Shown: positions 1 to 64,000 of the stretch, one piece after another
Numbering within the stretch: position 1 is the first letter of the stretch
Layout of the letters: every line of letters starts with the position of its first letter
NCBI RefSeq assembly: GCF_000025625.1
Contig: NC_013922.1
Coordinates: forward strand, 3,038,001 to 3,102,000
Length of the DNA: 64,000 nucleotides
Origin: Natrialba magadii ATCC 43099
Lineage (GTDB): Archaea > Halobacteriota > Halobacteria > Halobacteriales > Natrialbaceae
Direction: 5' to 3'
Made by a program: the position numbers and the translations under genes
The notes under the pieces: model-generated
What the model was told of the DNA's origin: nothing
Databases searched by the model: none
What the model saw: the letters and a program-made list of their open reading frames with translations, nothing else

Positions 1-1
1 C

Positions 2-919
2 GCCGGCGAGCACGAAGCTAGAACAGACACCACCGACGACACGGACGACCACAACGTCGACCGCATCGTCCGGCGACTGTCGATGACCGCTGATATCCCG
101 GAACCCACGATCCGCGTCGTCGACGACGACACTCCCAGTTGCTACACTATCGGCCGATTCACCGACGCAACCATCGTCGTCACGACAGGACTTATCGACC
201 GCCTCGATGCAGCCGAACTCGAGTCCGTTCTCGCACACGAAATCGGCCACATCGCAAACCGGGACGTGACCCTGATGACGGTCACGACGCTCTTTCTGGA
301 GATTACGGACCGGGTCTACCACAGTTCGATGCTCGCGCGGCGGGCGGTGTTGAATCCCGGCAGCCTCTCAGAGCAAGACCGGGCGGCGCTAACGTGGTTC
401 CTGCCGCTCGTCGCGCTCACGTCGGTGTTCGTCGCGCCGATCCTCTGGCTGTTCCCGCGGGTGGCCGACTGGGCAACACGGACGCTCTCACAGACGCGTG
501 AGTTCGCCGCCGACGCTGCGGCGGCTGAGATTACTGGCAACCCGCTCGCGCTCGCGACCGCACTGATCGACCTCACCGACGCATCGGAGACGCCCGCGAC
601 GGACCTCCGGACAACCAAAATTCGTGCGCTGTGTATCGTCCCCTCGGAACTCGTGAACGGCCGCGAGGCGTCCGCACTGCCGGCGGTGTCGCCGCCAGCG
701 GCCGACGAAGACCGAGACCGCGAACAGCGAGTCCGGGCGTGGCTCGACGGAACCACGCCAGCAACGGGCGATGAGACACCGGCTGAAACACAAACACAAA
801 CACAAACACAAACACAAACGCATCCCGCAGTCGACGAACGTGTCGAACGACTCGCCGCGCTCGCGGCTGGCGAGGAACGAACTCGAGTACGAGTACGAAC
901 GCAGGTGGGACGGACGTGA
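2..919 (+). CDS. M48 family metalloprotease (HtpX-like), 5' end outside window
   Basis: The reading frame is open from the first bases of the window, so the N-terminus is cut off; an internal ATG lies at 83. The zinc-binding HEIGH motif is encoded at 236-250, in the AHEIGHIANRD context typical of M48 peptidases. It is followed by hydrophobic membrane segments and a downstream EFAAD motif that supplies the third zinc ligand. These features indicate a membrane-bound zinc endopeptidase, probably in envelope quality control. The C-terminal tail holds a TQ-repeat tract (787-818) made of 6-bp units. The stop overlaps the GTG start of the next gene by 4 bp, so this is the first visible gene of a translationally coupled operon running to 6480. 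The family is clear; the substrate is unknown. Confidence 0.88.
   Translation, partial: AGEHEARTDTTDDTDDHNVDRIVRRLSMTADIPEPTIRVVDDDTPSCYTIGRFTDATIVVTTGLIDRLDAAELESVLAHEIGHIANRDVTLMTVTTLFLEITDRVYHSSMLARRAVLNPGSLSEQDRAALTWFLPLVALTSVFVAPILWLFPRVADWATRTLSQTREFAADAAAAEITGNPLALATALIDLTDASETPATDLRTTKIRALCIVPSELVNGREASALPAVSPPAADEDRDREQRVRAWLDGTTPATGDETPAETQTQTQTQTQTHPAVDERVERLAALAAGEERTRVRVRTQVGRT
787..818 (+). repeat. In-frame hexanucleotide repeat (TQ tract)
   Basis: About five copies of a 6-bp unit (ACAAAC phase) encode alternating Thr-Gln in the C-terminal tail of the M48 peptidase. The unit length keeps the frame whatever the copy number. Confidence 0.9.
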
Positions 920-2664
920 GCGACGCGCGACGCATCCTGTTCGTCGCGGGGTGTCTCGTCTGCCTGCTCGCGGTCGCTAGCGCGTTACCGGCGGCCGATC
1001 CGCGACTCGATGCGCCGGGGAGCGAGGAGAATGTGACGACTGGAAGCTGGGACACACTCGTAGATCCCTTTGATCCGATGGCTGCGGTGACCAATACCTC
1101 GGTAACGGGCGGAGAGGGGTCCTCGGACACGGACACGGACACGGACTCGGACAGCACAGAAACCGACGAGCCGACCCGTGCAATCGAACTCGAGGGCGAT
1201 CCTGAACCGGGGAGCGAGCGGACGGTAACGGTCGAGGACACGGGTGCGTTCACGGAGCGGACGCTCACTGTCAACGGTGAGCACGCTGGCGAGACGGACC
1301 ACTTCGGGGAGGCCACGATCACCGTCCCCTACGCCGAGGAGATGACGATCGACGTCACCGAAACGGATCAATCAAGAACGTTCGATATCGACACAGCGGC
1401 CGCCATCGAGCACGAACCCGGTGCGGCACCGACCCGGGACCTCGAAATCGCGACGGCCGTCGGCTCGACGCCGGTCGCAAACGGAACAGTGTATATCGAG
1501 GACGAACGGGTCGGGACGACCGCCGAAAACGGCACGGCGACCGTTCCATTGCCGGAGAGTGCGGAGCCAACGACGGTTCGCGTCGAACGCGGCCCCGTAA
1601 CCGGTACAGAAACGATCGACGTGGCGGAGCCAACGGTCGAGTTCGCCTCGCCGCTGTTGCTCCCCGGCATGCCGGCTCCGGTGCACGTCTCTGCTGACGG
1701 TGCTGGGGTCCCTAATGCGAGCGTGTCGGTCGCCTCGGACGGTTCTGGGACGACTGGTTCGGATGGGACGACCTACGTCCGCCTTCCGTTCGACGACGAG
1801 GCGACGGTGACCACCACGCTTGGTTCGGAGACCGCAACGGCGACGGTAGACGACCTCTATCTTCGGCTGACCGCTATCGTCGTGATCGTTCCCGGATTCG
1901 TTCTCGGGGGAGTCCTGACGTATATACGGTACATCCCGTCCAGGCAGGAGCGGCGTCAACAGCGTCTCTCTGGCTTCTTCGTCGGACTTGCTGGCGCGTT
2001 TTCCAACCTCGGAAGCGTGGTCGGCGGATTTGCTCACTCCCTTCGACACGCATCACGCCCCAGATTTGAGTGGGCACTACTGCGTCCGCGTCTCGGGATT
2101 TCGCTCTCCACACTCTCACGTCTCGTCCCATCGCTCCCGTCGACCCCGCCGATTGGCAGCACGCTCTCGTCGCTCTGGACGCTCCGCTGGGGCAACTCGT
2201 CCGATCGCGACCGGCGCTTTCGCTCGATTCTCAGACGCAACGATGAGGAGACGGCCGAAGACACGACCGCCGACACCGATCGCACCGTCGCCAGTGAATC
2301 GGGCGCTTCCCACCTCGGTGAGAAGCTACTCGAGCCCCGATCACCCCAGGCAGAGGTTCGTGCCATCTGGCACGCCGTCCTCGACCGACTCGGCGTTCGC
2401 AACCGCGAGACACGGACACCCGGCGAGGTTGCCCGCGACGCCCTCGACGAGGGGTATCCCGCCGTGAGCATGCGCCGACTCGTCACAATTTTCCGGGAAC
2501 TCGAGTACGGCGACCGCGAGCCGTCTGCAGACCAGGTGCTGCATGCGCGCGCTGCGGCGGCGAACCTGGTCGAATACGAGCCCGACGAGTCGGAGGAGAC
2601 GGGTGCTGTGACACAGACAGGTGGCGAAGACAGGGACGAGGATCGTATGGAGGGTGGCGAATGA
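916..2664 (+). CDS. DUF4129 domain membrane protein of the MoxR/DUF58 cluster
   Basis: The 582-residue protein starts at a GTG overlapping the previous stop (GTGA). It has an N-terminal hydrophobic signal/anchor (about residues 5-25), a long Thr/Glu/Asp-rich extracytoplasmic part with Ig-like or carboxypeptidase-regulatory-like repeats, and a central membrane helix (about residues 318-338). A basic linker follows, then a C-terminal helical domain (about 490-560) matching the DUF4129 pattern seen beside transglutaminase, DUF58 and MoxR genes. A short TDTDTDSDS tract near 1125-1150 is repeat-derived. The downstream gene overlaps by 4 bp. It probably forms a membrane complex with the DUF58 and MoxR proteins. 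The family call rests on the C-terminal pattern and the context. Confidence 0.8.
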   Translation: MSDARRILFVAGCLVCLLAVASALPAADPRLDAPGSEENVTTGSWDTLVDPFDPMAAVTNTSVTGGEGSSDTDTDTDSDSTETDEPTRAIELEGDPEPGSERTVTVEDTGAFTERTLTVNGEHAGETDHFGEATITVPYAEEMTIDVTETDQSRTFDIDTAAAIEHEPGAAPTRDLEIATAVGSTPVANGTVYIEDERVGTTAENGTATVPLPESAEPTTVRVERGPVTGTETIDVAEPTVEFASPLLLPGMPAPVHVSADGAGVPNASVSVASDGSGTTGSDGTTYVRLPFDDEATVTTTLGSETATATVDDLYLRLTAIVVIVPGFVLGGVLTYIRYIPSRQERRQQRLSGFFVGLAGAFSNLGSVVGGFAHSLRHASRPRFEWALLRPRLGISLSTLSRLVPSLPSTPPIGSTLSSLWTLRWGNSSDRDRRFRSILRRNDEETAEDTTADTDRTVASESGASHLGEKLLEPRSPQAEVRAIWHAVLDRLGVRNRETRTPGEVARDALDEGYPAVSMRRLVTIFRELEYGDREPSADQVLHARAAAANLVEYEPDESEETGAVTQTGGEDRDEDRMEGGE

Positions 2665-3386
2665 GCCGATTCCACTCGATACAGCGGCTGCGAGAGCGAA
2701 CGGACAGAGCCGACGCAGAAGTGGTGGCGGTGGCGATCGTCGGGCTGGGCAGTCTGCTCACCGTTTCGGTGATCGCGCTTGGCGGCTATCTGCCGACAGC
2801 CGGCTCGTGGGGCGTCTCGATACTGTACCCGCTTGCACTCCTGTTCCCGGTGTTCGGACTCGCCATACTCGGAGTCACGTTCTGGTGGGTGTTGAACACG
2901 CGATACACCACACCGGAGCCGATTCACCGCGGTGGGGCCCCCGAGGAGGGAGAGCTTGGAAGACTCGAACCCGTCGGCCGCAGTACGGCCCACTCCCTCG
3001 AGATCGCCGCACACGCCCAGTACCGGTGTAGCGCGTCCAGTTCGGCCCACGAGATACGGTCTCGACTCATCGAGAGCGCTGTTCGCGTCGTCCGGACGAG
3101 ACGCGGACTCGACCGCGAGACGGCCCGCGAACAGGTCGACGACGGGACGTGGACCGACGACCCGGTCGCCGCAGCGTTCCTCTCAGCTGATCGGCCACAA
3201 CCCCTCGGCGAGCAACTCCGGAACGCGCTGGACCCCGGTGTGGCCTACTACCGGCGCGTTGATCGGACGATTTCAGCGATCGAGAACGTTGACACCGACA
3301 GTGGCGCTACGGCGAGCGACCGTGGCGGGTCGGCGACGGCGATTACGACGGACGAGGAACTCGAGTCCGGTGAGGTGAGTCGATGA
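2661..3386 (+). CDS. Two-helix membrane protein of the MoxR/DUF58 operon (DUF7269-like)
   Basis: This 241-residue protein has two adjacent membrane helices (about residues 24-45 and 53-77). A cytoplasmic region follows, containing an RHxE-poor helical segment with many Arg and Asp residues. The ATG start overlaps the previous stop (ATGA), and the stop overlaps the DUF58 start in the same way. It has no catalytic motif I recognise. Proteins of this size and topology occur at this place in haloarchaeal MoxR/DUF58 clusters and are annotated as DUF7269; that assignment is from memory of the context, not from a search. Confidence 0.75.
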   Translation: MSRFHSIQRLRERTDRADAEVVAVAIVGLGSLLTVSVIALGGYLPTAGSWGVSILYPLALLFPVFGLAILGVTFWWVLNTRYTTPEPIHRGGAPEEGELGRLEPVGRSTAHSLEIAAHAQYRCSASSSAHEIRSRLIESAVRVVRTRRGLDRETAREQVDDGTWTDDPVAAAFLSADRPQPLGEQLRNALDPGVAYYRRVDRTISAIENVDTDSGATASDRGGSATAITTDEELESGEVSR

Positions 3387-5080
3387 GTGAGCGTGTACGT
3401 GTACGTGAACGTGAACATGAACACGAACATGAACAACGAATGAAACGCGGACGTGGGCATAGAGACGGATCGGGACGCGAACAGCACGGAGACTACGGAA
3501 ACCACGGAGCACACGAAAAACACGAACGTCGCCATCGAGTCGACCGGGGCGAGTGGGCGCTGTTCGCCTCGCTCGCACTCGCAGGCGTTGGGTTGCTCAT
3601 GGGGAGTCAGGTGCTCGTCGCGGCGGCGACGGTGCCGCTGTGCTACGTTGCGGCGGCGGTGTTTCGCACGCGGCAGGAGCCGTCCGTTCGGATTCGACGG
3701 GAGTTCCAGACGGACGGCGGTGTCGGTCGCTCAGGCGGGAGCGAGTGTGCAGATGGAGATAAGAATGGGGATACTACTACCGTCACTACCGCTACCACTA
3801 CCACTACCGCTACCACTACCGCCTCTCCCACCACTACAGCCGCCACAGCTGCCACGGGTTCCACAGCCGCCACAGCCGCCACAGCCGCCACAGATTCCAC
3901 AGCCGCCACGGATTCCACAGCCACCACAGACACCACCGTCACCGGCAACCCCGGGGAAACCGTCACCGTCCACACCACCGTCGAAAACACCGGTCACACA
4001 GCACTCGTCGACCTTCGACTCGTCGACGGCGTCCCCGACGCCCTCCCGGTCGTCTCTGGAACCCCGCGCCACGCAACCACACTCGAGCCCGGTGGCACGA
4101 CAACACTCGAGTACGACGTCGAACTGCGCCGGGGCGACCACGAGTTCGGGACGGCAGCGCTGCGGGCGCGTGATCTGACGGGAACGGTCACGGAAACGCG
4201 GACGGAGCCGGTCGGCGGGGCCACGCGCCTGCGCTGCTGGCCGTCCGTCGAGGACGTCCCGCTGACGAGCGGCAGCGACGAGTACGCAGGCGAGGTGCCG
4301 ACAGACGAGAGCGGCAGTGGCCTCGAGTTCCACTCGGTGCGAGAGTACGCCGCGGGCGACCCGGCGCGGTCGATCGACTGGCGTCGGTACGGTCGAACGC
4401 GAGAGTTAGCGACGGTCGAGTACCGGGCGGAGCGCTCGACGCGTATCGTCTGCGTCGTCGACGCGCGGACGAGTCAGCGGCGGGCGTCAGTAGCTACCGA
4501 ACTGGCTGGCGTCGAACTGTCTGCGAGTGCGGCCGAGCGGGCCAGTGAGTCGCTGCTCGATGCGGGGTATCCGACCGGCGTTGCGACGCTGTACGTTCGC
4601 ACGGTCGCCGCGCTTTCGCCGGGGACCGACTCGAGTACCCGGAAGCGACTGACCGAACAGCTACAGCGTGTTCGTGATCGCGACGCGAACGAGTCCGCCG
4701 ACCTGCAGCGCCTGGTCGGGTCGCCGGTCAAGACTCTTCCGCGGCTGTTGCCCGACGAGGCGCAGGTGTTCCTGTTCTCCTCGTTCGTCGACGACGAGCC
4801 ACTGGCGCTGGTCAAACGGCTGCGACAACTCGGCTATCAGGTTCGGGTCGTGAGCCCTGACGTGCTCGGCGACACTGCGGGTGAATCCGCCAGCTCGGAA
4901 CCGAGACAACGCGATGCAACCCAGACGAGACACGACACTGGTGCGCGACTCGAGGCGCTCGACCGCGAAGCCAGACTCGCCCAGGCACGGGCGGCGGGGG
5001 CTCGAGTCGTCGACTGGGACCTTGCGCGACCGATCGGACTCGTGCTGCAAGAGGCACTCGGAGGGGAACAGCACCGATGA
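3383..5080 (+). CDS. DUF58 domain-containing protein
   Basis: A 565-residue protein. Residues 1-55 are His/Glu/Arg-rich and repeat-derived. Two membrane helices lie at about 58-92. A Thr/Ala low-complexity insert occupies about 131-187 (DNA 3773-3945). After it comes a beta-rich domain of the CARDB/NPCBM-associated kind, then the DUF58 core with the diagnostic RSIDWRRYGRTRELATVEY stretch near residue 330, followed by a von Willebrand A-like fold with a DAR motif. DUF58 proteins partner MoxR ATPases. The start and stop are both coupled by 4-bp overlaps. The Thr insert is unusual in size for this family and sits exactly in the linker between the membrane part and the beta domain. Confidence 0.92.
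   Translation: MSERVRVREREHEHEHEQRMKRGRGHRDGSGREQHGDYGNHGAHEKHERRHRVDRGEWALFASLALAGVGLLMGSQVLVAAATVPLCYVAAAVFRTRQEPSVRIRREFQTDGGVGRSGGSECADGDKNGDTTTVTTATTTTTATTTASPTTTAATAATGSTAATAATAATDSTAATDSTATTDTTVTGNPGETVTVHTTVENTGHTALVDLRLVDGVPDALPVVSGTPRHATTLEPGGTTTLEYDVELRRGDHEFGTAALRARDLTGTVTETRTEPVGGATRLRCWPSVEDVPLTSGSDEYAGEVPTDESGSGLEFHSVREYAAGDPARSIDWRRYGRTRELATVEYRAERSTRIVCVVDARTSQRRASVATELAGVELSASAAERASESLLDAGYPTGVATLYVRTVAALSPGTDSSTRKRLTEQLQRVRDRDANESADLQRLVGSPVKTLPRLLPDEAQVFLFSSFVDDEPLALVKRLRQLGYQVRVVSPDVLGDTAGESASSEPRQRDATQTRHDTGARLEALDREARLAQARAAGARVVDWDLARPIGLVLQEALGGEQHR
3773..3945 (+). repeat. Low-complexity ACC/GCC tract encoding Thr/Ala linker
   Basis: Irregular tandem ACTACC, ACAGCC and GATTCC units encode a Thr/Ala-rich linker of about 57 residues inside the DUF58 protein. 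All units are multiples of 3 bp, so the frame is kept. Confidence 0.9.
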
Positions 5081-6480
5081 GTGAGTTCACACGACTCCCG
5101 AAACCGACCGCGTGGGCGATCACTATCACGGCTGCCATCGCGACCCTCGCGCTCGCCACTGTCGATCCCGTAATCGCCGTCGCCGTCGTCTGTGGCCTGC
5201 TTCTCAGCGGTATACTCACCCGGTTCGACCGATCACATCGGCACATCGCGCTCGCAGCGACGCTGCTCCCTGCGTTCGTGCTGGTGACTACCGTCGTCGT
5301 CATCCAGCCAGCCACACGAGCCGTCGTCGCCCTCGCCGGGCTCGGACTCCTCCTCGGCACAGGCGTCGGCGGCACGCTCTATGGCTCCCCGTCGTCCACC
5401 GCGCGTGACCGCGCTGCGGTCGCCATGGTGCTCGCCGCAGTGCTCACCGCCATCGCCGCGATCATCACCTTCGCCGTCGACGCAGTCGGCCACTGGCGGC
5501 TTGCACTCGAGTCCCTGCGCTGGCTGGGTGGCGACGGCCTGACGGGGCTGTTCATCGCCCTAGTCGTGGCGGCACTTGCGGGAGTCGCCGCCCTGGTCGC
5601 GCTTCCCGATGCGATGATCACGACTGCACGACGGCGGGATGCAGCAAAGACGAGGCGGTATACGCTCGCGCAGTTGTTCGGCGTCCTTCTGGTCGCCACA
5701 CTTGTAAGTCTCGCAGCAGTGACCGTCGTCGGCTGGTATCTACCGACGGTCGGCTGGCTGATCGGAACGCTCGTCGCCAGCGACCTCGTTCGCGGGTTCC
5801 TGGCTCTGCTCACACTCGGAGGCGGGGGACTCGCAGCGTTCGGACTCGTCGTCCGTCGCTTCTGGAACCAGCCGAGTGAGTCACCCGAGACGAACGGAAT
5901 TGTTCCGATAACCGTCGGCACGGCGGTCGGAACGCTACTTTCGTTCGTGTTTGTGAGTGCCCTCGGCGCACGGGCAGGGGAACTCGAGTCGGTTGGGATC
6001 CTGTTCGGTGTCGTGACGGTCGTGTTGGTACTCGCAAGCGTCGTCACCTGGCACGCAGGCGCAATGGGGGGAAGTACGCTCCCGAGATCGCCGTACGTGG
6101 TCGTCGTCGCACTCGCTGCAGCAGGTGTCGGTCTCGGCTTACTCGCCGAGAGCGAAGCGAGTGGGACGGGTGTGGGGGCAGGGGCGGTTGGGGCCGGGGT
6201 ACCGACGTTCGTCGTAATCGCTGCGGCGCTGCTGTGTTACGACCTTGGCCGGTACGGACGGCGTCTCACGCGAGAGATCGGGACCGCCGGTGCCGCACCG
6301 ATGCCGCAACTGGTTCGCGTTGGCTGGAGTGGTGTCGTTGCGACCGTGGGCGTCGTCGTCGCAACCGGAGGATTCTGGCTTGCAACGGTGTTCCAGCCGA
6401 CGCTGTCCGTGCCGGCGACGGTGGGTGTCGTCGCCGGATTCGGAGTGTTGGTAGCTGGAGCGCGGTTACTGTTGCGCTGA
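5077..6480 (+). CDS. Polytopic membrane protein of the MoxR/DUF58 operon (DUF7519-like)
   Basis: The protein has 467 residues and about 12 predicted membrane helices spread over its full length, separated by short loops; it has no recognisable enzymatic motif. The ATG overlaps the DUF58 stop (ATGA), so it is the last gene of the coupled operon. Its 3' end overlaps the 3' end of the convergent moxR gene by 15 bp (6466-6480). Membrane proteins of this kind are found at this place in haloarchaeal clusters and annotated as DUF7519. Its position suggests a membrane partner of the DUF58 and DUF4129 proteins; the function is unknown. Confidence 0.82.
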   Translation: MSEFTRLPKPTAWAITITAAIATLALATVDPVIAVAVVCGLLLSGILTRFDRSHRHIALAATLLPAFVLVTTVVVIQPATRAVVALAGLGLLLGTGVGGTLYGSPSSTARDRAAVAMVLAAVLTAIAAIITFAVDAVGHWRLALESLRWLGGDGLTGLFIALVVAALAGVAALVALPDAMITTARRRDAAKTRRYTLAQLFGVLLVATLVSLAAVTVVGWYLPTVGWLIGTLVASDLVRGFLALLTLGGGGLAAFGLVVRRFWNQPSESPETNGIVPITVGTAVGTLLSFVFVSALGARAGELESVGILFGVVTVVLVLASVVTWHAGAMGGSTLPRSPYVVVVALAAAGVGLGLLAESEASGTGVGAGAVGAGVPTFVVIAAALLCYDLGRYGRRLTREIGTAGAAPMPQLVRVGWSGVVATVGVVVATGGFWLATVFQPTLSVPATVGVVAGFGVLVAGARLLLR

Positions 6481-7464
6481 GGGCGTTTCTGGTTCTGCCC
6501 CTGTCTCCGCATCCATCGCCGGCACGTCGACAGTATCGAGGACGCTGTCGATAACCGCGCGACGGCTCAACCCCTGAATGCTCGCCTCCGGATCGAGCAC
6601 GAGGCGGTGAGCCAGGGCGGGAGCGGCGATGCGCTTGACGTCGTCGGGGACGACGTACTCGCGGCCGGCGAGTACGGCGCGGGCACGACTCACTTCGAAG
6701 AGTCGCTGGACGCCACGCGGCGAGACACCAACGTCGACGCGGCCGTCAGTTCGTGTCGCGCGACAGAGGTCACCGATGTAGTCCCGGAGTGGCCCCTCGA
6801 CGGTGACGGTTTCGGGAACCTGCTGGAGCGAACGGACTGCCTCGCGGTCGACGACTGGCCCGACGGTTGGATCCGGTCGGTCGCGGTCGGCACGGCGATC
6901 AATCAGTTCCCGCGTCCCGTCGGCGTCGGGGTAGCCAAGCGAGGTCTTGATCATGAACCGGTCGCGCTGGGCCTCCGGCAGTTCGAAGGTCCCCTCCTGC
7001 TCGACCGGGTTTTGGGTCGCAATGACGATGAACGGGTCCGGCAACTCGTGCGTCTCGCCGTCGACCGTCACCTGTCCCTCCTCCATCGCCTCGAGCAGCG
7101 CCGACTGCGTCTTCGGCGGCGCACGATTGATTTCGTCGGCGAGGACCACGTTCGCGAACACCGGTCCCGGCGTGAAGTGGAAGTCGGCAGTCTCCTCCTC
7201 GAAGACGTAGGAGCCGGTAACGTCTGCGGGCATGAGATCAGGCGTGAACTGAATCCGGGAGAACTCGAGTCCGAGTGCGGTAGCGAACGAACGGGCGGTA
7301 AGCGTCTTTCCGGTGCCAGGGACGTCCTCTAAGAGCACGTGGCCACGGGCGAGGACGCCAGCGACGATGTCCTCGAGGACGGCGCGGTCGGCGACGACGG
7401 CGGAGAGGATTTCGTCGACGACGGTGGTAGCCGTCGTCGCGGCGTCGGGGACTGACTGCGTCAT
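6466..7464 (-). CDS. moxR: MoxR family AAA+ ATPase
   Basis: From the chosen ATG at 7464 the protein has 332 residues. Walker A (VPGTGKT) is at about residues 48-54 and Walker B (VVLADE) at about 106-111. The MoxR-specific stretch NPVEQEGTFELPEAQRDRF and a C-terminal AAA lid follow. MoxR proteins are chaperone-like ATPases that act with DUF58/VWA proteins, and the DUF58 operon converges on this gene with a 15-bp overlap of the two 3' ends. An ATG at 7473 is possible, but a TATA box centred near 7492 lies 28 bp before 7464, which fits a leaderless transcript from 7464. Confidence 0.93.
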   Translation of the reverse strand: MTQSVPDAATTATTVVDEILSAVVADRAVLEDIVAGVLARGHVLLEDVPGTGKTLTARSFATALGLEFSRIQFTPDLMPADVTGSYVFEEETADFHFTPGPVFANVVLADEINRAPPKTQSALLEAMEEGQVTVDGETHELPDPFIVIATQNPVEQEGTFELPEAQRDRFMIKTSLGYPDADGTRELIDRRADRDRPDPTVGPVVDREAVRSLQQVPETVTVEGPLRDYIGDLCRATRTDGRVDVGVSPRGVQRLFEVSRARAVLAGREYVVPDDVKRIAAPALAHRLVLDPEASIQGLSRRAVIDSVLDTVDVPAMDAETGAEPETPSAQQ

Positions 7465-7487
7465 ACCGAGCATCGGTGTCCCCGGAA

Positions 7488-7497
7488 ACTTATAACT
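7488..7497 (-). promoter_or_regulatory. TATA box of moxR
   Basis: The AT-rich element AGTTATAAGT (minus strand) is centred 28 bp upstream of the ATG at 7464 in an otherwise GC-rich region, the usual spacing for leaderless haloarchaeal transcripts. Confidence 0.6.
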
Positions 7498-7537
7498 CCC
7501 GACACGTCTGCTGGAACGCGAGTGGACACGCCCAACG

Positions 7538-8557
7538 TCACAGCATGCCGTACTCTTCCGCCAGCCGGTCGTACTCTTCGTCGAGGACTTCGATGACGGT
7601 GATCAGCGCGCCAACGACGACCGGCCCGAAAAACAGTCCCATAATTCCGAAGGCGTAGATCCCCCCGAGGACGCCGAGAATGATGACCGCGGGGCTAATC
7701 TCGGCGTAGCGATCGACGACGACCGGTCGGAGATAGTCGTCTGAAACACCGACGACGATCGCGCTGTAGACCGCTAACCCGGCTGCGAGCAGCGGCTCGC
7801 CGATCACGACGAGGTAGATCGAGGCAGGAATCCACACGAGCGGCGCGCCGATTAGCGGCACCAGCGAGAGAATCACCATGATAAACGTCCAGAACGCGGC
7901 GTTTGGAATCCCAACGGCGAACAACGCGAGTCCCGCAATCACTCCCTCGATGATGGCGATCAGGACGTGGCCGACGAGGACCGCCCACATAACGTCGCTC
8001 AGTTCGCCATAGAGGTCGTCCTGCACGTCCATCGGCAACGGAGTGACCTCGCGAATCCACTCGAGTAGGTTGTCGCCGTTCTTGAGGAGATAGTAGAGCA
8101 AGAACAGGGCCAGCCCGAACCCGATCAGAGCGTGTGTGAGCGCGCTGAACCAGGCGGTCGCCTGCTCGAGGACGAAGGTGCCGACCTCCTGTGCGGAATC
8201 AGCAGCCGTCTCTATCAGGTCCACCTCCATCCCGGTCTGATCTTCGATGGTGGACTCGAGTTCGCTCACTTGCAGTGTCTCCGCGTCGAGTGACTCCAGA
8301 AGGTTTGCCGCGTCGTCTGCGACGACAGCGACGATGAGAAGAAATGGGATGATGAAGCCGATGATTGCAAGGAGGACGAGTGACAGCGCAGCGAGCATGG
8401 GTGAGACGTACGATTCGAGCCGTTGCTGCAGCGGAAACAGGAGGAATGCGAGGAGAACGGCAAGCAGGACGTACTGCAGGAACGGGACGACGAGCTGCCA
8501 GGAAAGATACGCGAAGATGAGCACGAGCGTCAGGAGATAGCCCTTGCTGATGTTCAC
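7538..8557 (-). CDS. AI-2E family transporter (PerM-like permease)
   Basis: The protein has 339 residues from a GTG at 8557 (MNISKGYLL...). Hydrophobic helices sit near the N-terminus, a soluble insert of about 60-70 residues follows, and a C-terminal cluster of helices ends in the conserved LGLFFGPV-type stretch (here GIMGLFFGPVVVGAL). This is the layout of the AI-2E/PerM exporter superfamily. A further in-frame GTG at 8623 would add 22 residues, but a TATA element at 8578-8588 lies between the two and 28 bp before 8557, which favours the shorter start. The gene is monocistronic, downstream of nothing on its strand. Substrate unknown. Confidence 0.88.
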   Translation of the reverse strand: MNISKGYLLTLVLIFAYLSWQLVVPFLQYVLLAVLLAFLLFPLQQRLESYVSPMLAALSLVLLAIIGFIIPFLLIVAVVADDAANLLESLDAETLQVSELESTIEDQTGMEVDLIETAADSAQEVGTFVLEQATAWFSALTHALIGFGLALFLLYYLLKNGDNLLEWIREVTPLPMDVQDDLYGELSDVMWAVLVGHVLIAIIEGVIAGLALFAVGIPNAAFWTFIMVILSLVPLIGAPLVWIPASIYLVVIGEPLLAAGLAVYSAIVVGVSDDYLRPVVVDRYAEISPAVIILGVLGGIYAFGIMGLFFGPVVVGALITVIEVLDEEYDRLAEEYGML

Positions 8558-8577
8558 GGGCAAACAAACCACGAGTG

Positions 8578-8588
8578 ACAAAATAAAA
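8578..8588 (-). promoter_or_regulatory. TATA box of the PerM-like gene
   Basis: The minus strand reads TTTTATTTTGT, centred about 28 bp before the GTG at 8557. It lies inside the longer frame starting at 8623, so it helps decide the start. Confidence 0.55.
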
Positions 8589-8722
8589 CCGGACCCGGCA
8601 TCGGTCAGAATACGCCGATTCACGGCTCACAACTCACGGCTCACGACTCACAACGCCACCGTCAGACCACAGTCAACAGCGACATCTACAAGGCGCTCGC
8701 TTCAGTACCTGACACCTGTCCA

Positions 8723-9691
8723 ATGCGTACCGCCCCCCACCAGCGCGTACTCGAGCGGCTCACAGACGAGCAGTTGCGAGTGGCGACGCTCGTTGGGCTG
8801 CTCACGATTCCGTTTCTTGTCGGTCTCTCCTGGCAAACGGTGGGCGATCCGACCACAGCCGTCGGCGGGTCGATTTCGGGAGCGCCGATCCTCCTGTCTG
8901 GATTCATCGTCGGCTATTACTACAGTGACCGACCGACCCCAACTCGTCGGGCGAGCGTTCGAACCGGACTCGTGAGTTCGATCGGGGTACTGATCGTTTA
9001 CCTCGGGACGACGTACACGGCAGTGCTCACGGAGCCAGTCGAGATTGCTATCGTCGCATCGGTACTGACGCCGATTGCAGGAATTCTTGGTGTCGGGATT
9101 ACGGTCGTGCTGACGGCAGTTGCGGCGGTCCCTGGCGAGTGGTTCGCGAACGGGGGTGCAACGGGTCAGAAGGCAGAGCAGTCGGGTGCTGACGTGACAG
9201 CAGCGGCGATGACAGGCTCCGACCACGCCGGCCAAACCGGCCACACCGCCCACACCGGCCACACCGACCACACCGCCCACCGGTCGCGCTGGTGGCTGTT
9301 CGTCGCCGCCTACGGCGTGATCGTGCCACCAGCCCTCGTCTACGCACTCGTCGTGAACCCCGAAGCCGGACCAGGGGTTGCCGTCGCCGTGCTCTCGATG
9401 TTCGCCATGGTGTTTGGCTCGGTGGGAACGATGCTCGCACTCGCGAAAGATATCGGAACGCTCGGAACGGCAAGAACCGCCAGATGGGCCAACTGGCGGC
9501 TGCACGTCCTTGGTGCGGTCGGGCCAGCCGCACTCGTGTACGCCGCTGCAAGTTACCAGGGTGTCTCGTACCCGCCCGGCTACGCCATCTACACGTTCAT
9601 CGGGTCGGTCTGGCTCGTTGCCGTCGCCTATCTGGTCTACCGGCACCGGCACACCGGGACGAGACCGAAATCGGGCTCTCCGACTGGATAA
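8723..9691 (+). CDS. Membrane protein, DUF5518-like, with His/Thr repeat loop
   Basis: The protein has 322 residues and about 7-8 membrane helices. The first half resembles the DUF5518 pattern: a helix, a Gly-rich pair (GGSISGAPILLSGFIVGYYYSD), and two more helices with a GxxGVGIT stretch. A hydrophilic loop at about residues 150-190 contains an HTGHTAHTGHTDHTAH-type tract (DNA about 9225-9280) rich in histidine. The second half carries four helices. The gene diverges from the PerM-like gene and converges with the amphi-Trp gene (24-bp gap). The function is unknown; the His tract could bind metal, but it equally fits the repeat-expansion habit of this genome. Confidence 0.78.
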   Translation: MRTAPHQRVLERLTDEQLRVATLVGLLTIPFLVGLSWQTVGDPTTAVGGSISGAPILLSGFIVGYYYSDRPTPTRRASVRTGLVSSIGVLIVYLGTTYTAVLTEPVEIAIVASVLTPIAGILGVGITVVLTAVAAVPGEWFANGGATGQKAEQSGADVTAAAMTGSDHAGQTGHTAHTGHTDHTAHRSRWWLFVAAYGVIVPPALVYALVVNPEAGPGVAVAVLSMFAMVFGSVGTMLALAKDIGTLGTARTARWANWRLHVLGAVGPAALVYAAASYQGVSYPPGYAIYTFIGSVWLVAVAYLVYRHRHTGTRPKSGSPTG

Positions 9692-9714
9692 CGGTTCCCG
9701 TTGTGCCGTCTCGC

Positions 9715-10611
9715 TCAGCCGTCAGTCTCGACGAGCGTCGCAGTCGGAACCGCCCGTCGGACTCCGCGAACGGCACGCTCGGCGTTCGCCCGAGAGGTGT
9801 ATCCCTCGCCACTGTCGGCGATTATATTGCCGTTCCAGTGAACCAGTCGCCAGCGCCACTCGTCCGCGCGGTCCTGGTAGACCTCGAAGCGACTCGTTCG
9901 GCCGGTGTCGGTCGCTGGCGATGGATCGACCGTGTCGTCCGCCTCACCGTCGTTATCGGACGATGAAGTTGTTCCGCCCGGCGAGAGGACTACCGGTTCT
10001 GGTTCTGATTCTGCGTCCTGTTCCGACTCTTGCTCTCGCCCCTGCCCGTGTTCCGACTCCTCGCCCTCTCTTTCGCCGCTACCGGTCTCTCCGAGCGCCT
10101 CGCTATCTTCACCGCCTTCACCGCCTTCACCACCCTCACTATCCCCGCCGCCCGATCCCGCCACCTCGTCCTCACCAGCCACTCTCTCCTCGATCCGCAC
10201 ACTCACCTCGTCGGCTGGCTCCTCCCACTCGAGTTCGATCTCGAATTCGGCGGTGGCAACACGGAGGTCGTCGGTGTCGGTTGCGGTGTCTTCGTCGTCG
10301 TCGCCGTCGTCGCCGTCGTCGTCGGCATCCGCAGCCGATTCGTACTCGTCGTACTCGCGTTCGACTTCGAGTTCGAGGTCGACGCGTGAGGGGATTGTCA
10401 CGGAGACGGTCTGGTCGTCGTCGAGGAGGTGAATCGGGCGTCCGTGGTCGATTGCGACGGCGAGGTCGTGAAACAGGTCGACGAGCGCATCACGGTCTGC
10501 GGTCTGTTCGCGTTCGATGTCGATCTCGGCCGATACGGGGTCGACGTCGGCGTCGGTGTCGGTGTCGGTGTCGGTGTTGGAGTCATGATCGCGTGTCTCG
10601 TCGGTGTCCAT
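9715..10611 (-). CDS. Amphi-Trp domain plus DUF1508 (YegP-like) protein
   Basis: A 298-residue protein whose ATG at 10611 is followed at once by a TDTDTD tract. The amphi-Trp-type domain lies at about residues 25-150 and includes the EFEIELEWEEP strand. A long Gly/Glu/Ser-rich linker (about 150-235) precedes the C-terminal DUF1508/YegP module (about 240-295), recognised by RFEVYQDRADEWRWRLVHWNGNI and SGEGYTSRANAERAVRGVR. Both domains are small halophile-typical folds of unknown function; DUF1508 often occurs in tandem. The longer open frame up to 11379 runs through the divergent gene's repeat and is rejected. It shares a divergent promoter region with the HNH-like gene. Confidence 0.85.
   Translation of the reverse strand: MDTDETRDHDSNTDTDTDTDADVDPVSAEIDIEREQTADRDALVDLFHDLAVAIDHGRPIHLLDDDQTVSVTIPSRVDLELEVEREYDEYESAADADDDGDDGDDDEDTATDTDDLRVATAEFEIELEWEEPADEVSVRIEERVAGEDEVAGSGGGDSEGGEGGEGGEDSEALGETGSGEREGEESEHGQGREQESEQDAESEPEPVVLSPGGTTSSSDNDGEADDTVDPSPATDTGRTSRFEVYQDRADEWRWRLVHWNGNIIADSGEGYTSRANAERAVRGVRRAVPTATLVETDG
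10550..10577 (-). repeat. In-frame hexanucleotide repeat (TD tract)
   Basis: About four to five copies of a 6-bp unit (GACACC on the coding strand) encode Thr-Asp at the N-terminus of the amphi-Trp protein, shortly after its start codon. Confidence 0.85.
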
Positions 10612-10743
10612 ATCCAGCGGAGTACTACGACGGCCGGCGGCGTAACAGTTGTCGGCAATCTGCCGGTGTTGAGAACGGGTGATCCCGGAGCCAGCGCCAG
10701 CGAGGCCGGAGTGTTTTTGTCGGCGCGCTGTCTTCGCTCGCTC

Positions 10744-11916
10744 GTGACTTCCCGCGAGCGCCGCGTCGACCAGAACCAGAACCTGGACCAGGACCTGAAC
10801 CAGAGCGTCGTATTCGACCGAGACGAGTACACCTGCCAGCACTGCGAGCAGACGGCCGACGCAGCATCGCTGCGAGTGATTCCGGTCGACGAGATTGCGG
10901 GCGTACGGAATGCGGATACAGAGATAGAGAGAGGGACAGGAACAGAGACAGGCGCAGACACAGAGACACCCGATAGCACAGCCGAAGAACACAGCAGCGC
11001 GTACGTAACAGTCTGTCTCTCGTGTGCAGCCATCTTCGAACCCGCCGGCTTCGACGCGGAGACAGAGACAGAGACAGAGACAGAGACAGAGACAGAGACA
11101 GAGACAGAGACAGAGACAGAGACAGACGTGACAACCGCAGAGCTGTTCAGCCTCGTCCGCGAGACGACCCAGAAACAGGGCGCAACCGTCTCCGACGTGG
11201 CCTCGTTCGCCTCGCTCACGACGACACTGCCAGCGAAGATTGCAGCTGCCGGTGCGGCGGCGAACGAGGGCGACGCAGACGGGACAAACGATGAGAACGA
11301 GGGCGTAAACGGGGACGAGGACGAGGACGCAAACAACGACGAAAACGAAACCAACAGCGACGGAGAACGACGAACGCAAGCAGCCCAGACGGACACAGCA
11401 ACACCACCCACAGACCCAGCAACAGCACTCGCCGACACCGCCCAGGAGTTCGTCGCAACCCGCCGAACCATCCTGCTCGCTATCGCTACCGTCGATCAGC
11501 GCCTCGCTCGACTGGGCGGACTCGAATGCGACGCGGTGGCCGGCGCCCGCGCCCCCCTGCTCGCAGACTTCCTCGAAACAGCGAGAGAGTTACAGCAGAC
11601 GCTTCGAGAACTCGTGTCGCTGGCTGAACTCGTGGCTGCGGGGCTCGGTCGGTGTCACGGCTGCTTCGGGGGACTCTCCGAGGGTGAGATACCAGTGACA
11701 GCCACGGCGTGTCCGACATGCGGGCGACTGAGCGCGGAGACGAGCGACTGGCAGCAAACAGCGTCCGGATCCGGATCCGGATCCGGATCGACGGGAGTCG
11801 ATTTCGAGCGGCTCTTTTCGGCGACGAACGACACGCTGCAGGAGGCCTCGGCGACGACCGAGCGGCTCACAGACCGGACGACGGTACTCGCGGCCGAACT
11901 CGTGACAGAACAGTAG
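10744..11916 (+). CDS. HNH-like zinc-binding protein with degenerate HNH motif and repeat tracts
   Basis: A protein of about 390 residues from a GTG at 10744; an in-frame GTG at 10711 is equally possible. After a DQNQNLDQDLNQ tract comes VVFDRDEYTCQHC...LRVIPVDE, which matches the start of haloarchaeal HNH endonuclease domains. The usual HHI.P histidines are replaced (RVIPV), and a CLSC pair follows, so the metal site may survive without catalysis. An ET-repeat (11059-11126), a low-complexity acidic part, a helical region (about residues 240-300) and a C-terminal zinc ribbon (CHGC...CPTC) follow. It is divergent from the amphi-Trp gene. Function not established. Confidence 0.65.
   Translation: MTSRERRVDQNQNLDQDLNQSVVFDRDEYTCQHCEQTADAASLRVIPVDEIAGVRNADTEIERGTGTETGADTETPDSTAEEHSSAYVTVCLSCAAIFEPAGFDAETETETETETETETETETETETDVTTAELFSLVRETTQKQGATVSDVASFASLTTTLPAKIAAAGAAANEGDADGTNDENEGVNGDEDEDANNDENETNSDGERRTQAAQTDTATPPTDPATALADTAQEFVATRRTILLAIATVDQRLARLGGLECDAVAGARAPLLADFLETARELQQTLRELVSLAELVAAGLGRCHGCFGGLSEGEIPVTATACPTCGRLSAETSDWQQTASGSGSGSGSTGVDFERLFSATNDTLQEASATTERLTDRTTVLAAELVTEQ
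11059..11126 (+). repeat. GAGACA hexanucleotide array (ET tract)
   Basis: About eleven uninterrupted copies of GAGACA encode alternating Glu-Thr inside the HNH-like protein. It is the longest perfect microsatellite in the window. Confidence 0.97.
11764..11789 (+). repeat. GGATCC hexanucleotide array (SG tract)
   Basis: Four copies of a 6-bp unit encode a Ser-Gly linker near the C-terminus of the HNH-like protein, just after its zinc ribbon. Confidence 0.93.
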
Positions 11917-11999
11917 CGAGACGATCAAGGGAGCGTGTGGAGATCGATAGGAGAGACAGTCAGCAGACGAGGACGACTCGGAAATCAGGTTAACAGGGA

Positions 12000-12728
12000 C
12001 TAGAGCTCAGTCGCCGACTCGAGTGCAATGTCGATCGCACGGGCGACGTTGTTCTTCGCTTTCTCCGGCAGTTCGTCGTCTTCGGTATCGGTTCCCTTCT
12101 GGGTCCCTTCGACGAGGTTGCCGTCGACGGTGCAGATTGCGCCAGCACGCAGGCCCTTACGGCGGGCGAGCGTGAAGATCGCGGCGGCTTCCATCTCGAC
12201 GCAGAGCAGGCCGGCGGCCTCCCAGTCGTCGACTGCCTCGTCGGTTTCGGCGTAGTAGGCGTCGTCGGAGGCGATCGGACCGACGTGGATAGCCTCATCG
12301 TTGGCTTCTGCGGCGTCGACGAGCGAGGAGAGCACGTCGTACGATGGGACGGCGGGGTACTCGACGTCCTCGTAGCGCTTGGACGTCCCTTCGTTCTTCG
12401 CCGCACCGCTGGCGACGACCATGTCGCCGATTTCGATACCGGACTGGAGCGCACCGGTCGTGCCGACCCGGACGAACGTCTCGACACCGACGTTCGCGAG
12501 TTCTTCGATGGCGATTGCCGCTGACGGGCAGCCGATCCCGGTCGAGCAGATCGTCAGCTCTCGGCCCTCGTAGGTGGCGTTGACGACCTTGTACTCGCGG
12601 TTCTGTGCGACGGTTTCGGCCTCGTCACAGTGGGATGCGATGCGATCGACACGTCCCGGATCGCCCGGAAGCAGTGCGATATCGGTCAGGTCTCCCTCGT
12701 CGACCAGCAGATGCGGTTGCGTTGCCAT
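12000..12728 (-). CDS. udp: Nucleoside phosphorylase (uridine/purine nucleoside phosphorylase family)
   Basis: The 242-residue protein belongs to the PNP/UDP family: LLPGDPGRVDRIA near the N-terminus (phosphate-binding GDP and R), the GIGCPSAAIAIEEL stretch, RVGTTGAL, and the substrate-binding CVEMEAAAIF motif. It cleaves a nucleoside with phosphate to give a free base and ribose-1-phosphate. The nearby PfkB kinase and R15P isomerase fit use of the ribose-1-phosphate. The family label udp does not fix the base; a guanosine- or uridine-specific enzyme would look similar. The gene is convergent with the HNH-like gene, and 227 bp of repeat-rich sequence lie upstream. Confidence 0.9.
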   Translation of the reverse strand: MATQPHLLVDEGDLTDIALLPGDPGRVDRIASHCDEAETVAQNREYKVVNATYEGRELTICSTGIGCPSAAIAIEELANVGVETFVRVGTTGALQSGIEIGDMVVASGAAKNEGTSKRYEDVEYPAVPSYDVLSSLVDAAEANDEAIHVGPIASDDAYYAETDEAVDDWEAAGLLCVEMEAAAIFTLARRKGLRAGAICTVDGNLVEGTQKGTDTEDDELPEKAKNNVARAIDIALESATEL

Positions 12729-12785
12729 ACCGTCGCCTTCCGCGGGTGACGAGAAAAAAGGTTCGAGAAAGCGGCGTCTGCGAGC

Positions 12786-12905
12786 GGTGAGCGGCGAGCG
12801 ACGAGTGACGAGTGACGAGCGACGAGCGACGAGCGAGTAGCCGATCGTTCGAATTGTGCGAGTTGCGAGTTACGGGTTACGGGTTACGAGTGACGAGTGC
12901 CAGGC
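12786..12905. repeat. Imperfect short direct repeats (GACGAGTGACGAGC type)
   Basis: Intergenic runs of 7-10 bp degenerate units (gcgacgag/tgacgag, then gttacgg/ttacgag) lie upstream of the nucleoside phosphorylase gene and downstream of the HalOD1 gene. No conserved spacers are present. Confidence 0.8.
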
Positions 12906-12955
12906 GGCGAGGACCAGACGAATAGCCGAACCAACTGCGGACGGCGACCGTACCG

Positions 12956-13255
12956 TCAGTTCGGCGCCACAACAACCTCGTCAGGGAGCACCGTAACGGC
13001 GGCGTCACCGACGTGGAACGTCACTTCCTCGACTGTACGTTCACGACCCATGTTCGTGTTTTCGAAGAGGGCATCGAGGGCTTCCGGGTCGACGTAGTCG
13101 TACAGCCGGGTGCTCGCCGCCGTCACGTCCTCGTCCCGGTACTGCGCTAATGCCGTTGCGACGGCGATACTCGGCGGTTCCGATGCTGTGCGAGTGTACC
13201 GGACGCGCCGACTGAACTCGCATCCGTGGGACTTGCGTGGCCTGTATTCTGTCAT
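12956..13255 (-). CDS. HalOD1 output domain protein
   Basis: A 99-residue protein matching the small haloarchaeal HalOD1 domain: residues 28-97 contain PSIAVATALAQYRDED, the DYVDPEALDALF helix and a strand pair ending in VTFHVGDAAVTVLPDEVVV. HalOD1 occurs as a stand-alone protein or as an output module of bacteriorhodopsin-type or PAS signalling proteins; its molecular role is unclear. The gene lies between the phosphorylase and the PfkB kinase on the same strand, but a 227-bp and a 140-bp gap separate it from them, so it is probably transcribed on its own. Confidence 0.85.
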   Translation of the reverse strand: MTEYRPRKSHGCEFSRRVRYTRTASEPPSIAVATALAQYRDEDVTAASTRLYDYVDPEALDALFENTNMGRERTVEEVTFHVGDAAVTVLPDEVVVAPN

Positions 13256-13395
13256 GTCTCTCCGTCACGTCTCCGTGACTATCTACTCAAGTGGCCAACG
13301 GGGTCGCCCATATAGCTACCGTCAGACAACATGGGGTGAGAACCGCACGACGGCACCACAATCGGTGTCAGACGTTTGTATGACGTATTTTGCGG

Positions 13396-14367
13396 TTAGA
13401 ATCTCGTTTTGAGAAAGGCGGTCACTCGTGACAGCGTCGGTGCACTTCGTGCGCCTTTTTCACTCGCCGTCAGCGCACCACAGGCGTTTGCGAACTCGAG
13501 TGCCTGTTCGATATCGACGCCTGAGACCGAGGGTATCGACGGCACCGACGGCACCGATGACGCCGACGACACCGACGCAGCGTCAGAAGCGAGCGACTCG
13601 CCCTCGTGTTGCTCGAGGAGCGTCGCAATGAACCCCGCGGCAAAGGCGTCACCAGCGCCAGCCGTGTCGACGGTGTCGACATCGAACCCGGGATGGACGT
13701 AGGAGCCACCGGGCGTGTGCACTTCGGCACCATCGCCGCCGTACTTCACGACGACGATCCGGTCGTCGAACGCCGAGCCGACGTACTCGTCCTCGAGAAG
13801 GCTGGCGATTTCCTGGTCGTTCGCGAAGACGATGTCGGCCACGGCGAGTGCGTCGGTGTAGTCGCGGTCGCAGAGTCGCCGTCCCGGATCGAAACTGACA
13901 CCGACGCCGGCTTCGTTCGCCGTCTGTGCGATCGCACCGGCGGTCTCAGGTCGCTGACTCGTGAGGTGGACGTGATCCGCGCTGCGAATTCGATCACGGT
14001 CGAGATCCGCGGGTGTAACGGCCTCGTTGACGCCGTCGTTCCCGAGGACGGCGACCTCGCCCTCGTCGTCGACGAGCAGATATTTAACCGCGGTGTCTGC
14101 ACCCTCGACGACCCGGAGCCCGTCGAGCGAGACGCCGGCGGACTCGAGTTCCCGGCTGGCGAGCAGGCCATTGTCGTCGTCGCCGACGCTGCCGATGAGA
14201 CCGGTATCGAGGGAGAGATTCGCGAGTGCGGCGGCGACGTTCGCAGCGCTGCCGCCGCCGGAACGGTGCTGTGAGCGGATTGCAGACTCACAGTCAGCTT
14301 CGGGGAGCCGATCGACACGGAGGGTCACGTCCCAGTTGACGTGACCGGCAGTGAGCACCCTGACCAT
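13396..14367 (-). CDS. PfkB family carbohydrate kinase, candidate ribose-1-phosphate kinase
   Basis: A 323-residue ribokinase-fold protein. The N-terminal GHVNWDVTLRVDRLP and GGGSAANVA (about residues 37-46) are the PfkB signature 1 region. The second signature DTAGAGDAFAAGF carries the catalytic Asp at about residue 240. A Ser/Pro/Val repeat (about 261-283) is inserted before the last helices. Haloarchaeal PfkB proteins include a ribose-1-phosphate kinase of the non-carboxylating pentose bisphosphate pathway; the neighbouring phosphorylase and R15P isomerase make that substrate likely here. Ribokinase or another sugar kinase cannot be excluded by sequence alone. It is 32 bp downstream of the DUF63 gene on the same strand. 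Confidence 0.88.
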   Translation of the reverse strand: MVRVLTAGHVNWDVTLRVDRLPEADCESAIRSQHRSGGGSAANVAAALANLSLDTGLIGSVGDDDNGLLASRELESAGVSLDGLRVVEGADTAVKYLLVDDEGEVAVLGNDGVNEAVTPADLDRDRIRSADHVHLTSQRPETAGAIAQTANEAGVGVSFDPGRRLCDRDYTDALAVADIVFANDQEIASLLEDEYVGSAFDDRIVVVKYGGDGAEVHTPGGSYVHPGFDVDTVDTAGAGDAFAAGFIATLLEQHEGESLASDAASVSSASSVPSVPSIPSVSGVDIEQALEFANACGALTASEKGARSAPTLSRVTAFLKTRF

Positions 14368-14399
14368 TCATCGGAACGACGACCGCGGGCGAGAAAAGT

Positions 14400-15221
14400 C
14401 TAGGCAACTGCGAACAGGAGCACGTTGTGTGCGCCCGGGCCGAGGCCGACGGCGGCGATGAACGCAAGCAGGAGTCGGGCCTGTCGCGGCGCTTCCTCGA
14501 CGTACTCGCGAAAGAGACCGAGAATGACCATCGCGAGCGCGAGTTTGACGACGACGAACAGCCAGCCGCCACCGATGTAGTCGGCCGTCGGCAGCGCGTG
14601 CCCGGCGTCGAGGATGAGTTCGGAAAGCGGGACTTCCTCGCCAGCGCCGAGAATGTCGTAGCCGATCGCGGTCGAGACGCCATCGAGGACGTGGCCGAAG
14701 ACGACGAGCACGCCCGTCGCTCCCGTGACCGCGGCGACGTCGGTGAACCAGAGGCCGAGGATGAGCCAGGCGAGTGCGGTGACGACGCCGGAGATGACGA
14801 CGGCGATAACTGGCCAGAACGGCTCGAACGTGCCAAGTTCGACGCTTTCGAACAGCAGAAACATCGTGAAGACGGCGAAGAAGCCGGTGCCGACCGTCCC
14901 GAGCGGCCGCTCGATCGTCTGCTGCAGGCCGCCGCTGTAGAGGAAGATCGACAGCACCCAGACGAGCCCTGCAACCGTCGCTGTCACCAGGTAGACACTC
15001 GGCGCAGCGAACAGTACTTCGATCGAATCCGGATACGCCTCCGTCCGATGGAGGACGTGTAACGTCGATCCGAACAACATCCACGGCGCAAATGCGAGCA
15101 CCGTTCGGTCGGTGACTGGCGGCCCCAACGTCCACAGCAGCGCAACGACACCCCCGAGCACAGCGAGAAGTGGCACGAGAAGGTACCACGCCGGGAGGAC
15201 GAAACCCTCAGGCAATACCAT
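14400..15221 (-). CDS. DUF63 family membrane protein
   Basis: A 273-residue protein with about eight membrane helices. The first part carries LLWTLGPPVTDRTVLAFAPWMLFGSTLHVL, the hallmark of archaeal DUF63; the middle has the VFGHVLDGVSTAIGYDILG stretch with conserved His and Asp inside the membrane. An ATG at 15221 is preferred over a GTG at 15239. It sits between the R15P isomerase gene (60 bp upstream) and the PfkB kinase (32 bp downstream), all on the minus strand. Function is unknown; the conserved polar residues inside helices resemble integral membrane enzymes or transporters. Confidence 0.9.
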   Translation of the reverse strand: MVLPEGFVLPAWYLLVPLLAVLGGVVALLWTLGPPVTDRTVLAFAPWMLFGSTLHVLHRTEAYPDSIEVLFAAPSVYLVTATVAGLVWVLSIFLYSGGLQQTIERPLGTVGTGFFAVFTMFLLFESVELGTFEPFWPVIAVVISGVVTALAWLILGLWFTDVAAVTGATGVLVVFGHVLDGVSTAIGYDILGAGEEVPLSELILDAGHALPTADYIGGGWLFVVVKLALAMVILGLFREYVEEAPRQARLLLAFIAAVGLGPGAHNVLLFAVA

Positions 15222-15281
15222 ACCCCCTACTGTCGACACCAGTAACTAACACTTTCCGATCAGTGACGATTCGTCTGACAC

Positions 15282-16337
15282 CTATCGTCGCTCCTCCCAG
15301 GGTTCTGCCGTCGTCTCGCCGAACAACTCGCGCATCAGCGTGACGATACTCTCTGGCGGGAACTGCCCGTGTTCGGTAACGATCGCGTCGATGTGCCGCG
15401 GCGGCGTCACGTCGAACGCCGGATTTTCGACAGTCAATCCGTTCTCGTCCTGCCTCCTGGCTTCATCGCCGTTCCCGTCTCCAGCAGCCGATCGAGCTGT
15501 CTCGCCAGAAGGCTCGATCTCCGTCCGCTCCTCCATCGAGAGCACCTCTCGCTCGTCACGCATCTCGATCGCAACCGTATGCCCCGTCATTGTATCCGGA
15601 TGCAACTTGATCGTCTGAGCCGCCACCACCACCGGCACACCACGTTCGCGCGCGTTCACCGCCAGCCCGCTCGTTCCAACCTTGTTGATCACGCTTCCGT
15701 CCGCAGCGATGCTGTCGGCTCCGACCAGCACGTGATCTGCCTCGTCCAGATACCGCCGCGCCGCGTTATCCACGATCAGCGTCACCGGAACACCTAGCTC
15801 ACGCAACTGGCGCGCCATAATGTGACCCTGCTTTCTCGGGCGCGTCTCCTTGACTATCGCCTCGATACGCTTGCCGGACTCGAGTGCAGCCTCGATACAC
15901 GCCAGGGCGTCCGTCGAGTGACAGTGGGTCATCACCACGTCGCCGTCGCGGAGCCGATTCGAACCGATCTCGCCGAGCGTCGACTGGGCCTGCTCGAGTT
16001 CGGTGCGAAACGTGTCGGCGCGCTCGATGGTCGAGTCGCGGAGCGCGGCGACGGTCTCGCCCTCCATCCCGCGGAGGACGTACCGGAGGGCGTTCGGCAG
16101 GCTCACGGCGGTCGGGCGGGTCTCGTACAGTTCGCGTGCGCCGGCGCGGAGGTCGCGCTCGAAGGCCGCCGGGTCAGTCGCCTTGGAGCGTTCGGCCTGC
16201 GTCGCGAGCGCCGCGGCGGCGGCGTCTGCGATCGCTGCAGCGCCGCGAATCCGCATCGCTGCGATGTCGGCGGCCGTGTCGGTGACGGCCGGGTCGACGA
16301 CGGGGTGGTTGGGGTCGGGGTCCGGGTCCGAGTCCAT
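15282..16337 (-). CDS. Ribose 1,5-bisphosphate isomerase (eIF2B-alpha family)
   Basis: A 351-residue protein of the eIF2B/R15P isomerase family, converting ribose-1,5-bisphosphate to ribulose-1,5-bisphosphate. The catalytic Cys (MTHCHSTD, Cys139) and Asp (VGADSI, Asp208) are present; both are displaced by six residues from the Cys133/Asp202 pair known in the Thermococcus enzyme, so the core alignment has no gaps. An [10 protein letters not shown] start and [17 protein letters not shown] further support the family. A variable acidic insert (about residues 275-305) precedes the C-terminal [13 protein letters not shown]. The N-terminus begins with a DPDPDP tract. It is divergent from deoC (71-bp gap). 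Confidence 0.92.
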
Positions 16338-16408
16338 GTCACACCGTTACACGCCACCGGGCAAAAGTAATCGGGCGGGTTTTTGATCGTTCGACGAGTC
16401 GGTCCGCT

Positions 16409-17110
16409 ATGGCTCCGGAACTGGACCGCGACGAACTCGCGCCACTGATCGACCACACCGTCCTCGGTCCCGAGACGACGACCGCCGACGTGGCTGCCGT
16501 GCTGGATGAGGCAGCCGAACACGGTATGAACGCCTGTATTCCGCCCTACGCGGTCGAGGACGCCGCTGCAACCCACGACGATCTGACTATTGCAACGGTT
16601 ATCGGCTTCCCCCACGGCCAGCAGACCCAGGAAATCAAGCGCCGCGAGGGCGTCGACGCCTGGAAAGCCGGCGCGGACGAACTCGACGTCGTCATCAACG
16701 TCGGGCGGCTGAAAGCCGGCGAGGACGACGTGGTCCGGGCCGAATTGGCCGAACTCGTCGCCGCGGTTCCGATTCCGGTCAAGGTCATCATCGAAACCGC
16801 ACTCCTCACCGAGGAGGAGAAACACCGAGCCTGCGAGACTGCCGTGGCCGCAGACGCGGCGATGGTGAAGACTTCGACTGGATTCGCGAGCGTTGATCCG
16901 GGGGATCAACGAGCGAACGGTGAAACCGTGAGCAGTGGGGCGACGATCGAGGACGTCGAACTGATGAGCGAGTACCTGCCAGTCAAGGCAAGCGGCGGCG
17001 TCGGCAGCTACGACGAGGCGATGGCCATGATCGAGGCCGGGGCCGAGCGAATCGGGGCCTCGAGTGGGATCGAGATTCTGTCGGGTGCGCCGACGGCGGA
17101 GACGGAGTGA
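16409..17110 (+). CDS. deoC: Deoxyribose-phosphate aldolase
   Basis: A 233-residue TIM-barrel aldolase that cleaves 2-deoxyribose-5-phosphate to glyceraldehyde-3-phosphate and acetaldehyde. The Schiff-base lysine is in VKTSTGF (Lys154), and [20 protein letters not shown] and [12 protein letters not shown] are all family-typical. A short insert with [12 protein letters not shown] follows the catalytic strand. The gene diverges from the R15P isomerase gene, so the two could share a control region (16338-16408). With the phosphorylase it would complete deoxynucleoside breakdown, although no phosphopentomutase is seen in the window. Confidence 0.95.
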
Positions 17111-17159
17111 ACGGAGGCAACGAAACGGAGAACGAGAACGAGGAACACTGCCGATAGAA

Positions 17160-17999
17160 TTAGCTCAGATCTGCGGATTTGAATCGCACGTATCCAATGG
17201 CGAGCGGTGCGACGATCCACGCACAGAGGACGACGGGTGCAAACTCCGGTTGGACGTAGAACGGCGCGTCGGCTGGCGGGAGACTACCCGCCGCGATGTC
17301 AACGTCAATCGTCCGTGTGATCTGAAAGAGCGCTTCGCTGGGGAGGAGTTGCGAAACAAAACGGTACAGCATGGGCGCTTCGGCGAAGCCGAGTACGTCT
17401 ACGTGGAGCCGCCGTACCAGATACCCAGCCGAGACGAACAGTGTGAACACGTTGAGCGTGACGTACACGCCGAAGCCGACGGCCGCTGCACGGGCCTTAC
17501 TGGCGACCGACGCAGAGATACCGATCGCGATGGCGACGTAGATGACAGCGTAGAGTGCCATCACACCCATTGCGACGAGATACGTTCCAACCGGGAAAAC
17601 CGGATACAGCGCAAGCAGCGAGACAGCGACGACGAGCGAGGCACAGGCGACGCCGAGTACGATCACCGCACTTCGGCTCACGAACTTACCCACGACGACA
17701 TCCCGGCGCGTGTTCGGCAACCCGAGCAGGAACGCGATACTGCCGGTCTCTCGCTCGCCGGCGATGGCAAGGTAGGCGACGACCAGCGCGACGACGGGAA
17801 TCAGGAGCGAGCCAATCGTAGCGACGCCGGCCAGAACCGAAACGACACCCTCGCGGGCAGTGTCGTGAAACCGTACCTGGCTTCTCTGTATGAACATGAA
17901 GAATCCGACAAACCCGACGTAGATGGCAACGGCAAGCCAGACGATTTTCGAGCGACGGGCGTCCAGAAAGTCCTTCCAAGCAACGTCGAGCGCACTCAT
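17160..17999 (-). CDS. ABC transporter permease (ABC-2 type)
   Basis: A 279-residue protein with six membrane helices. An N-terminal helix after WKDFLDARRSKIVW and a conserved cytoplasmic GERETGSIAFLLGLPNTRRDVVVGKF stretch (about residues 83-108) mark ABC-2/NosY-type permeases. Its ATG overlaps the stop of the ATP-binding gene by 4 bp, so the two form a coupled exporter pair. Haloarchaea carry many such pairs next to each other; the substrate cannot be read from the sequence. Confidence 0.9.
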   Translation of the reverse strand: MSALDVAWKDFLDARRSKIVWLAVAIYVGFVGFFMFIQRSQVRFHDTAREGVVSVLAGVATIGSLLIPVVALVVAYLAIAGERETGSIAFLLGLPNTRRDVVVGKFVSRSAVIVLGVACASLVVAVSLLALYPVFPVGTYLVAMGVMALYAVIYVAIAIGISASVASKARAAAVGFGVYVTLNVFTLFVSAGYLVRRLHVDVLGFAEAPMLYRFVSQLLPSEALFQITRTIDVDIAAGSLPPADAPFYVQPEFAPVVLCAWIVAPLAIGYVRFKSADLS

Positions 18000-19117
18000 A
18001 CGGACACCTCCGTGGACGACTGACGACCATCGCCAGTTCCGTCGTCGTCAGTAGCGTCACTACTCCCACTACTTTCGCCACTACCGCCACCGCTGCCACT
18101 ACCACCACTACCGCCACCGCTACCACTACCACCACTACCGCCACCGCTGCCACTACCACCACCGCCACCGTCGCCACCACTACCGACATCACCACTACCA
18201 CCCCCGTCAGGCACATCTCCCGTATACTGATTGAATAACTCCTCCATCGAAGCCGGTTCAGAGACAATGTCCACAACCGACGCTCGCTCGTCGACGTGCC
18301 TCACCACGTCCACCTTCGCAGCCGCGTCGTGGCAGTCGACGCGAAGTTCCGCTCCCTCGAGTGCAACCGCCTCGACGACGGGCAGTTGGGAGAGTCGGGC
18401 GGTGATCGACTCCGGCACCGACTCGAGTGCCAGGCGAATTCGAGACGAGTGCTCAAGGTCGTCGCGGAGGGTCTCGATGTCGTCGAGCGCGACCAGCCGT
18501 CCCCCGGACATGATGGCGACGCGGTCGCAGACGGCTTCGACCTCGGAGAGGACGTGACTCGAGAAGAAGACGGTCGTCCCGCCGGCGGCGAGGTCCTGAA
18601 TCGTCGCCCGCAGTTCTTGAACGCCGGTCGGATCGAGACCGGACGACGGCTCGTCGAGTACGAGGAGATCCGGGTCGCCGACGAGCGCCATCCCGAAGGC
18701 GAGTCGCTGGCACATGCCCTTCGAGAAGCCGCCGGCACGGCGATCCGCTGCGTCGGCAATGCCGACCCGTTCGAGGATAGTGTCGGGATCGTCGACTGCG
18801 TCTTTCGTTCGGATGACCCACTCGAGATGCTCGCGAGCGGTCAGTCTGTCGTAGAGGCTGTAGCCGTCGGGGAGGATACCGATTCGTTTGCGAGTCGGCG
18901 CGAACTCGCCGCTGACGTCCTGGCCGAGCACCGTTGCGCTGCCGGCGGTCGGCGAAACGTAGCCGAGGAGGATGTTGATCGTCGTCGACTTTCCGGCTCC
19001 GTTGGGGCCGAGAAAGCCGAATATCTCGCCCTCGTCGACGCTGAAGGAGAGGTCGTCGACGGCGAGGACGCCGCCTGGATACGCCTTTCGCAACCCGGAG
19101 ACTTCGATGGGGACCAT
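17996..19117 (-). CDS. ABC transporter ATP-binding protein with Gly/Ser tail
   Basis: From the ATG at 19117 the protein has 373 residues: Walker A GPNGAGKST (about residues 37-45), signature FSKGMCQRL (about 135), Walker B LLVLDEPSSGLDP and the SSHVLSEVEAVCD switch region. The upstream frame to 19192 is rejected because it crosses the TATA box at 19142-19153. The last 70 or so residues are a Gly/Ser repeat tail (DNA about 18045-18200) followed by an acidic end, which ABC ATPases of this class normally lack. The permease gene is coupled downstream by a 4-bp overlap. Confidence 0.93.
   Translation of the reverse strand: MVPIEVSGLRKAYPGGVLAVDDLSFSVDEGEIFGFLGPNGAGKSTTINILLGYVSPTAGSATVLGQDVSGEFAPTRKRIGILPDGYSLYDRLTAREHLEWVIRTKDAVDDPDTILERVGIADAADRRAGGFSKGMCQRLAFGMALVGDPDLLVLDEPSSGLDPTGVQELRATIQDLAAGGTTVFFSSHVLSEVEAVCDRVAIMSGGRLVALDDIETLRDDLEHSSRIRLALESVPESITARLSQLPVVEAVALEGAELRVDCHDAAAKVDVVRHVDERASVVDIVSEPASMEELFNQYTGDVPDGGGSGDVGSGGDGGGGGSGSGGGSGGSGSGGGSGGSGSGGGSGESSGSSDATDDDGTGDGRQSSTEVSV
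18045..18200 (-). repeat. GGTAGTGGC-type repeats encoding a Gly/Ser tail
   Basis: Degenerate tandem units of GGT, AGT and GGC with 15-24 bp higher-order periodicity encode the Gly/Ser C-terminal tail of the ABC ATPase. All units are in frame. Confidence 0.9.
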
Positions 19118-19141
19118 ACTGGTGCTCGCCGCTATAGTGAC

Positions 19142-19153
19142 AATATATTTTCT
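19142..19153 (-). promoter_or_regulatory. TATA box of the ABC transporter operon
   Basis: The minus strand reads AGAAAATATATTG, about 30 bp before the ATG at 19117. It is the strongest AT-rich element in the neighbourhood and supports that start. Confidence 0.65.
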
Positions 19154-19225
19154 AATGTGTCTGAAAGAAAGGAGTATGGAACGGCGACCCACCGGGTCAG
19201 CACGTCAGCACGCAATGTATTGGAG

Positions 19226-20407
19226 CTACTCGGACTCGAGTAGCCGCGAGACCACGGACGACTCGTCGGATCCGAGTGCCGACCGGACAAGCAGGTGACC
19301 GCCGAGTTCGGCGAGGCTGATGACGTCGTCGGCACCGGCGCGCTCGAGTTTCGCCGTGTTCTCGCGGTCGGTTGCGGCGGTGACGATGCGAACGTCTGGC
19401 CGGAGTTCGCGGGCGGTGAGAATCGCCATCGCGTCTTCGGCGTCGTTGTTCGTCGTGACGACCACGGTGCGTGCACTCTCGATTTTCGCCCGCCGAAGCG
19501 GTCCTTCGTCGCTCGGGTCCCCCGAGAGAACGCGGATATCACGCTCTGACAGCTCGCTCGCAGCCGTTTCGTCTCTGGTGACGACCAGGAACTGTTCGTC
19601 CGTGTCGGCGAGTTCGTTGACGATCGGTTCAGTCAGGTCCCCGTAGCCGAGGACGAGCACGTGGTTCTCGAGGAGTTCGAGTTCTGAGTCGGTCATAATT
19701 CCGAGTGTTTTTGAAATCCGAGCCTGAATCGCGGGACCAACGAGCGCACCGATGGCGATACCGAAGCTAGCGACGCCAAGGACGACGACGGACATGGTAA
19801 ACAGCTGTGCGATTTCGGTCGTTGGGCCAATGTCGCCGTAGCCGACAGTGCTCGACGTAATCAGGGTGAAGTAGAAGGCGTCGAGCAGGTGCTCGACGCC
19901 GTCGAAGTCCTCGCGGAGCGCGTACGCGCCAAAGGTGCCGTAGGCCTGCACGCCGACGAGCGCGCCGCCTGCAGCGAGTTGCGTCGTCGTCAGCGAGAGC
20001 GAGCGGTCGAACCGCCGACGCGTCAACAATAGCGTCGGCATCGAGACGAGCGAGAGCACGACGAGCGGGAGCGAGTACGGACTCGCCTGGAGAAGTCCCT
20101 GCACAGCAGTTAGCGGCAAGAGCAGCAGTGTTGCCCACCAGCCAGCTCGCAACCCGCGTCTGAGTGCAAGTACACTCCCAAGCATGAGAAACCCGGTGAG
20201 TGCACCGGTGAAGCCGACCGCATCCTGCACAGCGACGGGCACGTGGGGCGCGAGCGGGCCGAAGTCGGCAGCCGCCTGGTCGATCCTGAGGATACCGGTC
20301 GCAACCGACAGCAGTGCGACGACCAGCACGAGGGCGACGGCTGCACGTGTCGTCACGATCCAGCGCCAGTTCTCCGGCAGTCGTTCGGTCACCCAGTCGC
20401 CGACCAT
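19226..20407 (-). CDS. Potassium channel protein with TrkA-N (RCK) domain
   Basis: A 393-residue protein from the ATG at 20407 (an in-frame GTG lies at 20416). Several N-terminal helices are followed by a pore with the K+ selectivity filter TVGYGD (STVGYGDIGPTTE), an inner helix and a C-terminal Rossmann-like TrkA-N domain starting at VLVLGYGDLTEPIVNEL, with GDPSDEGPLRRAKI and TTNNDAEDAMAILTARE stretches. This is the layout of ligand-gated RCK-regulated K+ channels, here with extra N-terminal membrane helices in place of the usual single outer helix. Expected role: K+ flux in a salt-in halophile. Confidence 0.92.
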   Translation of the reverse strand: MVGDWVTERLPENWRWIVTTRAAVALVLVVALLSVATGILRIDQAAADFGPLAPHVPVAVQDAVGFTGALTGFLMLGSVLALRRGLRAGWWATLLLLPLTAVQGLLQASPYSLPLVVLSLVSMPTLLLTRRRFDRSLSLTTTQLAAGGALVGVQAYGTFGAYALREDFDGVEHLLDAFYFTLITSSTVGYGDIGPTTEIAQLFTMSVVVLGVASFGIAIGALVGPAIQARISKTLGIMTDSELELLENHVLVLGYGDLTEPIVNELADTDEQFLVVTRDETAASELSERDIRVLSGDPSDEGPLRRAKIESARTVVVTTNNDAEDAMAILTARELRPDVRIVTAATDRENTAKLERAGADDVISLAELGGHLLVRSALGSDESSVVSRLLESE

Positions 20408-20478
20408 TCTATACACACCGTTCCAGCCTGGGTGGAGTTAAGCGTCTCCGTCCGTCACGGCCCGTCGGGCAACTGTTG

Positions 20479-20516
20479 TACAACTGAACACGCCGACCAA
20501 CTGAACACGCCGAGCA
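20479..20516. repeat. Short direct repeat between divergent genes
   Basis: The 15-bp string AACTGAACACGCCGA occurs twice with a 3-bp gap in the control region between the K+ channel gene and the SAMP-like gene. Confidence 0.7.
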
Positions 20517-20599
20517 ACAGGTCACCTCGACCAACAGGGCAGCGCTACTGCACACCACAGAGCGGTAGCTACTTGCCTCCGGCACCGATATCGCCACCT

Positions 20600-20884
20600 A
20601 TGCCAACGGAGTGGAAACTGTTCGCAGACCTCGCCGAACACGCCGGGGACAAACACGTCACCGTAGATGCATCGGCCGGCGACACCGTCGACGACGCACT
20701 CTCCGACCTCGTCGACGACCGCCCCGCCATCGCAGACCGTGTGCTCACGGACGACGGCGACCTACGGTCGCAGATCAACGTCCTGCGAAACGGGACGAAC
20801 GTGCTCGTCGAAGAGGATGGACTCGAGACGGAACTCGAGGAGGGCGACGAACTTGCGTTATTCCCGCCGGTCAGTGGTGGGTGA
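20600..20884 (+). CDS. Ubiquitin-like small modifier protein (SAMP1/MoaD family)
   Basis: A 94-residue beta-grasp protein. It starts MPTEWKLFADLAEHAG, matching archaeal MoaD/SAMP1 proteins, and ends in the diagnostic FPPVSGG with the C-terminal diglycine needed for adenylation by an E1-like UbaA enzyme. In haloarchaea such proteins act in protein conjugation (sampylation), molybdopterin synthesis or both; sequence alone does not decide. It is monocistronic and convergent with the GNAT gene. Confidence 0.92.
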   Translation: MPTEWKLFADLAEHAGDKHVTVDASAGDTVDDALSDLVDDRPAIADRVLTDDGDLRSQINVLRNGTNVLVEEDGLETELEEGDELALFPPVSGG

Positions 20885-20911
20885 GGACGGTGAGCGAGGA
20901 GCGGAGAGCAA

Positions 20912-21865
20912 TTAGAGCGCGCCGCTGAGAACGAAGTCCGGCTCCTCGGAAATCGTCGCACCCGCGTAGGAGGCGTCGCTGACGACAGCGGCCGTCTCCG
21001 GGATCAGTACTCGCGTCCGATCAGCGCCGAGAGCGGCGGCGTCGCGGCTGATGGCCGCGAACAGCGATCGAGTTGCGTCAACGTCCTCCCAGGCACCGAC
21101 GCCGTACTCGGCCCAGGTTTCGGACTCGCCGTCGTCGTTCTCGCGCTCGTAGGTTCGGAGGCGATAGGAGGCACCGACATATCGACCGTCGCGTTCGACG
21201 GCGAAGACCTCGGTCTCGTCGTCTGCGTCGATTGCGCCGTTCCCCCCGTTCCCACCGCCTGAATCGGACGCGAAGTCCAGAAAGTCCTGTCGTGTGAGTT
21301 CGCGCATGGACCACGTCTCCTCCGGCGCGTAGCCGAGTCCGTTCAGGTGCTCGCGGGCGTCGCTGTGGGTCCAGTAGCGCCACGCGGCAGCGGGGTCGTT
21401 CGTGACGGTGTCCGGGCCGGAGGCGCCAGAATCCGGTTTCGGATGCGCAAACCGGAACTCGGTCGCTGGTTCGAGGCCGCTCTTTCGTGCCGCACCGAGC
21501 GACGCAGCGTTCCACGAGAAGATCATCACGCGACCGACGCTCGCGCCCTGCTCGCGCGCCCACTTGAAACAGGCGTCGTTGAGCCGGCCGCTCAGGCCCT
21601 GGCGCTGGTAGTCGGGATTGACCCGCATTCCTTGAAACCAGGCCTCGTCGGGCGAAACCATCACGGCCTGAACGATCCCCGCGACGTCGTCGCCGGCGTC
21701 GGCAAGGAACGTCTTCTTGTGATCGTCGCCATCGTCCTCGAGCCAGTCGTGGTAGACCTTCGGGATGTAGTCGCCGCCGCGGTCCGTCCAGATCTTGTCG
21801 GTGAAGGCCTTGACGCCCTCGTAATCGTCGTGCGTCGCTCGCCGGATGTGAATTCCTACCGACAT
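20912..21865 (-). CDS. GNAT family N-acetyltransferase
   Basis: A 317-residue protein. The N-terminal GNAT fold (about residues 5-155) carries the acetyl-CoA loop pattern VNPDYQRQGLSGRLNDACFKWA and the SLGAARKSGLEP helix typical of the last part of the fold. The C-terminal half looks like a second, diverged GNAT-like domain with no clear CoA loop. The ATG at 21865 lies only 5 bp after the gatD stop, so the two are probably co-transcribed; the open frame further upstream overlaps gatD and is rejected. Substrate unknown. Confidence 0.85.
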   Translation of the reverse strand: MSVGIHIRRATHDDYEGVKAFTDKIWTDRGGDYIPKVYHDWLEDDGDDHKKTFLADAGDDVAGIVQAVMVSPDEAWFQGMRVNPDYQRQGLSGRLNDACFKWAREQGASVGRVMIFSWNAASLGAARKSGLEPATEFRFAHPKPDSGASGPDTVTNDPAAAWRYWTHSDAREHLNGLGYAPEETWSMRELTRQDFLDFASDSGGGNGGNGAIDADDETEVFAVERDGRYVGASYRLRTYERENDDGESETWAEYGVGAWEDVDATRSLFAAISRDAAALGADRTRVLIPETAAVVSDASYAGATISEEPDFVLSGAL

Positions 21866-21870
21866 CCCGA

Positions 21871-23154
21871 TCACTCCCAGGGAACCGACCGTTCCTGCAG
21901 TTCGCCGGCAATCGAGGTCTGCATCGTCTCTGCGACCGACTCCTCGTTTGCGAGGGCCCACATCAGCTTGACTTTGGCCGTCCCTGGGAGGGTGTCGCCA
22001 GCCTCGATGACACCGGCGTCGAGGAGGTCACGACCCGTATCGTAGACTCTGTCACAGACTCGTCCCTCGAGACACTGGCTGGTCATCACGACAGTCGTGC
22101 CGTCTGCGACCAGTTCCTCGATTCGCGGGATCAGGTCCGTATGGACGTGTCCGAGTCCAGTTCCTTCGATGACCAGCCCGTCGGCACCCTCGACTACGTC
22201 GAGGAAAGCCGGGTCCATTCCCGGTGTGAACTTCAGCAGTTCCACGTCGGACTCGAGTGCGTCCGAACGCTCGAGGTCGACCTCGCCGCGTTGCTGGTAG
22301 TCCCGGCGGAAGCTGACGGTTTCATTGTGGTAGTCGACGGTGCCGAGCGGTTGCGCACCGACGGTTTCGAAGGCGTCGCGGCGGGAGGTGTGGTTCTTTC
22401 GGACGCGAGTGCCGCGGTGGAGTGCACAGACGTCGTCCGACTCGGAGGCGTGCATACAGACGAGGACCTCCGCGCAGTCACTCTTTGCGGCTTCGACGGC
22501 CGAGACGGCATTCATCACGTTGTCCGAGGAGGGACGGTCGGCCGAGCGCTGGCTGCCAGTGAAGACGATCGGAACCGGTGTCTCGAGCATGAAGGAGAGC
22601 GCCGACGCGGAGTACTGCATCGTGTCGGTGCCGTGCATGACGACGACGCCATCCGCGCCGTTCTCGATTTCCTCGTGAACCGCCTGAGCGAGGTCCTGCC
22701 AGATCGGCGGTTCCATGTTCTCAGAGAGGATATTGGCGACGACGCGCCCGCGATAGTTTGCGCGGCCAGCCAGGTCGGGAACGGCGCGAAGCACGTCCTC
22801 AGCGTCGAACTGGGCGGTCACCGCGCCAGTCCGGTAGTCGACCGTCGAGGCGATGGTACCGCCGGTCGAGATGAGCGAAATGGTCGGGAGGTCGTCGTCG
22901 AACTCGACTGCAGAGTCTACGTCAGTGTCGTCAGTCGTGGTCTCGTCGTCACTGTCACCGTCGCCGTCGCCGTTACTATCGATCTCGTAAACAGCTTCTT
23001 CGAGAACGGAAACGTCAGCGCCGTCCCGGGAAACACCGACGTTGTAGCCGCCTTCGAGTTTCACCACAAACTGCTCGTCCGTGCTGGAGGGGAGCAACAC
23101 GCCTTCGTACGTGCGATCCGCGCGGTCGACGCGAACGCGATCGCCTGGATTCAT
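21871..23154 (-). CDS. gatD: Glu-tRNA(Gln) amidotransferase subunit D
   Basis: A 427-residue protein. An SH3-like N-terminal domain (MNPGDRVRVDRADRTYEGVL...) is joined by an acidic linker (about residues 60-88) to an L-asparaginase-like domain. That domain carries the first catalytic Thr in STGGTIAS (about residues 96-103) and the second motif VMHGTDTMQYSASAL. The extra N-terminal domain separates archaeal GatD from plain asparaginase. GatD releases ammonia for conversion of Glu-tRNA(Gln) to Gln-tRNA(Gln) by GatDE. Its partner gatE is not in this window. The GNAT gene follows after 5 bp. Confidence 0.95.
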   Translation of the reverse strand: MNPGDRVRVDRADRTYEGVLLPSSTDEQFVVKLEGGYNVGVSRDGADVSVLEEAVYEIDSNGDGDGDSDDETTTDDTDVDSAVEFDDDLPTISLISTGGTIASTVDYRTGAVTAQFDAEDVLRAVPDLAGRANYRGRVVANILSENMEPPIWQDLAQAVHEEIENGADGVVVMHGTDTMQYSASALSFMLETPVPIVFTGSQRSADRPSSDNVMNAVSAVEAAKSDCAEVLVCMHASESDDVCALHRGTRVRKNHTSRRDAFETVGAQPLGTVDYHNETVSFRRDYQQRGEVDLERSDALESDVELLKFTPGMDPAFLDVVEGADGLVIEGTGLGHVHTDLIPRIEELVADGTTVVMTSQCLEGRVCDRVYDTGRDLLDAGVIEAGDTLPGTAKVKLMWALANEESVAETMQTSIAGELQERSVPWE

Positions 23155-23235
23155 GCGACACCGTTGCGCGTCGGCGGACTTGAAGGCACGCTTTCGGGTC
23201 GAGCGACCTGCGACAGAACACGACACGGGCGAGTG

Positions 23236-23457
23236 CTAGCCGACAATACCGATCACGACCAACCCCAGCCCCGAAAGCACCAACACACCCGCGATCATCG
23301 CCGTCAGCAACCGAACCGTCGCCATCGCATCCTCTGACAACTCGAGTCGGGGGTACAAGTGACGACTGGCAGAGAGCGCCCCTACCCCGATCGCGATGGC
23401 GATGATTCCGAAGGCGACCAGATCGACGTTCACACACCTCTCTACCAGCCCGTTCAT
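23236..23457 (-). CDS. Small two-helix membrane protein
   Basis: A 73-residue protein with two hydrophobic helices (about 12-30 and 47-72) separated by a short polar segment. No motif is recognised. A later in-frame GTG could also serve as start. It lies on the same strand as gatD but 81 bp upstream of it, so co-transcription with gatD is possible. Confidence 0.6.
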   Translation of the reverse strand: MNGLVERCVNVDLVAFGIIAIAIGVGALSASRHLYPRLELSEDAMATVRLLTAMIAGVLVLSGLGLVVIGIVG

Positions 23458-23501
23458 GATAAACGTCGTCCGTGTCGATGAGGACGGTCACGGCTGGAAA
23501 C

Positions 23502-23586
23502 TGAACTCACACTCACACTCAAAATCGAACTCGACCTCGAATTCAAATTCGAACGTAAACCCGAACTCAAACCCGAACTCAAACTC
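23502..23586. repeat. Intergenic hexanucleotide-like array (AACTCA/AATTCG units)
   Basis: About 14 degenerate 6-bp units (ctcaca, tcgaac, tcaaat, ccgaac) lie between two divergent genes. The plus frame would read Ser-Asn repeats and the minus frame Phe-Glu repeats, but neither frame belongs to a convincing gene. Confidence 0.85.
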
Positions 23587-23700
23587 CGTCCTGCCTCTGG
23601 CAGACCTACTCGAGCATCCGGTCACGAAACGGAACATCCCGCTCACGGAAGGTGACAGTACAGGGAAAAGGCCATGGTGCCAGCCGCCCAGCGTTTGCGT

Positions 23701-24393
23701 ATGAACGACCGCTCGGATGAGGTGACCGAGCAGCGAGACGGTGATCCCCGCTCGACCGACGACCTCCTCTCGGAAACGGAGCAACTGCTTTCGGAGACTG
23801 GTGGTAGCGGTGGTACTGGCGGTACCGGTGGTGCTGCTGGTGCTGCTGGTGCTGCTAGTGCTGGTGATCCCGATGATCCCGGTAAGACAGCCACCACCGA
23901 CGCCACATCGAGCAACACCGCCGATCCGGGACTGGACGAATTTTCGGAGTTTGGCTCCAGTTCCAAGACAGAGCCCGAGCTCGAATCACGCGAACGGGCA
24001 GAGACTGGCTCAGGAGGCTCTCGCCTCGGTAACCTCACAGGCGGACGCTCGCTCGAGGAGTACTTCTCCCCCAAGGCGTTTCTCGCCCTCGTGCTAACCC
24101 TCGGCGCTGGCCTGTTCGCCGGCGGCGCAGTGATCCCCGTCGCCGGCCAGCTCGTCGGTATCTTCGCCGCAGCCTTCCTGATTGGCGTCATTATGTCGAA
24201 ACGGCGGTATATGGAGCTAACGGGCGCTGGAATCACCGCCGGGATGCTGACGACACTGGACCCGGTCTACTTCGCACTCGGCTCCGGCCTGACACTGCTC
24301 GGCATCGGTGCAGCGATCGGGTTCGTCGCCTCCGTCGCCGGCTACTACTTCGGTCGCGACCTTCGCGACGGATTGGTCCGAGACGTGCCGTAA
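23701..24393 (+). CDS. Membrane protein with Gly/Ala repeat linker (DUF456-like)
   Basis: A 230-residue protein. Residues 1-120 are hydrophilic with a GGSGGTGGTGGAAGAAGAA tract encoded by short repeats (about 23800-23860). The C-terminal 100 residues hold four helices with a GAGLFAGGAVIPVAGQLVGIFAAAF start and a GITAGMLTT middle, resembling the small Gly-rich helices of DUF456 proteins. The assignment is weak. It is followed after 46 bp by the MazG-like gene on the same strand. Confidence 0.7.
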   Translation: MNDRSDEVTEQRDGDPRSTDDLLSETEQLLSETGGSGGTGGTGGAAGAAGAASAGDPDDPGKTATTDATSSNTADPGLDEFSEFGSSSKTEPELESRERAETGSGGSRLGNLTGGRSLEEYFSPKAFLALVLTLGAGLFAGGAVIPVAGQLVGIFAAAFLIGVIMSKRRYMELTGAGITAGMLTTLDPVYFALGSGLTLLGIGAAIGFVASVAGYYFGRDLRDGLVRDVP

Positions 24394-24439
24394 GCCGCCA
24401 CTCACACACCCCTGCGTCAGATTTCAGAAATTACCACAC

Positions 24440-24754
24440 ATGTCACAGGAGTACGACAAACTCGTTCGAGACGACATTCCGGAGATAATCGCGGATAGTG
24501 GAGCGACGCCAGTCACACGAACCGCCAGTGACGCAGAGTACGAAGCCTACCTCTGCAAGAAACTGCGCGAAGAGGTCGAGGAGTACGTCACTGACCGGGA
24601 TGTAGACGAGTTGGCCGACGTACTCGAGGTGCTCCACGAAATACGGGCGTTCGAGGGAGTCTCCGAGCAGGAACTTCGTGATCGGAGAGAACAGAAGGCC
24701 GACGAACGAGGCCGGTTCGACAAACGACTTATTCTCGAGCGCGTGACGGACTGA
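24440..24754 (+). CDS. MazG-like nucleotide pyrophosphohydrolase
   Basis: A 104-residue all-alpha NTP pyrophosphohydrolase. It starts with YDKLVRDDIPEII and carries the metal-binding set KKLREEVEEY (EExxE) and DELADVLEVLHEI (ExxD). Proteins of this group hydrolyse NTPs or non-canonical nucleotides to NMP and pyrophosphate, often as house-cleaning enzymes. It is possibly co-transcribed with the membrane gene upstream and converges with the ArsR-type regulator. Confidence 0.88.
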   Translation: MSQEYDKLVRDDIPEIIADSGATPVTRTASDAEYEAYLCKKLREEVEEYVTDRDVDELADVLEVLHEIRAFEGVSEQELRDRREQKADERGRFDKRLILERVTD

Positions 24755-24783
24755 TCGAGCGCGTGGCAGAATAACCGGACGAA

Positions 24784-25443
24784 CTACCCGTTCGTCGTCA
24801 ACTCCCAGCCGCGCTCGGTCCGCTGAACGATTCCTTCGTCGGCCATCGACTCTAACAGCTCCGCGATAACCTCTCGCGGCGCGTCGAGTTCCCGACCCAG
24901 CTCACCCACCGACTTCGGTTCCGTCCGAATCGTCGCCAGCAAGTCGGCGTAGATTCGACTCTCCGGGCCAGCACCGACGCTTTCTGAAATTTGATCGAGC
25001 ACGTCGTACAGCTGGCTCTGCACCCAGCGCTGTGCCAGCGACAGTTCGTTCTCGAGTTGTTCCAGTTCGTCGAGTGCGCCAAGCAGTTCGTCGAGTTCGT
25101 CGAGTTCGTCACAGGCGATGTCGAGAGTGAGGTGGCGGCAAGTAGTGATATCGAAGCTGTTGTTGGTCGGATAGGCGCTCTTGCTGGCGAAGCCGTAGGG
25201 AGAGACCGTGACCTCGAGGCGGATGTTGCGGGCGATATGGAAGTACTTCCGGCGCTGGTCGTCGACGCGGCTCTCGATCAGACCGGCCTCCTCGAGTTTG
25301 CGGAGGTGTTCGATAACTGCCTTGGGACTGACGCCGATGTATTCAGAGATTTCAGTCACGTAACAGGGTTTGCGAGCGAGGAGGCGGAGGATACGCCTCC
25401 GGTTCTCGTTACCCAGTAGATCCAACAAAGCGGCAGAGTCCAT
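24784..25443 (-). CDS. ArsR-type winged-helix transcriptional regulator
   Basis: A 219-residue protein from the ATG at 25443. The N-terminal winged helix (about residues 1-75) has LLGNENRRRILRLLARKPCYVTEISEYIGVSPKAVIEHLRKLEEAGLI, a clear ArsR/HTH pattern. A central part with a Leu/Glu/Asp heptad-like stretch (DELDELDELLGALDELEQLENEL, about 115-137) looks like a dimerising coiled coil; a second small winged helix lies at about 160-219. The longer open frame to 25545 lacks support. Ligand and targets unknown. Confidence 0.88.
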   Translation of the reverse strand: MDSAALLDLLGNENRRRILRLLARKPCYVTEISEYIGVSPKAVIEHLRKLEEAGLIESRVDDQRRKYFHIARNIRLEVTVSPYGFASKSAYPTNNSFDITTCRHLTLDIACDELDELDELLGALDELEQLENELSLAQRWVQSQLYDVLDQISESVGAGPESRIYADLLATIRTEPKSVGELGRELDAPREVIAELLESMADEGIVQRTERGWELTTNG

Positions 25444-25689
25444 CGTGGGAGGATAAGGTATCACCGCGGAAAAGCGTGTCTGCTCGGTGGAGGAGGCGTG
25501 AACCACTGGCACAGGAACGGACCAGTACGAGATCCCGATCGGCAACGCAACCGGTGAGTTGACCAGCAGACGGGGAGGTGAATAGACGGGGCCGAGCCCC
25601 CGTATCTGCCCGCAGGAACCGGTTTGGCGCCCACCAAATTCGGATGTGGGTTTAACTTACCCCTTCCTCATGCTCTGATTACAGAGACG

Positions 25690-26054
25690 ATGTCCACGCT
25701 TCCGCCCTGGATCGAGAACCGGATTGAACACAGTCTCGACAAAAAGCTCACACAGCGTCACGTGGTCGAGATAATGCTCAACGCTGAGCGGCCGTACTTT
25801 TCAGCCGAACAGATTCGCGCTCGAGTTCGTCCTGATAGAGATACGAGCGCATACCCCCGCCTTCCCGTGAGTGACGAGTGTTCCGACGCTCTGTCGGAAC
25901 CGAGGAACGAACAGGCGGGGGTATGCGCTCGTATCTCTATCACGGGTCTGAACGGTCGTCCGTCCGCCGCTGTCCACGCTGTGACTTCCGAACGACTGAT
26001 CCGGAATACGAGTTCTGTCCCCGTGATGGGGCGCGATTGCGAGTACGAAAGTGA
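25690..26054 (+). pseudogene. Small zinc-ribbon DNA-binding-type gene split by an inverted-repeat element
   Basis: The 5' part (25690-25832, frame starting ATG at 25690) encodes MSTLPPWIENRIEHSL... with a helix-turn-helix-like stretch (TQRHVVEIMLNAERPYFSAEQIRAR). The 3' part (25943-26054, another frame) encodes a zinc ribbon with CPRCDF and EFCPRDG and a stop at 26052. A 110-bp palindromic element (25833-25942) lies between them. Removing exactly these 110 bp rejoins the two parts in one frame with no stop and gives an 84-residue protein. As it stands, the plus frame runs through the element to a different end at 26152 without the zinc ribbon, so the original product is not made. Confidence 0.7.
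25833..25942. mobile_element. 110-bp palindromic MITE-like element
   Basis: Two 29-bp arms (25833-25861 and 25914-25942) are perfect inverted repeats. Between them is a 52-bp centre containing a second hairpin (GTTCCGAC at 25880-25887, GTCGGAAC at 25893-25900, 5-base loop). No target-site duplication is evident. There is no coding capacity, so a miniature inverted-repeat or IS200/IS605-end type element is likely. Its length (110, i.e. 2 mod 3) explains the frame difference between the two halves of the disrupted gene. Confidence 0.75.
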
Positions 26055-26123
26055 CGGCTCTCGAGCACCGAACACGGGAACGACCACTGACCGTCTCTCT
26101 CCGCTGAACTCGGCACGGCGCTT

Positions 26124-27443
26124 ATGTGCGGTCGCGGAGAACAGCCAGCAGTGAACGAGGTCGCGTTGCAAATCGGCGATGCACCACTCGACGAGACGGT
26201 CGTCCGGATCGCACTCGCCGGTGCGCTCGGTATGTTTCTCGGACTCGAGCGCGAGTGGTCCCAGAAGTCTGCAGGCATTCGGACGTTCTCGCTGATCAGC
26301 CTGCTCGCTGCGGTTTTTACGATTCTCGTCCTCGAAACCGATGTTGGAGAGGGGCTGCTCGTTCTCGGCGGGCTGCTCGTCATCGTCCAGGGCGTCTTAC
26401 TTGCGGTGCAGGGGCTACTCGGCGACGAGGACGCCGGTCTCTCGCTCACCACGTCGGTGTCGATGCTCGTCGCCTACGGCGTCGGCTCGCTCGTCGCGGC
26501 CGGCTTCATTATCGAGGGCGTCACCGTCGCCGTCCTTTCGTCACTCTTGCTCGTCCTCAAACGCGAACTCCACGAGTTCGCGTGGGGACTCACCCGCGAG
26601 GAGATGCGCTCGACGACCGAGTTCGCCATCCTCGCGTTCGTCATCTATCCGCTCTTGCCGGCCGAAGCCGCCCTCGACCTCGGTGCGGTGACGATCCCGC
26701 TCGAACCGCAGGTGATCTGGCTCATGGTCGTCGCCGTCGCCGGCATCGGCATCGTCAACTACGCCATCGTCTCCACGTATGGCGGGCGTGGCATCGCCGT
26801 TACGGGCTTTTTCGGCGGCCTCGCCTCCTCGACGGCCGTCGTCGGCACGATGCTCGACCACGTCCGCCAGCGACCCGAAGCGGCCTCGTATGCCGTCGCC
26901 GCCATCTTGCTCGCCAACGCCGCAATGGCTGCCCGCAACCTCGCGATCGCAGTCGGGTTCACGATGGGAACCGAGTCCGGTATTCTCTTCGAAGCGATCC
27001 TCCCCCTCGGCGCGGTCATCGTGATTGCGTTCGCAATCGCCGGTCTCACCGCCGACTGGCGAGAGTCCGGTTCGATGGAACTCGAGAGCCCCTTCTCGAT
27101 GAAGAACGCACTCGCGTTCGGCGCCGTCTTCCTCGTCGTGCTCGTCTTCGGATCGCTCGCCGAAACCTGGTTCGGCACCCTCGGCTTCTACGCGACCGCC
27201 GTTGCGAGCGGCTTCGTCTCGAGTGCCGGTGCGACCACGTCCGCCGTGGTGCTCTATCGGGGCGGCCAGCTCAGCGCGCCGGAGGCAACGATCGCGATCT
27301 TGCTCGCGACCGTCTCGAGTATCGTCGTGAAGGCGATGCTGGCGGCGACGTCGATGAACAAGAGTTTTCGGAATCAGATTGCCGTGTACAGCGTCCTCCT
27401 CTTGCTGGGTGGCGCGGCAGCGGTGCTCGTCATCGTTGTGTAA
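26124..27443 (+). CDS. MgtC/SapB-DUF4010 membrane protein
   Basis: A 439-residue polytopic protein. The N-terminal MgtC/SapB domain (about residues 25-150) has the LGMFLGLEREWSQKSAGIRTFSLISLLAAV motif, followed by a DUF4010 part with GIGIVNYAIVSTYGGRGIAVTGFFGGLASSTAVVGTM and a matching GFVSSAGATTSAVVLYRGGQLS repeat near the C-terminus. About 12 helices. An in-frame GTG at 26151 is an alternative start. MgtC-like proteins are linked to Mg2+ or phosphate stress in bacteria; the role in haloarchaea is unknown. It lies just after the disrupted zinc-ribbon gene. Confidence 0.9.
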   Translation: MCGRGEQPAVNEVALQIGDAPLDETVVRIALAGALGMFLGLEREWSQKSAGIRTFSLISLLAAVFTILVLETDVGEGLLVLGGLLVIVQGVLLAVQGLLGDEDAGLSLTTSVSMLVAYGVGSLVAAGFIIEGVTVAVLSSLLLVLKRELHEFAWGLTREEMRSTTEFAILAFVIYPLLPAEAALDLGAVTIPLEPQVIWLMVVAVAGIGIVNYAIVSTYGGRGIAVTGFFGGLASSTAVVGTMLDHVRQRPEAASYAVAAILLANAAMAARNLAIAVGFTMGTESGILFEAILPLGAVIVIAFAIAGLTADWRESGSMELESPFSMKNALAFGAVFLVVLVFGSLAETWFGTLGFYATAVASGFVSSAGATTSAVVLYRGGQLSAPEATIAILLATVSSIVVKAMLAATSMNKSFRNQIAVYSVLLLLGGAAAVLVIVV

Positions 27444-27528
27444 GTGGGCCTGCCACAGCAGTGCGTTGCTGGCGGCCTCCACACGAAGGGCGTAGGCTCT
27501 TGCCCGCACTCGTCCTACGACGGCCACA

Positions 27529-27861
27529 ATGATCGGCTTGCTTACCGTCGGGAAGAAGGCGATGACTGTCGGCTACCGGCGCTACGGTGTGCGGGGCGCG
27601 TTGGCGATGGGCCTCCTCACGATCGCCGGTTACGTCCTCTTGCGTCGGGCGCTCGACAGGGCGGCAGATTCGGAGCGGGTGAGCACTGCAGTCGATGTCG
27701 AGACAATCCAGTCGGCCGTCGACGACCAGGGGGTCGGCGCGGTCGCCGACCCTGGAACGCTCGGCGAGGCGGTCAATCCAGCGGGCGTGGGCGACGCGAT
27801 CCGAGGCGGCGACGCACAGTCAATCGAGTTCGACGATGACGAGTCAGACTCGGGCCAGTAA
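27529..27861 (+). CDS. Small membrane-anchored acidic protein
   Basis: A 110-residue protein with a positively charged start (GKKAMTVGYRRYGVRGAL), one membrane helix (about residues 22-40) and an acidic C-terminal half with VDxxxIQSAVDDQGVGAVADPGTLGEAVNPAGVGDAI, a Gly/Ala/Val-rich region with weak repeats (VGxxVDP/VN). Not recognised as a named family. It follows the MgtC-like gene by 85 bp on the same strand and converges with purD. Confidence 0.65.
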   Translation: MIGLLTVGKKAMTVGYRRYGVRGALAMGLLTIAGYVLLRRALDRAADSERVSTAVDVETIQSAVDDQGVGAVADPGTLGEAVNPAGVGDAIRGGDAQSIEFDDDESDSGQ

Positions 27862-27928
27862 CGTCGCTGTCGCCGCGAGACAGTACTGAAAAACGCCGCT
27901 ACCGCTACAGCAGCAGTCGCGACTGCAG

Positions 27929-29221
27929 CTACTCGCTGCGCAACGCTTCGACGTGATCGATTCGCTGCTGCACCAGTTCCGGTTTCCCGATATCGTGGCG
28001 CATGTGTAGCCCCTCTTCGCCGGCGACTTCGAGCGCGTCTTCGGCAATCTCCTCTGCGTCGGTAATCGAGTCCGCACGTCCGACGACGGCGAACGAGCGC
28101 GAGGTCGTCGTGTAGATTCCGTCGTCGCGTTCGTCGACACTGGCGTAGTACAGGAGCGCATCGCCGGCACTCTCCTCGTCCACCTGCACTTTCGCGCCCG
28201 CTTCCGGCTCCGTTGGGTACCCCTCCGGAACCGCGTACTTACAGACCGTCGCCTGCGGCGCGAACTCGAGTGCCGGGAGCGAGTCGCCGTCCCGTGCAGC
28301 TGTCAGAACTTCGAGGAAGTCCGTCTCGAGGACCGGAAGCGTGTTCATCGCCTCGGGGTCGCCAAAGCGGGCGTTGAACTCGATGACCTTCGGGCCCTCG
28401 CTGGTGAGCATGAACTGGCCGTACAGAATTCCACGGTAGTCCTCGAGTGCGTCGACGGTCGCCTCGATGATCGAGACGGCGTCGTCGTAGTCTGCGTCAG
28501 TCATGAACGGGAGCGCGGTGGTCGCATCGGAGTAGCTGCCCATGCCGCCCGTGTTTGGCCCCTCGTCGCCCTCGTAGGCGCGTTTGTGGTCCTGCACGGC
28601 GGGTGCCGTTCGGACGTCGCCGTTGGCGACGAACGCCTGGACCGTGAACTCCTCGCCGATGAGGCGCTCCTCGAGGACGATCCGATCGTAGTCGGAGTCA
28701 CGAATGTACGCTTTGCCCTCCTCAGCGGTGACCTGGTCGCCGATGACTTTGACGCCCTTGCCGCCGGTGAGTCCCGCGGGCTTGATCGCCAGGTCGCCGT
28801 CGTACTCGTCGACGAACTCGCAGGCGGCGTCCATGTCGTCGAACGTCTCGAAGTCCGGGCAGCCCGGAATGTCGTGTTCGGCCATGAACCGGCGCTGGAA
28901 GGCTTTGTCCGTCTCGATGCGGGCTTCAGCCTCCTTCGGGCCGAAGGCGTAGATGCCGGCGGACTCGAGTTCGTCTGCGACGCCGGCCTGCAGGGGCGCT
29001 TCGGGGCCGACGACGGCGATCGTCGCGTTGACTTCCTCGGCGAACTCGAGGACGGCCTTCGGGTTGGTCGTCTCGAGTGTTTCGAAGCCGTCTGCGATGC
29101 GGGCGATGCCGGGGTTTCGGTTGCCGGCGCAGGCGTAGAGGTCTGCTTCACTGTTCTCCAGCGCGCGGGCGATGGCGTGTTCGCGACCGCCGCCGCCGAT
29201 CAGGAGCACGGTCTCTGACAT
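27929..29221 (-). CDS. purD: Phosphoribosylamine--glycine ligase
   Basis: A 430-residue GARS enzyme from the ATG at 29221. VLLIGGGGREHAIA at the N-terminus, the ATP-grasp domain with KPAGLTGGKGVKV, the PurD signature QDHKRAYEGDEGPNTGGMGSY, and the ARFGDPEAM C-terminal motif are all present. It adds glycine to phosphoribosylamine in purine synthesis. The open frame beyond 29221 has no support. It is divergent in orientation from the prolyl oligopeptidase gene, with the small membrane gene in between on its own strand. Confidence 0.97.
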   Translation of the reverse strand: MSETVLLIGGGGREHAIARALENSEADLYACAGNRNPGIARIADGFETLETTNPKAVLEFAEEVNATIAVVGPEAPLQAGVADELESAGIYAFGPKEAEARIETDKAFQRRFMAEHDIPGCPDFETFDDMDAACEFVDEYDGDLAIKPAGLTGGKGVKVIGDQVTAEEGKAYIRDSDYDRIVLEERLIGEEFTVQAFVANGDVRTAPAVQDHKRAYEGDEGPNTGGMGSYSDATTALPFMTDADYDDAVSIIEATVDALEDYRGILYGQFMLTSEGPKVIEFNARFGDPEAMNTLPVLETDFLEVLTAARDGDSLPALEFAPQATVCKYAVPEGYPTEPEAGAKVQVDEESAGDALLYYASVDERDDGIYTTTSRSFAVVGRADSITDAEEIAEDALEVAGEEGLHMRHDIGKPELVQQRIDHVEALRSE

Positions 29222-29339
29222 GGTCGATACCGAAACGCACGAACCTGTAAGTGTTGCTCTTTCCACGAGCAAGAAGTACGCATGTTTGTGTACATTGGCC
29301 ACTGCCCCAGCCAGTGTACCGACACTGCATGCAGCGCCA

Positions 29340-29543
29340 TTACCGATGCTGAGCGTGCTCGAAGAACCGCGTCACACCCCACCACGAACCGCCGAGTACA
29401 GCCGCGAGACAGACGGCCAGTGCGACCCCGGTGACCGAGCCGTCCGTCAGTTGCATCGAGCTGTATACCGCCACACCAGCCGTGACGACAGTGACGATGC
29501 GATCCGCGTCCCACTCGAGAAGCGCGGTTCGGAGGGCAGACAT
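29340..29543 (-). CDS. Small two-helix membrane protein
   Basis: A 67-residue protein with hydrophobic stretches at about residues 15-30 and 37-58 (GVALAVCLAAVLGGSWWGV) and a charged C-terminus with RFFEHAQHR. Compact and composition-typical, but no family is recognised. It lies 118 bp upstream of purD on the same strand, so a shared transcript is possible but unproven. Confidence 0.6.
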   Translation of the reverse strand: MSALRTALLEWDADRIVTVVTAGVAVYSSMQLTDGSVTGVALAVCLAAVLGGSWWGVTRFFEHAQHR

Positions 29544-29677
29544 TGCACTAGTTGACTGTCACACAAGTCGCATATTGCACCTTCGGCTTTCTTCGAGCGC
29601 GAGTTCGGTTTCAGTTCTGGGGTATACCCGGTTACAAACCAGTCGTTTCAATAGGACAACCTTTGTATCCGGTTGGT

Positions 29678-31792
29678 ATGGTTGCTGGTCCCCCACACTC
29701 AAAGCGCGAGAACACGAGCTACGAACGCCACGGCGACATGGTCGACGACCCGTTCCGCTGGCTCGAATCGGACGACGAAGCCGTCGACGACTGGGTCGAC
29801 CGCCAGAACGAGTACGCCAACGACTATCTCGAGTCCCGAGAGGCTCGCGAACAACTGCGCCCGCAGTTCGAGTCGCTGGCCCGGACGACCGACTACGGCG
29901 CGGTGACAGCAGCGCCGACGGGGTATTTTCAGGAAATCGAGACAGACGAGGACGACCAGGCAGTGCTGTACGTTCGAGAGTCACTCGAGTCCGAGCGCGA
30001 GGTGCTCGTCGATCCGAACGAGTTCAGCGAGGACGGAACGAAGGCGATGGGGTGGTGGACCGTTTCACCGGACGGCGAGCGCCTCGCGTACGGCGTCGAC
30101 GAGGGTGGCGACGAACTGTACGACATCGTCGTCATCGAGGTGCCCTCGGGAACCGTGATCGAGGAACTGTCGGCCGTTGGCCGCACTACTCCCCAGTCAC
30201 TTGCGTGGACACCCGACGGATTCTACTACAGCCGAACGGGGTTGGCTGGCGAGGCCCAACTCGAGAAGAGCATCCACTACCACGAACACGGTGCCGACCC
30301 CGATGGTGACGAGGACGACCTCGTCTACGAGATCGACGAGGCGTCGACGTGGCCACTGCTCGTGACGGATCGAGCTGGTGACCAGCTGCTCGTCGCGTTG
30401 GTCGCCGACTGGGACCGCAGCGACCTGCTGTACGCCGCGGTCGGCGACACCGACCTGACACCAGTCATCACTGACGCCGACCACGTCTACTTGCCACTGA
30501 TTCACGAGGACGGTGCGTACCTGCAGACGGACCTCGACGCACCGTACTACCGATTTCTCGAACTCGACCTCGCCGGGTCCCTCGATGTAGTCGATCCCAA
30601 CGAACTCCCAGAACTGATCCCCGAACGAGACGGCATCATCAAAGACGCGGCTGTCGTCGACAACCACCTGCTGGTACAGTACGAGCGCGCGGCCGTCTCC
30701 GAACTCGAGTTGTTCGACCTCGCGGGCGAGCACGTGCGGTCGATCGATCTCCCCGGAGCCGAGACGGAGACGGAGACGGAGACGGGGACGGGGGCGGGAA
30801 CGGGAACGGTGGCCGGCCTCGATGGCACTCCTGACGCCTCCGAGGCGTTCTTCAGCTACCAGTCGTTCGACCACCCGCCAGCCGTCTGTCGTTACGACCT
30901 CGAGGCAGACACCGTCACGGAACTCGACCAGCCTGACGTTACACTCGAGTTCGACCTGACCGTCGAACAGGTCCGGTACGAGTCCGCCGACGGGACCGAG
31001 GTTCCGATGTTCGTCGTCCACCGGGCCGACCTCGAGTGCGACGGCGACAACCCGACGCTGCTGTACGGCTACGGTGGGTTCGAAAACAGCCTGACGCCGA
31101 GTTTCCGGAAGTACAGGCTCGAATTCCTTCGTGCGGGTGGCGTGTACGCACACGCAAACCTCCGCGGTGGCGGCGAGTTCGGCAAGGAATGGCACGAGGC
31201 GGCACGCCACGAGAACAAACAGCGCACGTTCGACGACATAATCGCGGCCGCGGAGTACTTGATCGACGAGAAGTACACGTCGAGCGATCGCCTGGCGATT
31301 TCGGGTGGCTCGAACGGTGGGCTGACCGTCGGTGCCGCACTGACACAGCGGCCGGACCTGTTCACAGCGGTCTGCTGTCACGTTCCGCTGCTCGACATGC
31401 TCCGATTCCACACCTTCCTGCTCGGTGCGTCCTGGACGAGCGAGTACGGGTCACCGGACGATCCGGAGGCCTACGAGTGGATCAAGGCGTACTCACCGTA
31501 CCACAACGTTACCAATGGGACGAACGGCTCCGGCCCCGAGTATCCGGCTGTCCTCTTCAAAACGGCCGAAGACGACACGCGCGTGCATCCGGTACACGCC
31601 TGGAAGATGGCCGCACGCATGCAGTCGGTCGCCGCGGGTGGTCCGTTCTTCTGTAAGACATACCGGGATACCGGCCACGGAACTGGCAAGCCGACCTGGA
31701 TGGTCGTCGAGGAGCAACTCGACGTCTGGTCGTTCGTCTTCGATCAGCTTGGTGTCTCAGTTGCTGCTGCGTCGTCTCACCCTCAGACGTAG
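29678..31792 (+). CDS. Prolyl oligopeptidase family serine peptidase (S9A)
   Basis: The protein has 704 residues from the ATG at 29678. The N-terminal beta-propeller (about 70-415) begins with HGDMVDDPFRWLE, the S9A hallmark. The C-terminal alpha/beta hydrolase holds the nucleophile in GGSNGG (Ser545), an Asp in AEDDTRVHP (about 630) and His667 in DTGHGTG. The open frame from 29552 adds residues that do not align with the family start. A Glu-Thr/Gly-Thr repeat tract (30761-30808) is inserted in a propeller loop. The enzyme is expected to cleave short peptides after proline; it has no signal peptide, so it is cytoplasmic. Confidence 0.93.
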   Translation: MVAGPPHSKRENTSYERHGDMVDDPFRWLESDDEAVDDWVDRQNEYANDYLESREAREQLRPQFESLARTTDYGAVTAAPTGYFQEIETDEDDQAVLYVRESLESEREVLVDPNEFSEDGTKAMGWWTVSPDGERLAYGVDEGGDELYDIVVIEVPSGTVIEELSAVGRTTPQSLAWTPDGFYYSRTGLAGEAQLEKSIHYHEHGADPDGDEDDLVYEIDEASTWPLLVTDRAGDQLLVALVADWDRSDLLYAAVGDTDLTPVITDADHVYLPLIHEDGAYLQTDLDAPYYRFLELDLAGSLDVVDPNELPELIPERDGIIKDAAVVDNHLLVQYERAAVSELELFDLAGEHVRSIDLPGAETETETETGTGAGTGTVAGLDGTPDASEAFFSYQSFDHPPAVCRYDLEADTVTELDQPDVTLEFDLTVEQVRYESADGTEVPMFVVHRADLECDGDNPTLLYGYGGFENSLTPSFRKYRLEFLRAGGVYAHANLRGGGEFGKEWHEAARHENKQRTFDDIIAAAEYLIDEKYTSSDRLAISGGSNGGLTVGAALTQRPDLFTAVCCHVPLLDMLRFHTFLLGASWTSEYGSPDDPEAYEWIKAYSPYHNVTNGTNGSGPEYPAVLFKTAEDDTRVHPVHAWKMAARMQSVAAGGPFFCKTYRDTGHGTGKPTWMVVEEQLDVWSFVFDQLGVSVAAASSHPQT
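30761..30808 (+). repeat. GAGACG hexanucleotide array (ET/GT tract)
   Basis: About seven copies of degenerate GAGACG/GGGACG units encode ETETETETGTG in a propeller loop of the prolyl oligopeptidase. In frame. Confidence 0.92.
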
Positions 31793-31796
31793 ACCA

Positions 31797-34643
31797 TCAG
31801 GCGTAGAATAGCGGCGGCCGTCTGTCATCGGTCTCACGAGTGTCATGCTTGTCGCGATCTCTACCTCTCTCCCCATCTCCGCTCTCACCGTCGTCTACCA
31901 GCAGATCGGACTCGAGTACACTCTTTTTACCATCCCCACTCGCACTCGCTAGGAGGAGGTCTAACACGTCGACGGCCGCCTCGCGGTGTAGTGGTTGGTT
32001 GTCGTTCCCGCACTGGTCGTCCATCACGCAAGCGGGACAGCCGTCGATGCGGCCGCAGTCACAGGTTTCGATCAGGGCGCGCGCCCGCCGAGCGACGGCC
32101 TCGAAGTTCTCGTAGATCGCCCGCGAGAAACCGAGTCCGCCGTCGATTCCGTCGTAGATGAACCAGCCGCTCGCGGGTTTGCGGTCGAGGCCCATCGCGA
32201 GTTCCCTGACGGTGGCCTCGGCAGCGGCGATGTTCTGCGGGGCGGGATCTTCGCCGACGCTCGTCTCGTCGTCACCGTTCCCGTCCGATGCGGCGCTGGC
32301 CAGATGCGAGTCGATCGACAGCGTCGCCAGTCCGCCGAGGTCGCGCTTGTCGACCATCAGTTCCAGTGGGGCGACACCGATCGTCGCGTGCTCGGCGGCG
32401 TGGAGGCCGCCCGCGTAGCCGAGATGGGCGGTATCTGCGAGGTCGCTGTCCAGTCCCGGCACGGAAAAGTCTCGGTACCGCTCGACCAGCGCGGACTCGA
32501 CGTGCTCGGGGACTTCGAGCCAGCACAGTTGCGTCTCCATCGAGAGCGGCGGGTTTCCGGTGGGGAGTTGCTGTGCTTTCTTTTTGCCGCCGTGGATCGC
32601 GACCTCGTCGTAGGTGTCGTGGTAGACGAGCACTCGCCCGCGGCCGAAGTGGAGCGTAAAGGACCCAATCTCGCGCGACTCCTCTGAGACGGCGTCGAGA
32701 ACCGTCACGTCCGTGCGCGTCCGTGTGTGGTACGCTACATCCGTCGGGCGCAGCGTCACCGAGGGCCGCGGCGTCGTGTGATCGACCGCACAGACCTCGT
32801 ACTGCTGGCCCTCGTGGAGCCTGACCGCGCCCTCGTGGAAGTCCCGCAGCACGCGCTCCTCGGCGAGCGGTTCCATCTCGGGGTCGTGGCGCTCGTCGAC
32901 GCCGTCAGCGAGTTCGACCGTATACTCCTCGCCGGTCGTGGCGTACAGCGAGATCGATCCCTGCGGTCTGGGCGGACCGGTGTAGGAGACGCCCGTTTCG
33001 AGGTGGCCCGTCAGCTTCCCTGCGCGTCGCCACATCTCGATCGCCCGATCGAGTCGCTCACGGTCGGCGAGTCCGTCTGCACCGGCGTCGCGCTCGTCGA
33101 GCGCGAGTTCGGCCGCCGCACAGAGCAGGTGCTGTGCGAAGACCGCGTCGTTCTCGGTGTCGACGACGGCGTCCTCGACGTCGTTCTCGAGGAGGTAGTC
33201 CGGATTACTCACGACGTACTGATCGAGGGTACGGTGTCCCGCGACGAGCACCGAGAGCGCGCGGTTTGCCCCACGGCCAGCGCGACCGATCTGCTGCCAG
33301 AACGACTGGCGCTGGCCGGGGTAGCCCAACTGGACGGTGGCGTCCATCTTGCCAACGTTGATCCCCAACTCGAGTGCATTCGTCGAGGCGACGCCGTCGA
33401 GCACGCCGGTCTTGAGCTGGTGTTCCGTGCCGTGTCGATTCCGCCGCGAGTGGCCCGCGTGGTAGGGTTCGATGGCGCTGCCCCGGTCCGGGTTCGTGTA
33501 GTATCGCGACCGGTCGCGGCGGTGTTTCGCTGCGCGCTTGACCGAGAGTTCGGCGAGCTTTCGGGAGGGCGTAAACAGCAGCGTCTGGGCGTCGTGGTAG
33601 GTCAGATGCGAGAGGAGCCGCGGTGCTTCGACGGTGGCAGGGACGCGGTCGGTGACGGCGTCTTCGGCACCGGCTCTGTCCCCGTCTTTCTCGCTCGACT
33701 GCGGCGGCGGATTCCACAGCACCAGTTCCCGCGGCCCCGTCGGGGAACCGTCCTGGTCGACCACCGTTACCGGGTCGTCGATCAGGGTACTCGAGTGTGC
33801 GCCCGGATTTCCGATCGTTGCGCTGGTGAGGACGAACTGCGGATCGGCGTCGTAGTAGGCGAGCACGCGCTTCAGTCGGCGGATAATCCAGGCGACGTGC
33901 ATGCCGTGGACGCCGGTGTAGGTGTGGGATTCGTCGATGACCACGAGGTCGCAGGCGGAGAAGAAGCGTGCCCAGCGGTCGTGGTCGTGCAAGTAGGTGT
34001 TCACGCCGGCGAAGTTGGTGATGATGACGTCCGCTTCCTCGCGGATCTGGCGGCGCGTCTCCCCGCGTTCGGTGTCGCCGTCGTAGACGCGGACGGTGAT
34101 ATCGAGACCGAGATCGTCGTAGAAGTCGTTCAGTTCGCGCTCCTGGTCGCGCGAGAGAGCTTTCGTGGGGTAGCAGATGTAGGCGGTCGGCGTGGGAGCC
34201 GACGCTGCACGTGCACCCGCCTTCTCGCCTCCGTTCTGTCTTTCCTTTTTCCCGCCTGTCTCTGCGGCCCGCTCGCGCGCATCCAGATAGTGTCTCGCGA
34301 TCTGGAGCGCATAGATTCGTGTCTTCCCCGAGGCAGTGCTCGTCGCGACGCAGACGTTCTGCCCACACTCGAGTTCCTCGAGCGCCTCGGCCTGGTGAGC
34401 GTAGAGGTCGTGGTCTAACTGCTCGGCGAGTTCCGGGCGGAGGACGTCGGCGTTCGAAACGGTCGCTGCGTCCCGGCCGGGGAGTTCGAGGACGGAGATG
34501 TCACCGGACTCGCGAGCCCCTGCGCGCGGGAACGTCTTTCGCAACTCCTCGCCAGTGATCGGGATCGCTTGTTGGTCGCCCCGGTCGCCCTGTTCGTCCT
34601 GATCGTCCTCATCTCCCCCATCTCCGTCCTCGTTCGTTGCCAT
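31797..34643 (-). CDS. DEAD/DEAH helicase with DUF1998 zinc module (MrfA/Hrq1-like)
   Basis: The protein has 948 residues. After an acidic N-terminal tail come a Q-like YAHQAEAL (about 81-88), Walker A STASGKT (about 102-108), Walker B VVIDESH (about 234-240), an ATS-type TSATIG motif and the helicase C region with TNALELGINVG and QQIGRAGRG. The C-terminal DUF1998 part has the four-cysteine set CDCGRIDGCPAC and CGNDNQPL that binds zinc in MrfA. This combination identifies the MrfA/Hrq1 branch of SF2 3'-5' DNA helicases. Its ATG directly follows the stop of the exonuclease gene (no gap), so the two are coupled. Inserts in the helicase core (about 127-150 and 325-345) are low-complexity. Confidence 0.93.
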   Translation of the reverse strand: MATNEDGDGGDEDDQDEQGDRGDQQAIPITGEELRKTFPRAGARESGDISVLELPGRDAATVSNADVLRPELAEQLDHDLYAHQAEALEELECGQNVCVATSTASGKTRIYALQIARHYLDARERAAETGGKKERQNGGEKAGARAASAPTPTAYICYPTKALSRDQERELNDFYDDLGLDITVRVYDGDTERGETRRQIREEADVIITNFAGVNTYLHDHDRWARFFSACDLVVIDESHTYTGVHGMHVAWIIRRLKRVLAYYDADPQFVLTSATIGNPGAHSSTLIDDPVTVVDQDGSPTGPRELVLWNPPPQSSEKDGDRAGAEDAVTDRVPATVEAPRLLSHLTYHDAQTLLFTPSRKLAELSVKRAAKHRRDRSRYYTNPDRGSAIEPYHAGHSRRNRHGTEHQLKTGVLDGVASTNALELGINVGKMDATVQLGYPGQRQSFWQQIGRAGRGANRALSVLVAGHRTLDQYVVSNPDYLLENDVEDAVVDTENDAVFAQHLLCAAAELALDERDAGADGLADRERLDRAIEMWRRAGKLTGHLETGVSYTGPPRPQGSISLYATTGEEYTVELADGVDERHDPEMEPLAEERVLRDFHEGAVRLHEGQQYEVCAVDHTTPRPSVTLRPTDVAYHTRTRTDVTVLDAVSEESREIGSFTLHFGRGRVLVYHDTYDEVAIHGGKKKAQQLPTGNPPLSMETQLCWLEVPEHVESALVERYRDFSVPGLDSDLADTAHLGYAGGLHAAEHATIGVAPLELMVDKRDLGGLATLSIDSHLASAASDGNGDDETSVGEDPAPQNIAAAEATVRELAMGLDRKPASGWFIYDGIDGGLGFSRAIYENFEAVARRARALIETCDCGRIDGCPACVMDDQCGNDNQPLHREAAVDVLDLLLASASGDGKKSVLESDLLVDDGESGDGERGRDRDKHDTRETDDRRPPLFYA

Positions 34644-36332
34644 TCAGAAATCACCAAGTCCAGTCTGCTTGCTGGTCGAACCGCCGGTGCTGTCGTCGCG
34701 TGAGTCGTCTCGAGTTGGCGACGATCCTGCTGCACTCCCCACACCCGACGCTCGCGGCGCATTCCGAAGCCGCTCGTAGACGTGCCACAGCGCCCGACAG
34801 TCGTCCTCACAGTAGGCTTCGTGGCGGTCCCACTCGAGTACAGCCGATTCTCCCGTCCGCATGAATCGCTGGTAGGCCGCCGCCGTTCGCGCGCCGTCGA
34901 GTCCGGTTCCCAGGCCCTCGTAGCCGAGTTCGGCCGCGACGACGTCGAGTTCGTTCGTCCGGCCGGGGAGGAGCGCGTTGCCGGTGTCCTCACGGTCGGT
35001 CGCCCAGCGGTAGAGGTCGAATTTCGGGATTGACTCCCAGTCGTCAACGTACTCGGGGCAGTGGCGAGCGACGAACGCATCCAGATGTCGGTAGTCGAAT
35101 CCTCGGCCGTTCCAGGTGAGCAGCGCCCGATTCGGGTGGACGCCGAGCAGCCAGTCGCAGAACTCTCGAACGACCGATGCCCCGTCGGTGGGATCGTCGC
35201 GCTCGACGAACGCTCGATGGGTGTCCGATTCAGGATCGTAGACCCCGATCTGCCAGATGATCGTCGGCGAGAGCCCGTCGGTTTCGATGTCGAGACAGAG
35301 CGGCGGCCGCCCCCACGCTTCGCCGGGGAGTGGCTCGTCCGTGAGTCGGCGCGGCTCGCCCGACTCGAGTACCCGCGCGTGGTCGTGCATTCTGCGCGCG
35401 CTCTTTGCCCCGATGCCCTCGATATCGGCGAGCGCTGCGACCGATACGTCCAGTAGCTCCGCCCGAGTCGTCACTCCCTGCGATTCGAGGCGGTTCGCTG
35501 TCTTCTGGCCGACTCCGGTGACCGCTTCGAGTCCGAAATCACCAGGTGCGTAGGCTGTACTCGAGAGTGTTCCGTCGGCGCTGTACTCGAGTGCCACGAC
35601 GGATTTCGCGCCGCCATAGCCGTCGACGGGGCCGGCTCCCCGGACGCGGACCGCAACGGCGTCGTCGGCGACTGACTCGGCGGTAAGCAGCGGGTCGTGC
35701 GCGACGGTTCGAACGGCTCCCGTTCCGGCGTCGAGGTGCCACCGTTCGTCGTAGCCGGCGGGCAGTCCACCAGTCAGCACGCTGGTCTCCTGACCGGACG
35801 GGAGCGCCGCCGCAAGTTCGCCCGCGTGATCGAGGGTCGTCTCGAGTGCGGTGGGCCGCGTCGTGGTCGTGATCTGGTCGCAGATGAGGGCGTCGGCGCT
35901 CGTGGGTTGAGTTTTGCTCCCGTTATCAGCACCGTCACCGTCACCGTCACTGTCGCTGTCGCCGCCACCAGCACTGTTCCCAACATCAGCAGCCCTCTCA
36001 GCACCAGCAATCGCGCCAGCATTAGCACCAGAATCAGCACCAGCAACCGCACCGAGCGCCCGCGGATGCTGCGCCACAACGAACTCGAGTTCGTCACCAA
36101 TTCTGTGTCGAGGGAGCGCCCCACTGTCGGCCGTCTCGAGCGGCGGGTGAATCACCGGCACGCCCATAACGTGGCGCGCGCGGGCCGCCGCCGTCGGCTC
36201 GCGCGCGTATCCGAACAGCCAGACCGCATCCGGACCGACCGTCGCCGCGATATCTTCGAGCGTCGCAACCGATCGCTCGAGTACCGTGGTCGGCGGGAGG
36301 GCGAGTACTCGAGTACCGGTGGGACCTGCCAT
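34644..36332 (-). CDS. RNase H-like 3'-5' exonuclease with HhH motif (MrfB/YprB-like)
   Basis: The protein has 562 residues. An N-terminal region (1-95) of unknown fold is followed by an Ala/Gly/Asp low-complexity insert (about 96-140), and a helix-hairpin-helix unit with GVGQKTANRLESQG and IEGIGAKSARRMHDH lies at about 272-320. The C-terminal exonuclease domain (about 343-525) has LDIETDGL (Asp348, Glu350), LTWNGRGFDYRHLD and a closing EAYCEDDCRALWHVYERL. This domain matches YprB/MrfB, the partner of the MrfA helicase in mitomycin lesion repair in Bacillus. Here it lies directly upstream of the MrfA-like helicase (stop TGA immediately followed by ATG). Confidence 0.88.
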   Translation of the reverse strand: MAGPTGTRVLALPPTTVLERSVATLEDIAATVGPDAVWLFGYAREPTAAARARHVMGVPVIHPPLETADSGALPRHRIGDELEFVVAQHPRALGAVAGADSGANAGAIAGAERAADVGNSAGGGDSDSDGDGDGADNGSKTQPTSADALICDQITTTTRPTALETTLDHAGELAAALPSGQETSVLTGGLPAGYDERWHLDAGTGAVRTVAHDPLLTAESVADDAVAVRVRGAGPVDGYGGAKSVVALEYSADGTLSSTAYAPGDFGLEAVTGVGQKTANRLESQGVTTRAELLDVSVAALADIEGIGAKSARRMHDHARVLESGEPRRLTDEPLPGEAWGRPPLCLDIETDGLSPTIIWQIGVYDPESDTHRAFVERDDPTDGASVVREFCDWLLGVHPNRALLTWNGRGFDYRHLDAFVARHCPEYVDDWESIPKFDLYRWATDREDTGNALLPGRTNELDVVAAELGYEGLGTGLDGARTAAAYQRFMRTGESAVLEWDRHEAYCEDDCRALWHVYERLRNAPRASGVGSAAGSSPTRDDSRDDSTGGSTSKQTGLGDF

Positions 36333-36450
36333 AGTGTCGTCGTAGTCGGTGGCAGGGACGCGGGGCTAAAGATGGTTTGGACAACGGAGTGAAAGTGTTC
36401 GTTTGGAGACCGGCACGACAGTTACGCCGATTCTCCACGTCTATGTCTAC

Positions 36451-36642
36451 ATGGGCGACACCGAGTACCGGAACGTCCGTCTTACCGAGGACGCGTATCA
36501 GCGGCTCAACGCGCGGAAGCGAGGGGGAGAATCTATCTCGGACACGATCGACCGGATCGCAGGCGAGCGGTCGTTGCTCGATCTCGCGGGAGTGCTCACC
36601 GACGCGGAGGCCGAGACAATGCGCGATGCGATTCGTGAGTGA
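36451..36642 (+). CDS. VapB-type antitoxin, orphan (DUF217-like)
   Basis: A 63-residue protein from the ATG at 36451: MGDTEYRNVRLTEDAYQRL (ribbon strand and helix of a ribbon-helix-helix fold), then KRGGESISDTIDRIAGE and LLDLAGVLTDAEAETMRDAI. This is the pattern of haloarchaeal VapB/DUF217 proteins. No PIN-domain VapC follows; the next gene is a membrane protein. The open frame from 36403 adds residues not fitting the family. Confidence 0.85.
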   Translation: MGDTEYRNVRLTEDAYQRLNARKRGGESISDTIDRIAGERSLLDLAGVLTDAEAETMRDAIRE

Positions 36643-36714
36643 ATCGAGTGCTCACAAGCAACTGATCAGCTAATCGGCGACGGTCTTTTTGTTGTTACAC
36701 TCACAACTGCAAGC

Positions 36715-37173
36715 ATGGATTTCCGGGACGCGATTCTTGGAGAGAAACGCCCCCGAATTCTCGTTCTGATCGCGACACTCCTCCTGCCGCTCTTTGCGTC
36801 AGTCCTCTTTCTACTCGGCTTCGACAGCGGGCTCGGCGTTCTACTGGTGTTCCTCTCAGTGGGGATTGCATTTTGTGCCGGCTGGTCACGAGCGGGTGTG
36901 CTCTCGGGACTCAGTGTCGTTTTCAGTAGCATCCTCTGGCTGTTCGTGTTTCCACCAGCCGTTGGGTATCTGCGTGGCTCGATGGACACTCGGTATACTC
37001 CTCCGAGAGCACTCGGGTACAAACTCGACCCTCGTGGAGAACTTATCGAGGGGCTGACTAATGGACCACTGGCAGGGATAGTTGGTGCCGTACTCTTTGG
37101 TGGAATGGCCTATCTCATGGGTCTCGCCGTTCGACAGGCAATACAGGAGCGAACCGCTGATACACAAACATGA
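36715..37173 (+). CDS. Hypothetical membrane protein
   Basis: A 152-residue protein with four helices: three close together in residues 15-85 and a fourth at about 120-140 (GIVGAVLFGGMAYLMGLAV). A polar loop with a Pro/Arg/Tyr cluster (TRYTPPRALGYKLDPRGELIEGL) lies before the last helix. Codon use is less GC-rich than in most neighbours. Not recognised. It is 72 bp after the VapB gene and 92 bp before thyA, all on the plus strand. Confidence 0.7.
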   Translation: MDFRDAILGEKRPRILVLIATLLLPLFASVLFLLGFDSGLGVLLVFLSVGIAFCAGWSRAGVLSGLSVVFSSILWLFVFPPAVGYLRGSMDTRYTPPRALGYKLDPRGELIEGLTNGPLAGIVGAVLFGGMAYLMGLAVRQAIQERTADTQT

Positions 37174-37265
37174 TTGATGTATGAATAGTCGGCGGCGTAT
37201 GCGAACTATTCTGTGACTTCCTCGAAACTCAACGCTAAAGGCGACGCACACAGAACGGGCCGACA

Positions 37266-38294
37266 ATGCAACAGTACCTGGACCTCGTCGACGCGGCACT
37301 CAGCGAGGGGGCGTACAAGCCCAACCGCACCGGCGTCGACACGATTTCCTCGTTCAGCGAGCACTACGAGGTCGACCTACAGGAGGGCTACCCCCTGCTG
37401 ACGACCAAGCAGATGGACGGCTACCGCTGGAACTCGATGCTCCACGAGGTCTGCTGGTATCTCTCGGGTGAGGAACACATTCAGGACCTCCGTGAGGAAA
37501 CCAAAATCTGGGACGCCTGGGCAGACGAGGAGGGCCACCTCGACACCGCCTACGGCCGCTTCTGGCGACGCTTCCCGGTTCCCGAGGAACCCGCACAGCT
37601 GCCGGGCGAGTCCTGGCCGGACGAGAGCCACCAGTGGGTCACCGCAGAGGAGACCGCCGACGGCGAGACGCGGCGGACCTTCGACCAACTGCAGTACGTA
37701 ATCGATACGCTCTCGGACTCGCCGAACTCGCGCCGACTCGTGGTCAACGCCTGGCACCCCGCGAACGCGGCCGTTTCGACCCTGCCGCCGTGTCACTACT
37801 CGTTCGTCTTCAACGTCCAGGGCGACCGGTTGAACTGTCACCTTACCCAGCGCTCGGGCGACATCGCGCTCGGAATCCCGTTCAACATCGCGGCCTACGC
37901 GCTCCTGACGAAACTCGTCGCCAAGCAGACCGGCTTCGAACCCGGCACGTTCGCCCACACCGTCGTCGACGCCCACGTCTACTGCGGCCGCGGCGACCGC
38001 GGGGAGTGGTACGCGGACAACCTCGAAGCGCTGCAGACTCGACTCGCCGACGTCGAGGAGCGCACCGAGTACCGCGAGATCCGCGAGTGGCTCGAGTCCG
38101 AAGCACCCGCCGAGGCCGACGGTGACGAACGCCTCGATCACGTCCCGGGACTGCTCGAACAGCTCTCGCGCGAACCACTCGAGCGGCCGACGCTCGAGGT
38201 CGACGCGGCCACGATCGACGACCTGTCCTACGAGGATGTCACGCTGCGAGAGTACGAGTCACACGACGGGCTCACGTTCGGAGTCGCCGAATGA
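37266..38294 (+). CDS. thyA: Thymidylate synthase
   Basis: A 342-residue ThyA-type enzyme that methylates dUMP to dTMP using methylenetetrahydrofolate. The catalytic Cys176 is in LPPCHYSF; the phosphate-binding QRSGDIALGIPFNIAAYALL and the HVYCGRGDRGEWY stretch are clear. A halophile-typical acidic insert lies at about 103-140. The stop overlaps the folA start by 4 bp (ATGA), so dTMP synthesis and recovery of tetrahydrofolate are coupled. A TATA-like CTAAAG element lies about 30 bp before the ATG, consistent with a leaderless transcript. Confidence 0.96.
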   Translation: MQQYLDLVDAALSEGAYKPNRTGVDTISSFSEHYEVDLQEGYPLLTTKQMDGYRWNSMLHEVCWYLSGEEHIQDLREETKIWDAWADEEGHLDTAYGRFWRRFPVPEEPAQLPGESWPDESHQWVTAEETADGETRRTFDQLQYVIDTLSDSPNSRRLVVNAWHPANAAVSTLPPCHYSFVFNVQGDRLNCHLTQRSGDIALGIPFNIAAYALLTKLVAKQTGFEPGTFAHTVVDAHVYCGRGDRGEWYADNLEALQTRLADVEERTEYREIREWLESEAPAEADGDERLDHVPGLLEQLSREPLERPTLEVDAATIDDLSYEDVTLREYESHDGLTFGVAE

Positions 38295-38842
38295 CCGTCA
38301 ACACCGGCGCTGACACCGACCCGGTCGTCGAACCCGACCACGAACTCGTCGGCATCGTCGCCGTCGCCGACAACGGCGTCATCGGCAAGGACGGCGACAT
38401 GCCCTGGCACATCCCTGAAGACTTGCAACACTTCAAGGAGACCACGATGGCCCATCCGGTCATCATGGGCCGGGTTACCTACGAGAGCATCGTCGACGCG
38501 CTCGGCGAACCGCTCCCCGGGCGAACCACAGTCGTTCTGACGAGCCGGGACCTCGAGACGCCCGAGAACGCAGTCGTCGCTCACGACTTGCAGTCGGCCG
38601 TCGAGGAGGCAGCAGCCGCGGCCGACGAGCGCCACGACGGGGCCGACCGGGTGTTCGTCGCGGGCGGCGCGACCGTCTACGAGCAGTACCTGCCCGCGCT
38701 CGATCGACTGATCGTGACCGAAGTGCACGAGGAGCCAGACGGTGACACGCAGTTCCCCGACTGGGATCGAACCGACTTCGACGAAGTTGAACGCGACGAG
38801 CACGACGGCTTCGCGTTCGTCGAGTACGTCAGAACGCCGTAA
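38291..38842 (+). CDS. folA: Dihydrofolate reductase
   Basis: A 183-residue DHFR. The core starts at ELVGIVAVADNGVIGKDGDMPWHIPEDLQHFKETTMAHPVIMGRVTYES, which contains the substrate-binding Met20-type loop and the DLxxFK helix, with the NADPH-binding VVLTSRD and VFVAGGATVYEQYLP following. A short extra N-terminal tail (about 20 residues) precedes it. It regenerates tetrahydrofolate oxidised by ThyA, and its start overlaps the thyA stop (ATGA). Confidence 0.96.
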   Translation: MTVNTGADTDPVVEPDHELVGIVAVADNGVIGKDGDMPWHIPEDLQHFKETTMAHPVIMGRVTYESIVDALGEPLPGRTTVVLTSRDLETPENAVVAHDLQSAVEEAAAAADERHDGADRVFVAGGATVYEQYLPALDRLIVTEVHEEPDGDTQFPDWDRTDFDEVERDEHDGFAFVEYVRTP

Positions 38843-38877
38843 GCGACCGAGACGCGGAGCAACTGAGACACAACTGA

Positions 38878-38887
38878 GTATATAAAG
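38878..38887 (+). promoter_or_regulatory. TATA-like element upstream of aconitase
   Basis: GTATATAAAG lies in a GC-rich gap. It is about 80 bp before the ATG at 38964, so if used the transcript has a leader of about 50 nt. A weaker TTCAAAAC element at about 38935 would give a leaderless start. Confidence 0.4.
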
Positions 38888-38963
38888 CAGCCGAACGCAG
38901 GCAGAGACTCACGCTCCGGACGATTCTCGAGAGATTCAAAACACCCCGGTCCGAAGTCTAGCT

Positions 38964-41726
38964 ATGGCAACCGATACGTTCTCGGACGCGATCCGGGAAT
39001 TCGAACACGACGGCGAGACGTACAAGATGGCTGACCTCACCGTTCTCGAGGAACAGGGCCTTTGCGACCTCGACAAACTGCCGGTAAGTATTCGTATTCT
39101 ACTCGAGTCCGTCCTCCGAAACGCTGACGGCGACCAGATCGACGCGGACTCGGTCCGCGCCGCGGCCTCGTGGGAGCCCGACGTGCCGGACGCTGAAGTC
39201 CCCTTTACGGTTTCGCGGGTCGTTCTGCAGGACCTGACCGGCGTTCCCGCAGTGGTTGACCTCGCGGCGCTTCGCTCGGCAGCGGACCGCAAGGGCGTCG
39301 ACCCGGCGGTCGTCGAGCCCGAAGTTCCCTGTGACCTCGTGATCGACCACAGCGTGCAGGTCGACCACTTCGGCAGCGACGACGCCTACGAGAAGAACGT
39401 CGAAATCGAGTACGAGCGCAACGAAGAGCGATATCGTGCGATCAAGTGGGCCCAGCAGGCGTTCGACGAGTTCAACGTCGTGCCACCGGGGACGGGGATT
39501 GTCCACCAGGTCAACTTAGAACACCTCGGCCGCGTCGTCCACGAGCGCGAAGTGGATGGCGACCAGTGGCTCGTTCCCGACACGCTCGTCGGCACCGACA
39601 GCCACACCCCGATGATCGGCGGCATCGGTGTCGTCGGCTGGGGTGTCGGCGGTATCGAGGCCGAAGCGGCGCTGCTCGGCCAGCCGATCAACATGTCCCT
39701 GCCGGAAGTCGTCGGCGTTCGCCTCTCCGGTGACCTTCCCGAGGGCGCGACCGCGACCGACCTCGTACTCCACATCACCGAAAAGCTCCGCCAGGTCGGC
39801 GTCGTCGACAAGTTCGTCGAGTTCTACGGCCCCGGCGTCTCCCAGCTTTCGGTCGCGGACCGCGCGACCATCTCGAACATGGCCCCCGAACAGGGCTCGA
39901 CCATCAGCATGTTCCCCGTCGACGAGAAGACACTCGAGTACCTCGAACTCACGGGGCGCGACGAGGACCACATCGAACTCGTCCGCGAGTACCTGGAGGC
40001 CCAGGGTCTCTTCGGCGAGCAGGAGCCGGAGTACACCGAAACCGTCGAGTTCGACCTCAACGAGGTCGAACCGAGCCTCGCAGGCCACAAGAAGCCCCAC
40101 CAGCGCATCCCGATGGGCGACTTAGACGAGCACTTCCCGACCCTCCTCGAGGAGCAGGGTGTCATCGGTGCGGGCGGCGAGCCCGCAATCAGCGACGGCA
40201 GCGGCGCGGCCGCTGCTGACTCGACCGGCTCCGGCCCGGGTCTCCCGCTCGACGAGAAGGTTCCCGTCGAACTCGAGGATGGCACCGAGGTCGAGATCGG
40301 CCACGGCGACGTCCTCGTCAGCGCGATCACGTCCTGTACGAACACCTCGAACCCGTCCGTGATGGTCGGTGCCGGGCTGCTGGCCCGTAACGCGGCCGAA
40401 GAGGGACTCGAGGTGCCCGACTACGTCAAGACCAGCCTCGCACCAGGTAGCCGCGTCGTCACCGAGTACCTCGAACGTGCGGAACTGCTCGACGATCTCG
40501 AGGAGCTGGGCTACCACGTCGTCGGCTACGGCTGTACGACCTGTATCGGTAACTCCGGACCACTCCCAGAGCCGATCGAGAACGCGATCGACGAACACGA
40601 CCTCTGGACGACGAGCGTCCTCTCGGGCAACCGCAACTTCGAGGCCCGCATCCACCCGAAGATCCAGGCCAACTATCTCGCCAGCCCACCGTTGGTCGTC
40701 GCCTACGGCCTCGCTGGCCGGATGGATATCGACCTCGAAAACGAGCCGATCGGCACGAACGACGACGGCGAGGAGGTCTACCTCGAGGACATCTGGCCGG
40801 ACACCGAGGAGATCCGTCAGACGATCCACGACAGCATCTCCCCCGAGATGTTCGCGGAGAAGTACGCGAGCGTCTACGAGGGCGACGAGCGCTGGGAGGC
40901 GCTCGACGCACCGACGGGAGAGGTCTACGACTGGGACGACGAGTCCACCTACATCCGCGAGCCACCGTTCTTCCAGGACTTCCCACTCGAGAAGCCCGGC
41001 GTGGACAACGTCGAGGACGCCCGCGCGCTGCTCACTCTCGGTGACACGGTCACGACCGACCACATCAGCCCCGCCGGCCTGTTCGGCGAGGATCTGCCGG
41101 CCGGTCAGTGGCTCACCGAGCGCGACGTCCCGGTCCACGAGTTCAACACCTACGGCTCCCGCCGCGGGAATCACGAGGTCATGATGCGCGGCACGTTCGC
41201 GAACGTCCGCATCACAAACGAACTGCTCGACGGCAAGGAAGGCGGCTACACCGTCCACCACCCAACCGACGAGGAGACGACCGTCTTCGACGCCTCCGAG
41301 CGCTACCGCGAAGAGGACACCCCGCTCATCGTCATGGCCGGCGACGAACTCGGTACCGGCTCGAGCCGTGACTGGGCCGCGAAAGGGACCGACCTGCTCG
41401 GCATCCGCGCGACCATCGGCAAGAGCTACGAGCGCATCTACCGCGACAACCTCATCGGCATGGGCGTTCTGCCGCTGCAGTTCGAAGACGGCGAGGGCTG
41501 GGAAGAACTCGGTCTCGAGGGCGACGAGTACTTCGAGATTTCCGGTCTGGAGGACGGCCTCGAACCGAACGCCGAACTGGACGTCACCGCCGAGACTGAC
41601 GACGGCGAGACCGTCGAGTTCTCGGTGACCGCACAGGTCGACACGCCGATGGCTGTCGAGTACGTCGAGAACGGCGGCGTGCTCCACCTCGTACTGCGAC
41701 GGCTGCTCACCGAGGAACTGAACTGA
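38964..41726 (+). CDS. acnA: Aconitate hydratase (AcnA)
   Basis: The 920-residue TCA-cycle enzyme interconverts citrate and isocitrate. The 4Fe-4S cysteines are in SAITSCTNTSNPS and YGCTTCIGNSGPL, and the C-terminal swivel domain has GDELGTGSSRDWAAKG with the catalytic Ser. The LGTDSHTPMIGGIGVVGWGVGGIEAEA motif (here VGTDSHTP) is complete. A Gly/Ala/Ser-rich insert lies at about residues 408-432. The length fits the cytoplasmic AcnA type, rather than the shorter AcnB or homoaconitase type. It is monocistronic. Confidence 0.97.
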   Translation: MATDTFSDAIREFEHDGETYKMADLTVLEEQGLCDLDKLPVSIRILLESVLRNADGDQIDADSVRAAASWEPDVPDAEVPFTVSRVVLQDLTGVPAVVDLAALRSAADRKGVDPAVVEPEVPCDLVIDHSVQVDHFGSDDAYEKNVEIEYERNEERYRAIKWAQQAFDEFNVVPPGTGIVHQVNLEHLGRVVHEREVDGDQWLVPDTLVGTDSHTPMIGGIGVVGWGVGGIEAEAALLGQPINMSLPEVVGVRLSGDLPEGATATDLVLHITEKLRQVGVVDKFVEFYGPGVSQLSVADRATISNMAPEQGSTISMFPVDEKTLEYLELTGRDEDHIELVREYLEAQGLFGEQEPEYTETVEFDLNEVEPSLAGHKKPHQRIPMGDLDEHFPTLLEEQGVIGAGGEPAISDGSGAAAADSTGSGPGLPLDEKVPVELEDGTEVEIGHGDVLVSAITSCTNTSNPSVMVGAGLLARNAAEEGLEVPDYVKTSLAPGSRVVTEYLERAELLDDLEELGYHVVGYGCTTCIGNSGPLPEPIENAIDEHDLWTTSVLSGNRNFEARIHPKIQANYLASPPLVVAYGLAGRMDIDLENEPIGTNDDGEEVYLEDIWPDTEEIRQTIHDSISPEMFAEKYASVYEGDERWEALDAPTGEVYDWDDESTYIREPPFFQDFPLEKPGVDNVEDARALLTLGDTVTTDHISPAGLFGEDLPAGQWLTERDVPVHEFNTYGSRRGNHEVMMRGTFANVRITNELLDGKEGGYTVHHPTDEETTVFDASERYREEDTPLIVMAGDELGTGSSRDWAAKGTDLLGIRATIGKSYERIYRDNLIGMGVLPLQFEDGEGWEELGLEGDEYFEISGLEDGLEPNAELDVTAETDDGETVEFSVTAQVDTPMAVEYVENGGVLHLVLRRLLTEELN

Positions 41727-41930
41727 TCGAGCGCGCTCTTCGAGGGGTCTGAGCCCGGGCGGGCGACCTTCGAGCGCATATTTTCTGGCTGTCTCGTAGC
41801 CGTTAACGTCACGTATTTGATGCCGACGCGCCGTACGTGTAACTGACGCCAGCCGTTGCAGTCGGCAACGCTCTGCTCAGTCCGATTCGCCCGCTCTCCC
41901 ACCGACTGTCACTTGGCCATCCGATCGCGT

Positions 41931-42019
41931 ACCGACTGCCCACACAACCCCATACCGACTCCAGTACAACCCCATACCGACTACCCGAACAATCCCATAC
42001 CGACTGGCCACACAATCGC
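41931..42019 (+). repeat. Four tandem 22-23 bp units before the small-export gene
   Basis: Units start with ACCGACT at 41931, 41954, 41976 and 41999 (spacing 23, 22, 23) and share a variable core followed by ACAA(C/T)CCCAT. A further ACCGACT is at 41901. The last unit ends directly at the ATG at 42020. The spacing of about two helical turns would put each unit on the same face of the DNA. Confidence 0.85.
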
Positions 42020-42526
42020 ATGTCACTCACGCCGCTCCTGGTCGACGTTGGAACGACACTCGAGGACGCCACCGGGTTCGTCCAGTACCTGCTGGTGTTC
42101 GTCTTCGCTGCGATCCCGGTCGTCGAGATCCTCGTCGTGATTCCGATTGCGATCGGACTCGGATTCGATCCGATTCTGACGGGGGTCGTCGCTTTCGCGG
42201 GCAACATACTCTCGGTCTATGCGCTAATCCTGTTTCACGGGCGGCTCTCGACCTGGTGGTCGAACTGGCGCGGGCGTAAGAACGACGAGTCGGAGCCGAG
42301 CGACCGCTACGCGCGAGCACGAACCCTCTGGGATAAGTACGGTCTGCCCGGAATCTCCTTTGGCGGCCCGATCCTCACAGGTGTGCACATCGCTGCGCTC
42401 GTCGCGCTGCTCGCGGGGAGCAGGGATCGGCTCGTCGCGGGGTGGATGACGGTCGGCATCGCCATCTGGACCGTGATTCTGACGGCCGCATCCGCGTTCG
42501 GTGTCTCACTGCTCGGTATCGCGTAG
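42020..42526 (+). CDS. Small multi-drug export protein family (membrane)
   Basis: A 168-residue protein with four to five helices: FVQYLLVFVFAAIPVVEILVVIPIAIGLGFDP at the N-terminus (with a conserved Glu inside the helix), a second helix, a charged cytoplasmic loop, then KYGLPGISFGGPILTGVHIAALVAL, the family signature near the end. Annotated in archaea as small multi-drug export protein, though transport has rarely been shown. Its leader consists entirely of 22-23 bp tandem repeats. Confidence 0.85.
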   Translation: MSLTPLLVDVGTTLEDATGFVQYLLVFVFAAIPVVEILVVIPIAIGLGFDPILTGVVAFAGNILSVYALILFHGRLSTWWSNWRGRKNDESEPSDRYARARTLWDKYGLPGISFGGPILTGVHIAALVALLAGSRDRLVAGWMTVGIAIWTVILTAASAFGVSLLGIA

Positions 42527-42612
42527 CGCGGCGGCGCGTTCTGCGGGTGTGCGTACTGCGATGCCGGCGCACGTACGTCGGTCTTTTACAACCACCAGCC
42601 GTAGGCGTGGGT

Positions 42613-44781
42613 ATGACGACATCCACGCCGACTGATCGCAATCGGCTCGACGAGGAGGAGAGTCCCTACCTGCGCCAGCACGCGGACAATCCCGTCAACT
42701 GGCAGCCCTGGGACGAGCAGGCCCTCGAGACGGCCCGCGAGCACGACGTGCCGATCTTCCTCTCGATCGGCTACTCGGCGTGTCACTGGTGTCACGTCAT
42801 GGAAGACGAGAGCTTCGCGGACGAACAGGTCGCCGAGGTCCTGAACGAGAACTTCGTTCCGATCAAGGTCGACCGCGAAGAGCGCCCGGACGTCGATTCG
42901 ATTTATATGACCGTCTGCCAGCTCGTCACCGGCCGCGGCGGTTGGCCCCTCTCGGCGTGGCTCACCCCCGAGGGGAAGCCGTTCTACGTCGGGACGTACT
43001 TCCCCAAAAACGCCAAACGCGGCCAGCCCGGCTTCCTCGACATTCTCGAGAACGTGACGAACTCGTGGGAGGGAGACCGCGACGAGGTCGAGAACCGCGC
43101 CGAGCAGTGGACCGACGCCGCGAAGGACCGACTCGAGGAGACTCCGGATTCAGTCAGCGCATCGCAGCCACCATCGAGCGACGTACTCGAGGCGGCCGCG
43201 AACGCTTCACTCCGGAGTGCGGACCGCCAGTTCGGCGGCTTCGGTTCCGATGGACCGAAGTTCCCCCAGCCCTCGCGGCTCCGGGTGCTCGCCCGCGCCG
43301 CAGCTCGGACCGGACGCGACGACTTCCAGGACGTGTTCGTCGAAACACTCGATGCGATGGCTGCTGGCGGCCTCTACGACCACGTTGGCGGCGGCTTCCA
43401 CCGCTACTGCGTCGACCGCGACTGGACGGTTCCTCACTTCGAGAAGATGCTGTACGACAACGCCGCGATTCCGCGTGCGTTCCTCGTCGGCTACCAGCAG
43501 ACCGGGGACGAGCGCTACGCCGAAGTTGTCGCCGAGACCCTGACGTTCGTCGAGCGCGAACTGACCCACGAGGAGGGCGGCTTCTTCAGCACGCTCGATG
43601 CCCAGAGCGAGGACCCCGACACCGGCGAGCGTGAGGAAGGTTCGTTCTACGTCTGGACCCCCGACGAGGTTCACGACGTTCTCGAGAACGAGACCGATGC
43701 CGACCTGTTCTGCGACCGGTACGACATCACGGAGTCGGGCAACTTCGAGGGCTCAAACCAGCCGAATCGCGTCGCCTCGGTGTCTGATCTCGCGGCCGAG
43801 TACGATCTCGACGCGACCGACGTTCGGGAGCGACTCGAGTCCGCCCGCGAAAAACTGTTCGCGGCTCGCGAGCAACGCCCCCGACCCAACCGCGACGAGA
43901 AGGTGCTCGCCGGCTGGAACGGCCTGATGATCGCAACCTGCGCCGAAGCCGCTCTGGTCCTCGGCGGGGGCGAGGATGGGGACGAGTACGCCACCATGGC
44001 CGTCGACGCACTCGAGTTCGTTCGTGATCGGCTCTGGGACGAAGACGAACAGCGACTCTCCCGCCGGTACAAAGACGAGGATGTGGCCATCGACGGCTAC
44101 CTCGAAGATTACGCCTTCCTCGCGCGTGGCGCGCTGGGCTGTTATGAGGCCACCGGCGAGGTCGACCACCTCGCGTTCGCCCTCGATCTCGCGCGCGTTA
44201 TCGAAGACGAGTTCTGGGACGCAGACCGGGGAACGCTCTACTTCACGCCAGAGAGCGGCGAATCGCTCGTCACTCGCCCGCAAGAACTGGGCGACCAGTC
44301 GACGCCCTCGGCGGCGGGCGTCGCGGTCGAGACGCTGCTCGCGCTCGAGGGGTTCGTGGATCAAGGCGACGAGTTCGAGGAAATCGCCACAACCGTGCTC
44401 GAAACCCACGCCAACCGGATCGAGACGAACTCGCTCGAGCACGCGACGCTCTGTCTCGCCGCGGACCGACTCGAGTCCGGTGCACTCGAGATCACGGTGG
44501 CCGCGGACGACCTGCCCGACGAGTGGCGCGAGGCGTTCGCCGGCAGATATCTGCCCGATCGGCTGTTCGCGCGGCGACCGGCGACGGACGACGAACTCGA
44601 GTCGTGGCTCGACGAACTCGACCTCGCAGATGCGCCGCCGATCTGGGCCGGGCGGGAAGCGAGCGACGGCGAGCCGACGCTGTACGTCTGTCGCGACCGG
44701 ACGTGTTCGCCGCCGACCCACGACGTGAGTGAGGCACTCGAGTGGCTCGCGGGAGAGGAGCAGACTGAGAGTCCGTTCTAG
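42613..44781 (+). CDS. DUF255 thioredoxin-domain protein (YyaL/SSP411 family)
   Basis: A 722-residue protein from the ATG at 42613. RLDEEESPYLRQHADNPVNWQPW at the start, then IGYSACHWCHVMEDESF (CxxC-like CHWC) and VDREERPDVDSIYM, are hallmarks of the N-terminal thioredoxin-like DUF255 domain (about 1-165). A C-terminal (alpha/alpha)6 barrel like those of glycoside hydrolases or epimerases fills residues 180-640, with GGLYDHVGGGFHRY and HFEKMLYDNA. The upstream open frame from 42442 overlaps the previous gene and is rejected. Function unknown; it is widely conserved and probably cytoplasmic. Confidence 0.92.
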   Translation: MTTSTPTDRNRLDEEESPYLRQHADNPVNWQPWDEQALETAREHDVPIFLSIGYSACHWCHVMEDESFADEQVAEVLNENFVPIKVDREERPDVDSIYMTVCQLVTGRGGWPLSAWLTPEGKPFYVGTYFPKNAKRGQPGFLDILENVTNSWEGDRDEVENRAEQWTDAAKDRLEETPDSVSASQPPSSDVLEAAANASLRSADRQFGGFGSDGPKFPQPSRLRVLARAAARTGRDDFQDVFVETLDAMAAGGLYDHVGGGFHRYCVDRDWTVPHFEKMLYDNAAIPRAFLVGYQQTGDERYAEVVAETLTFVERELTHEEGGFFSTLDAQSEDPDTGEREEGSFYVWTPDEVHDVLENETDADLFCDRYDITESGNFEGSNQPNRVASVSDLAAEYDLDATDVRERLESAREKLFAAREQRPRPNRDEKVLAGWNGLMIATCAEAALVLGGGEDGDEYATMAVDALEFVRDRLWDEDEQRLSRRYKDEDVAIDGYLEDYAFLARGALGCYEATGEVDHLAFALDLARVIEDEFWDADRGTLYFTPESGESLVTRPQELGDQSTPSAAGVAVETLLALEGFVDQGDEFEEIATTVLETHANRIETNSLEHATLCLAADRLESGALEITVAADDLPDEWREAFAGRYLPDRLFARRPATDDELESWLDELDLADAPPIWAGREASDGEPTLYVCRDRTCSPPTHDVSEALEWLAGEEQTESPF

Positions 44782-44802
44782 TAGTGGTGCTTGCTGTCGA
44801 CG

Positions 44803-45288
44803 TTACTCGAGTTCGTGCTCGCGTTCGGGATCCTGCTGTCCATTCGGTGACTGTGTTCGCCCATCACGCGCTGCCCGCGACCGGTTTGCGGCCTCGCGAT
44901 CGAACGCCTCGTCGGCTTCCAGCAGGCGGTCGAGTCGGTGTTCGAACTCGTCTTCGCTGAGTTCGCCGCTCGCGTACCGGTGTTTGAGTTGTGCGAACGC
45001 GTCGGCGTCGCTGTTGGTGTCGCTGTCATTGCCAGTGTCGGCTGCGGACGATTCAGGCCACGTCGTCCCCGTCGACCCAGTCGACTGCTTTCGCTCAGCC
45101 ATGAGCGCCGCGATATCCTCTCCCCAGAACAGAAAGACAGGTGTCAGGACGAACCAGCCGATCACCGCGAGTACAGCGACGACGAACTCGAGTCCGATCA
45201 GGCTCAGGATGCTGATGATGCCGAAGGTTACGATCGCGATCAGGAGCCAGAGGTCCTCCGCGACGAACCGTTCGAGACGGCTCTCCAT
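44803..45288 (-). CDS. SHOCT domain-containing membrane protein
   Basis: A 161-residue protein with two N-terminal helices (about 12-34 and 36-54). A Ser/Thr/Asp linker (TGNDSDTNSDADAF) leads to a C-terminal SHOCT motif (AQLKHRYASGELSEDEFEHRLDRLLE, about residues 95-120). SHOCT is a short helix pair found at the C-terminal ends of oligomerising membrane proteins. The tail is charged. The gene is convergent with the DUF255 gene and 51 bp downstream of the thioredoxin gene on its strand. Confidence 0.88.
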   Translation of the reverse strand: MESRLERFVAEDLWLLIAIVTFGIISILSLIGLEFVVAVLAVIGWFVLTPVFLFWGEDIAALMAERKQSTGSTGTTWPESSAADTGNDSDTNSDADAFAQLKHRYASGELSEDEFEHRLDRLLEADEAFDREAANRSRAARDGRTQSPNGQQDPEREHELE

Positions 45289-45339
45289 ACAAGTCGTCTT
45301 GGACGCTAGAGGTAAAGAATCGTTCGGCGCAGTTACACG

Positions 45340-45711
45340 TTACAGCTCGCTCTCGAGTTGGTCGGCGAGCCAGATTGCTGGCGGGACGGCCTCTTCCTCG
45401 ACGAAGCGGGTGACTTCCTCGCCATCGTCCGTTTCGACCACAATCGTGGGAATGTACTCGATACCGTACTCGTCGACGCCGGAGCCTTGCTTGTCCTGGT
45501 CGACGGCGATTTCCTCGATGCGGTCGTCGGGGACGGAAGCGGCGTCGAGTGCAGCGCCGAAGTCGGGGAGGAGCTTTCGGCAGTCCTTACACCAGTCGCC
45601 GCCCCAGACTTTGTAGACGACTTCGTCGTTGTGTACTTCGAGTGTATCGACCGCGTCCTCGTAGGAGGCGGCGTCCCACGCTGGATTCGGCTGCATGGTT
45701 TCGAGACTCAT
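45340..45711 (-). CDS. Thioredoxin family protein
   Basis: A 123-residue thioredoxin fold. The active site is WCKDC within VYKVWGGDWCKDCRKLLPDFGAAL (about residues 30-53), with the cis-proline in YGIEYIPTIVV. There is no signal peptide, so it is probably a cytoplasmic reductant. It is upstream of the SHOCT gene with a 51-bp gap and could share a transcript; it is divergent from the leucine dehydrogenase gene. Confidence 0.92.
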   Translation of the reverse strand: MSLETMQPNPAWDAASYEDAVDTLEVHNDEVVYKVWGGDWCKDCRKLLPDFGAALDAASVPDDRIEEIAVDQDKQGSGVDEYGIEYIPTIVVETDDGEEVTRFVEEEAVPPAIWLADQLESEL

Positions 45712-45817
45712 ACGCGATACTTCTGAGTCGAGGGGCTTAATGGGCGTGTTCTTGACACTCGTTGCAGGTGTCGGTCATTTGGACTATCTTTCGAGTGCTA
45801 CTGGCCGCGAGTCGGTA

Positions 45818-45827
45818 GCATTTTTAC
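45818..45827 (+). promoter_or_regulatory. TATA-like element of the leucine dehydrogenase gene
   Basis: GCATTTTTAC sits about 27 bp before the ATG at 45850, consistent with a leaderless transcript. Confidence 0.45.
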
Positions 45828-45849
45828 ACCAAACCCAAGAGTTATCAGC

Positions 45850-46908
45850 ATGGTATTCGACTCAATCTCCGAGACAGGGCACGAACAGATCTCGTACTTC
45901 TCCGACCCGGAGACGGGACTGACGGCTATCGTTGCGATTCACGACACGAGCCTCGGGCCGAGTCTCGGTGGGACACGCATCCGTGACTACGAATCCGAAG
46001 AGGCCGCGCTAACGGACGTTCTTCGCCTCTCGGAGGCGATGACGTACAAGGCGGCCGCAACCGACCTCCCGCTTGGTGGCGGCAAAGCAGTCATCATCGG
46101 CGACCCCGAGGAAGTCAAAACCGAAGCGGCACTCGAGGCCTACGGCCGCGCGGTCGACTGTCTCGCGGGTCGGTACATCACCTCGGTCGATATCAACTCC
46201 GGTGCCGAGGAGATGGACATCGTCGCGCGCGAGACGGACCACGTCGTCGGTGGGACGGACGGGCTGGGGAACCCGTCTGAAGTCACGGCACACGGCGTCT
46301 TCTCGGGTATTCGCGCCTGCGCGGAACACACCCACGGCACCAGCACCGTCAGCGATCTGGACGTCGTCGTCCAGGGGCTCGGGAAGGTCGGCCGACTGCT
46401 CGCGGAGGAGCTACTCGAGCACGGCGCGTCCGTGACGATTTCGGACGTGAACCAGGAGGCAGTCGACGAGTTCAGCGCGGCGTACGATGTCGACGTCGTC
46501 GCGCCAGATGCGGTTTACGAGGAACCGTGTGACGTCTTCGCGCCGTGTGCAATCGGCGGCGTCGTCAACGACGAGACGATCGACCAGCTGCAGTGTGACA
46601 TCGTCGCCGGGTCGGCGAACAACGTCCTCAAGGAGCGACGACACGCGGACGCGCTCGCCGAGCGAGACATCCTCTACGCACCGGACTACGTGATCAATGC
46701 GGGCGGCCTCGTCACCGTCGGCAAGGAGTACCTCGGCGGAACGTACGAGGAGGCCTACGAGGAGTCGGAGAAGATCGGCGACCGCCTGAGCGAGATGATC
46801 GAGCGCGCCGAGGCCGACGACAGCACGGTGCTCGACGCTGCCGAAGCGTACGCCCAGGAACGAATCGACGAGTCCGACACGGTGACGCCGGCACTGCCGT
46901 CGAACTAG
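45850..46908 (+). CDS. Leu/Phe/Val dehydrogenase (Glu dehydrogenase superfamily)
   Basis: A 352-residue oxidative-deamination enzyme. PSLGGTRIRDY, AMTYKAAATDLPLGGGKAVIIGDP (catalytic lysines, about 67 and 79) and the Rossmann start VVQGLGKVGRLLAEEL identify the leucine/phenylalanine dehydrogenase branch, not glutamate dehydrogenase. It converts branched-chain or aromatic amino acids to 2-oxo acids with NAD+. Which amino acid is preferred cannot be told. The gene is monocistronic, divergent from thioredoxin. Confidence 0.92.
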   Translation: MVFDSISETGHEQISYFSDPETGLTAIVAIHDTSLGPSLGGTRIRDYESEEAALTDVLRLSEAMTYKAAATDLPLGGGKAVIIGDPEEVKTEAALEAYGRAVDCLAGRYITSVDINSGAEEMDIVARETDHVVGGTDGLGNPSEVTAHGVFSGIRACAEHTHGTSTVSDLDVVVQGLGKVGRLLAEELLEHGASVTISDVNQEAVDEFSAAYDVDVVAPDAVYEEPCDVFAPCAIGGVVNDETIDQLQCDIVAGSANNVLKERRHADALAERDILYAPDYVINAGGLVTVGKEYLGGTYEEAYEESEKIGDRLSEMIERAEADDSTVLDAAEAYAQERIDESDTVTPALPSN

Positions 46909-47019
46909 CCTGTTCTGGCTGTTTTGATCTCAGGTTTCTTTCTCACCGCTGTCATCACCACCGGCACGTCCTGCCTGTGTCCAGCACGGGTTTACGTCTC
47001 GACTCCCTAGCCGGACCCA

Positions 47020-48003
<984 letters not shown>

Positions 48004-48070
48004 GGTAGCCAAAAGACCTCTTTCACCTAGAGCAATCGTCTTTATCCGTCCCCGTGTATGTCCGAGTACG

Positions 48071-48796
48071 ATGACACACCCCTCCAGACGAACGCTCCTC
48101 GGAAGTACGGCGGGACTGCTCGCGCTGACGGCTGGTTGTATCGCCGACAATGATGATGACGATGACGATCCAGATCCGGGATCAGGATCCGGTGACGACG
48201 ATGAGTCGGAGAACGGCGGCGACAATGGAAACGGCGACGAAAACGGCGCGGAGAACGGTGACGAGGACGAAGACGGCGAAACCGGAAACGGAGACGAAGA
48301 CGACGGTGACGACGGAACTGGGACCGACGGCGTCTCCATCGACGACCACCAGTACCAGCGCTCCGCGGTTAGTGAGGAGCCGTCCATGGAACACCTACGA
48401 TCGGCCGACGATGCCGAGGACTGGCTCGCAGAACGCGACGACGTAGACGACGATACCACCGAGTTCGTGGACGAAACCGACTTCGACGAGTCGGTACTCG
48501 TCGCACTCGAGGGCGGCGGCCCGAACCTGTGTTACGAACTGGCCGTCGAGCGCGCCGAACTCGAGGACGACACGGTTGTCGTTGAGGCCGCGGTGGTAGA
48601 CGAGTCGACGCCGGAAACGGCCTGTGCTGACCAGGAAGTGACTGTCGGTGCAGTGGTTCGGGCGACGTTCGACGACGATCCGGTGACGGACGTGTCGGTG
48701 TCGCTCACCGACCGCCACGGGAAAGAACACGGAATGGCTGCGGCGAGCGACAGTGCGACCGATTCTGCGTCCGATTCGGCTGAGACGGACGCGTAA
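48071..48796 (+). CDS. Tat-exported lipoprotein with acidic repeat linker
   Basis: A 241-residue protein from the ATG at 48071. The N-terminal SRRTLLGSTAGLLALTAGC has the twin arginines and a lipobox (LTAGC) for Tat export and lipid anchoring. A 60-residue linker of Asp, Gly, Glu and Asn follows (NGDENGAENGDEDEDGE type, from degenerate GACGAA/GGCGAC repeats). The rest (about 100-241) is a compact beta-rich domain with two Cys (PNLCYELAVERAELED and ETACADQEVT), which may pair. Fold not recognised. A TATA-like TTTATC at 48040-48046 is 25-30 bp upstream, consistent with a leaderless start at 48071. Confidence 0.85.
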   Translation: MTHPSRRTLLGSTAGLLALTAGCIADNDDDDDDPDPGSGSGDDDESENGGDNGNGDENGAENGDEDEDGETGNGDEDDGDDGTGTDGVSIDDHQYQRSAVSEEPSMEHLRSADDAEDWLAERDDVDDDTTEFVDETDFDESVLVALEGGGPNLCYELAVERAELEDDTVVVEAAVVDESTPETACADQEVTVGAVVRATFDDDPVTDVSVSLTDRHGKEHGMAAASDSATDSASDSAETDA

Positions 48797-48832
48797 AAAA
48801 CAGCATCGACGAGCTAGTCCCCCTGACGCTTC

Positions 48833-49492
48833 TTACGGCGAGTGCTCTGCTTCAGTTATTCGAACGACGAGCGTCGAGTCGACATCCCTGAGGTCGTACT
48901 CGGGGAGGTCCCCGCCTGTCCGACGGACGTACAGCGGTTCGACGAGTCGACGGCGTGGAGTCGGTGTCGTCGGTTCAGTTGTAGTTTCAGTCTGCTGTGT
49001 CTCGGTCCGTGCCTGCCCTCCTCCCGTTCGTGTCGCAGCATCCCCTCTCTCGTCGCTCTCGCCTCCGCTTTCTTCCTCGGAACCGTGTTCGCCTTCGCTT
49101 TCGGTGTTCGCTCCGGCGGCTGATGCGGCAGGAGCGCCGGGAGCAGACGCGGGATCGGCACGTTCCACGCCGTAAATCTTGCAGAACTCATCCGTCTCAT
49201 CGGGTCCGACTGCGCTGTTTCGCAGTTGTGTCGCGAGTTCGCGCGAGAGCCACTCTTCGTCGCTCACGCTCGGTTCCTGTACCAGCGCCTCGTCGACGAA
49301 GCGGGTGAGATACCAGTCGAGATCGTTCAACAGCGAGATGGCCGCCCCGACGCTGACGGTTCGCAAGGCGATCGTGTTCTCGAACGGCCGGCGAAGGTCG
49401 TACGTCGAGAGCGCCTCGCGAGCGGTCTCGCGGGAGAGTAGCTCGTACTGGAGGGTGCAGTCGTCGGCCCCGATGAGACAAACGCGCGTCAC
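48833..49492 (-). CDS. DUF5804 family protein
   Basis: From the GTG at 49492 the protein has 219 residues. MTRVCLIGADDCTLQYELLSRETAREALSTYDLRRPFENTIALRTVSVGAAISLLNDLDWYL and VDEALVQEPSVSDEEWLSRELAT follow the haloarchaeal DUF5804 pattern. A disordered insert (about residues 112-180, Ala/Gly/Glu/Thr) precedes a conserved C-terminal RRRLVEPLYVRRTGGDLPEYDLRDVDSTLVVRI. Family function unknown. The open frame to 49657 runs back through the 10-bp repeats (49561-49615) and is rejected. Confidence 0.82.
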   Translation of the reverse strand: MTRVCLIGADDCTLQYELLSRETAREALSTYDLRRPFENTIALRTVSVGAAISLLNDLDWYLTRFVDEALVQEPSVSDEEWLSRELATQLRNSAVGPDETDEFCKIYGVERADPASAPGAPAASAAGANTESEGEHGSEEESGGESDERGDAATRTGGGQARTETQQTETTTEPTTPTPRRRLVEPLYVRRTGGDLPEYDLRDVDSTLVVRITEAEHSP

Positions 49493-49560
49493 TGTCGGGT
49501 GATGCGGTCGGTTCGGTAATGTCGGTTTCGGGTTGCGTTCAGAACCTCGCACCGATGGGG

Positions 49561-49615
49561 CCGACGAACGCCGACGAACGCCGACGAACGCCGACGAACG
49601 CCGACGAACGCCGAC
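49561..49615. repeat. Perfect CCGACGAACG decamer array
   Basis: Five perfect head-to-tail copies of a 10-bp unit plus a half copy lie between the DUF5804 gene and the next gene on the minus strand. The 10-bp period keeps each unit on the same DNA face but is not a multiple of three, so it does not suit a coding role. Confidence 0.95.
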
Positions 49616-49622
49616 AACTGAC

Positions 49623-49958
49623 CTACGAAATCGAGCTGTCCGGGTCACCAATCGCATCGTCTAGCCCGTGCAGCGCTGCCGGGCCGAGTGCCTCCTCGGC
49701 ACGGTCGAACTCGAGTTCCCGGTCGGCTGGATCGGAGCGCTGGGTTTCGACGACGGATTCGGCCTCGCCGTCGGTGATCGAGAGGTAGACTTCGGTGAGG
49801 CGGTCGGTTGCGGTGGATTCGGGGCCTTTCTCTGTGGCTGCCGCTGCGTCCGCGGTGTCTCCCGCTGGACGGCCCGTTTCGGCGTGTTGTTCGGCGTCAG
49901 TGTCTGTTGCGTCCGTTTCGTCCGTCGCTTCTGACTGTGTCTTGGTCATGGGCTGCAT
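49623..49958 (-). CDS. Small acidic protein of unknown family
   Basis: The protein has 111 residues from the ATG at 49958 (another ATG at 49949). The first 50 residues are Thr/Asp/Ala/Glu-rich and disordered-looking; the second half (LTEVYLSITDGEAESVVETQRSDPADRELEFDRAEEALGPAALHGLDDAI) could fold into helices. The TATA box centred near 49984 is 26 bp before 49958, which favours that start. It precedes the DUF5804 gene, separated by 130 bp of decamer repeats, so the two may be co-transcribed. Confidence 0.7.
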   Translation of the reverse strand: MQPMTKTQSEATDETDATDTDAEQHAETGRPAGDTADAAAATEKGPESTATDRLTEVYLSITDGEAESVVETQRSDPADRELEFDRAEEALGPAALHGLDDAIGDPDSSIS

Positions 49959-49959
49959 C

Positions 49960-49975
49960 CTGACTGAACGGTCAG
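49960..49975. promoter_or_regulatory. Small palindrome between TATA box and start
   Basis: CTGAC (49960-49964) and GTCAG (49971-49975) form a 5-bp inverted repeat around a 6-bp spacer, right at the expected transcription start of the gene starting at 49958. It is a possible operator, but short enough to arise by chance. Confidence 0.3.
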
Positions 49976-49977
49976 AC

Positions 49978-49989
49978 AGTAAAATACGT
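49978..49989 (-). promoter_or_regulatory. TATA box of the small acidic protein gene
   Basis: The minus strand reads ACGTATTTTACT, centred about 26 bp before the ATG at 49958. Confidence 0.6.
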
Positions 49990-50113
49990 TTGTGTTTCTC
50001 CCGGTTGGTGGGATCTAGTGGACTGTTGCCACACTACCAAAACCGCCGCTGTTGTTACTCGAGTCTCGGTGCAGGCGGATGAAGAGAGAAAGAGAGTGAG
50101 AGTGAACCGCCAG

Positions 50114-51598
50114 TTAGTCGTCCGCGTCCGCAACCGCATCTGCAGTCGTATCCGCGTCGACGGCAACCCGTGTGCCGTACCCCGACTCACCGACGACCGA
50201 CCCGTCCTCGTAGACGACTTCACCACGGACAACCGTCGTGGTGGCCTTCCCGGTGAACGTCTCGCCTACGAACGGCGTGACACAGTTCTTCGAGTGCAGT
50301 TCGTCGCCGCTCTCGAGTGTCCACTCGTGTTCGGGATCGACGATCGTGAAGTCCGCGTCCGTTCCGACCTGGAGCGACCCCTTTTGGGGGTACATTCCCC
50401 AGACCTGCGCCGGCCGGGTCGAGTGGCGACGGACCCACTCCTCGAGTGTAAGTCGCCCCTGATCGACGAAGGTGAGCATCGTCGGCACTTCGGTTTCGAG
50501 ACCGACGAAGCCCGAAATGGCGTCCCAGGTGTTACCGAACGGGTCGTCGACTTTCTTTTCCTCGGGGGTATGGGGCGCGTGGTCGGTCGCGATGCAGTCG
50601 ATCGCGCCGTCGTCGATGCCGACCTCCCAGAGTAGGTCGCGCTCGTCGGCATCGCGGATCGGCGGCTGAATGCGTGCGGGGTTGCCGACCTCGCGCATGA
50701 CTTCCTCGGTGAACCAGAGGTAGTGGGGCATCGTCTCGGCCGTAACGTCGACGCCGCGTTCCTTCCCGCGAGCGACGGCCTCGGCGGCCGAACCCGAGGA
50801 GACGTGGAACATGTGGATCTTCGTACCGGTCTCCTCGGCGAACGTGATCATTCGTTCGACGGCCTCCTGCTCGGCAATCACTGGTCGCGAGTGTGAGTGA
50901 TGAATCGGCTTGTTCTTGCCTTCTTCTTTGAATTTTTGCGTGTAATGGTCGATGATCTCGCCGTTCTCCTCGTGGAACCCGAGGCGTTTGCCCGTCTCCC
51001 GGATTTTTGCCATGGCCTCGAGGATTTCGCCGTCGTTCGGCGGCGGCACGTCGCCGACCGTCGACCCGAGGAAAATCTTGTACCCCAGCGCGCCGGCCTC
51101 GTCAAGCGCGGGGATCTGATCCAGATTCTCGCTCGTGACGACCACGTAGCTCTGGAAGTCGACGTGAGCCGACGCCTCGCCGCGCTCGAACTTCAGTTCG
51201 AGATGCTCGGGCCGGTCGATCACCGGATCCGTGTTCGGCATCCCGACCACGGTCGTGACGCCGCCCGCCGCGGCCGCGCGGGTCGCGGACTCCCAGTCTT
51301 CTTTGTACTCGAGTCCGGGCTCGCGATTGTGGATGTGGCAGTCGACGATACCGGGGACGAGGACCTGTCCCGCGGCGTCGACGACGCGATCAGCGTCGGG
51401 GAGGCGGTTGCTGCGGCCGACGGCGACGATGGTTCCGTCCTCGACGGCGACGCCGGCGTCGGGGGTGCGGCCGGCAGGGGTGACGACGGTGCAGTTTCGC
51501 ACGACGAGGTCGACGGTGTCGCTTTCGCTCTGGCTCTGGCTCTGGCTCTGGCTCTCGCTCTCGCTCTCGCTCTCACTCTCACTCTCACTGGCACTCAT
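50114..51598 (-). CDS. pyrC: Dihydroorotase (cyclic amidohydrolase) with SE/SQ N-terminal repeat
   Basis: A 494-residue amidohydrolase. The first zinc site is DCHIHNREPG (His88, His90), the carbamylated lysine is in LGYKIFLGST (Lys174), zinc histidines lie in HHSHSRP and MFHVSS, and the catalytic Asp is in IATDHAPHTPEEK. This is the class I dihydroorotase layout of haloarchaea (pyrimidine synthesis); an allantoinase-like specificity cannot be ruled out. Residues 4-26 are an SE/SQ repeat from 6-bp units (51526-51595) placed directly at the N-terminus, absent from the family core. The TATA box is at 51629-51638. Confidence 0.9.
   Translation of the reverse strand: MSASESESESESESESQSQSQSQSESDTVDLVVRNCTVVTPAGRTPDAGVAVEDGTIVAVGRSNRLPDADRVVDAAGQVLVPGIVDCHIHNREPGLEYKEDWESATRAAAAGGVTTVVGMPNTDPVIDRPEHLELKFERGEASAHVDFQSYVVVTSENLDQIPALDEAGALGYKIFLGSTVGDVPPPNDGEILEAMAKIRETGKRLGFHEENGEIIDHYTQKFKEEGKNKPIHHSHSRPVIAEQEAVERMITFAEETGTKIHMFHVSSGSAAEAVARGKERGVDVTAETMPHYLWFTEEVMREVGNPARIQPPIRDADERDLLWEVGIDDGAIDCIATDHAPHTPEEKKVDDPFGNTWDAISGFVGLETEVPTMLTFVDQGRLTLEEWVRRHSTRPAQVWGMYPQKGSLQVGTDADFTIVDPEHEWTLESGDELHSKNCVTPFVGETFTGKATTTVVRGEVVYEDGSVVGESGYGTRVAVDADTTADAVADADD
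51526..51595 (-). repeat. Hexanucleotide array at N-terminus of dihydroorotase (SE/SQ)
   Basis: About eleven copies of GAGAGC/GAGTGA/CAGAGC units encode Ser-Glu then Ser-Gln immediately after the start codon. In frame. Confidence 0.95.
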
Positions 51599-51628
51599 TG
51601 GCGTTGGCGTAGCGTTGCCGAGGTGGGC

Positions 51629-51638
51629 GCATATAGCT
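51629..51638 (-). promoter_or_regulatory. TATA-like element of pyrC
   Basis: The minus strand reads AGCTATATGC about 35 bp before the ATG at 51598, in a GC-rich gap. Confidence 0.5.
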
Positions 51639-51783
51639 TCTGTTGGGCGTTACGATCACCGACAGCGAGCGGTTGGAGGCGTTGCGAAACGGGGAACGCC
51701 AGTTCGCTGGCTGATCGGTAGGTTCTGTGTACAGTTCGGGTACGCGTGCTATACTAAACCGATGCCAGATGCTCGAGTGAGCC

Positions 51784-52950
51784 ATGACCTCGCCGGCGAT
51801 TCGCGACAGGACAGTACTCGTCACCGGCGGTGGCGGCTTCATCGGGAGCCACCTCGTCGAGGCGCTGGCACCGTACAACGATGTCCGCGTACTGGATAAC
51901 TTCTCGACCGGTTCGCGGGACAATCTCTCGTCGGTGACCAGTCCGCAGTGGACCAACGATGCGCCGACAAGTGCGGATGGTGGGTTCGACGACGCTGGAG
52001 GCGGCGGAGACGCTGGAGACGCCGGAGACGCTGGAGACGCCAGGTACGACGGCTCGCCCACGATCATCGACGGAGACATTACCGATCCGATGGCCCTCCA
52101 GCGCGCCGCTCGCGGCGTCGACCTCATTTTCCACCAGGCCGCGCTCGTTAGCGTCGCCAAGAGCGTCGACGCGCCACGCCGGAGCAACGAGACCAACCTC
52201 GACGCCAGCCTACTCGTCCTCGACCAGGCCCGCCAGGAGGACGCCCGCGTCGTCCTCGCCTCGAGTGCGGCCGTCTACGGTCACCCCGACGAATTACCCG
52301 TCTCCGAGACGGCAAGGACGGAGCCGACCTCGCCCTACGGCATTCAGAAGCTCGCACTCGACCAGTACGCTCGCCGCTACCACGAACTATATGACCTCCC
52401 AACCGTTGCGCTACGCTATTTTAACGCGTACGGACCACGCCAGCAGGGCCCCTACAGCGGCGTCATCTCGACGTTCCTCGAGCAGGCCCGTTCCGACGAT
52501 CCGATCACGATCGAAGGTGACGGCGAGCAGACGCGAGACTTCGTCCACGTTTCAGATGTCGTCCGTGCAAACATCCGCGCTGCGACGACTGACGCCGTCG
52601 GCGAGGCCTACAACGTCGGTACCGGAGACCGGACCTCGATCCGGGACCTCGCCGAACTCGTTCGCGACGCCGTTGGTTCGTCCTCGCCAATCGTCCACCG
52701 TGAGCCTCGTCCGGGCGATATCAGACACAGTCGTGCAGATGTTTCGAAAGCGAGTCGCGAACTCGGCTTCGAGACCCGCGTCGGTCTCGAGTCCGGGATT
52801 CGATCGCTTGTCGCTGAGACTGGGAGTGAACAGGGGCGTTCGACTTCGCCTCCGCAGGAACAAGGACAGGGACAGGGACAGGGACAGCAACAGCAACAGC
52901 AACAGCAACAGCCACTGACCGCCAGACCAGAGCGACAGTCACAGGACTAG
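51784..52950 (+). CDS. NAD-dependent sugar epimerase/dehydratase with repeat insert and GQ tail
   Basis: A 388-residue extended SDR enzyme. TVLVTGGGGFIGSHLVEAL is the NAD-binding start, SSAAVYG the Ser motif, and the catalytic pair is YGIQK (Tyr185, Lys189). FNAYGPRQ... and RDFVHVSDVVRA match UDP-glucose 4-epimerase-like enzymes. Residues 71-86 (GGGGDAGDAGDAGDA) and the Gln-rich tail (about 358-377, GQGQGQQQQQ) come from tandem repeats (DNA about 52000-52045 and 52859-52912) and are absent from the fold. Acts on nucleotide sugars, probably for S-layer glycans or exopolysaccharide; substrate not determined. Confidence 0.93.
   Translation: MTSPAIRDRTVLVTGGGGFIGSHLVEALAPYNDVRVLDNFSTGSRDNLSSVTSPQWTNDAPTSADGGFDDAGGGGDAGDAGDAGDARYDGSPTIIDGDITDPMALQRAARGVDLIFHQAALVSVAKSVDAPRRSNETNLDASLLVLDQARQEDARVVLASSAAVYGHPDELPVSETARTEPTSPYGIQKLALDQYARRYHELYDLPTVALRYFNAYGPRQQGPYSGVISTFLEQARSDDPITIEGDGEQTRDFVHVSDVVRANIRAATTDAVGEAYNVGTGDRTSIRDLAELVRDAVGSSSPIVHREPRPGDIRHSRADVSKASRELGFETRVGLESGIRSLVAETGSEQGRSTSPPQEQGQGQGQGQQQQQQQQQPLTARPERQSQD
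52859..52912 (+). repeat. CAGGGA/CAGCAA tandem array encoding Gly-Gln and poly-Gln tail
   Basis: About nine 6-bp units, GGACAG then CAACAG, encode GQGQGQ followed by poly-Gln at the C-terminus of the epimerase. In frame. Confidence 0.95.
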
Positions 52951-53194
52951 ATACCTCATCTCAGATGGCGCAGGTAACACCGTTTTCTGACTGTGACACC
53001 CTGTTTCGGTCCGGTTGGAAATCGACCAATTCTCTCAGATAACGGTCGCCCTTCGTTACGGAAGTACGTCGTAATTACCTGCGTTGACGGGCGAGAGCGC
53101 TTGGCTGTGTCGTTCACAGATCGCAGATTAACGGACGACTCTGGTTCGTGTAGGTGAGAGATAACTATCGGTATGCACGGCCTCACCCATAGTT

Positions 53195-53548
53195 ATGATC
53201 GAGAGCCTCATCGTGTTCGCGGTTAGCCTGCTCATCGGTGCCCTCGGCATCTTCCTGGGTGCCAGGCTCGTAGTCGACACAGAGGACTACACGTACGCAT
53301 TCATCACAGCCCTGATCGGCGCAGTTGTCTGGGCACTCGTGGGATTCTTCCTCGGCTGGATCCCACTGCTCGGCCCGCTCCTGGTGTTCGTCGCCTATCT
53401 GGCCGTGATCAACGCCCGCTACCCCGGCGGCTGGGTGGACGCGGTCGCGATCACGATCGTCGCGTGGATTTCGGTCCTGATCGTCCTGTACGTCCTCGCG
53501 TTCCTGGGCGTTACCGGATTCGAGGCTGCCGGTGTCCCGGGAACGTAA
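53195..53548 (+). CDS. Small four-helix membrane protein
   Basis: A 117-residue protein with four close hydrophobic helices and a conserved-looking GARLVVDTEDYTYAFITALIGAVVWALVGFFLGWIPLLGPLL centre (Gly-rich turn then GWIPLLGP). The acidic pair in the first loop (DTEDY) is the only charged motif. Not recognised by name; similar small proteins occur beside transporters in haloarchaea. Clear gaps on both sides. Confidence 0.75.
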   Translation: MIESLIVFAVSLLIGALGIFLGARLVVDTEDYTYAFITALIGAVVWALVGFFLGWIPLLGPLLVFVAYLAVINARYPGGWVDAVAITIVAWISVLIVLYVLAFLGVTGFEAAGVPGT

Positions 53549-54027
53549 GCGCAGGCGGAAGCGAGCCAGCGACTGGTGGACCGTGAGTCCGAAGCATTCA
53601 GACGCACCTCGTCTGTTCGTCGTAACTGAGGATTACCGGCGAAACGCGATCCATGTTCGAACCAGGCACGCCGGACGTCCGTGCGCATGTATCCAGTCCA
53701 GCGTCGAGCGATCGCAGTGTCGGTCTCAGAACGGCACCTCAAGGGCTCAGATGGCTGGTGTGGACTGGTCAGCAGCCAAAATCGCTCGCTTGGCCTCGCC
53801 GGCGGGTGCTGGGTCGCGACTCCACAGTCACCTGAAACCACGATCACCTGAAACCACGATGGCCGACGAGCGCCAACCCGTCATCGTTACGTCGGCATCT
53901 CGGAGAGACACTGACACGAGACATACAGATAATCTAATAACAATACATGACCCATAAAAAATACTTTGAGGGACGGTCACGACGGTACAGAAACGAGTGA
54001 CTCAGTGAACAGCCGTTCGTCGCCATC
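53549..54027 (+). other. Gap with probable decayed wHTH copy and AT-rich promoter
   Basis: No intact gene. At about 53745-53800 the plus strand can be read as QMAGVDWSAAKIARLAS, close to KQSRIVDSVDWSKAKVSRLLAE of the next gene, which suggests a degraded copy of its winged helix. From 53920 to 53970 the sequence is AT-rich (ATAAAAAATAC at about 53955-53965), which probably contains the promoter of the gene at 54028. Confidence 0.5.
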
Positions 54028-54774
54028 ATGATCTCAATCCTGCGCACGACTATGCACGCACCTCTGCCAGTTCCCACGTCGGGCACGGCGCTCGACATCG
54101 GGTCGTTGTTCGCACAACCCGGTCCCGGCATTCGCTCCGGGCTGGGAGCATCGGTTACAGCGTTCGTCAACACAGCCGTCCCCTGTGGGAGCGCTCTCTG
54201 TCGCGTCTGTAGTTCCTGCGGAGCGAGCGAGGCTGACATTGCGACGGTCTCCCTGCTCGGACTCGGACTCGGACTCGGAATCGGAATCGGGCTCTTGGCG
54301 CTCCTCCCGACACTGCTTGCTATGCCACCACTCGCTCTGTCCATGTATTTCACCTCCACACCAATCGTTTCCCAGTTCGTCGACGTCGTCTTCGCACCGC
54401 TACAGGCGAGCGGACTCGCCCACATTGCTGCTCTCCTTGGGATGATCGTTCTCGCGCTTCTCGGTTCGTTGCTCGCCATTCGCGATCGGCTCGAGGAGCG
54501 CAATTCGCTCGGAAACGACTACGAATCCCACCGCGAGGAGTTCATGACGGACCAGGAGAAAGTCCAGCGACTCATCAGCGAGAACGGTGGGCGAATGAAA
54601 CAATCACGGATCGTCGACTCCGTCGACTGGTCGAAGGCCAAAGTCAGTCGACTGCTCGCCGAACTCGAAGAGGACGGCCAGATTACGAAGCTTCGCCTGG
54701 GGCGTGAAAATCTCGTTTGTTTGCCGGGCCACGAACCGACGGCATCCAAGTCACCGGACCAGCCGAACGAATAG
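54028..54774 (+). CDS. Membrane-anchored winged helix-turn-helix regulator
   Basis: A 248-residue protein. The first part (1-70) is polar with a CRVCSSC Cys cluster. Two to three membrane helices (about 74-150) follow; one contains LGLGLGLGIGIG, encoded by 6-bp repeats. A charged linker leads to a C-terminal winged helix (about 178-238): QEKVQRLISENGGRMKQSRIVDSVDWSKAKVSRLLAELEEDGQITKLRLGRENLV. This resembles the MarR-like DUF7343 domain of haloarchaeal membrane regulators, which may couple an envelope signal to DNA. A DNA target next door, such as the DUF7282 gene, is possible but not shown. Confidence 0.85.
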   Translation: MISILRTTMHAPLPVPTSGTALDIGSLFAQPGPGIRSGLGASVTAFVNTAVPCGSALCRVCSSCGASEADIATVSLLGLGLGLGIGIGLLALLPTLLAMPPLALSMYFTSTPIVSQFVDVVFAPLQASGLAHIAALLGMIVLALLGSLLAIRDRLEERNSLGNDYESHREEFMTDQEKVQRLISENGGRMKQSRIVDSVDWSKAKVSRLLAELEEDGQITKLRLGRENLVCLPGHEPTASKSPDQPNE

Positions 54775-54944
54775 CTGGTCTGTCAGTCTTCTTTTCCCGC
54801 GGGCGTCAATAATTGCTTTCGGCGACCCACAGTCACGACTGGATTTGCCTCGCACACGTAGTGCGTAGTGGCGAATTACTCTCGAAATAGTTGTGCTGGT
54901 TTAAGAACCGAACAGGCGATTGGCCACTGCCTTCACGGCAGATT

Positions 54945-57029
<2,085 letters not shown>

Positions 57030-57420
57030 CGCCGCCATCAGTACCAGACCGGACGACAGCACACGACACGTTTTCACTCTTCTTTTCGCGTCCGCATGGA
57101 GCAGCGTACCTGCGCGTTCGTCCCCTACTGATTCCGTGCGGCGCGTGGAGTTGCCGTTGCCACCCCACCGTTGCACCATGTGCAACTGTTTTCACAACTG
57201 GAATCGCCGTCCAGCGCTCATATGGCCCTACTGGACACTGGATGCCGAACACTGAACACCGAGTCACTCTCGTGTTGCCCGCACCGACAACGCGCTGGCA
57301 TCGACGACTCTCCCGTGTGTCGATGAGTTGCGTTTGATTTTGGCTCCCAGCTCCTGGCTCCCGGCTCCCGGCTCCTGGTTTCTGGTTTCTGGTTTCTGGT
57401 TTCTGGATTCCGTCCGTCGA
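57030..57420. other. Gap between convergent genes with short repeats
   Basis: No gene is recognised. It holds GGCTCC units followed by four perfect 7-bp copies of TGGTTTC (57341-57410). A weak T-rich run is present at 57070-57090. The upstream part has no clear terminator. Confidence 0.6.
57341..57410. repeat. GGCTCC units and TGGTTTC heptamer array
   Basis: Several GGCTCC(C/T) units pass into four perfect TGGTTTC heptamers. Intergenic, next to the 3' end of the DUF7344 gene. Confidence 0.85.
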
Positions 57421-57924
57421 TCAGTAAAACAGCCGGTACAGACTGCTCACCGCGACCGCGAGCAAAATGAGTACACTCCAGAGAACTGGATCGACACTCG
57501 AGAGCACTGGCAGATCGAGGCCGGACAGTGCAATCAGTCCGAGGCCGAGAAAACAGGCGGCGAGGTGGAACTGCAACACGGTCGAGCGGTCGCGGTCGTG
57601 GCCGTCGATGTAGCCGACGACGGTCTCGAAGTTCGGGCCGGGCTGGATGGTTTTCGCATCGGAGTCGTACTCGATGACAGCGTCCTCCTCGAGCTGGGGG
57701 AGATGTGTCTGTTGGAGGGAAACGTAGACGCTCTTGTAGAGGTTGTTCGGAACGGGCGTCGTGTCGGATTCGGTTGCGGCGATCTCCGTCGCGACGTCCG
57801 AGACGTCGACGTGTCCGGACTGGCGTGCGAGCAACTGGACGATTGCACGCCGTCTGTCGTTACCGAGGATGTGAAACACCTCGCTTTCCGCGAGCGTCTC
57901 AGCTCTAGTCCTCTGCACAGACAT
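57421..57924 (-). CDS. DUF7344 winged-helix membrane protein
   Basis: A 167-residue protein. A winged helix at about 12-90 (SEVFHILGNDRRRAIVQLLARQSGHVDVSDVATEIA... YVSLQQTHLPQLEEDAVIEYD) is followed by two C-terminal helices (about 118-136 and 145-162). This is the DUF7344 layout common in haloarchaea: a DNA-binding domain tethered to the membrane. A second copy occurs at 62066. Targets and signal unknown. Confidence 0.9.
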   Translation of the reverse strand: MSVQRTRAETLAESEVFHILGNDRRRAIVQLLARQSGHVDVSDVATEIAATESDTTPVPNNLYKSVYVSLQQTHLPQLEEDAVIEYDSDAKTIQPGPNFETVVGYIDGHDRDRSTVLQFHLAACFLGLGLIALSGLDLPVLSSVDPVLWSVLILLAVAVSSLYRLFY

Positions 57925-58216
57925 TGCTTAGTGTGACGTCAGTGGTCGCGTCTCGGCGAGCAGTTCGTCGTCGGCCCTCATACACGTCATCCATTTTGCG
58001 AACCACTGACTTTAACCTGCGGTATTTTGTCCCCGCATACTAGTGTAGAAACTAGCTGACTACGTCGCGTAAGCGACTGCTTCGTCGCGAGAAAAGTATG
58101 CAGTCCCTGACTGTGCTCGATACCGAACCGCCGACATGGATACGATGTCGGAGCACACAACGTCTCAACTCGCTACGCTGAACGAAGAAACGTCTCAAAT
58201 CGACGGTGAGCGATAG

Positions 58217-58387
58217 TCACTCTCGTGCTTCGCCCGGTAGATGGCCACCGGATTGCATTTCCCGATACGTCGTACAGGCCGGACAGCCATGGACGACGTC
58301 GCCGTTGTCACCGAATACGCGGGCGAACTGCTGGGTAACGTGGGTGTCACAGTTTCGACAGCGAGCGCCTGCTGTCGACGATTCCAT
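58217..58387 (-). CDS. Small zinc-finger protein (DUF7563-like)
   Basis: About 56 residues from the ATG at 58387; an ATG at 58417 is also in frame. A four-cysteine set, CRNCDTHVTQQFARVFGDNGDVVHGCPAC, makes a zinc ribbon like those of the tiny haloarchaeal zinc-finger proteins annotated as DUF7563. Length and composition fit. The role is unknown, probably regulatory or nucleic-acid-binding. A direct repeat ACGTCTCAA lies downstream at about 58160 and 58190. Confidence 0.7.
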   Translation of the reverse strand: MESSTAGARCRNCDTHVTQQFARVFGDNGDVVHGCPACTTYREMQSGGHLPGEARE

Positions 58388-58933
58388 CGGCCGCCAGTTC
58401 TGTTGTGATGATTTCATGGTGATCGTGTTGTGGATTGTGGCTGTCGGTGCAGACAGGTGGTGTCTCGAGTGTGGTCGTCAGTCGATGCTCGTGGGTGGTT
58501 GGCGTCGCCGTCACCGGTCGACAGTCGCCATTACACCCGGGGTGAACGTCATTACATCCGAGTCCACGCTGCAATCGGCCTGCCGGCGGCGACCCCAGTT
58601 CTCACAGTCGACGACACCGTCGCGGTCATCTCGACCACTGGATCGACTGCACGGTCCGCAACGACTGGGGCCTACCCGCAACGACGGAGGCGATCGCGTG
58701 TGACTCGGCATCACTACGACCGAGGGGGACAGATCCGAATAAAGGACGGCGTCCGTTCACCATACCGGCCACCGGACAGTACTGGAAATACCTACTTTCC
58801 ACCGGTTATACTACTTCTGCGGCCGTTTCGTGGTCGCTTCCTGCCGATCCGTTCCACAATCATCAAGCTGGATTTGGTTCGATTGCGTGTCGTTCGGACA
58901 TCATCTTCGACCCCAGCGCACTGTTTGAACGAG

Positions 58934-58971
58934 CGAAACACGATATTTCGCGACCGAAATACAATGTTTCG
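58934..58971. promoter_or_regulatory. Paired palindromic operator-like sites CGAAA-N7-TTTCG
   Basis: Two 17-bp sites (58934-58950 and 58955-58971) have identical half-sites with unrelated 7-bp centres. They are spaced 21 bp apart, two turns of DNA, so both face the same side. They lie about 40-75 bp upstream of the TATA box at 59010, where an activator or repressor could act. Confidence 0.6.
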
Positions 58972-59009
58972 TAGCGGAATGCGTGACTTTCCAGCGAGAA
59001 GGCACATCG

Positions 59010-59019
59010 TTATAAAATA
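59010..59019 (+). promoter_or_regulatory. TATA box upstream of HTH gene
   Basis: TTATAAAATA lies about 145 bp before the ATG at 59160, so the transcript would have a leader of about 120 nt, unless a TTG start near 59037 is used. Confidence 0.6.
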
Positions 59020-59159
59020 CCACTCTCGCTTACCGGTTGTATTGTTGGAACGTACTATCGGTCGCCGTGATCGCGCGGCATCACCGTTCCGATCGTTCCC
59101 GATCGCCCCTCTCGACACCGAGAGCGAACCAGCGTAACTTCCGCAGACAGGTGAGCACG

Positions 59160-59492
59160 ATGTCAACGAAAGCGACCAACTCTCAAACGACCCCGACGAC
59201 CGACCCAACAATTCAGCTCGACGTCCTCGGCGACGAGTGCGCGCGAACGATCCTCGTCGCAACGAGCGCAGGACCGAAAACAGCCAAGGAACTGACCGAC
59301 CGAACCGACAGCTCCTCGGCAACCGTCTATCGCCGAATCAACAACCTACTCGAGAGCAACCTCCTCGCTGAGTGTGTCCGATTCGAGAGCGACGGCTCAC
59401 ATACGACCGCATACGAGGCGACAGTCGAACACGTCGAGGTGCAGATCGATTCGGACGGCATCGATGTCGCGCTCTCGGCGATGGACGAGTGA
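59160..59492 (+). CDS. Small helix-turn-helix regulator (ArsR/MarR-like)
   Basis: The protein has 110 residues from the ATG at 59160. A Thr-rich lead (about 1-18) is followed by a winged helix: LDVLGDECARTILVATSAGPKTAKELTDRTDSSSATVYRRINNLLESNLLAECV, then a wing and strand (HTTAYEATVEHVEVQI). A typical haloarchaeal HTH protein of the kind often found near signalling genes. An open frame extends to 59037 through a TTG codon without family support. Paired palindromes and a TATA box lie upstream. Confidence 0.88.
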   Translation: MSTKATNSQTTPTTDPTIQLDVLGDECARTILVATSAGPKTAKELTDRTDSSSATVYRRINNLLESNLLAECVRFESDGSHTTAYEATVEHVEVQIDSDGIDVALSAMDE

Positions 59493-59711
59493 GAATCGTG
59501 TTACTGGCGGGACTCTGATAGAAACTCACTCGAATTCGGTGCTGTCGACCGCTGTCAGAGACTGTCCGGTGGGCTGAACAGTCGCCACGAAACCGTTGTC
59601 ACGAGAACAATCGGTTTAGACAGTCTGAAACATACTGAAAGAAGTACTAACAACCCTGTATGATACGGATAACAAATATCTACTCAATGGTACGGTCACT
59701 GTGATTGAGCA

Positions 59712-59987
59712 ATGCACGACCTGACCGGCTTCCAGCGAGATTTGTTGTACGTAATCGCAGGGGCTGACCAGCCATCTGGACAAACGGTTAAAGATGAGGT
59801 GGAACAGTACTATAGTTCCGAAATAAACCACGGGCGACTGTATCCGAACCTGGACACGCTCGTCAACAAAGAGCTCGTCGAGAAAGGCCAACTCGACAGG
59901 AGAACGAACTATTATGCGATTACAGACGATGGTCGCCAACAGATCGACGAGCGCCGGGAGTGGGAAGGACAGTACGTGGATTTCTGA
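59712..59987 (+). CDS. PadR family transcriptional regulator
   Basis: A 91-residue protein: LTGFQRDLLYVIAGADQPSGQTVKDEVEQYY, then GRLYPNLDTLVNKELVEKGQLDRRTNYYAITDDGRQQI, the compact PadR winged helix without the C-terminal dimerisation helix. PadR-type proteins of this size are common in haloarchaea. An AT-rich ACAAATATCT sits about 35 bp upstream. Monocistronic. Confidence 0.92.
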   Translation: MHDLTGFQRDLLYVIAGADQPSGQTVKDEVEQYYSSEINHGRLYPNLDTLVNKELVEKGQLDRRTNYYAITDDGRQQIDERREWEGQYVDF

Positions 59988-60497
59988 GGGGAAAGCAGAC
60001 ACGGGAGTTCGTGAGGGTGTGCGATGACCAGCGTAAGTGCTGGAAGTCACAGGTAATGCCGCTTGCGAGTGTCGTAGTTATACGTACTACAGCCGGTAGG
60101 GAGCAGACACCGGACAGTTCGCAGGTCACTTGTCGACAACACAACTGGGTAGCCAACGGCTGCAGAGCACGATAGCGGCCGCGGACGTGTTATTTCACTC
60201 CCGCACAAAACACCGAGTTGACTCACTCGTTCACGGCGGTCCCCTTTTCAGCAGTGTCCACCCCTGGTTGTTGTGACGGTGGTAGTCGCTGTTCATCACT
60301 GCATACAGTTGTCTCCCCCAATCGCGCTGCCGAGTTACCCATTTCGAGCCGTTAGCGGGCAATACTCGCCCACAGCAGGTCATCCAGCGAGAATATCGCA
60401 GACATAACAAAGCGGCTACGGCCGGTGTGTCCGTCCAAATGGTACGAAGAGCACCCTCAGTTGACGGATTCGGTGTCCACGCGGTGGTGTTGTCGCG
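59988..60497. other. Gap before the DUF1616 gene
   Basis: No gene is recognised. The sequence is less GC-rich than the coding parts. A weak AT-rich element (CATAACAAAG at about 60403) could serve the gene at 60498. No repeat or hairpin of note. Confidence 0.5.
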
Positions 60498-61511
60498 ATG
60501 AGTTTACGCACGGACACACAGACGCGGCTGGGGACCGTCCGCCAGTATCCCGGTGACCTCGCAGTAGTCTCGCTTCTGGCCATTTTCACGTATCTCGTTG
60601 TGACGAGCCTCGGTGAGGGCAGCGCATTTCGGTTGCTCGCAACGCTCCCACTCGTGTTATTTCTCCCCGGATACGCGCTCGTCGCCACGCTCTTTCCGGC
60701 ACGCGAACGAGTCGCCCAGGAAACGACGGCGACCGCCATCGACGTCGAAACGTACCCTCGCGGAATCGATCTCGCCGAACGGCTCGGACTGGCGTTCGCC
60801 CTCTCACTTGCGGTCGTTCCGGTCGTAGCGCTTGTCCTGGCTGTCACCGAATGGGGGTTAGCTACCGATCCCATCGCTGCCACACTCGCAGTTGTCACCG
60901 TCTTCCTGGCGCAACTCGGTGCAATTCGCCGACTGCGAGTTCCCGAATCCAAGCGGTTCTCCGTCGCACCGCTTGCAGCACTCTCCCGATCACAGCGTGA
61001 GGACACCACCGCTGGAACACTCTCCTCGATCATCCTCGGCGTTGCCATCGTCGCCGCGGTCGGCGCGCTGCTCGTGGGGCTCATCGCCCCGCTCTCCGCT
61101 GGCGGCTTTACACAGCTCGCGCTGTATTCCGAGGGTGACGGCGGCGAACTCGTCGCGGGTGAACTCGAGGACGAGGTCGAACCCGGCGAATCCGTTCCAG
61201 CCACGATCGAGATCGAAAACCAGGAGGGTGAGGACGTGACCTACACCGTCGTCGTCCAGCAGCAAGTACTCGAGAACGGTGCGGTGATGGATCGGGCAGC
61301 ACTAGAGACGCGGACAGTGTCGGTTGCGGACGACGAGGCGGTGGTCGAGGAGTTCAATGTGGCACCGGCCGCGGAGCCGGGTGAGACGGTTCGGATTGCG
61401 GTGTTGCTGTACGAGGAGGAGCCGTCGGGAGTGCCGACGGCCGAGGATGCGGTCGCGGACACGAATTTCTGGGTGACGGTGACCGAGCCGGATGCGGAGG
61501 TTGAGGAGTGA
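60498..61511 (+). CDS. DUF1616 domain membrane protein
   Basis: A 337-residue protein. The N-terminal DUF1616 part (about 15-200) has GDLAVVSLLAIFTYLVV, LLATLPLVLFLPGYALVATLFP and a later pair of helices (LGLAFALSLAVVPVVALVL and the SIILGVAIVAAVGALLVGL helix near 180). The C-terminal domain (about 215-337) is extracellular and beta-rich with GESVPATIEIENQEGEDVTYTVVV. DUF1616 proteins recur in haloarchaeal glycan or S-layer loci. Their function is unknown. Confidence 0.9.
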   Translation: MSLRTDTQTRLGTVRQYPGDLAVVSLLAIFTYLVVTSLGEGSAFRLLATLPLVLFLPGYALVATLFPARERVAQETTATAIDVETYPRGIDLAERLGLAFALSLAVVPVVALVLAVTEWGLATDPIAATLAVVTVFLAQLGAIRRLRVPESKRFSVAPLAALSRSQREDTTAGTLSSIILGVAIVAAVGALLVGLIAPLSAGGFTQLALYSEGDGGELVAGELEDEVEPGESVPATIEIENQEGEDVTYTVVVQQQVLENGAVMDRAALETRTVSVADDEAVVEEFNVAPAAEPGETVRIAVLLYEEEPSGVPTAEDAVADTNFWVTVTEPDAEVEE

Positions 61512-62065
61512 TCCTGCAGGCGGGAACGTCGTGACAGCGACGTGATTCGGTGGGAGGTCGGTGGCAAGGCGGAGGCAGAATCGACGACAGGAGCGGACCG
61601 GTCCACGGGAGGCGGGCCGCTTTGATCGATGACGACTCTTCTTTTCGAGTCTGTGAACACGACACTGCGCCAGGGGATCGCTCGGTGTCGGTTTCTTCCA
61701 TTTGGATGCGTTCCTGAGAGGACGCTGGTGTGACAGTCTGAGATGGGCGCTACGTACAGCGATCGCCGTGGTTGAAGCGGTGGGGCGGGTGCGCGCACGG
61801 TCGTGGTCGTGATCGTGGCAACACTCGTGCGCACAGCCGCCACACTCGTGCACAGAATCGTACAGAGCCGTGGTCGTGACACAGCCATCTACATCACAGG
61901 AATCCTGACACGAAAAATCGGTGTTCGAACGGAGTCGAGGGCGATTCGACGGGTGGTAGACTGTCCTCTCCCGGTCGTCGCGGTGGTCGCTCTGTCAGCC
62001 GTGTCTCGCTCGCACGCAACAGACCGCGGCTGTGATCCTGGTCGTGGTCGTAGCCGTGGCCACCA
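61512..62065. other. Gap, no gene supported
   Basis: About 550 bp with open frames on both strands, but none has a coherent domain or the strong acidic composition of the genes around it. One plus-strand frame (61803-62255) contains a hydrophobic VVIVATLVRTAATLVHRIV start but overlaps the DUF7344 gene and is rejected. Confidence 0.5.
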
Positions 62066-62602
62066 CTACCCACTCGCCAGTCCGAACGGGAACTCGAGTT
62101 CGGGCCGACGCGAGATGTGCTGGGCGGCCGAGACCGCGAGGATGGCGACACAGATGGCGAGTGCGACGACGGGGGCGGCGGCAGTCGTCATCGGTCCGAC
62201 GGCGAGTGCCGCGAGTGAGAACGCGGCGAGGCCGACGGCGGCGACGGCGACGTAGAACTGGTGCCACGGTCGCTGTGTGCCGAGTTGGCGGTCAAGGTAT
62301 GGCTCGAACAGTTCGTCGTTTGGCAGGAGTGTGATGGTGTGGCTGTCCGGGTCCCAGTCAACGATGCCGTGGTCTTCGAGCATCGGCAAGTGGGTCTGGT
62401 ACAGCGAGATGTAGACGCGGCGGCGTTGCGTCCGTGTCACATCGTCGGGGTCGGTGTCGTTCTCCCAGGCGGCGACCTGCTCGACGAGTGGGGCGAGGTC
62501 GCAGGTACTGCCCTGTCGTTTGAGGAACTGCACTGTGCGTCGTCGTCTGGCGTTGCTGAACACGTCGAACAGCTCGGCCTGGGTGAAGCCGTCCTCAGAC
62601 AT
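62066..62602 (-). CDS. DUF7344 winged-helix membrane protein, second copy
   Basis: From the ATG at 62602 the protein has 178 residues (an ATG at 62626 adds a repeat-like SISTSIS). The winged helix (about 8-95) carries ELFDVFSNARRRRTVQFLKRQGSTCDLAPLVEQVAAWE and VYISLYQTHLPMLEDHGIVDWD; two C-terminal helices lie at about 118-160. It is the same family as the gene at 57421, about 4.6 kb away, with clear divergence between the copies. Confidence 0.88.
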   Translation of the reverse strand: MSEDGFTQAELFDVFSNARRRRTVQFLKRQGSTCDLAPLVEQVAAWENDTDPDDVTRTQRRRVYISLYQTHLPMLEDHGIVDWDPDSHTITLLPNDELFEPYLDRQLGTQRPWHQFYVAVAAVGLAAFSLAALAVGPMTTAAAPVVALAICVAILAVSAAQHISRRPELEFPFGLASG

Positions 62603-62626
62603 GGATATCGACGTTGAAATGGACAT

Positions 62627-63296
62627 GAGTGCCCTCTCGTTCCCGAATCGGCTGTCGATCGGGTGTGTTCGAATACCTCACATCACTGCGTGACACGGAC
62701 TCGCCCTTTACTATCGCTCGGCTACCCGCTCGAAAGCCGATTGTACCGGTTAGTACTCGTGAAAGACGGGAAATCCAACGATTCGGGCAGTCTCGAGCGA
62801 GTTGGTGATTTCTCGCAACGATGGTGGCTCACTCCTGTATGCGGAGCAACTGATCGGTTCTCGTTGCTGTAGTTCGTGGCTACGGACCCGTCAAGACGGG
62901 GATAACAAAACCTCGTTACCGGCTGTATCTGGACGATTCCCACGCGGGTATCGAGTAACCAATGACACGACAGAACCGACGACGGTCCGGGGCGTGGCCG
63001 TGTACGACGGGACTTCTCGGCCGCGAGCGCGCCGTTCCCGTGACAGCACGGCCACGCCAGTCGCGGACCGAGCGACGGCAGTACGACCACCGACACCGCC
63101 AGCGCCCCCGTTCTCGGCGGCGAGATTGCCACGAGCGTCGGGTGCCCTCCGATCAGTGCGGCTCTCGCTCCTGTCCTCGATTGTGGATACGAGCGCGAAC
63201 GCAGACACAGACACGAGCCCGAGCCCGAGCACGCACCCGAACCGTAAGTCGATCGCGACCACAAACGCGGTCCCAATCAGCCGGAGGGATCCACCG
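62627..63296. other. Gap with a doubtful minus-strand small ORF and a hexamer tract
   Basis: A minus-strand frame at 62891-63262 (123 residues) starts MVAIDLRFGCVLGLGLVSVSAFALV, a hydrophobic helix whose core is encoded by GAGCCC/GACACA hexamer repeats (about 63197-63240); the rest has no domain. It may be a real small membrane protein, a decayed gene, or chance. Nothing else is seen. Confidence 0.4.
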
Positions 63297-63875
63297 ATGA
63301 CCGCGTTCGAGTCCGGTGAGAACTGTACGATCGATCCCGAGGCAACGGTCGGCTACGGCGACTTCGACGAGCCGACGCTGCTCGGCGACGACGTGACTAT
63401 CAGAGCGGGTTCGATCGTCTACGGCGACGTTACCGTCGGCGACGGCTTCACCACGGGCCACGATATTCTCATTCGCGAGTCGACCGACATCGGCGACGAC
63501 GTGCTCGTCGGCACGAAGACCGTCATCGACGGCCGGACGACCATCGGCTCGAACGTCAGCCTCCAGACGAACGTCTACGTGCCGACCGACACGCAGATCG
63601 GCTCGAACGTCTTCGTCGGCCCGGCTGCGGTGATGACTAACGACGAGTATCCCGTCCGTACCGACGCCGGACTCGAGGGCCCGACGATCGAAGACGGCGC
63701 CTCGATCGGCGCGAACGCGACGCTGTTACCTGGCGTGACGATCGGCGAGAACGCCTTCGTCGCGGCCGGCGCGGTCGTCACGGACGACGTGCCGGCGAAC
63801 AGCCTCGCACTCGGTGCACCGGCAACGATCAGACCGCTTCCTGCCCCACTCGAGGGACCGAATCAGCTCGAATGA
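63297..63875 (+). CDS. Hexapeptide-repeat acyltransferase
   Basis: A 192-residue left-handed beta-helix protein from the ATG at 63297. Repeated (I/V)G-x4 hexads fill residues 10-160 (DDVTIRAGSIVYGDVTVGDGFTTGHDILI, DDVLVGTKTVIDGRTTIGSNV, VGPAAVMTNDEYP). The last is the CoA/metal-type loop of sugar N- or O-acyltransferases such as WbbJ-type enzymes. The open frame from 62802 reads through the upstream gap and is rejected. The stop overlaps the next start (ATGA). Together with DUF1616 and the epimerase it points to glycan synthesis. Confidence 0.9.
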   Translation: MTAFESGENCTIDPEATVGYGDFDEPTLLGDDVTIRAGSIVYGDVTVGDGFTTGHDILIRESTDIGDDVLVGTKTVIDGRTTIGSNVSLQTNVYVPTDTQIGSNVFVGPAAVMTNDEYPVRTDAGLEGPTIEDGASIGANATLLPGVTIGENAFVAAGAVVTDDVPANSLALGAPATIRPLPAPLEGPNQLE

Positions 63876-64000
63876 CAGACCGATCACCTCCAGATTCCAC
63901 GGACCCGACAGGCGAGACGGATCGTGACGGCGGACGCGAGTTGGGTCGCAAGTCGAACCACGACAGCGACCACGGCAACGACTACGACCGCCAGAACAAC
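63872..64000 (+). CDS. Start of coupled gene, cut by the window end
   Basis: The ATG at 63872 overlaps the acyltransferase stop (ATGA). The 43 visible codons begin MTDRSPPDSTDPTGE and are Asp/Ser/Gly/Arg-rich with no domain yet. In glycan loci such a gene downstream of a hexapeptide acyltransferase is often a sugar aminotransferase (DegT/DnrJ type) or a glycosyltransferase, but nothing in the visible part shows which. Confidence 0.6.
   Translation, partial: MTDRSPPDSTDPTGETDRDGGRELGRKSNHDSDHGNDYDRQNN

Follow-up and report, generated by a model that had tools for sequence, protein, structure and literature searches.

A left-end/left-end scar of an ISH12-like IS200/IS605 element at a breakpoint of a 715-kb inversion in Natrialba magadii

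The palindrome and the two genes beside it

The analyzed DNA of Natrialba magadii, a stretch of 64 kb that we call the window, contains a 110-bp palindrome at positions 25833-25942. The initial annotation located it correctly and described it as an element recently inserted in one small gene. The question is whether the locus indeed carries such an insertion or the trace of a different event. The perfect arms are 30 nt long (25833-25862 and 25913-25942), rather than 29 bp as first given, and are separated by 50 nt. As had been described, the center carries its own 8-bp hairpin with no assigned strand (25880-25900), GTTCCGAC-GCTCT-GTCGGAAC, in which GTTCCGAC occupies 25880-25887 and GTCGGAAC 25893-25900 as read from the sequence; the same hairpin is present in the loop of ordinary left ends of insertion sequences (IS) in relatives. 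The palindrome is the sole inverted repeat in the window with exact arms of at least 16 bp and a loop of at most 80 bp, and 20 shuffles of the window yielded none by these criteria. In an Rfam scan of three loci, no family reached its curated threshold.

If the 110 bp are skipped, a stop-free frame of 84 residues stays open to a CPRC...CPRD motif that ends at 26054, as originally noticed, but the fused gene occurs in no relative: an uninterrupted 84-residue homologue is absent from all 61 genomes. Homologues match either residues 1-57 or residues ~49-84, never both. The flanking coding sequences are thus broken, as proposed, but they belong to two genes, and the in-frame fusion is accidental, because the homologues show these genes, A and B, to be separate. 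A 5' fragment of gene A lies at 25690-25836 on the plus strand and is cut at ...RARVRPD. In relatives, the gene A product is about 200 aa long, has an HTH-like N-terminus, and contains hydrophobic segments; four genomes (G004, G005, G017, and G025) match residues 1-56 at 70-79%, and the intact gene runs on as PDVSKETVRLRLNELRE past the cut point. A 3' fragment of gene B, with a membrane segment and the CPRC...CPRD zinc ribbon, lies at 25939-26054 on the plus strand; the full gene has about 85-92 codons in relatives. Neither gene has a Pfam match.

The missing 5' part of gene B is located 715 kb away, on the minus strand of contig 1 of the same genome (G000) at about 2,348.41-2,348.56 in kb on the contig scale (L068 9907-10100), where the first 50 residues of B adjoin a PadR gene. 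Joined at the IS target, the distant 5' part and the sequence from 25939 onward give a full-length B in frame. A single small gene with an insertion is ruled out by the split homologue matches and by this distant 5' part. Four genomes from other genera have B flanked by a PadR-like regulator on one side and, on the other, by a homologue of the gene that starts at 26124 of the window. The C-terminal part of gene A was not found in its own genome (best match E = 0.44). Past the distant breakpoint, the sequence instead enters the 3' part of gene C (DUF4870), the downstream neighbor of gene A in relatives; the 3' part of A and the start of C, about 1.16 kb in G004, have been lost there.

Reciprocal breakpoints of a chromosomal inversion

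The gene order in relatives shows that the palindrome lies at one of two breakpoints of an approximately 715-kb chromosomal inversion, present only in this genome among the seven of the genus. All six congeners connect the left flank of the palindrome to one side of the distant site and its right flank to the other. In these genomes, the window sequence continues up to about 25501 and is followed by a spacer of about 0.6-0.8 kb and then, in reverse, by the left flank of the distant site; correspondingly, the right flank of that site is followed, after at most 0.2 kb, by the window from 26102-26111 onward. For example, the congener contig G001 C30 aligns in the same direction with 2.794-2.808 Mb on one side of the breakpoint and in reverse with 2.238-2.225 Mb on the other. 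Beyond the other breakpoint, G001 C35 likewise aligns in reverse with 3.260-3.240 Mb. These checks covered both inversion arms at distances of 14-300 kb from the breakpoints. The two junctions, each with IS sequence, are reciprocal, and the ancestral adjacencies are intact in relatives, the one on the B side also in other genera. The inner side of the window breakpoint is marked by an HTH regulator gene upstream (24784-25545, minus strand), which in congeners adjoins the sequence that here lies left of the distant breakpoint; the outer side is marked by the gene for a 439-aa membrane protein downstream (26124-27443, plus strand), which directly follows PadR-B in relatives.

Several observations concern the neighbors of these breakpoints. 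The window segment 59710-59980 resembles the PadR-like gene beside the 5' part of B (about 70% DNA identity) and belongs to a paralogous regulator. The gene pair A-C (HTH/membrane protein and DUF4870; window 25601-25836, L069, L070, and L071) is found in G004 and G005 on contigs other than that of the corresponding locus, has no match in the 0.6-kb spacer of G001, G003, and G006, and seems to travel as a small block. A sequence of ~79 bp just past the end of gene C (L068 9577-9655; contig 1, given as ~2,348.08-2,348.15 Mb) recurs in many haloarchaeal genomes at 83-94% identity and is probably another IS1341-type remnant; its region has a sub-threshold match to RF02656 sot0042 (34.8 bits vs. 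a cut-off of 88).

One IS end twice at each junction

The sequence of the palindrome identifies its source. The first 90 bp (25833-25922) match left ends of IS in relatives at 90-98%, and the DNA outside is unrelated. In complete copies, the genes for TnpA (Y1 transposase, PF01797, E 4.5e-38) and TnpB (PF07282, E 1.6e-17) lie inward of this end, and the H17 copy is annotated as IS200/IS605. The source has the features of that family: a Y1 (HUH) TnpA, often with TnpB, in the complete relatives; subterminal hairpins, which differ in sequence between the left and right ends; no terminal inverted repeats; and insertion 3' of a short fixed target with no target duplication, also at the right end. 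Read inward from gene A, the plus strand at 25837-25922 consists of the left tip, AGAGATACGAGCGCAT, followed by the left-end hairpin. The stem of the latter (25913-25922) is shared with a second, inverted left tip that faces gene B on the minus strand (25913-25938), so that positions 81-110 of the palindrome match left-end tips on the other strand. The target TGAT precedes the left tip in six of the seven copies (TGAC in the remaining one). Here it occupies 25833-25836 on the gene A side, and its reverse complement ATCA, at 25939-25942 on the minus strand, is part of gene B; hence TGAT flanks the scar on both sides. The IS-derived part is 25837-25938, and the element ends claimed to the base in the initial annotation thus included the two 4-bp targets. 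Nine ordinary copies have perfect left-end arms of 7-10 bp vs. 30 bp here, because past the stem the sequence runs back out through the second, inverted tip and ends with ATCA.

A corresponding structure is found at the distant breakpoint, where contig 1 carries a 40-bp palindrome at 2,348,366-2,348,405, TTGACCTCCTCCTCCGCG-TTCA-CGCGGAGGAGGAGGTCAA. Complete IS copies end with ...CCTCCGCGTTCACGCGGAGGAGGAGGTCAA, and this palindrome is therefore the right end run back out through a second inverted tip. Over both junctions, each of the four IS tips is preserved to the last base. Window positions 25837-25938 are thus a left-end/left-end scar of an ISH12-like IS200/IS605 element, and the distant palindrome is the right-end/right-end scar. 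Of the two gene B parts, one borders a left-end tip and the other, at the second junction, a right-end tip; the same is true for genes A and C. Hence, one IS resided in B and one in A, the latter reaching C after the deletion.

The closest known system is ISH12 (= ISH1.8), an IS200/IS605 element of Halobacterium salinarum and phages phiH and ChaoS9. It is annotated in phage phiH, encodes an IS200-type TnpA and an IS1341-type TnpB, and has a left-end module 93% identical to positions 24-90 of the palindrome. However, its outer tips and right end differ, so the source of the scars was a related IS and not ISH12 itself.

The assignment of the 110 bp to known classes follows from the same data. 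Having two left-end tips and no right end, the palindrome is itself a scar rather than a member of the IS200/IS605 family. It resembles the PATEs of haloarchaea, transposase-free IS605-type remnants made of end palindromes, in which the core was deleted at palindrome stems (PMC3119063). However, PATEs combine one left and one right end palindrome in collinear DNA, whereas here each scar contains one kind of end twice, at two inversion breakpoints, and the flanks are not collinear with relatives. Nor is it a MITE: it occurs as a single copy, and its parent IS has no terminal inverted repeats. The other genomic copies envisaged initially were not found, either in this genome or in 60 relatives. 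Pattern scans of genome contigs and viral contigs, exact except for IUPAC letters, so that diverged left-left scars could escape them, and covering collections that may omit this genome, yielded neither a second 110-bp copy nor a left-left scar.

These data leave almost no probability for the explanation proposed initially, the recent insertion of a mobile palindrome of 110 bp (a MITE, PATE, or small mobile repeat) into one small HTH/zinc-ribbon gene. The perfect arms and the frame that stays open once the 110 bp are skipped would agree with it, and Haloquadratum is known to harbor ~110-bp small mobile repeats that bear terminal inverted repeats and lack a target duplication (PMC3119063). But the two flanks belong to different genes, the other part of B being 715 kb away, the sequence itself combines an IS left end with an inverted tip and lacks a second copy, and the lack of any uninterrupted homologue together with the reciprocal breakpoint refutes such an insertion. 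What stands from the initial proposal is that this is DNA of a mobile element that looks recent and is unique to this genome. Also very unlikely is an assembly error that falsely joined sequences at hairpins. Chimeric joins can arise at hairpins, and the junctions are known here from the assembly alone; however, an artefact would have had to produce two exactly reciprocal junctions, both preserving their IS tips to the base, in an assembly of four contigs with a completeness rating of 99.9%, and a full-length IS with the same left end, which could represent the true junction, is absent from the assembly.

Origin of the inversion

Homologous recombination between direct repeats leads to a deletion, and between inverted repeats to an inversion, with a whole IS kept at each junction. 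The left-left and right-right scars are consistent with neither outcome, and tracing the orientations back shows that the two IS copies were direct repeats on the ancestral chromosome. An ordinary homologous inversion between oppositely oriented copies that later decayed is accordingly highly improbable, even though this is the usual type of IS605-linked inversion, reported for Helicobacter pylori (PMC8002640), and the L-region of phage phiH is an invertible segment flanked by ISH1.8 (PMC6210493). It predicts a whole IS at each junction, bounded by unlike ends (one left, one right), whereas only left-left and right-right combinations are observed. The Helicobacter case is similar in that IS605-group elements lie at the breakpoints of a large chromosomal inversion (PMC8002640), but there the copies are inverted repeats and homologous recombination suffices, whereas the present copies were in direct orientation and have lost their interiors. 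Similarly, the invertible L-region of phiH has ISH12 on one or both sides (PMC6210493); whole copies flank that segment, and only end scars are left in N. magadii.

The mechanism that we infer is joining of like ends. One IS would have inserted after TGAT in gene A and another after TGAT on the other strand in gene B, in direct orientation. Breaks in both copies may then have been repaired by joining like ends: since the subterminal hairpins are self-complementary, single strands of the two left ends could anneal via their ~10-bp stems, and those of the two right ends likewise. Such like-to-like joining of direct copies would necessarily invert the intervening DNA. The IS interiors may have been lost in the same step or soon after, when longer and unstable palindromes collapsed at these stems, and a further deletion would be needed to account for the about 1.16 kb lost at the distant breakpoint. 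The existence of short derivatives of this IS family, 421-426 bp long (L083 and L085), indicates that the two source copies may already have lacked transposase genes. Taken jointly, the reading of the locus as a left-end/left-end scar with a reciprocal right-end/right-end scar of the ~715-kb inversion, produced by like-end joining between direct copies, is in our view well on the probable side. Against this history, no known strain has both IS copies in place in the uninverted order, so the intermediate is inferred. The additional deletion required at the distant breakpoint and the failure of the scans to find a left-left scar elsewhere also count against it.

A two-step version fits the data as well as one-step annealing. 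In this scenario, an illegitimate break-and-join inside the two direct IS bodies would have produced long inverted IS repeats at both junctions, which later collapsed to the two minimal palindromes by slippage between stems. The stem sequences are repeated in the direct order required, and repeat-mediated core deletion at IS605 end palindromes has been documented in Haloquadratum (PMC3119063). However, two independent collapses, both stopping exactly at the minimal hairpin, are required, and the intermediate is known from no strain. We regard this version as a real but lesser possibility.

Like-end joining departs from the usual view, in which IS-made inversions arise from oppositely facing copies: here, a 715-kb inversion came from same-facing copies, whose own bodies were lost. 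What remains is two short perfect palindromes, which are unlikely to be listed by IS annotation. We propose only tentatively, as a conjecture with the balance somewhat against it, that the self-complementary end hairpins of IS200/IS605 elements generally provide sites of annealing through which pairs of direct copies give rise to large inversions, with a diagnostic pair of scars and no need for inverted repeats. If the route is general, inversions seemingly without breakpoint repeats could be traced via left-left and right-right end scars. The scar pair also offers a testable model for hairpin ends at broken chromosomes. We found no report of left-left or right-right scars in the literature, a search that left most subscription journals outside, and exact-pattern scans of the collections and relatives gave no left-left scar elsewhere.

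Related palindromes and modules in other genomes

Seven of 392 genomes contain a right-right palindrome. The palindrome in G094 adjoins a sequence that is repeated in many genomes and, read by eye, resembles the TnpB C-terminus; tblastn with one TnpB gave no match there, and the palindrome may be a natural right end. An isolated right-right palindrome from a related IS, TTGACATCCTCCTCCGCGTTCACGCAGAGGAGGATGTCAA, is present in the Natribaculum breve plasmid CP095391.1 at 469082-469121 (L109/L111) and also in G298. The plasmid copy has no tnpA or tnpB match within 1.5 kb and lies between a hypothetical gene, itself beside an AAA-ATPase-type gene, and a Fic-family gene. Its left neighbor gene has 84-85% similar counterparts in Natrarchaeobaculum and Natronorubrum; in the former, the counterpart is followed by the gene for an IS4-family transposase. 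The Natribaculum palindrome could be another such scar.

The 110-bp query has matches in 30 of the 61 genomes, many of them over positions 24-90 only. The central part of the palindrome (window 25863-25912) belongs to a ~60-bp module (TTCCCGTGAGTGACGAGTGTTCCGAC....GTCGGAACCGAGGAGCGAACAG) that is common to the left ends of otherwise different IS605-type elements of haloarchaea (L044-L058) and is also found in ISH12 of phage phiH (L148 around 2982-3070). The related left ends L060 and L132 have a simple hairpin without this module, which therefore resembles a spreading insertion within the hairpin loop.
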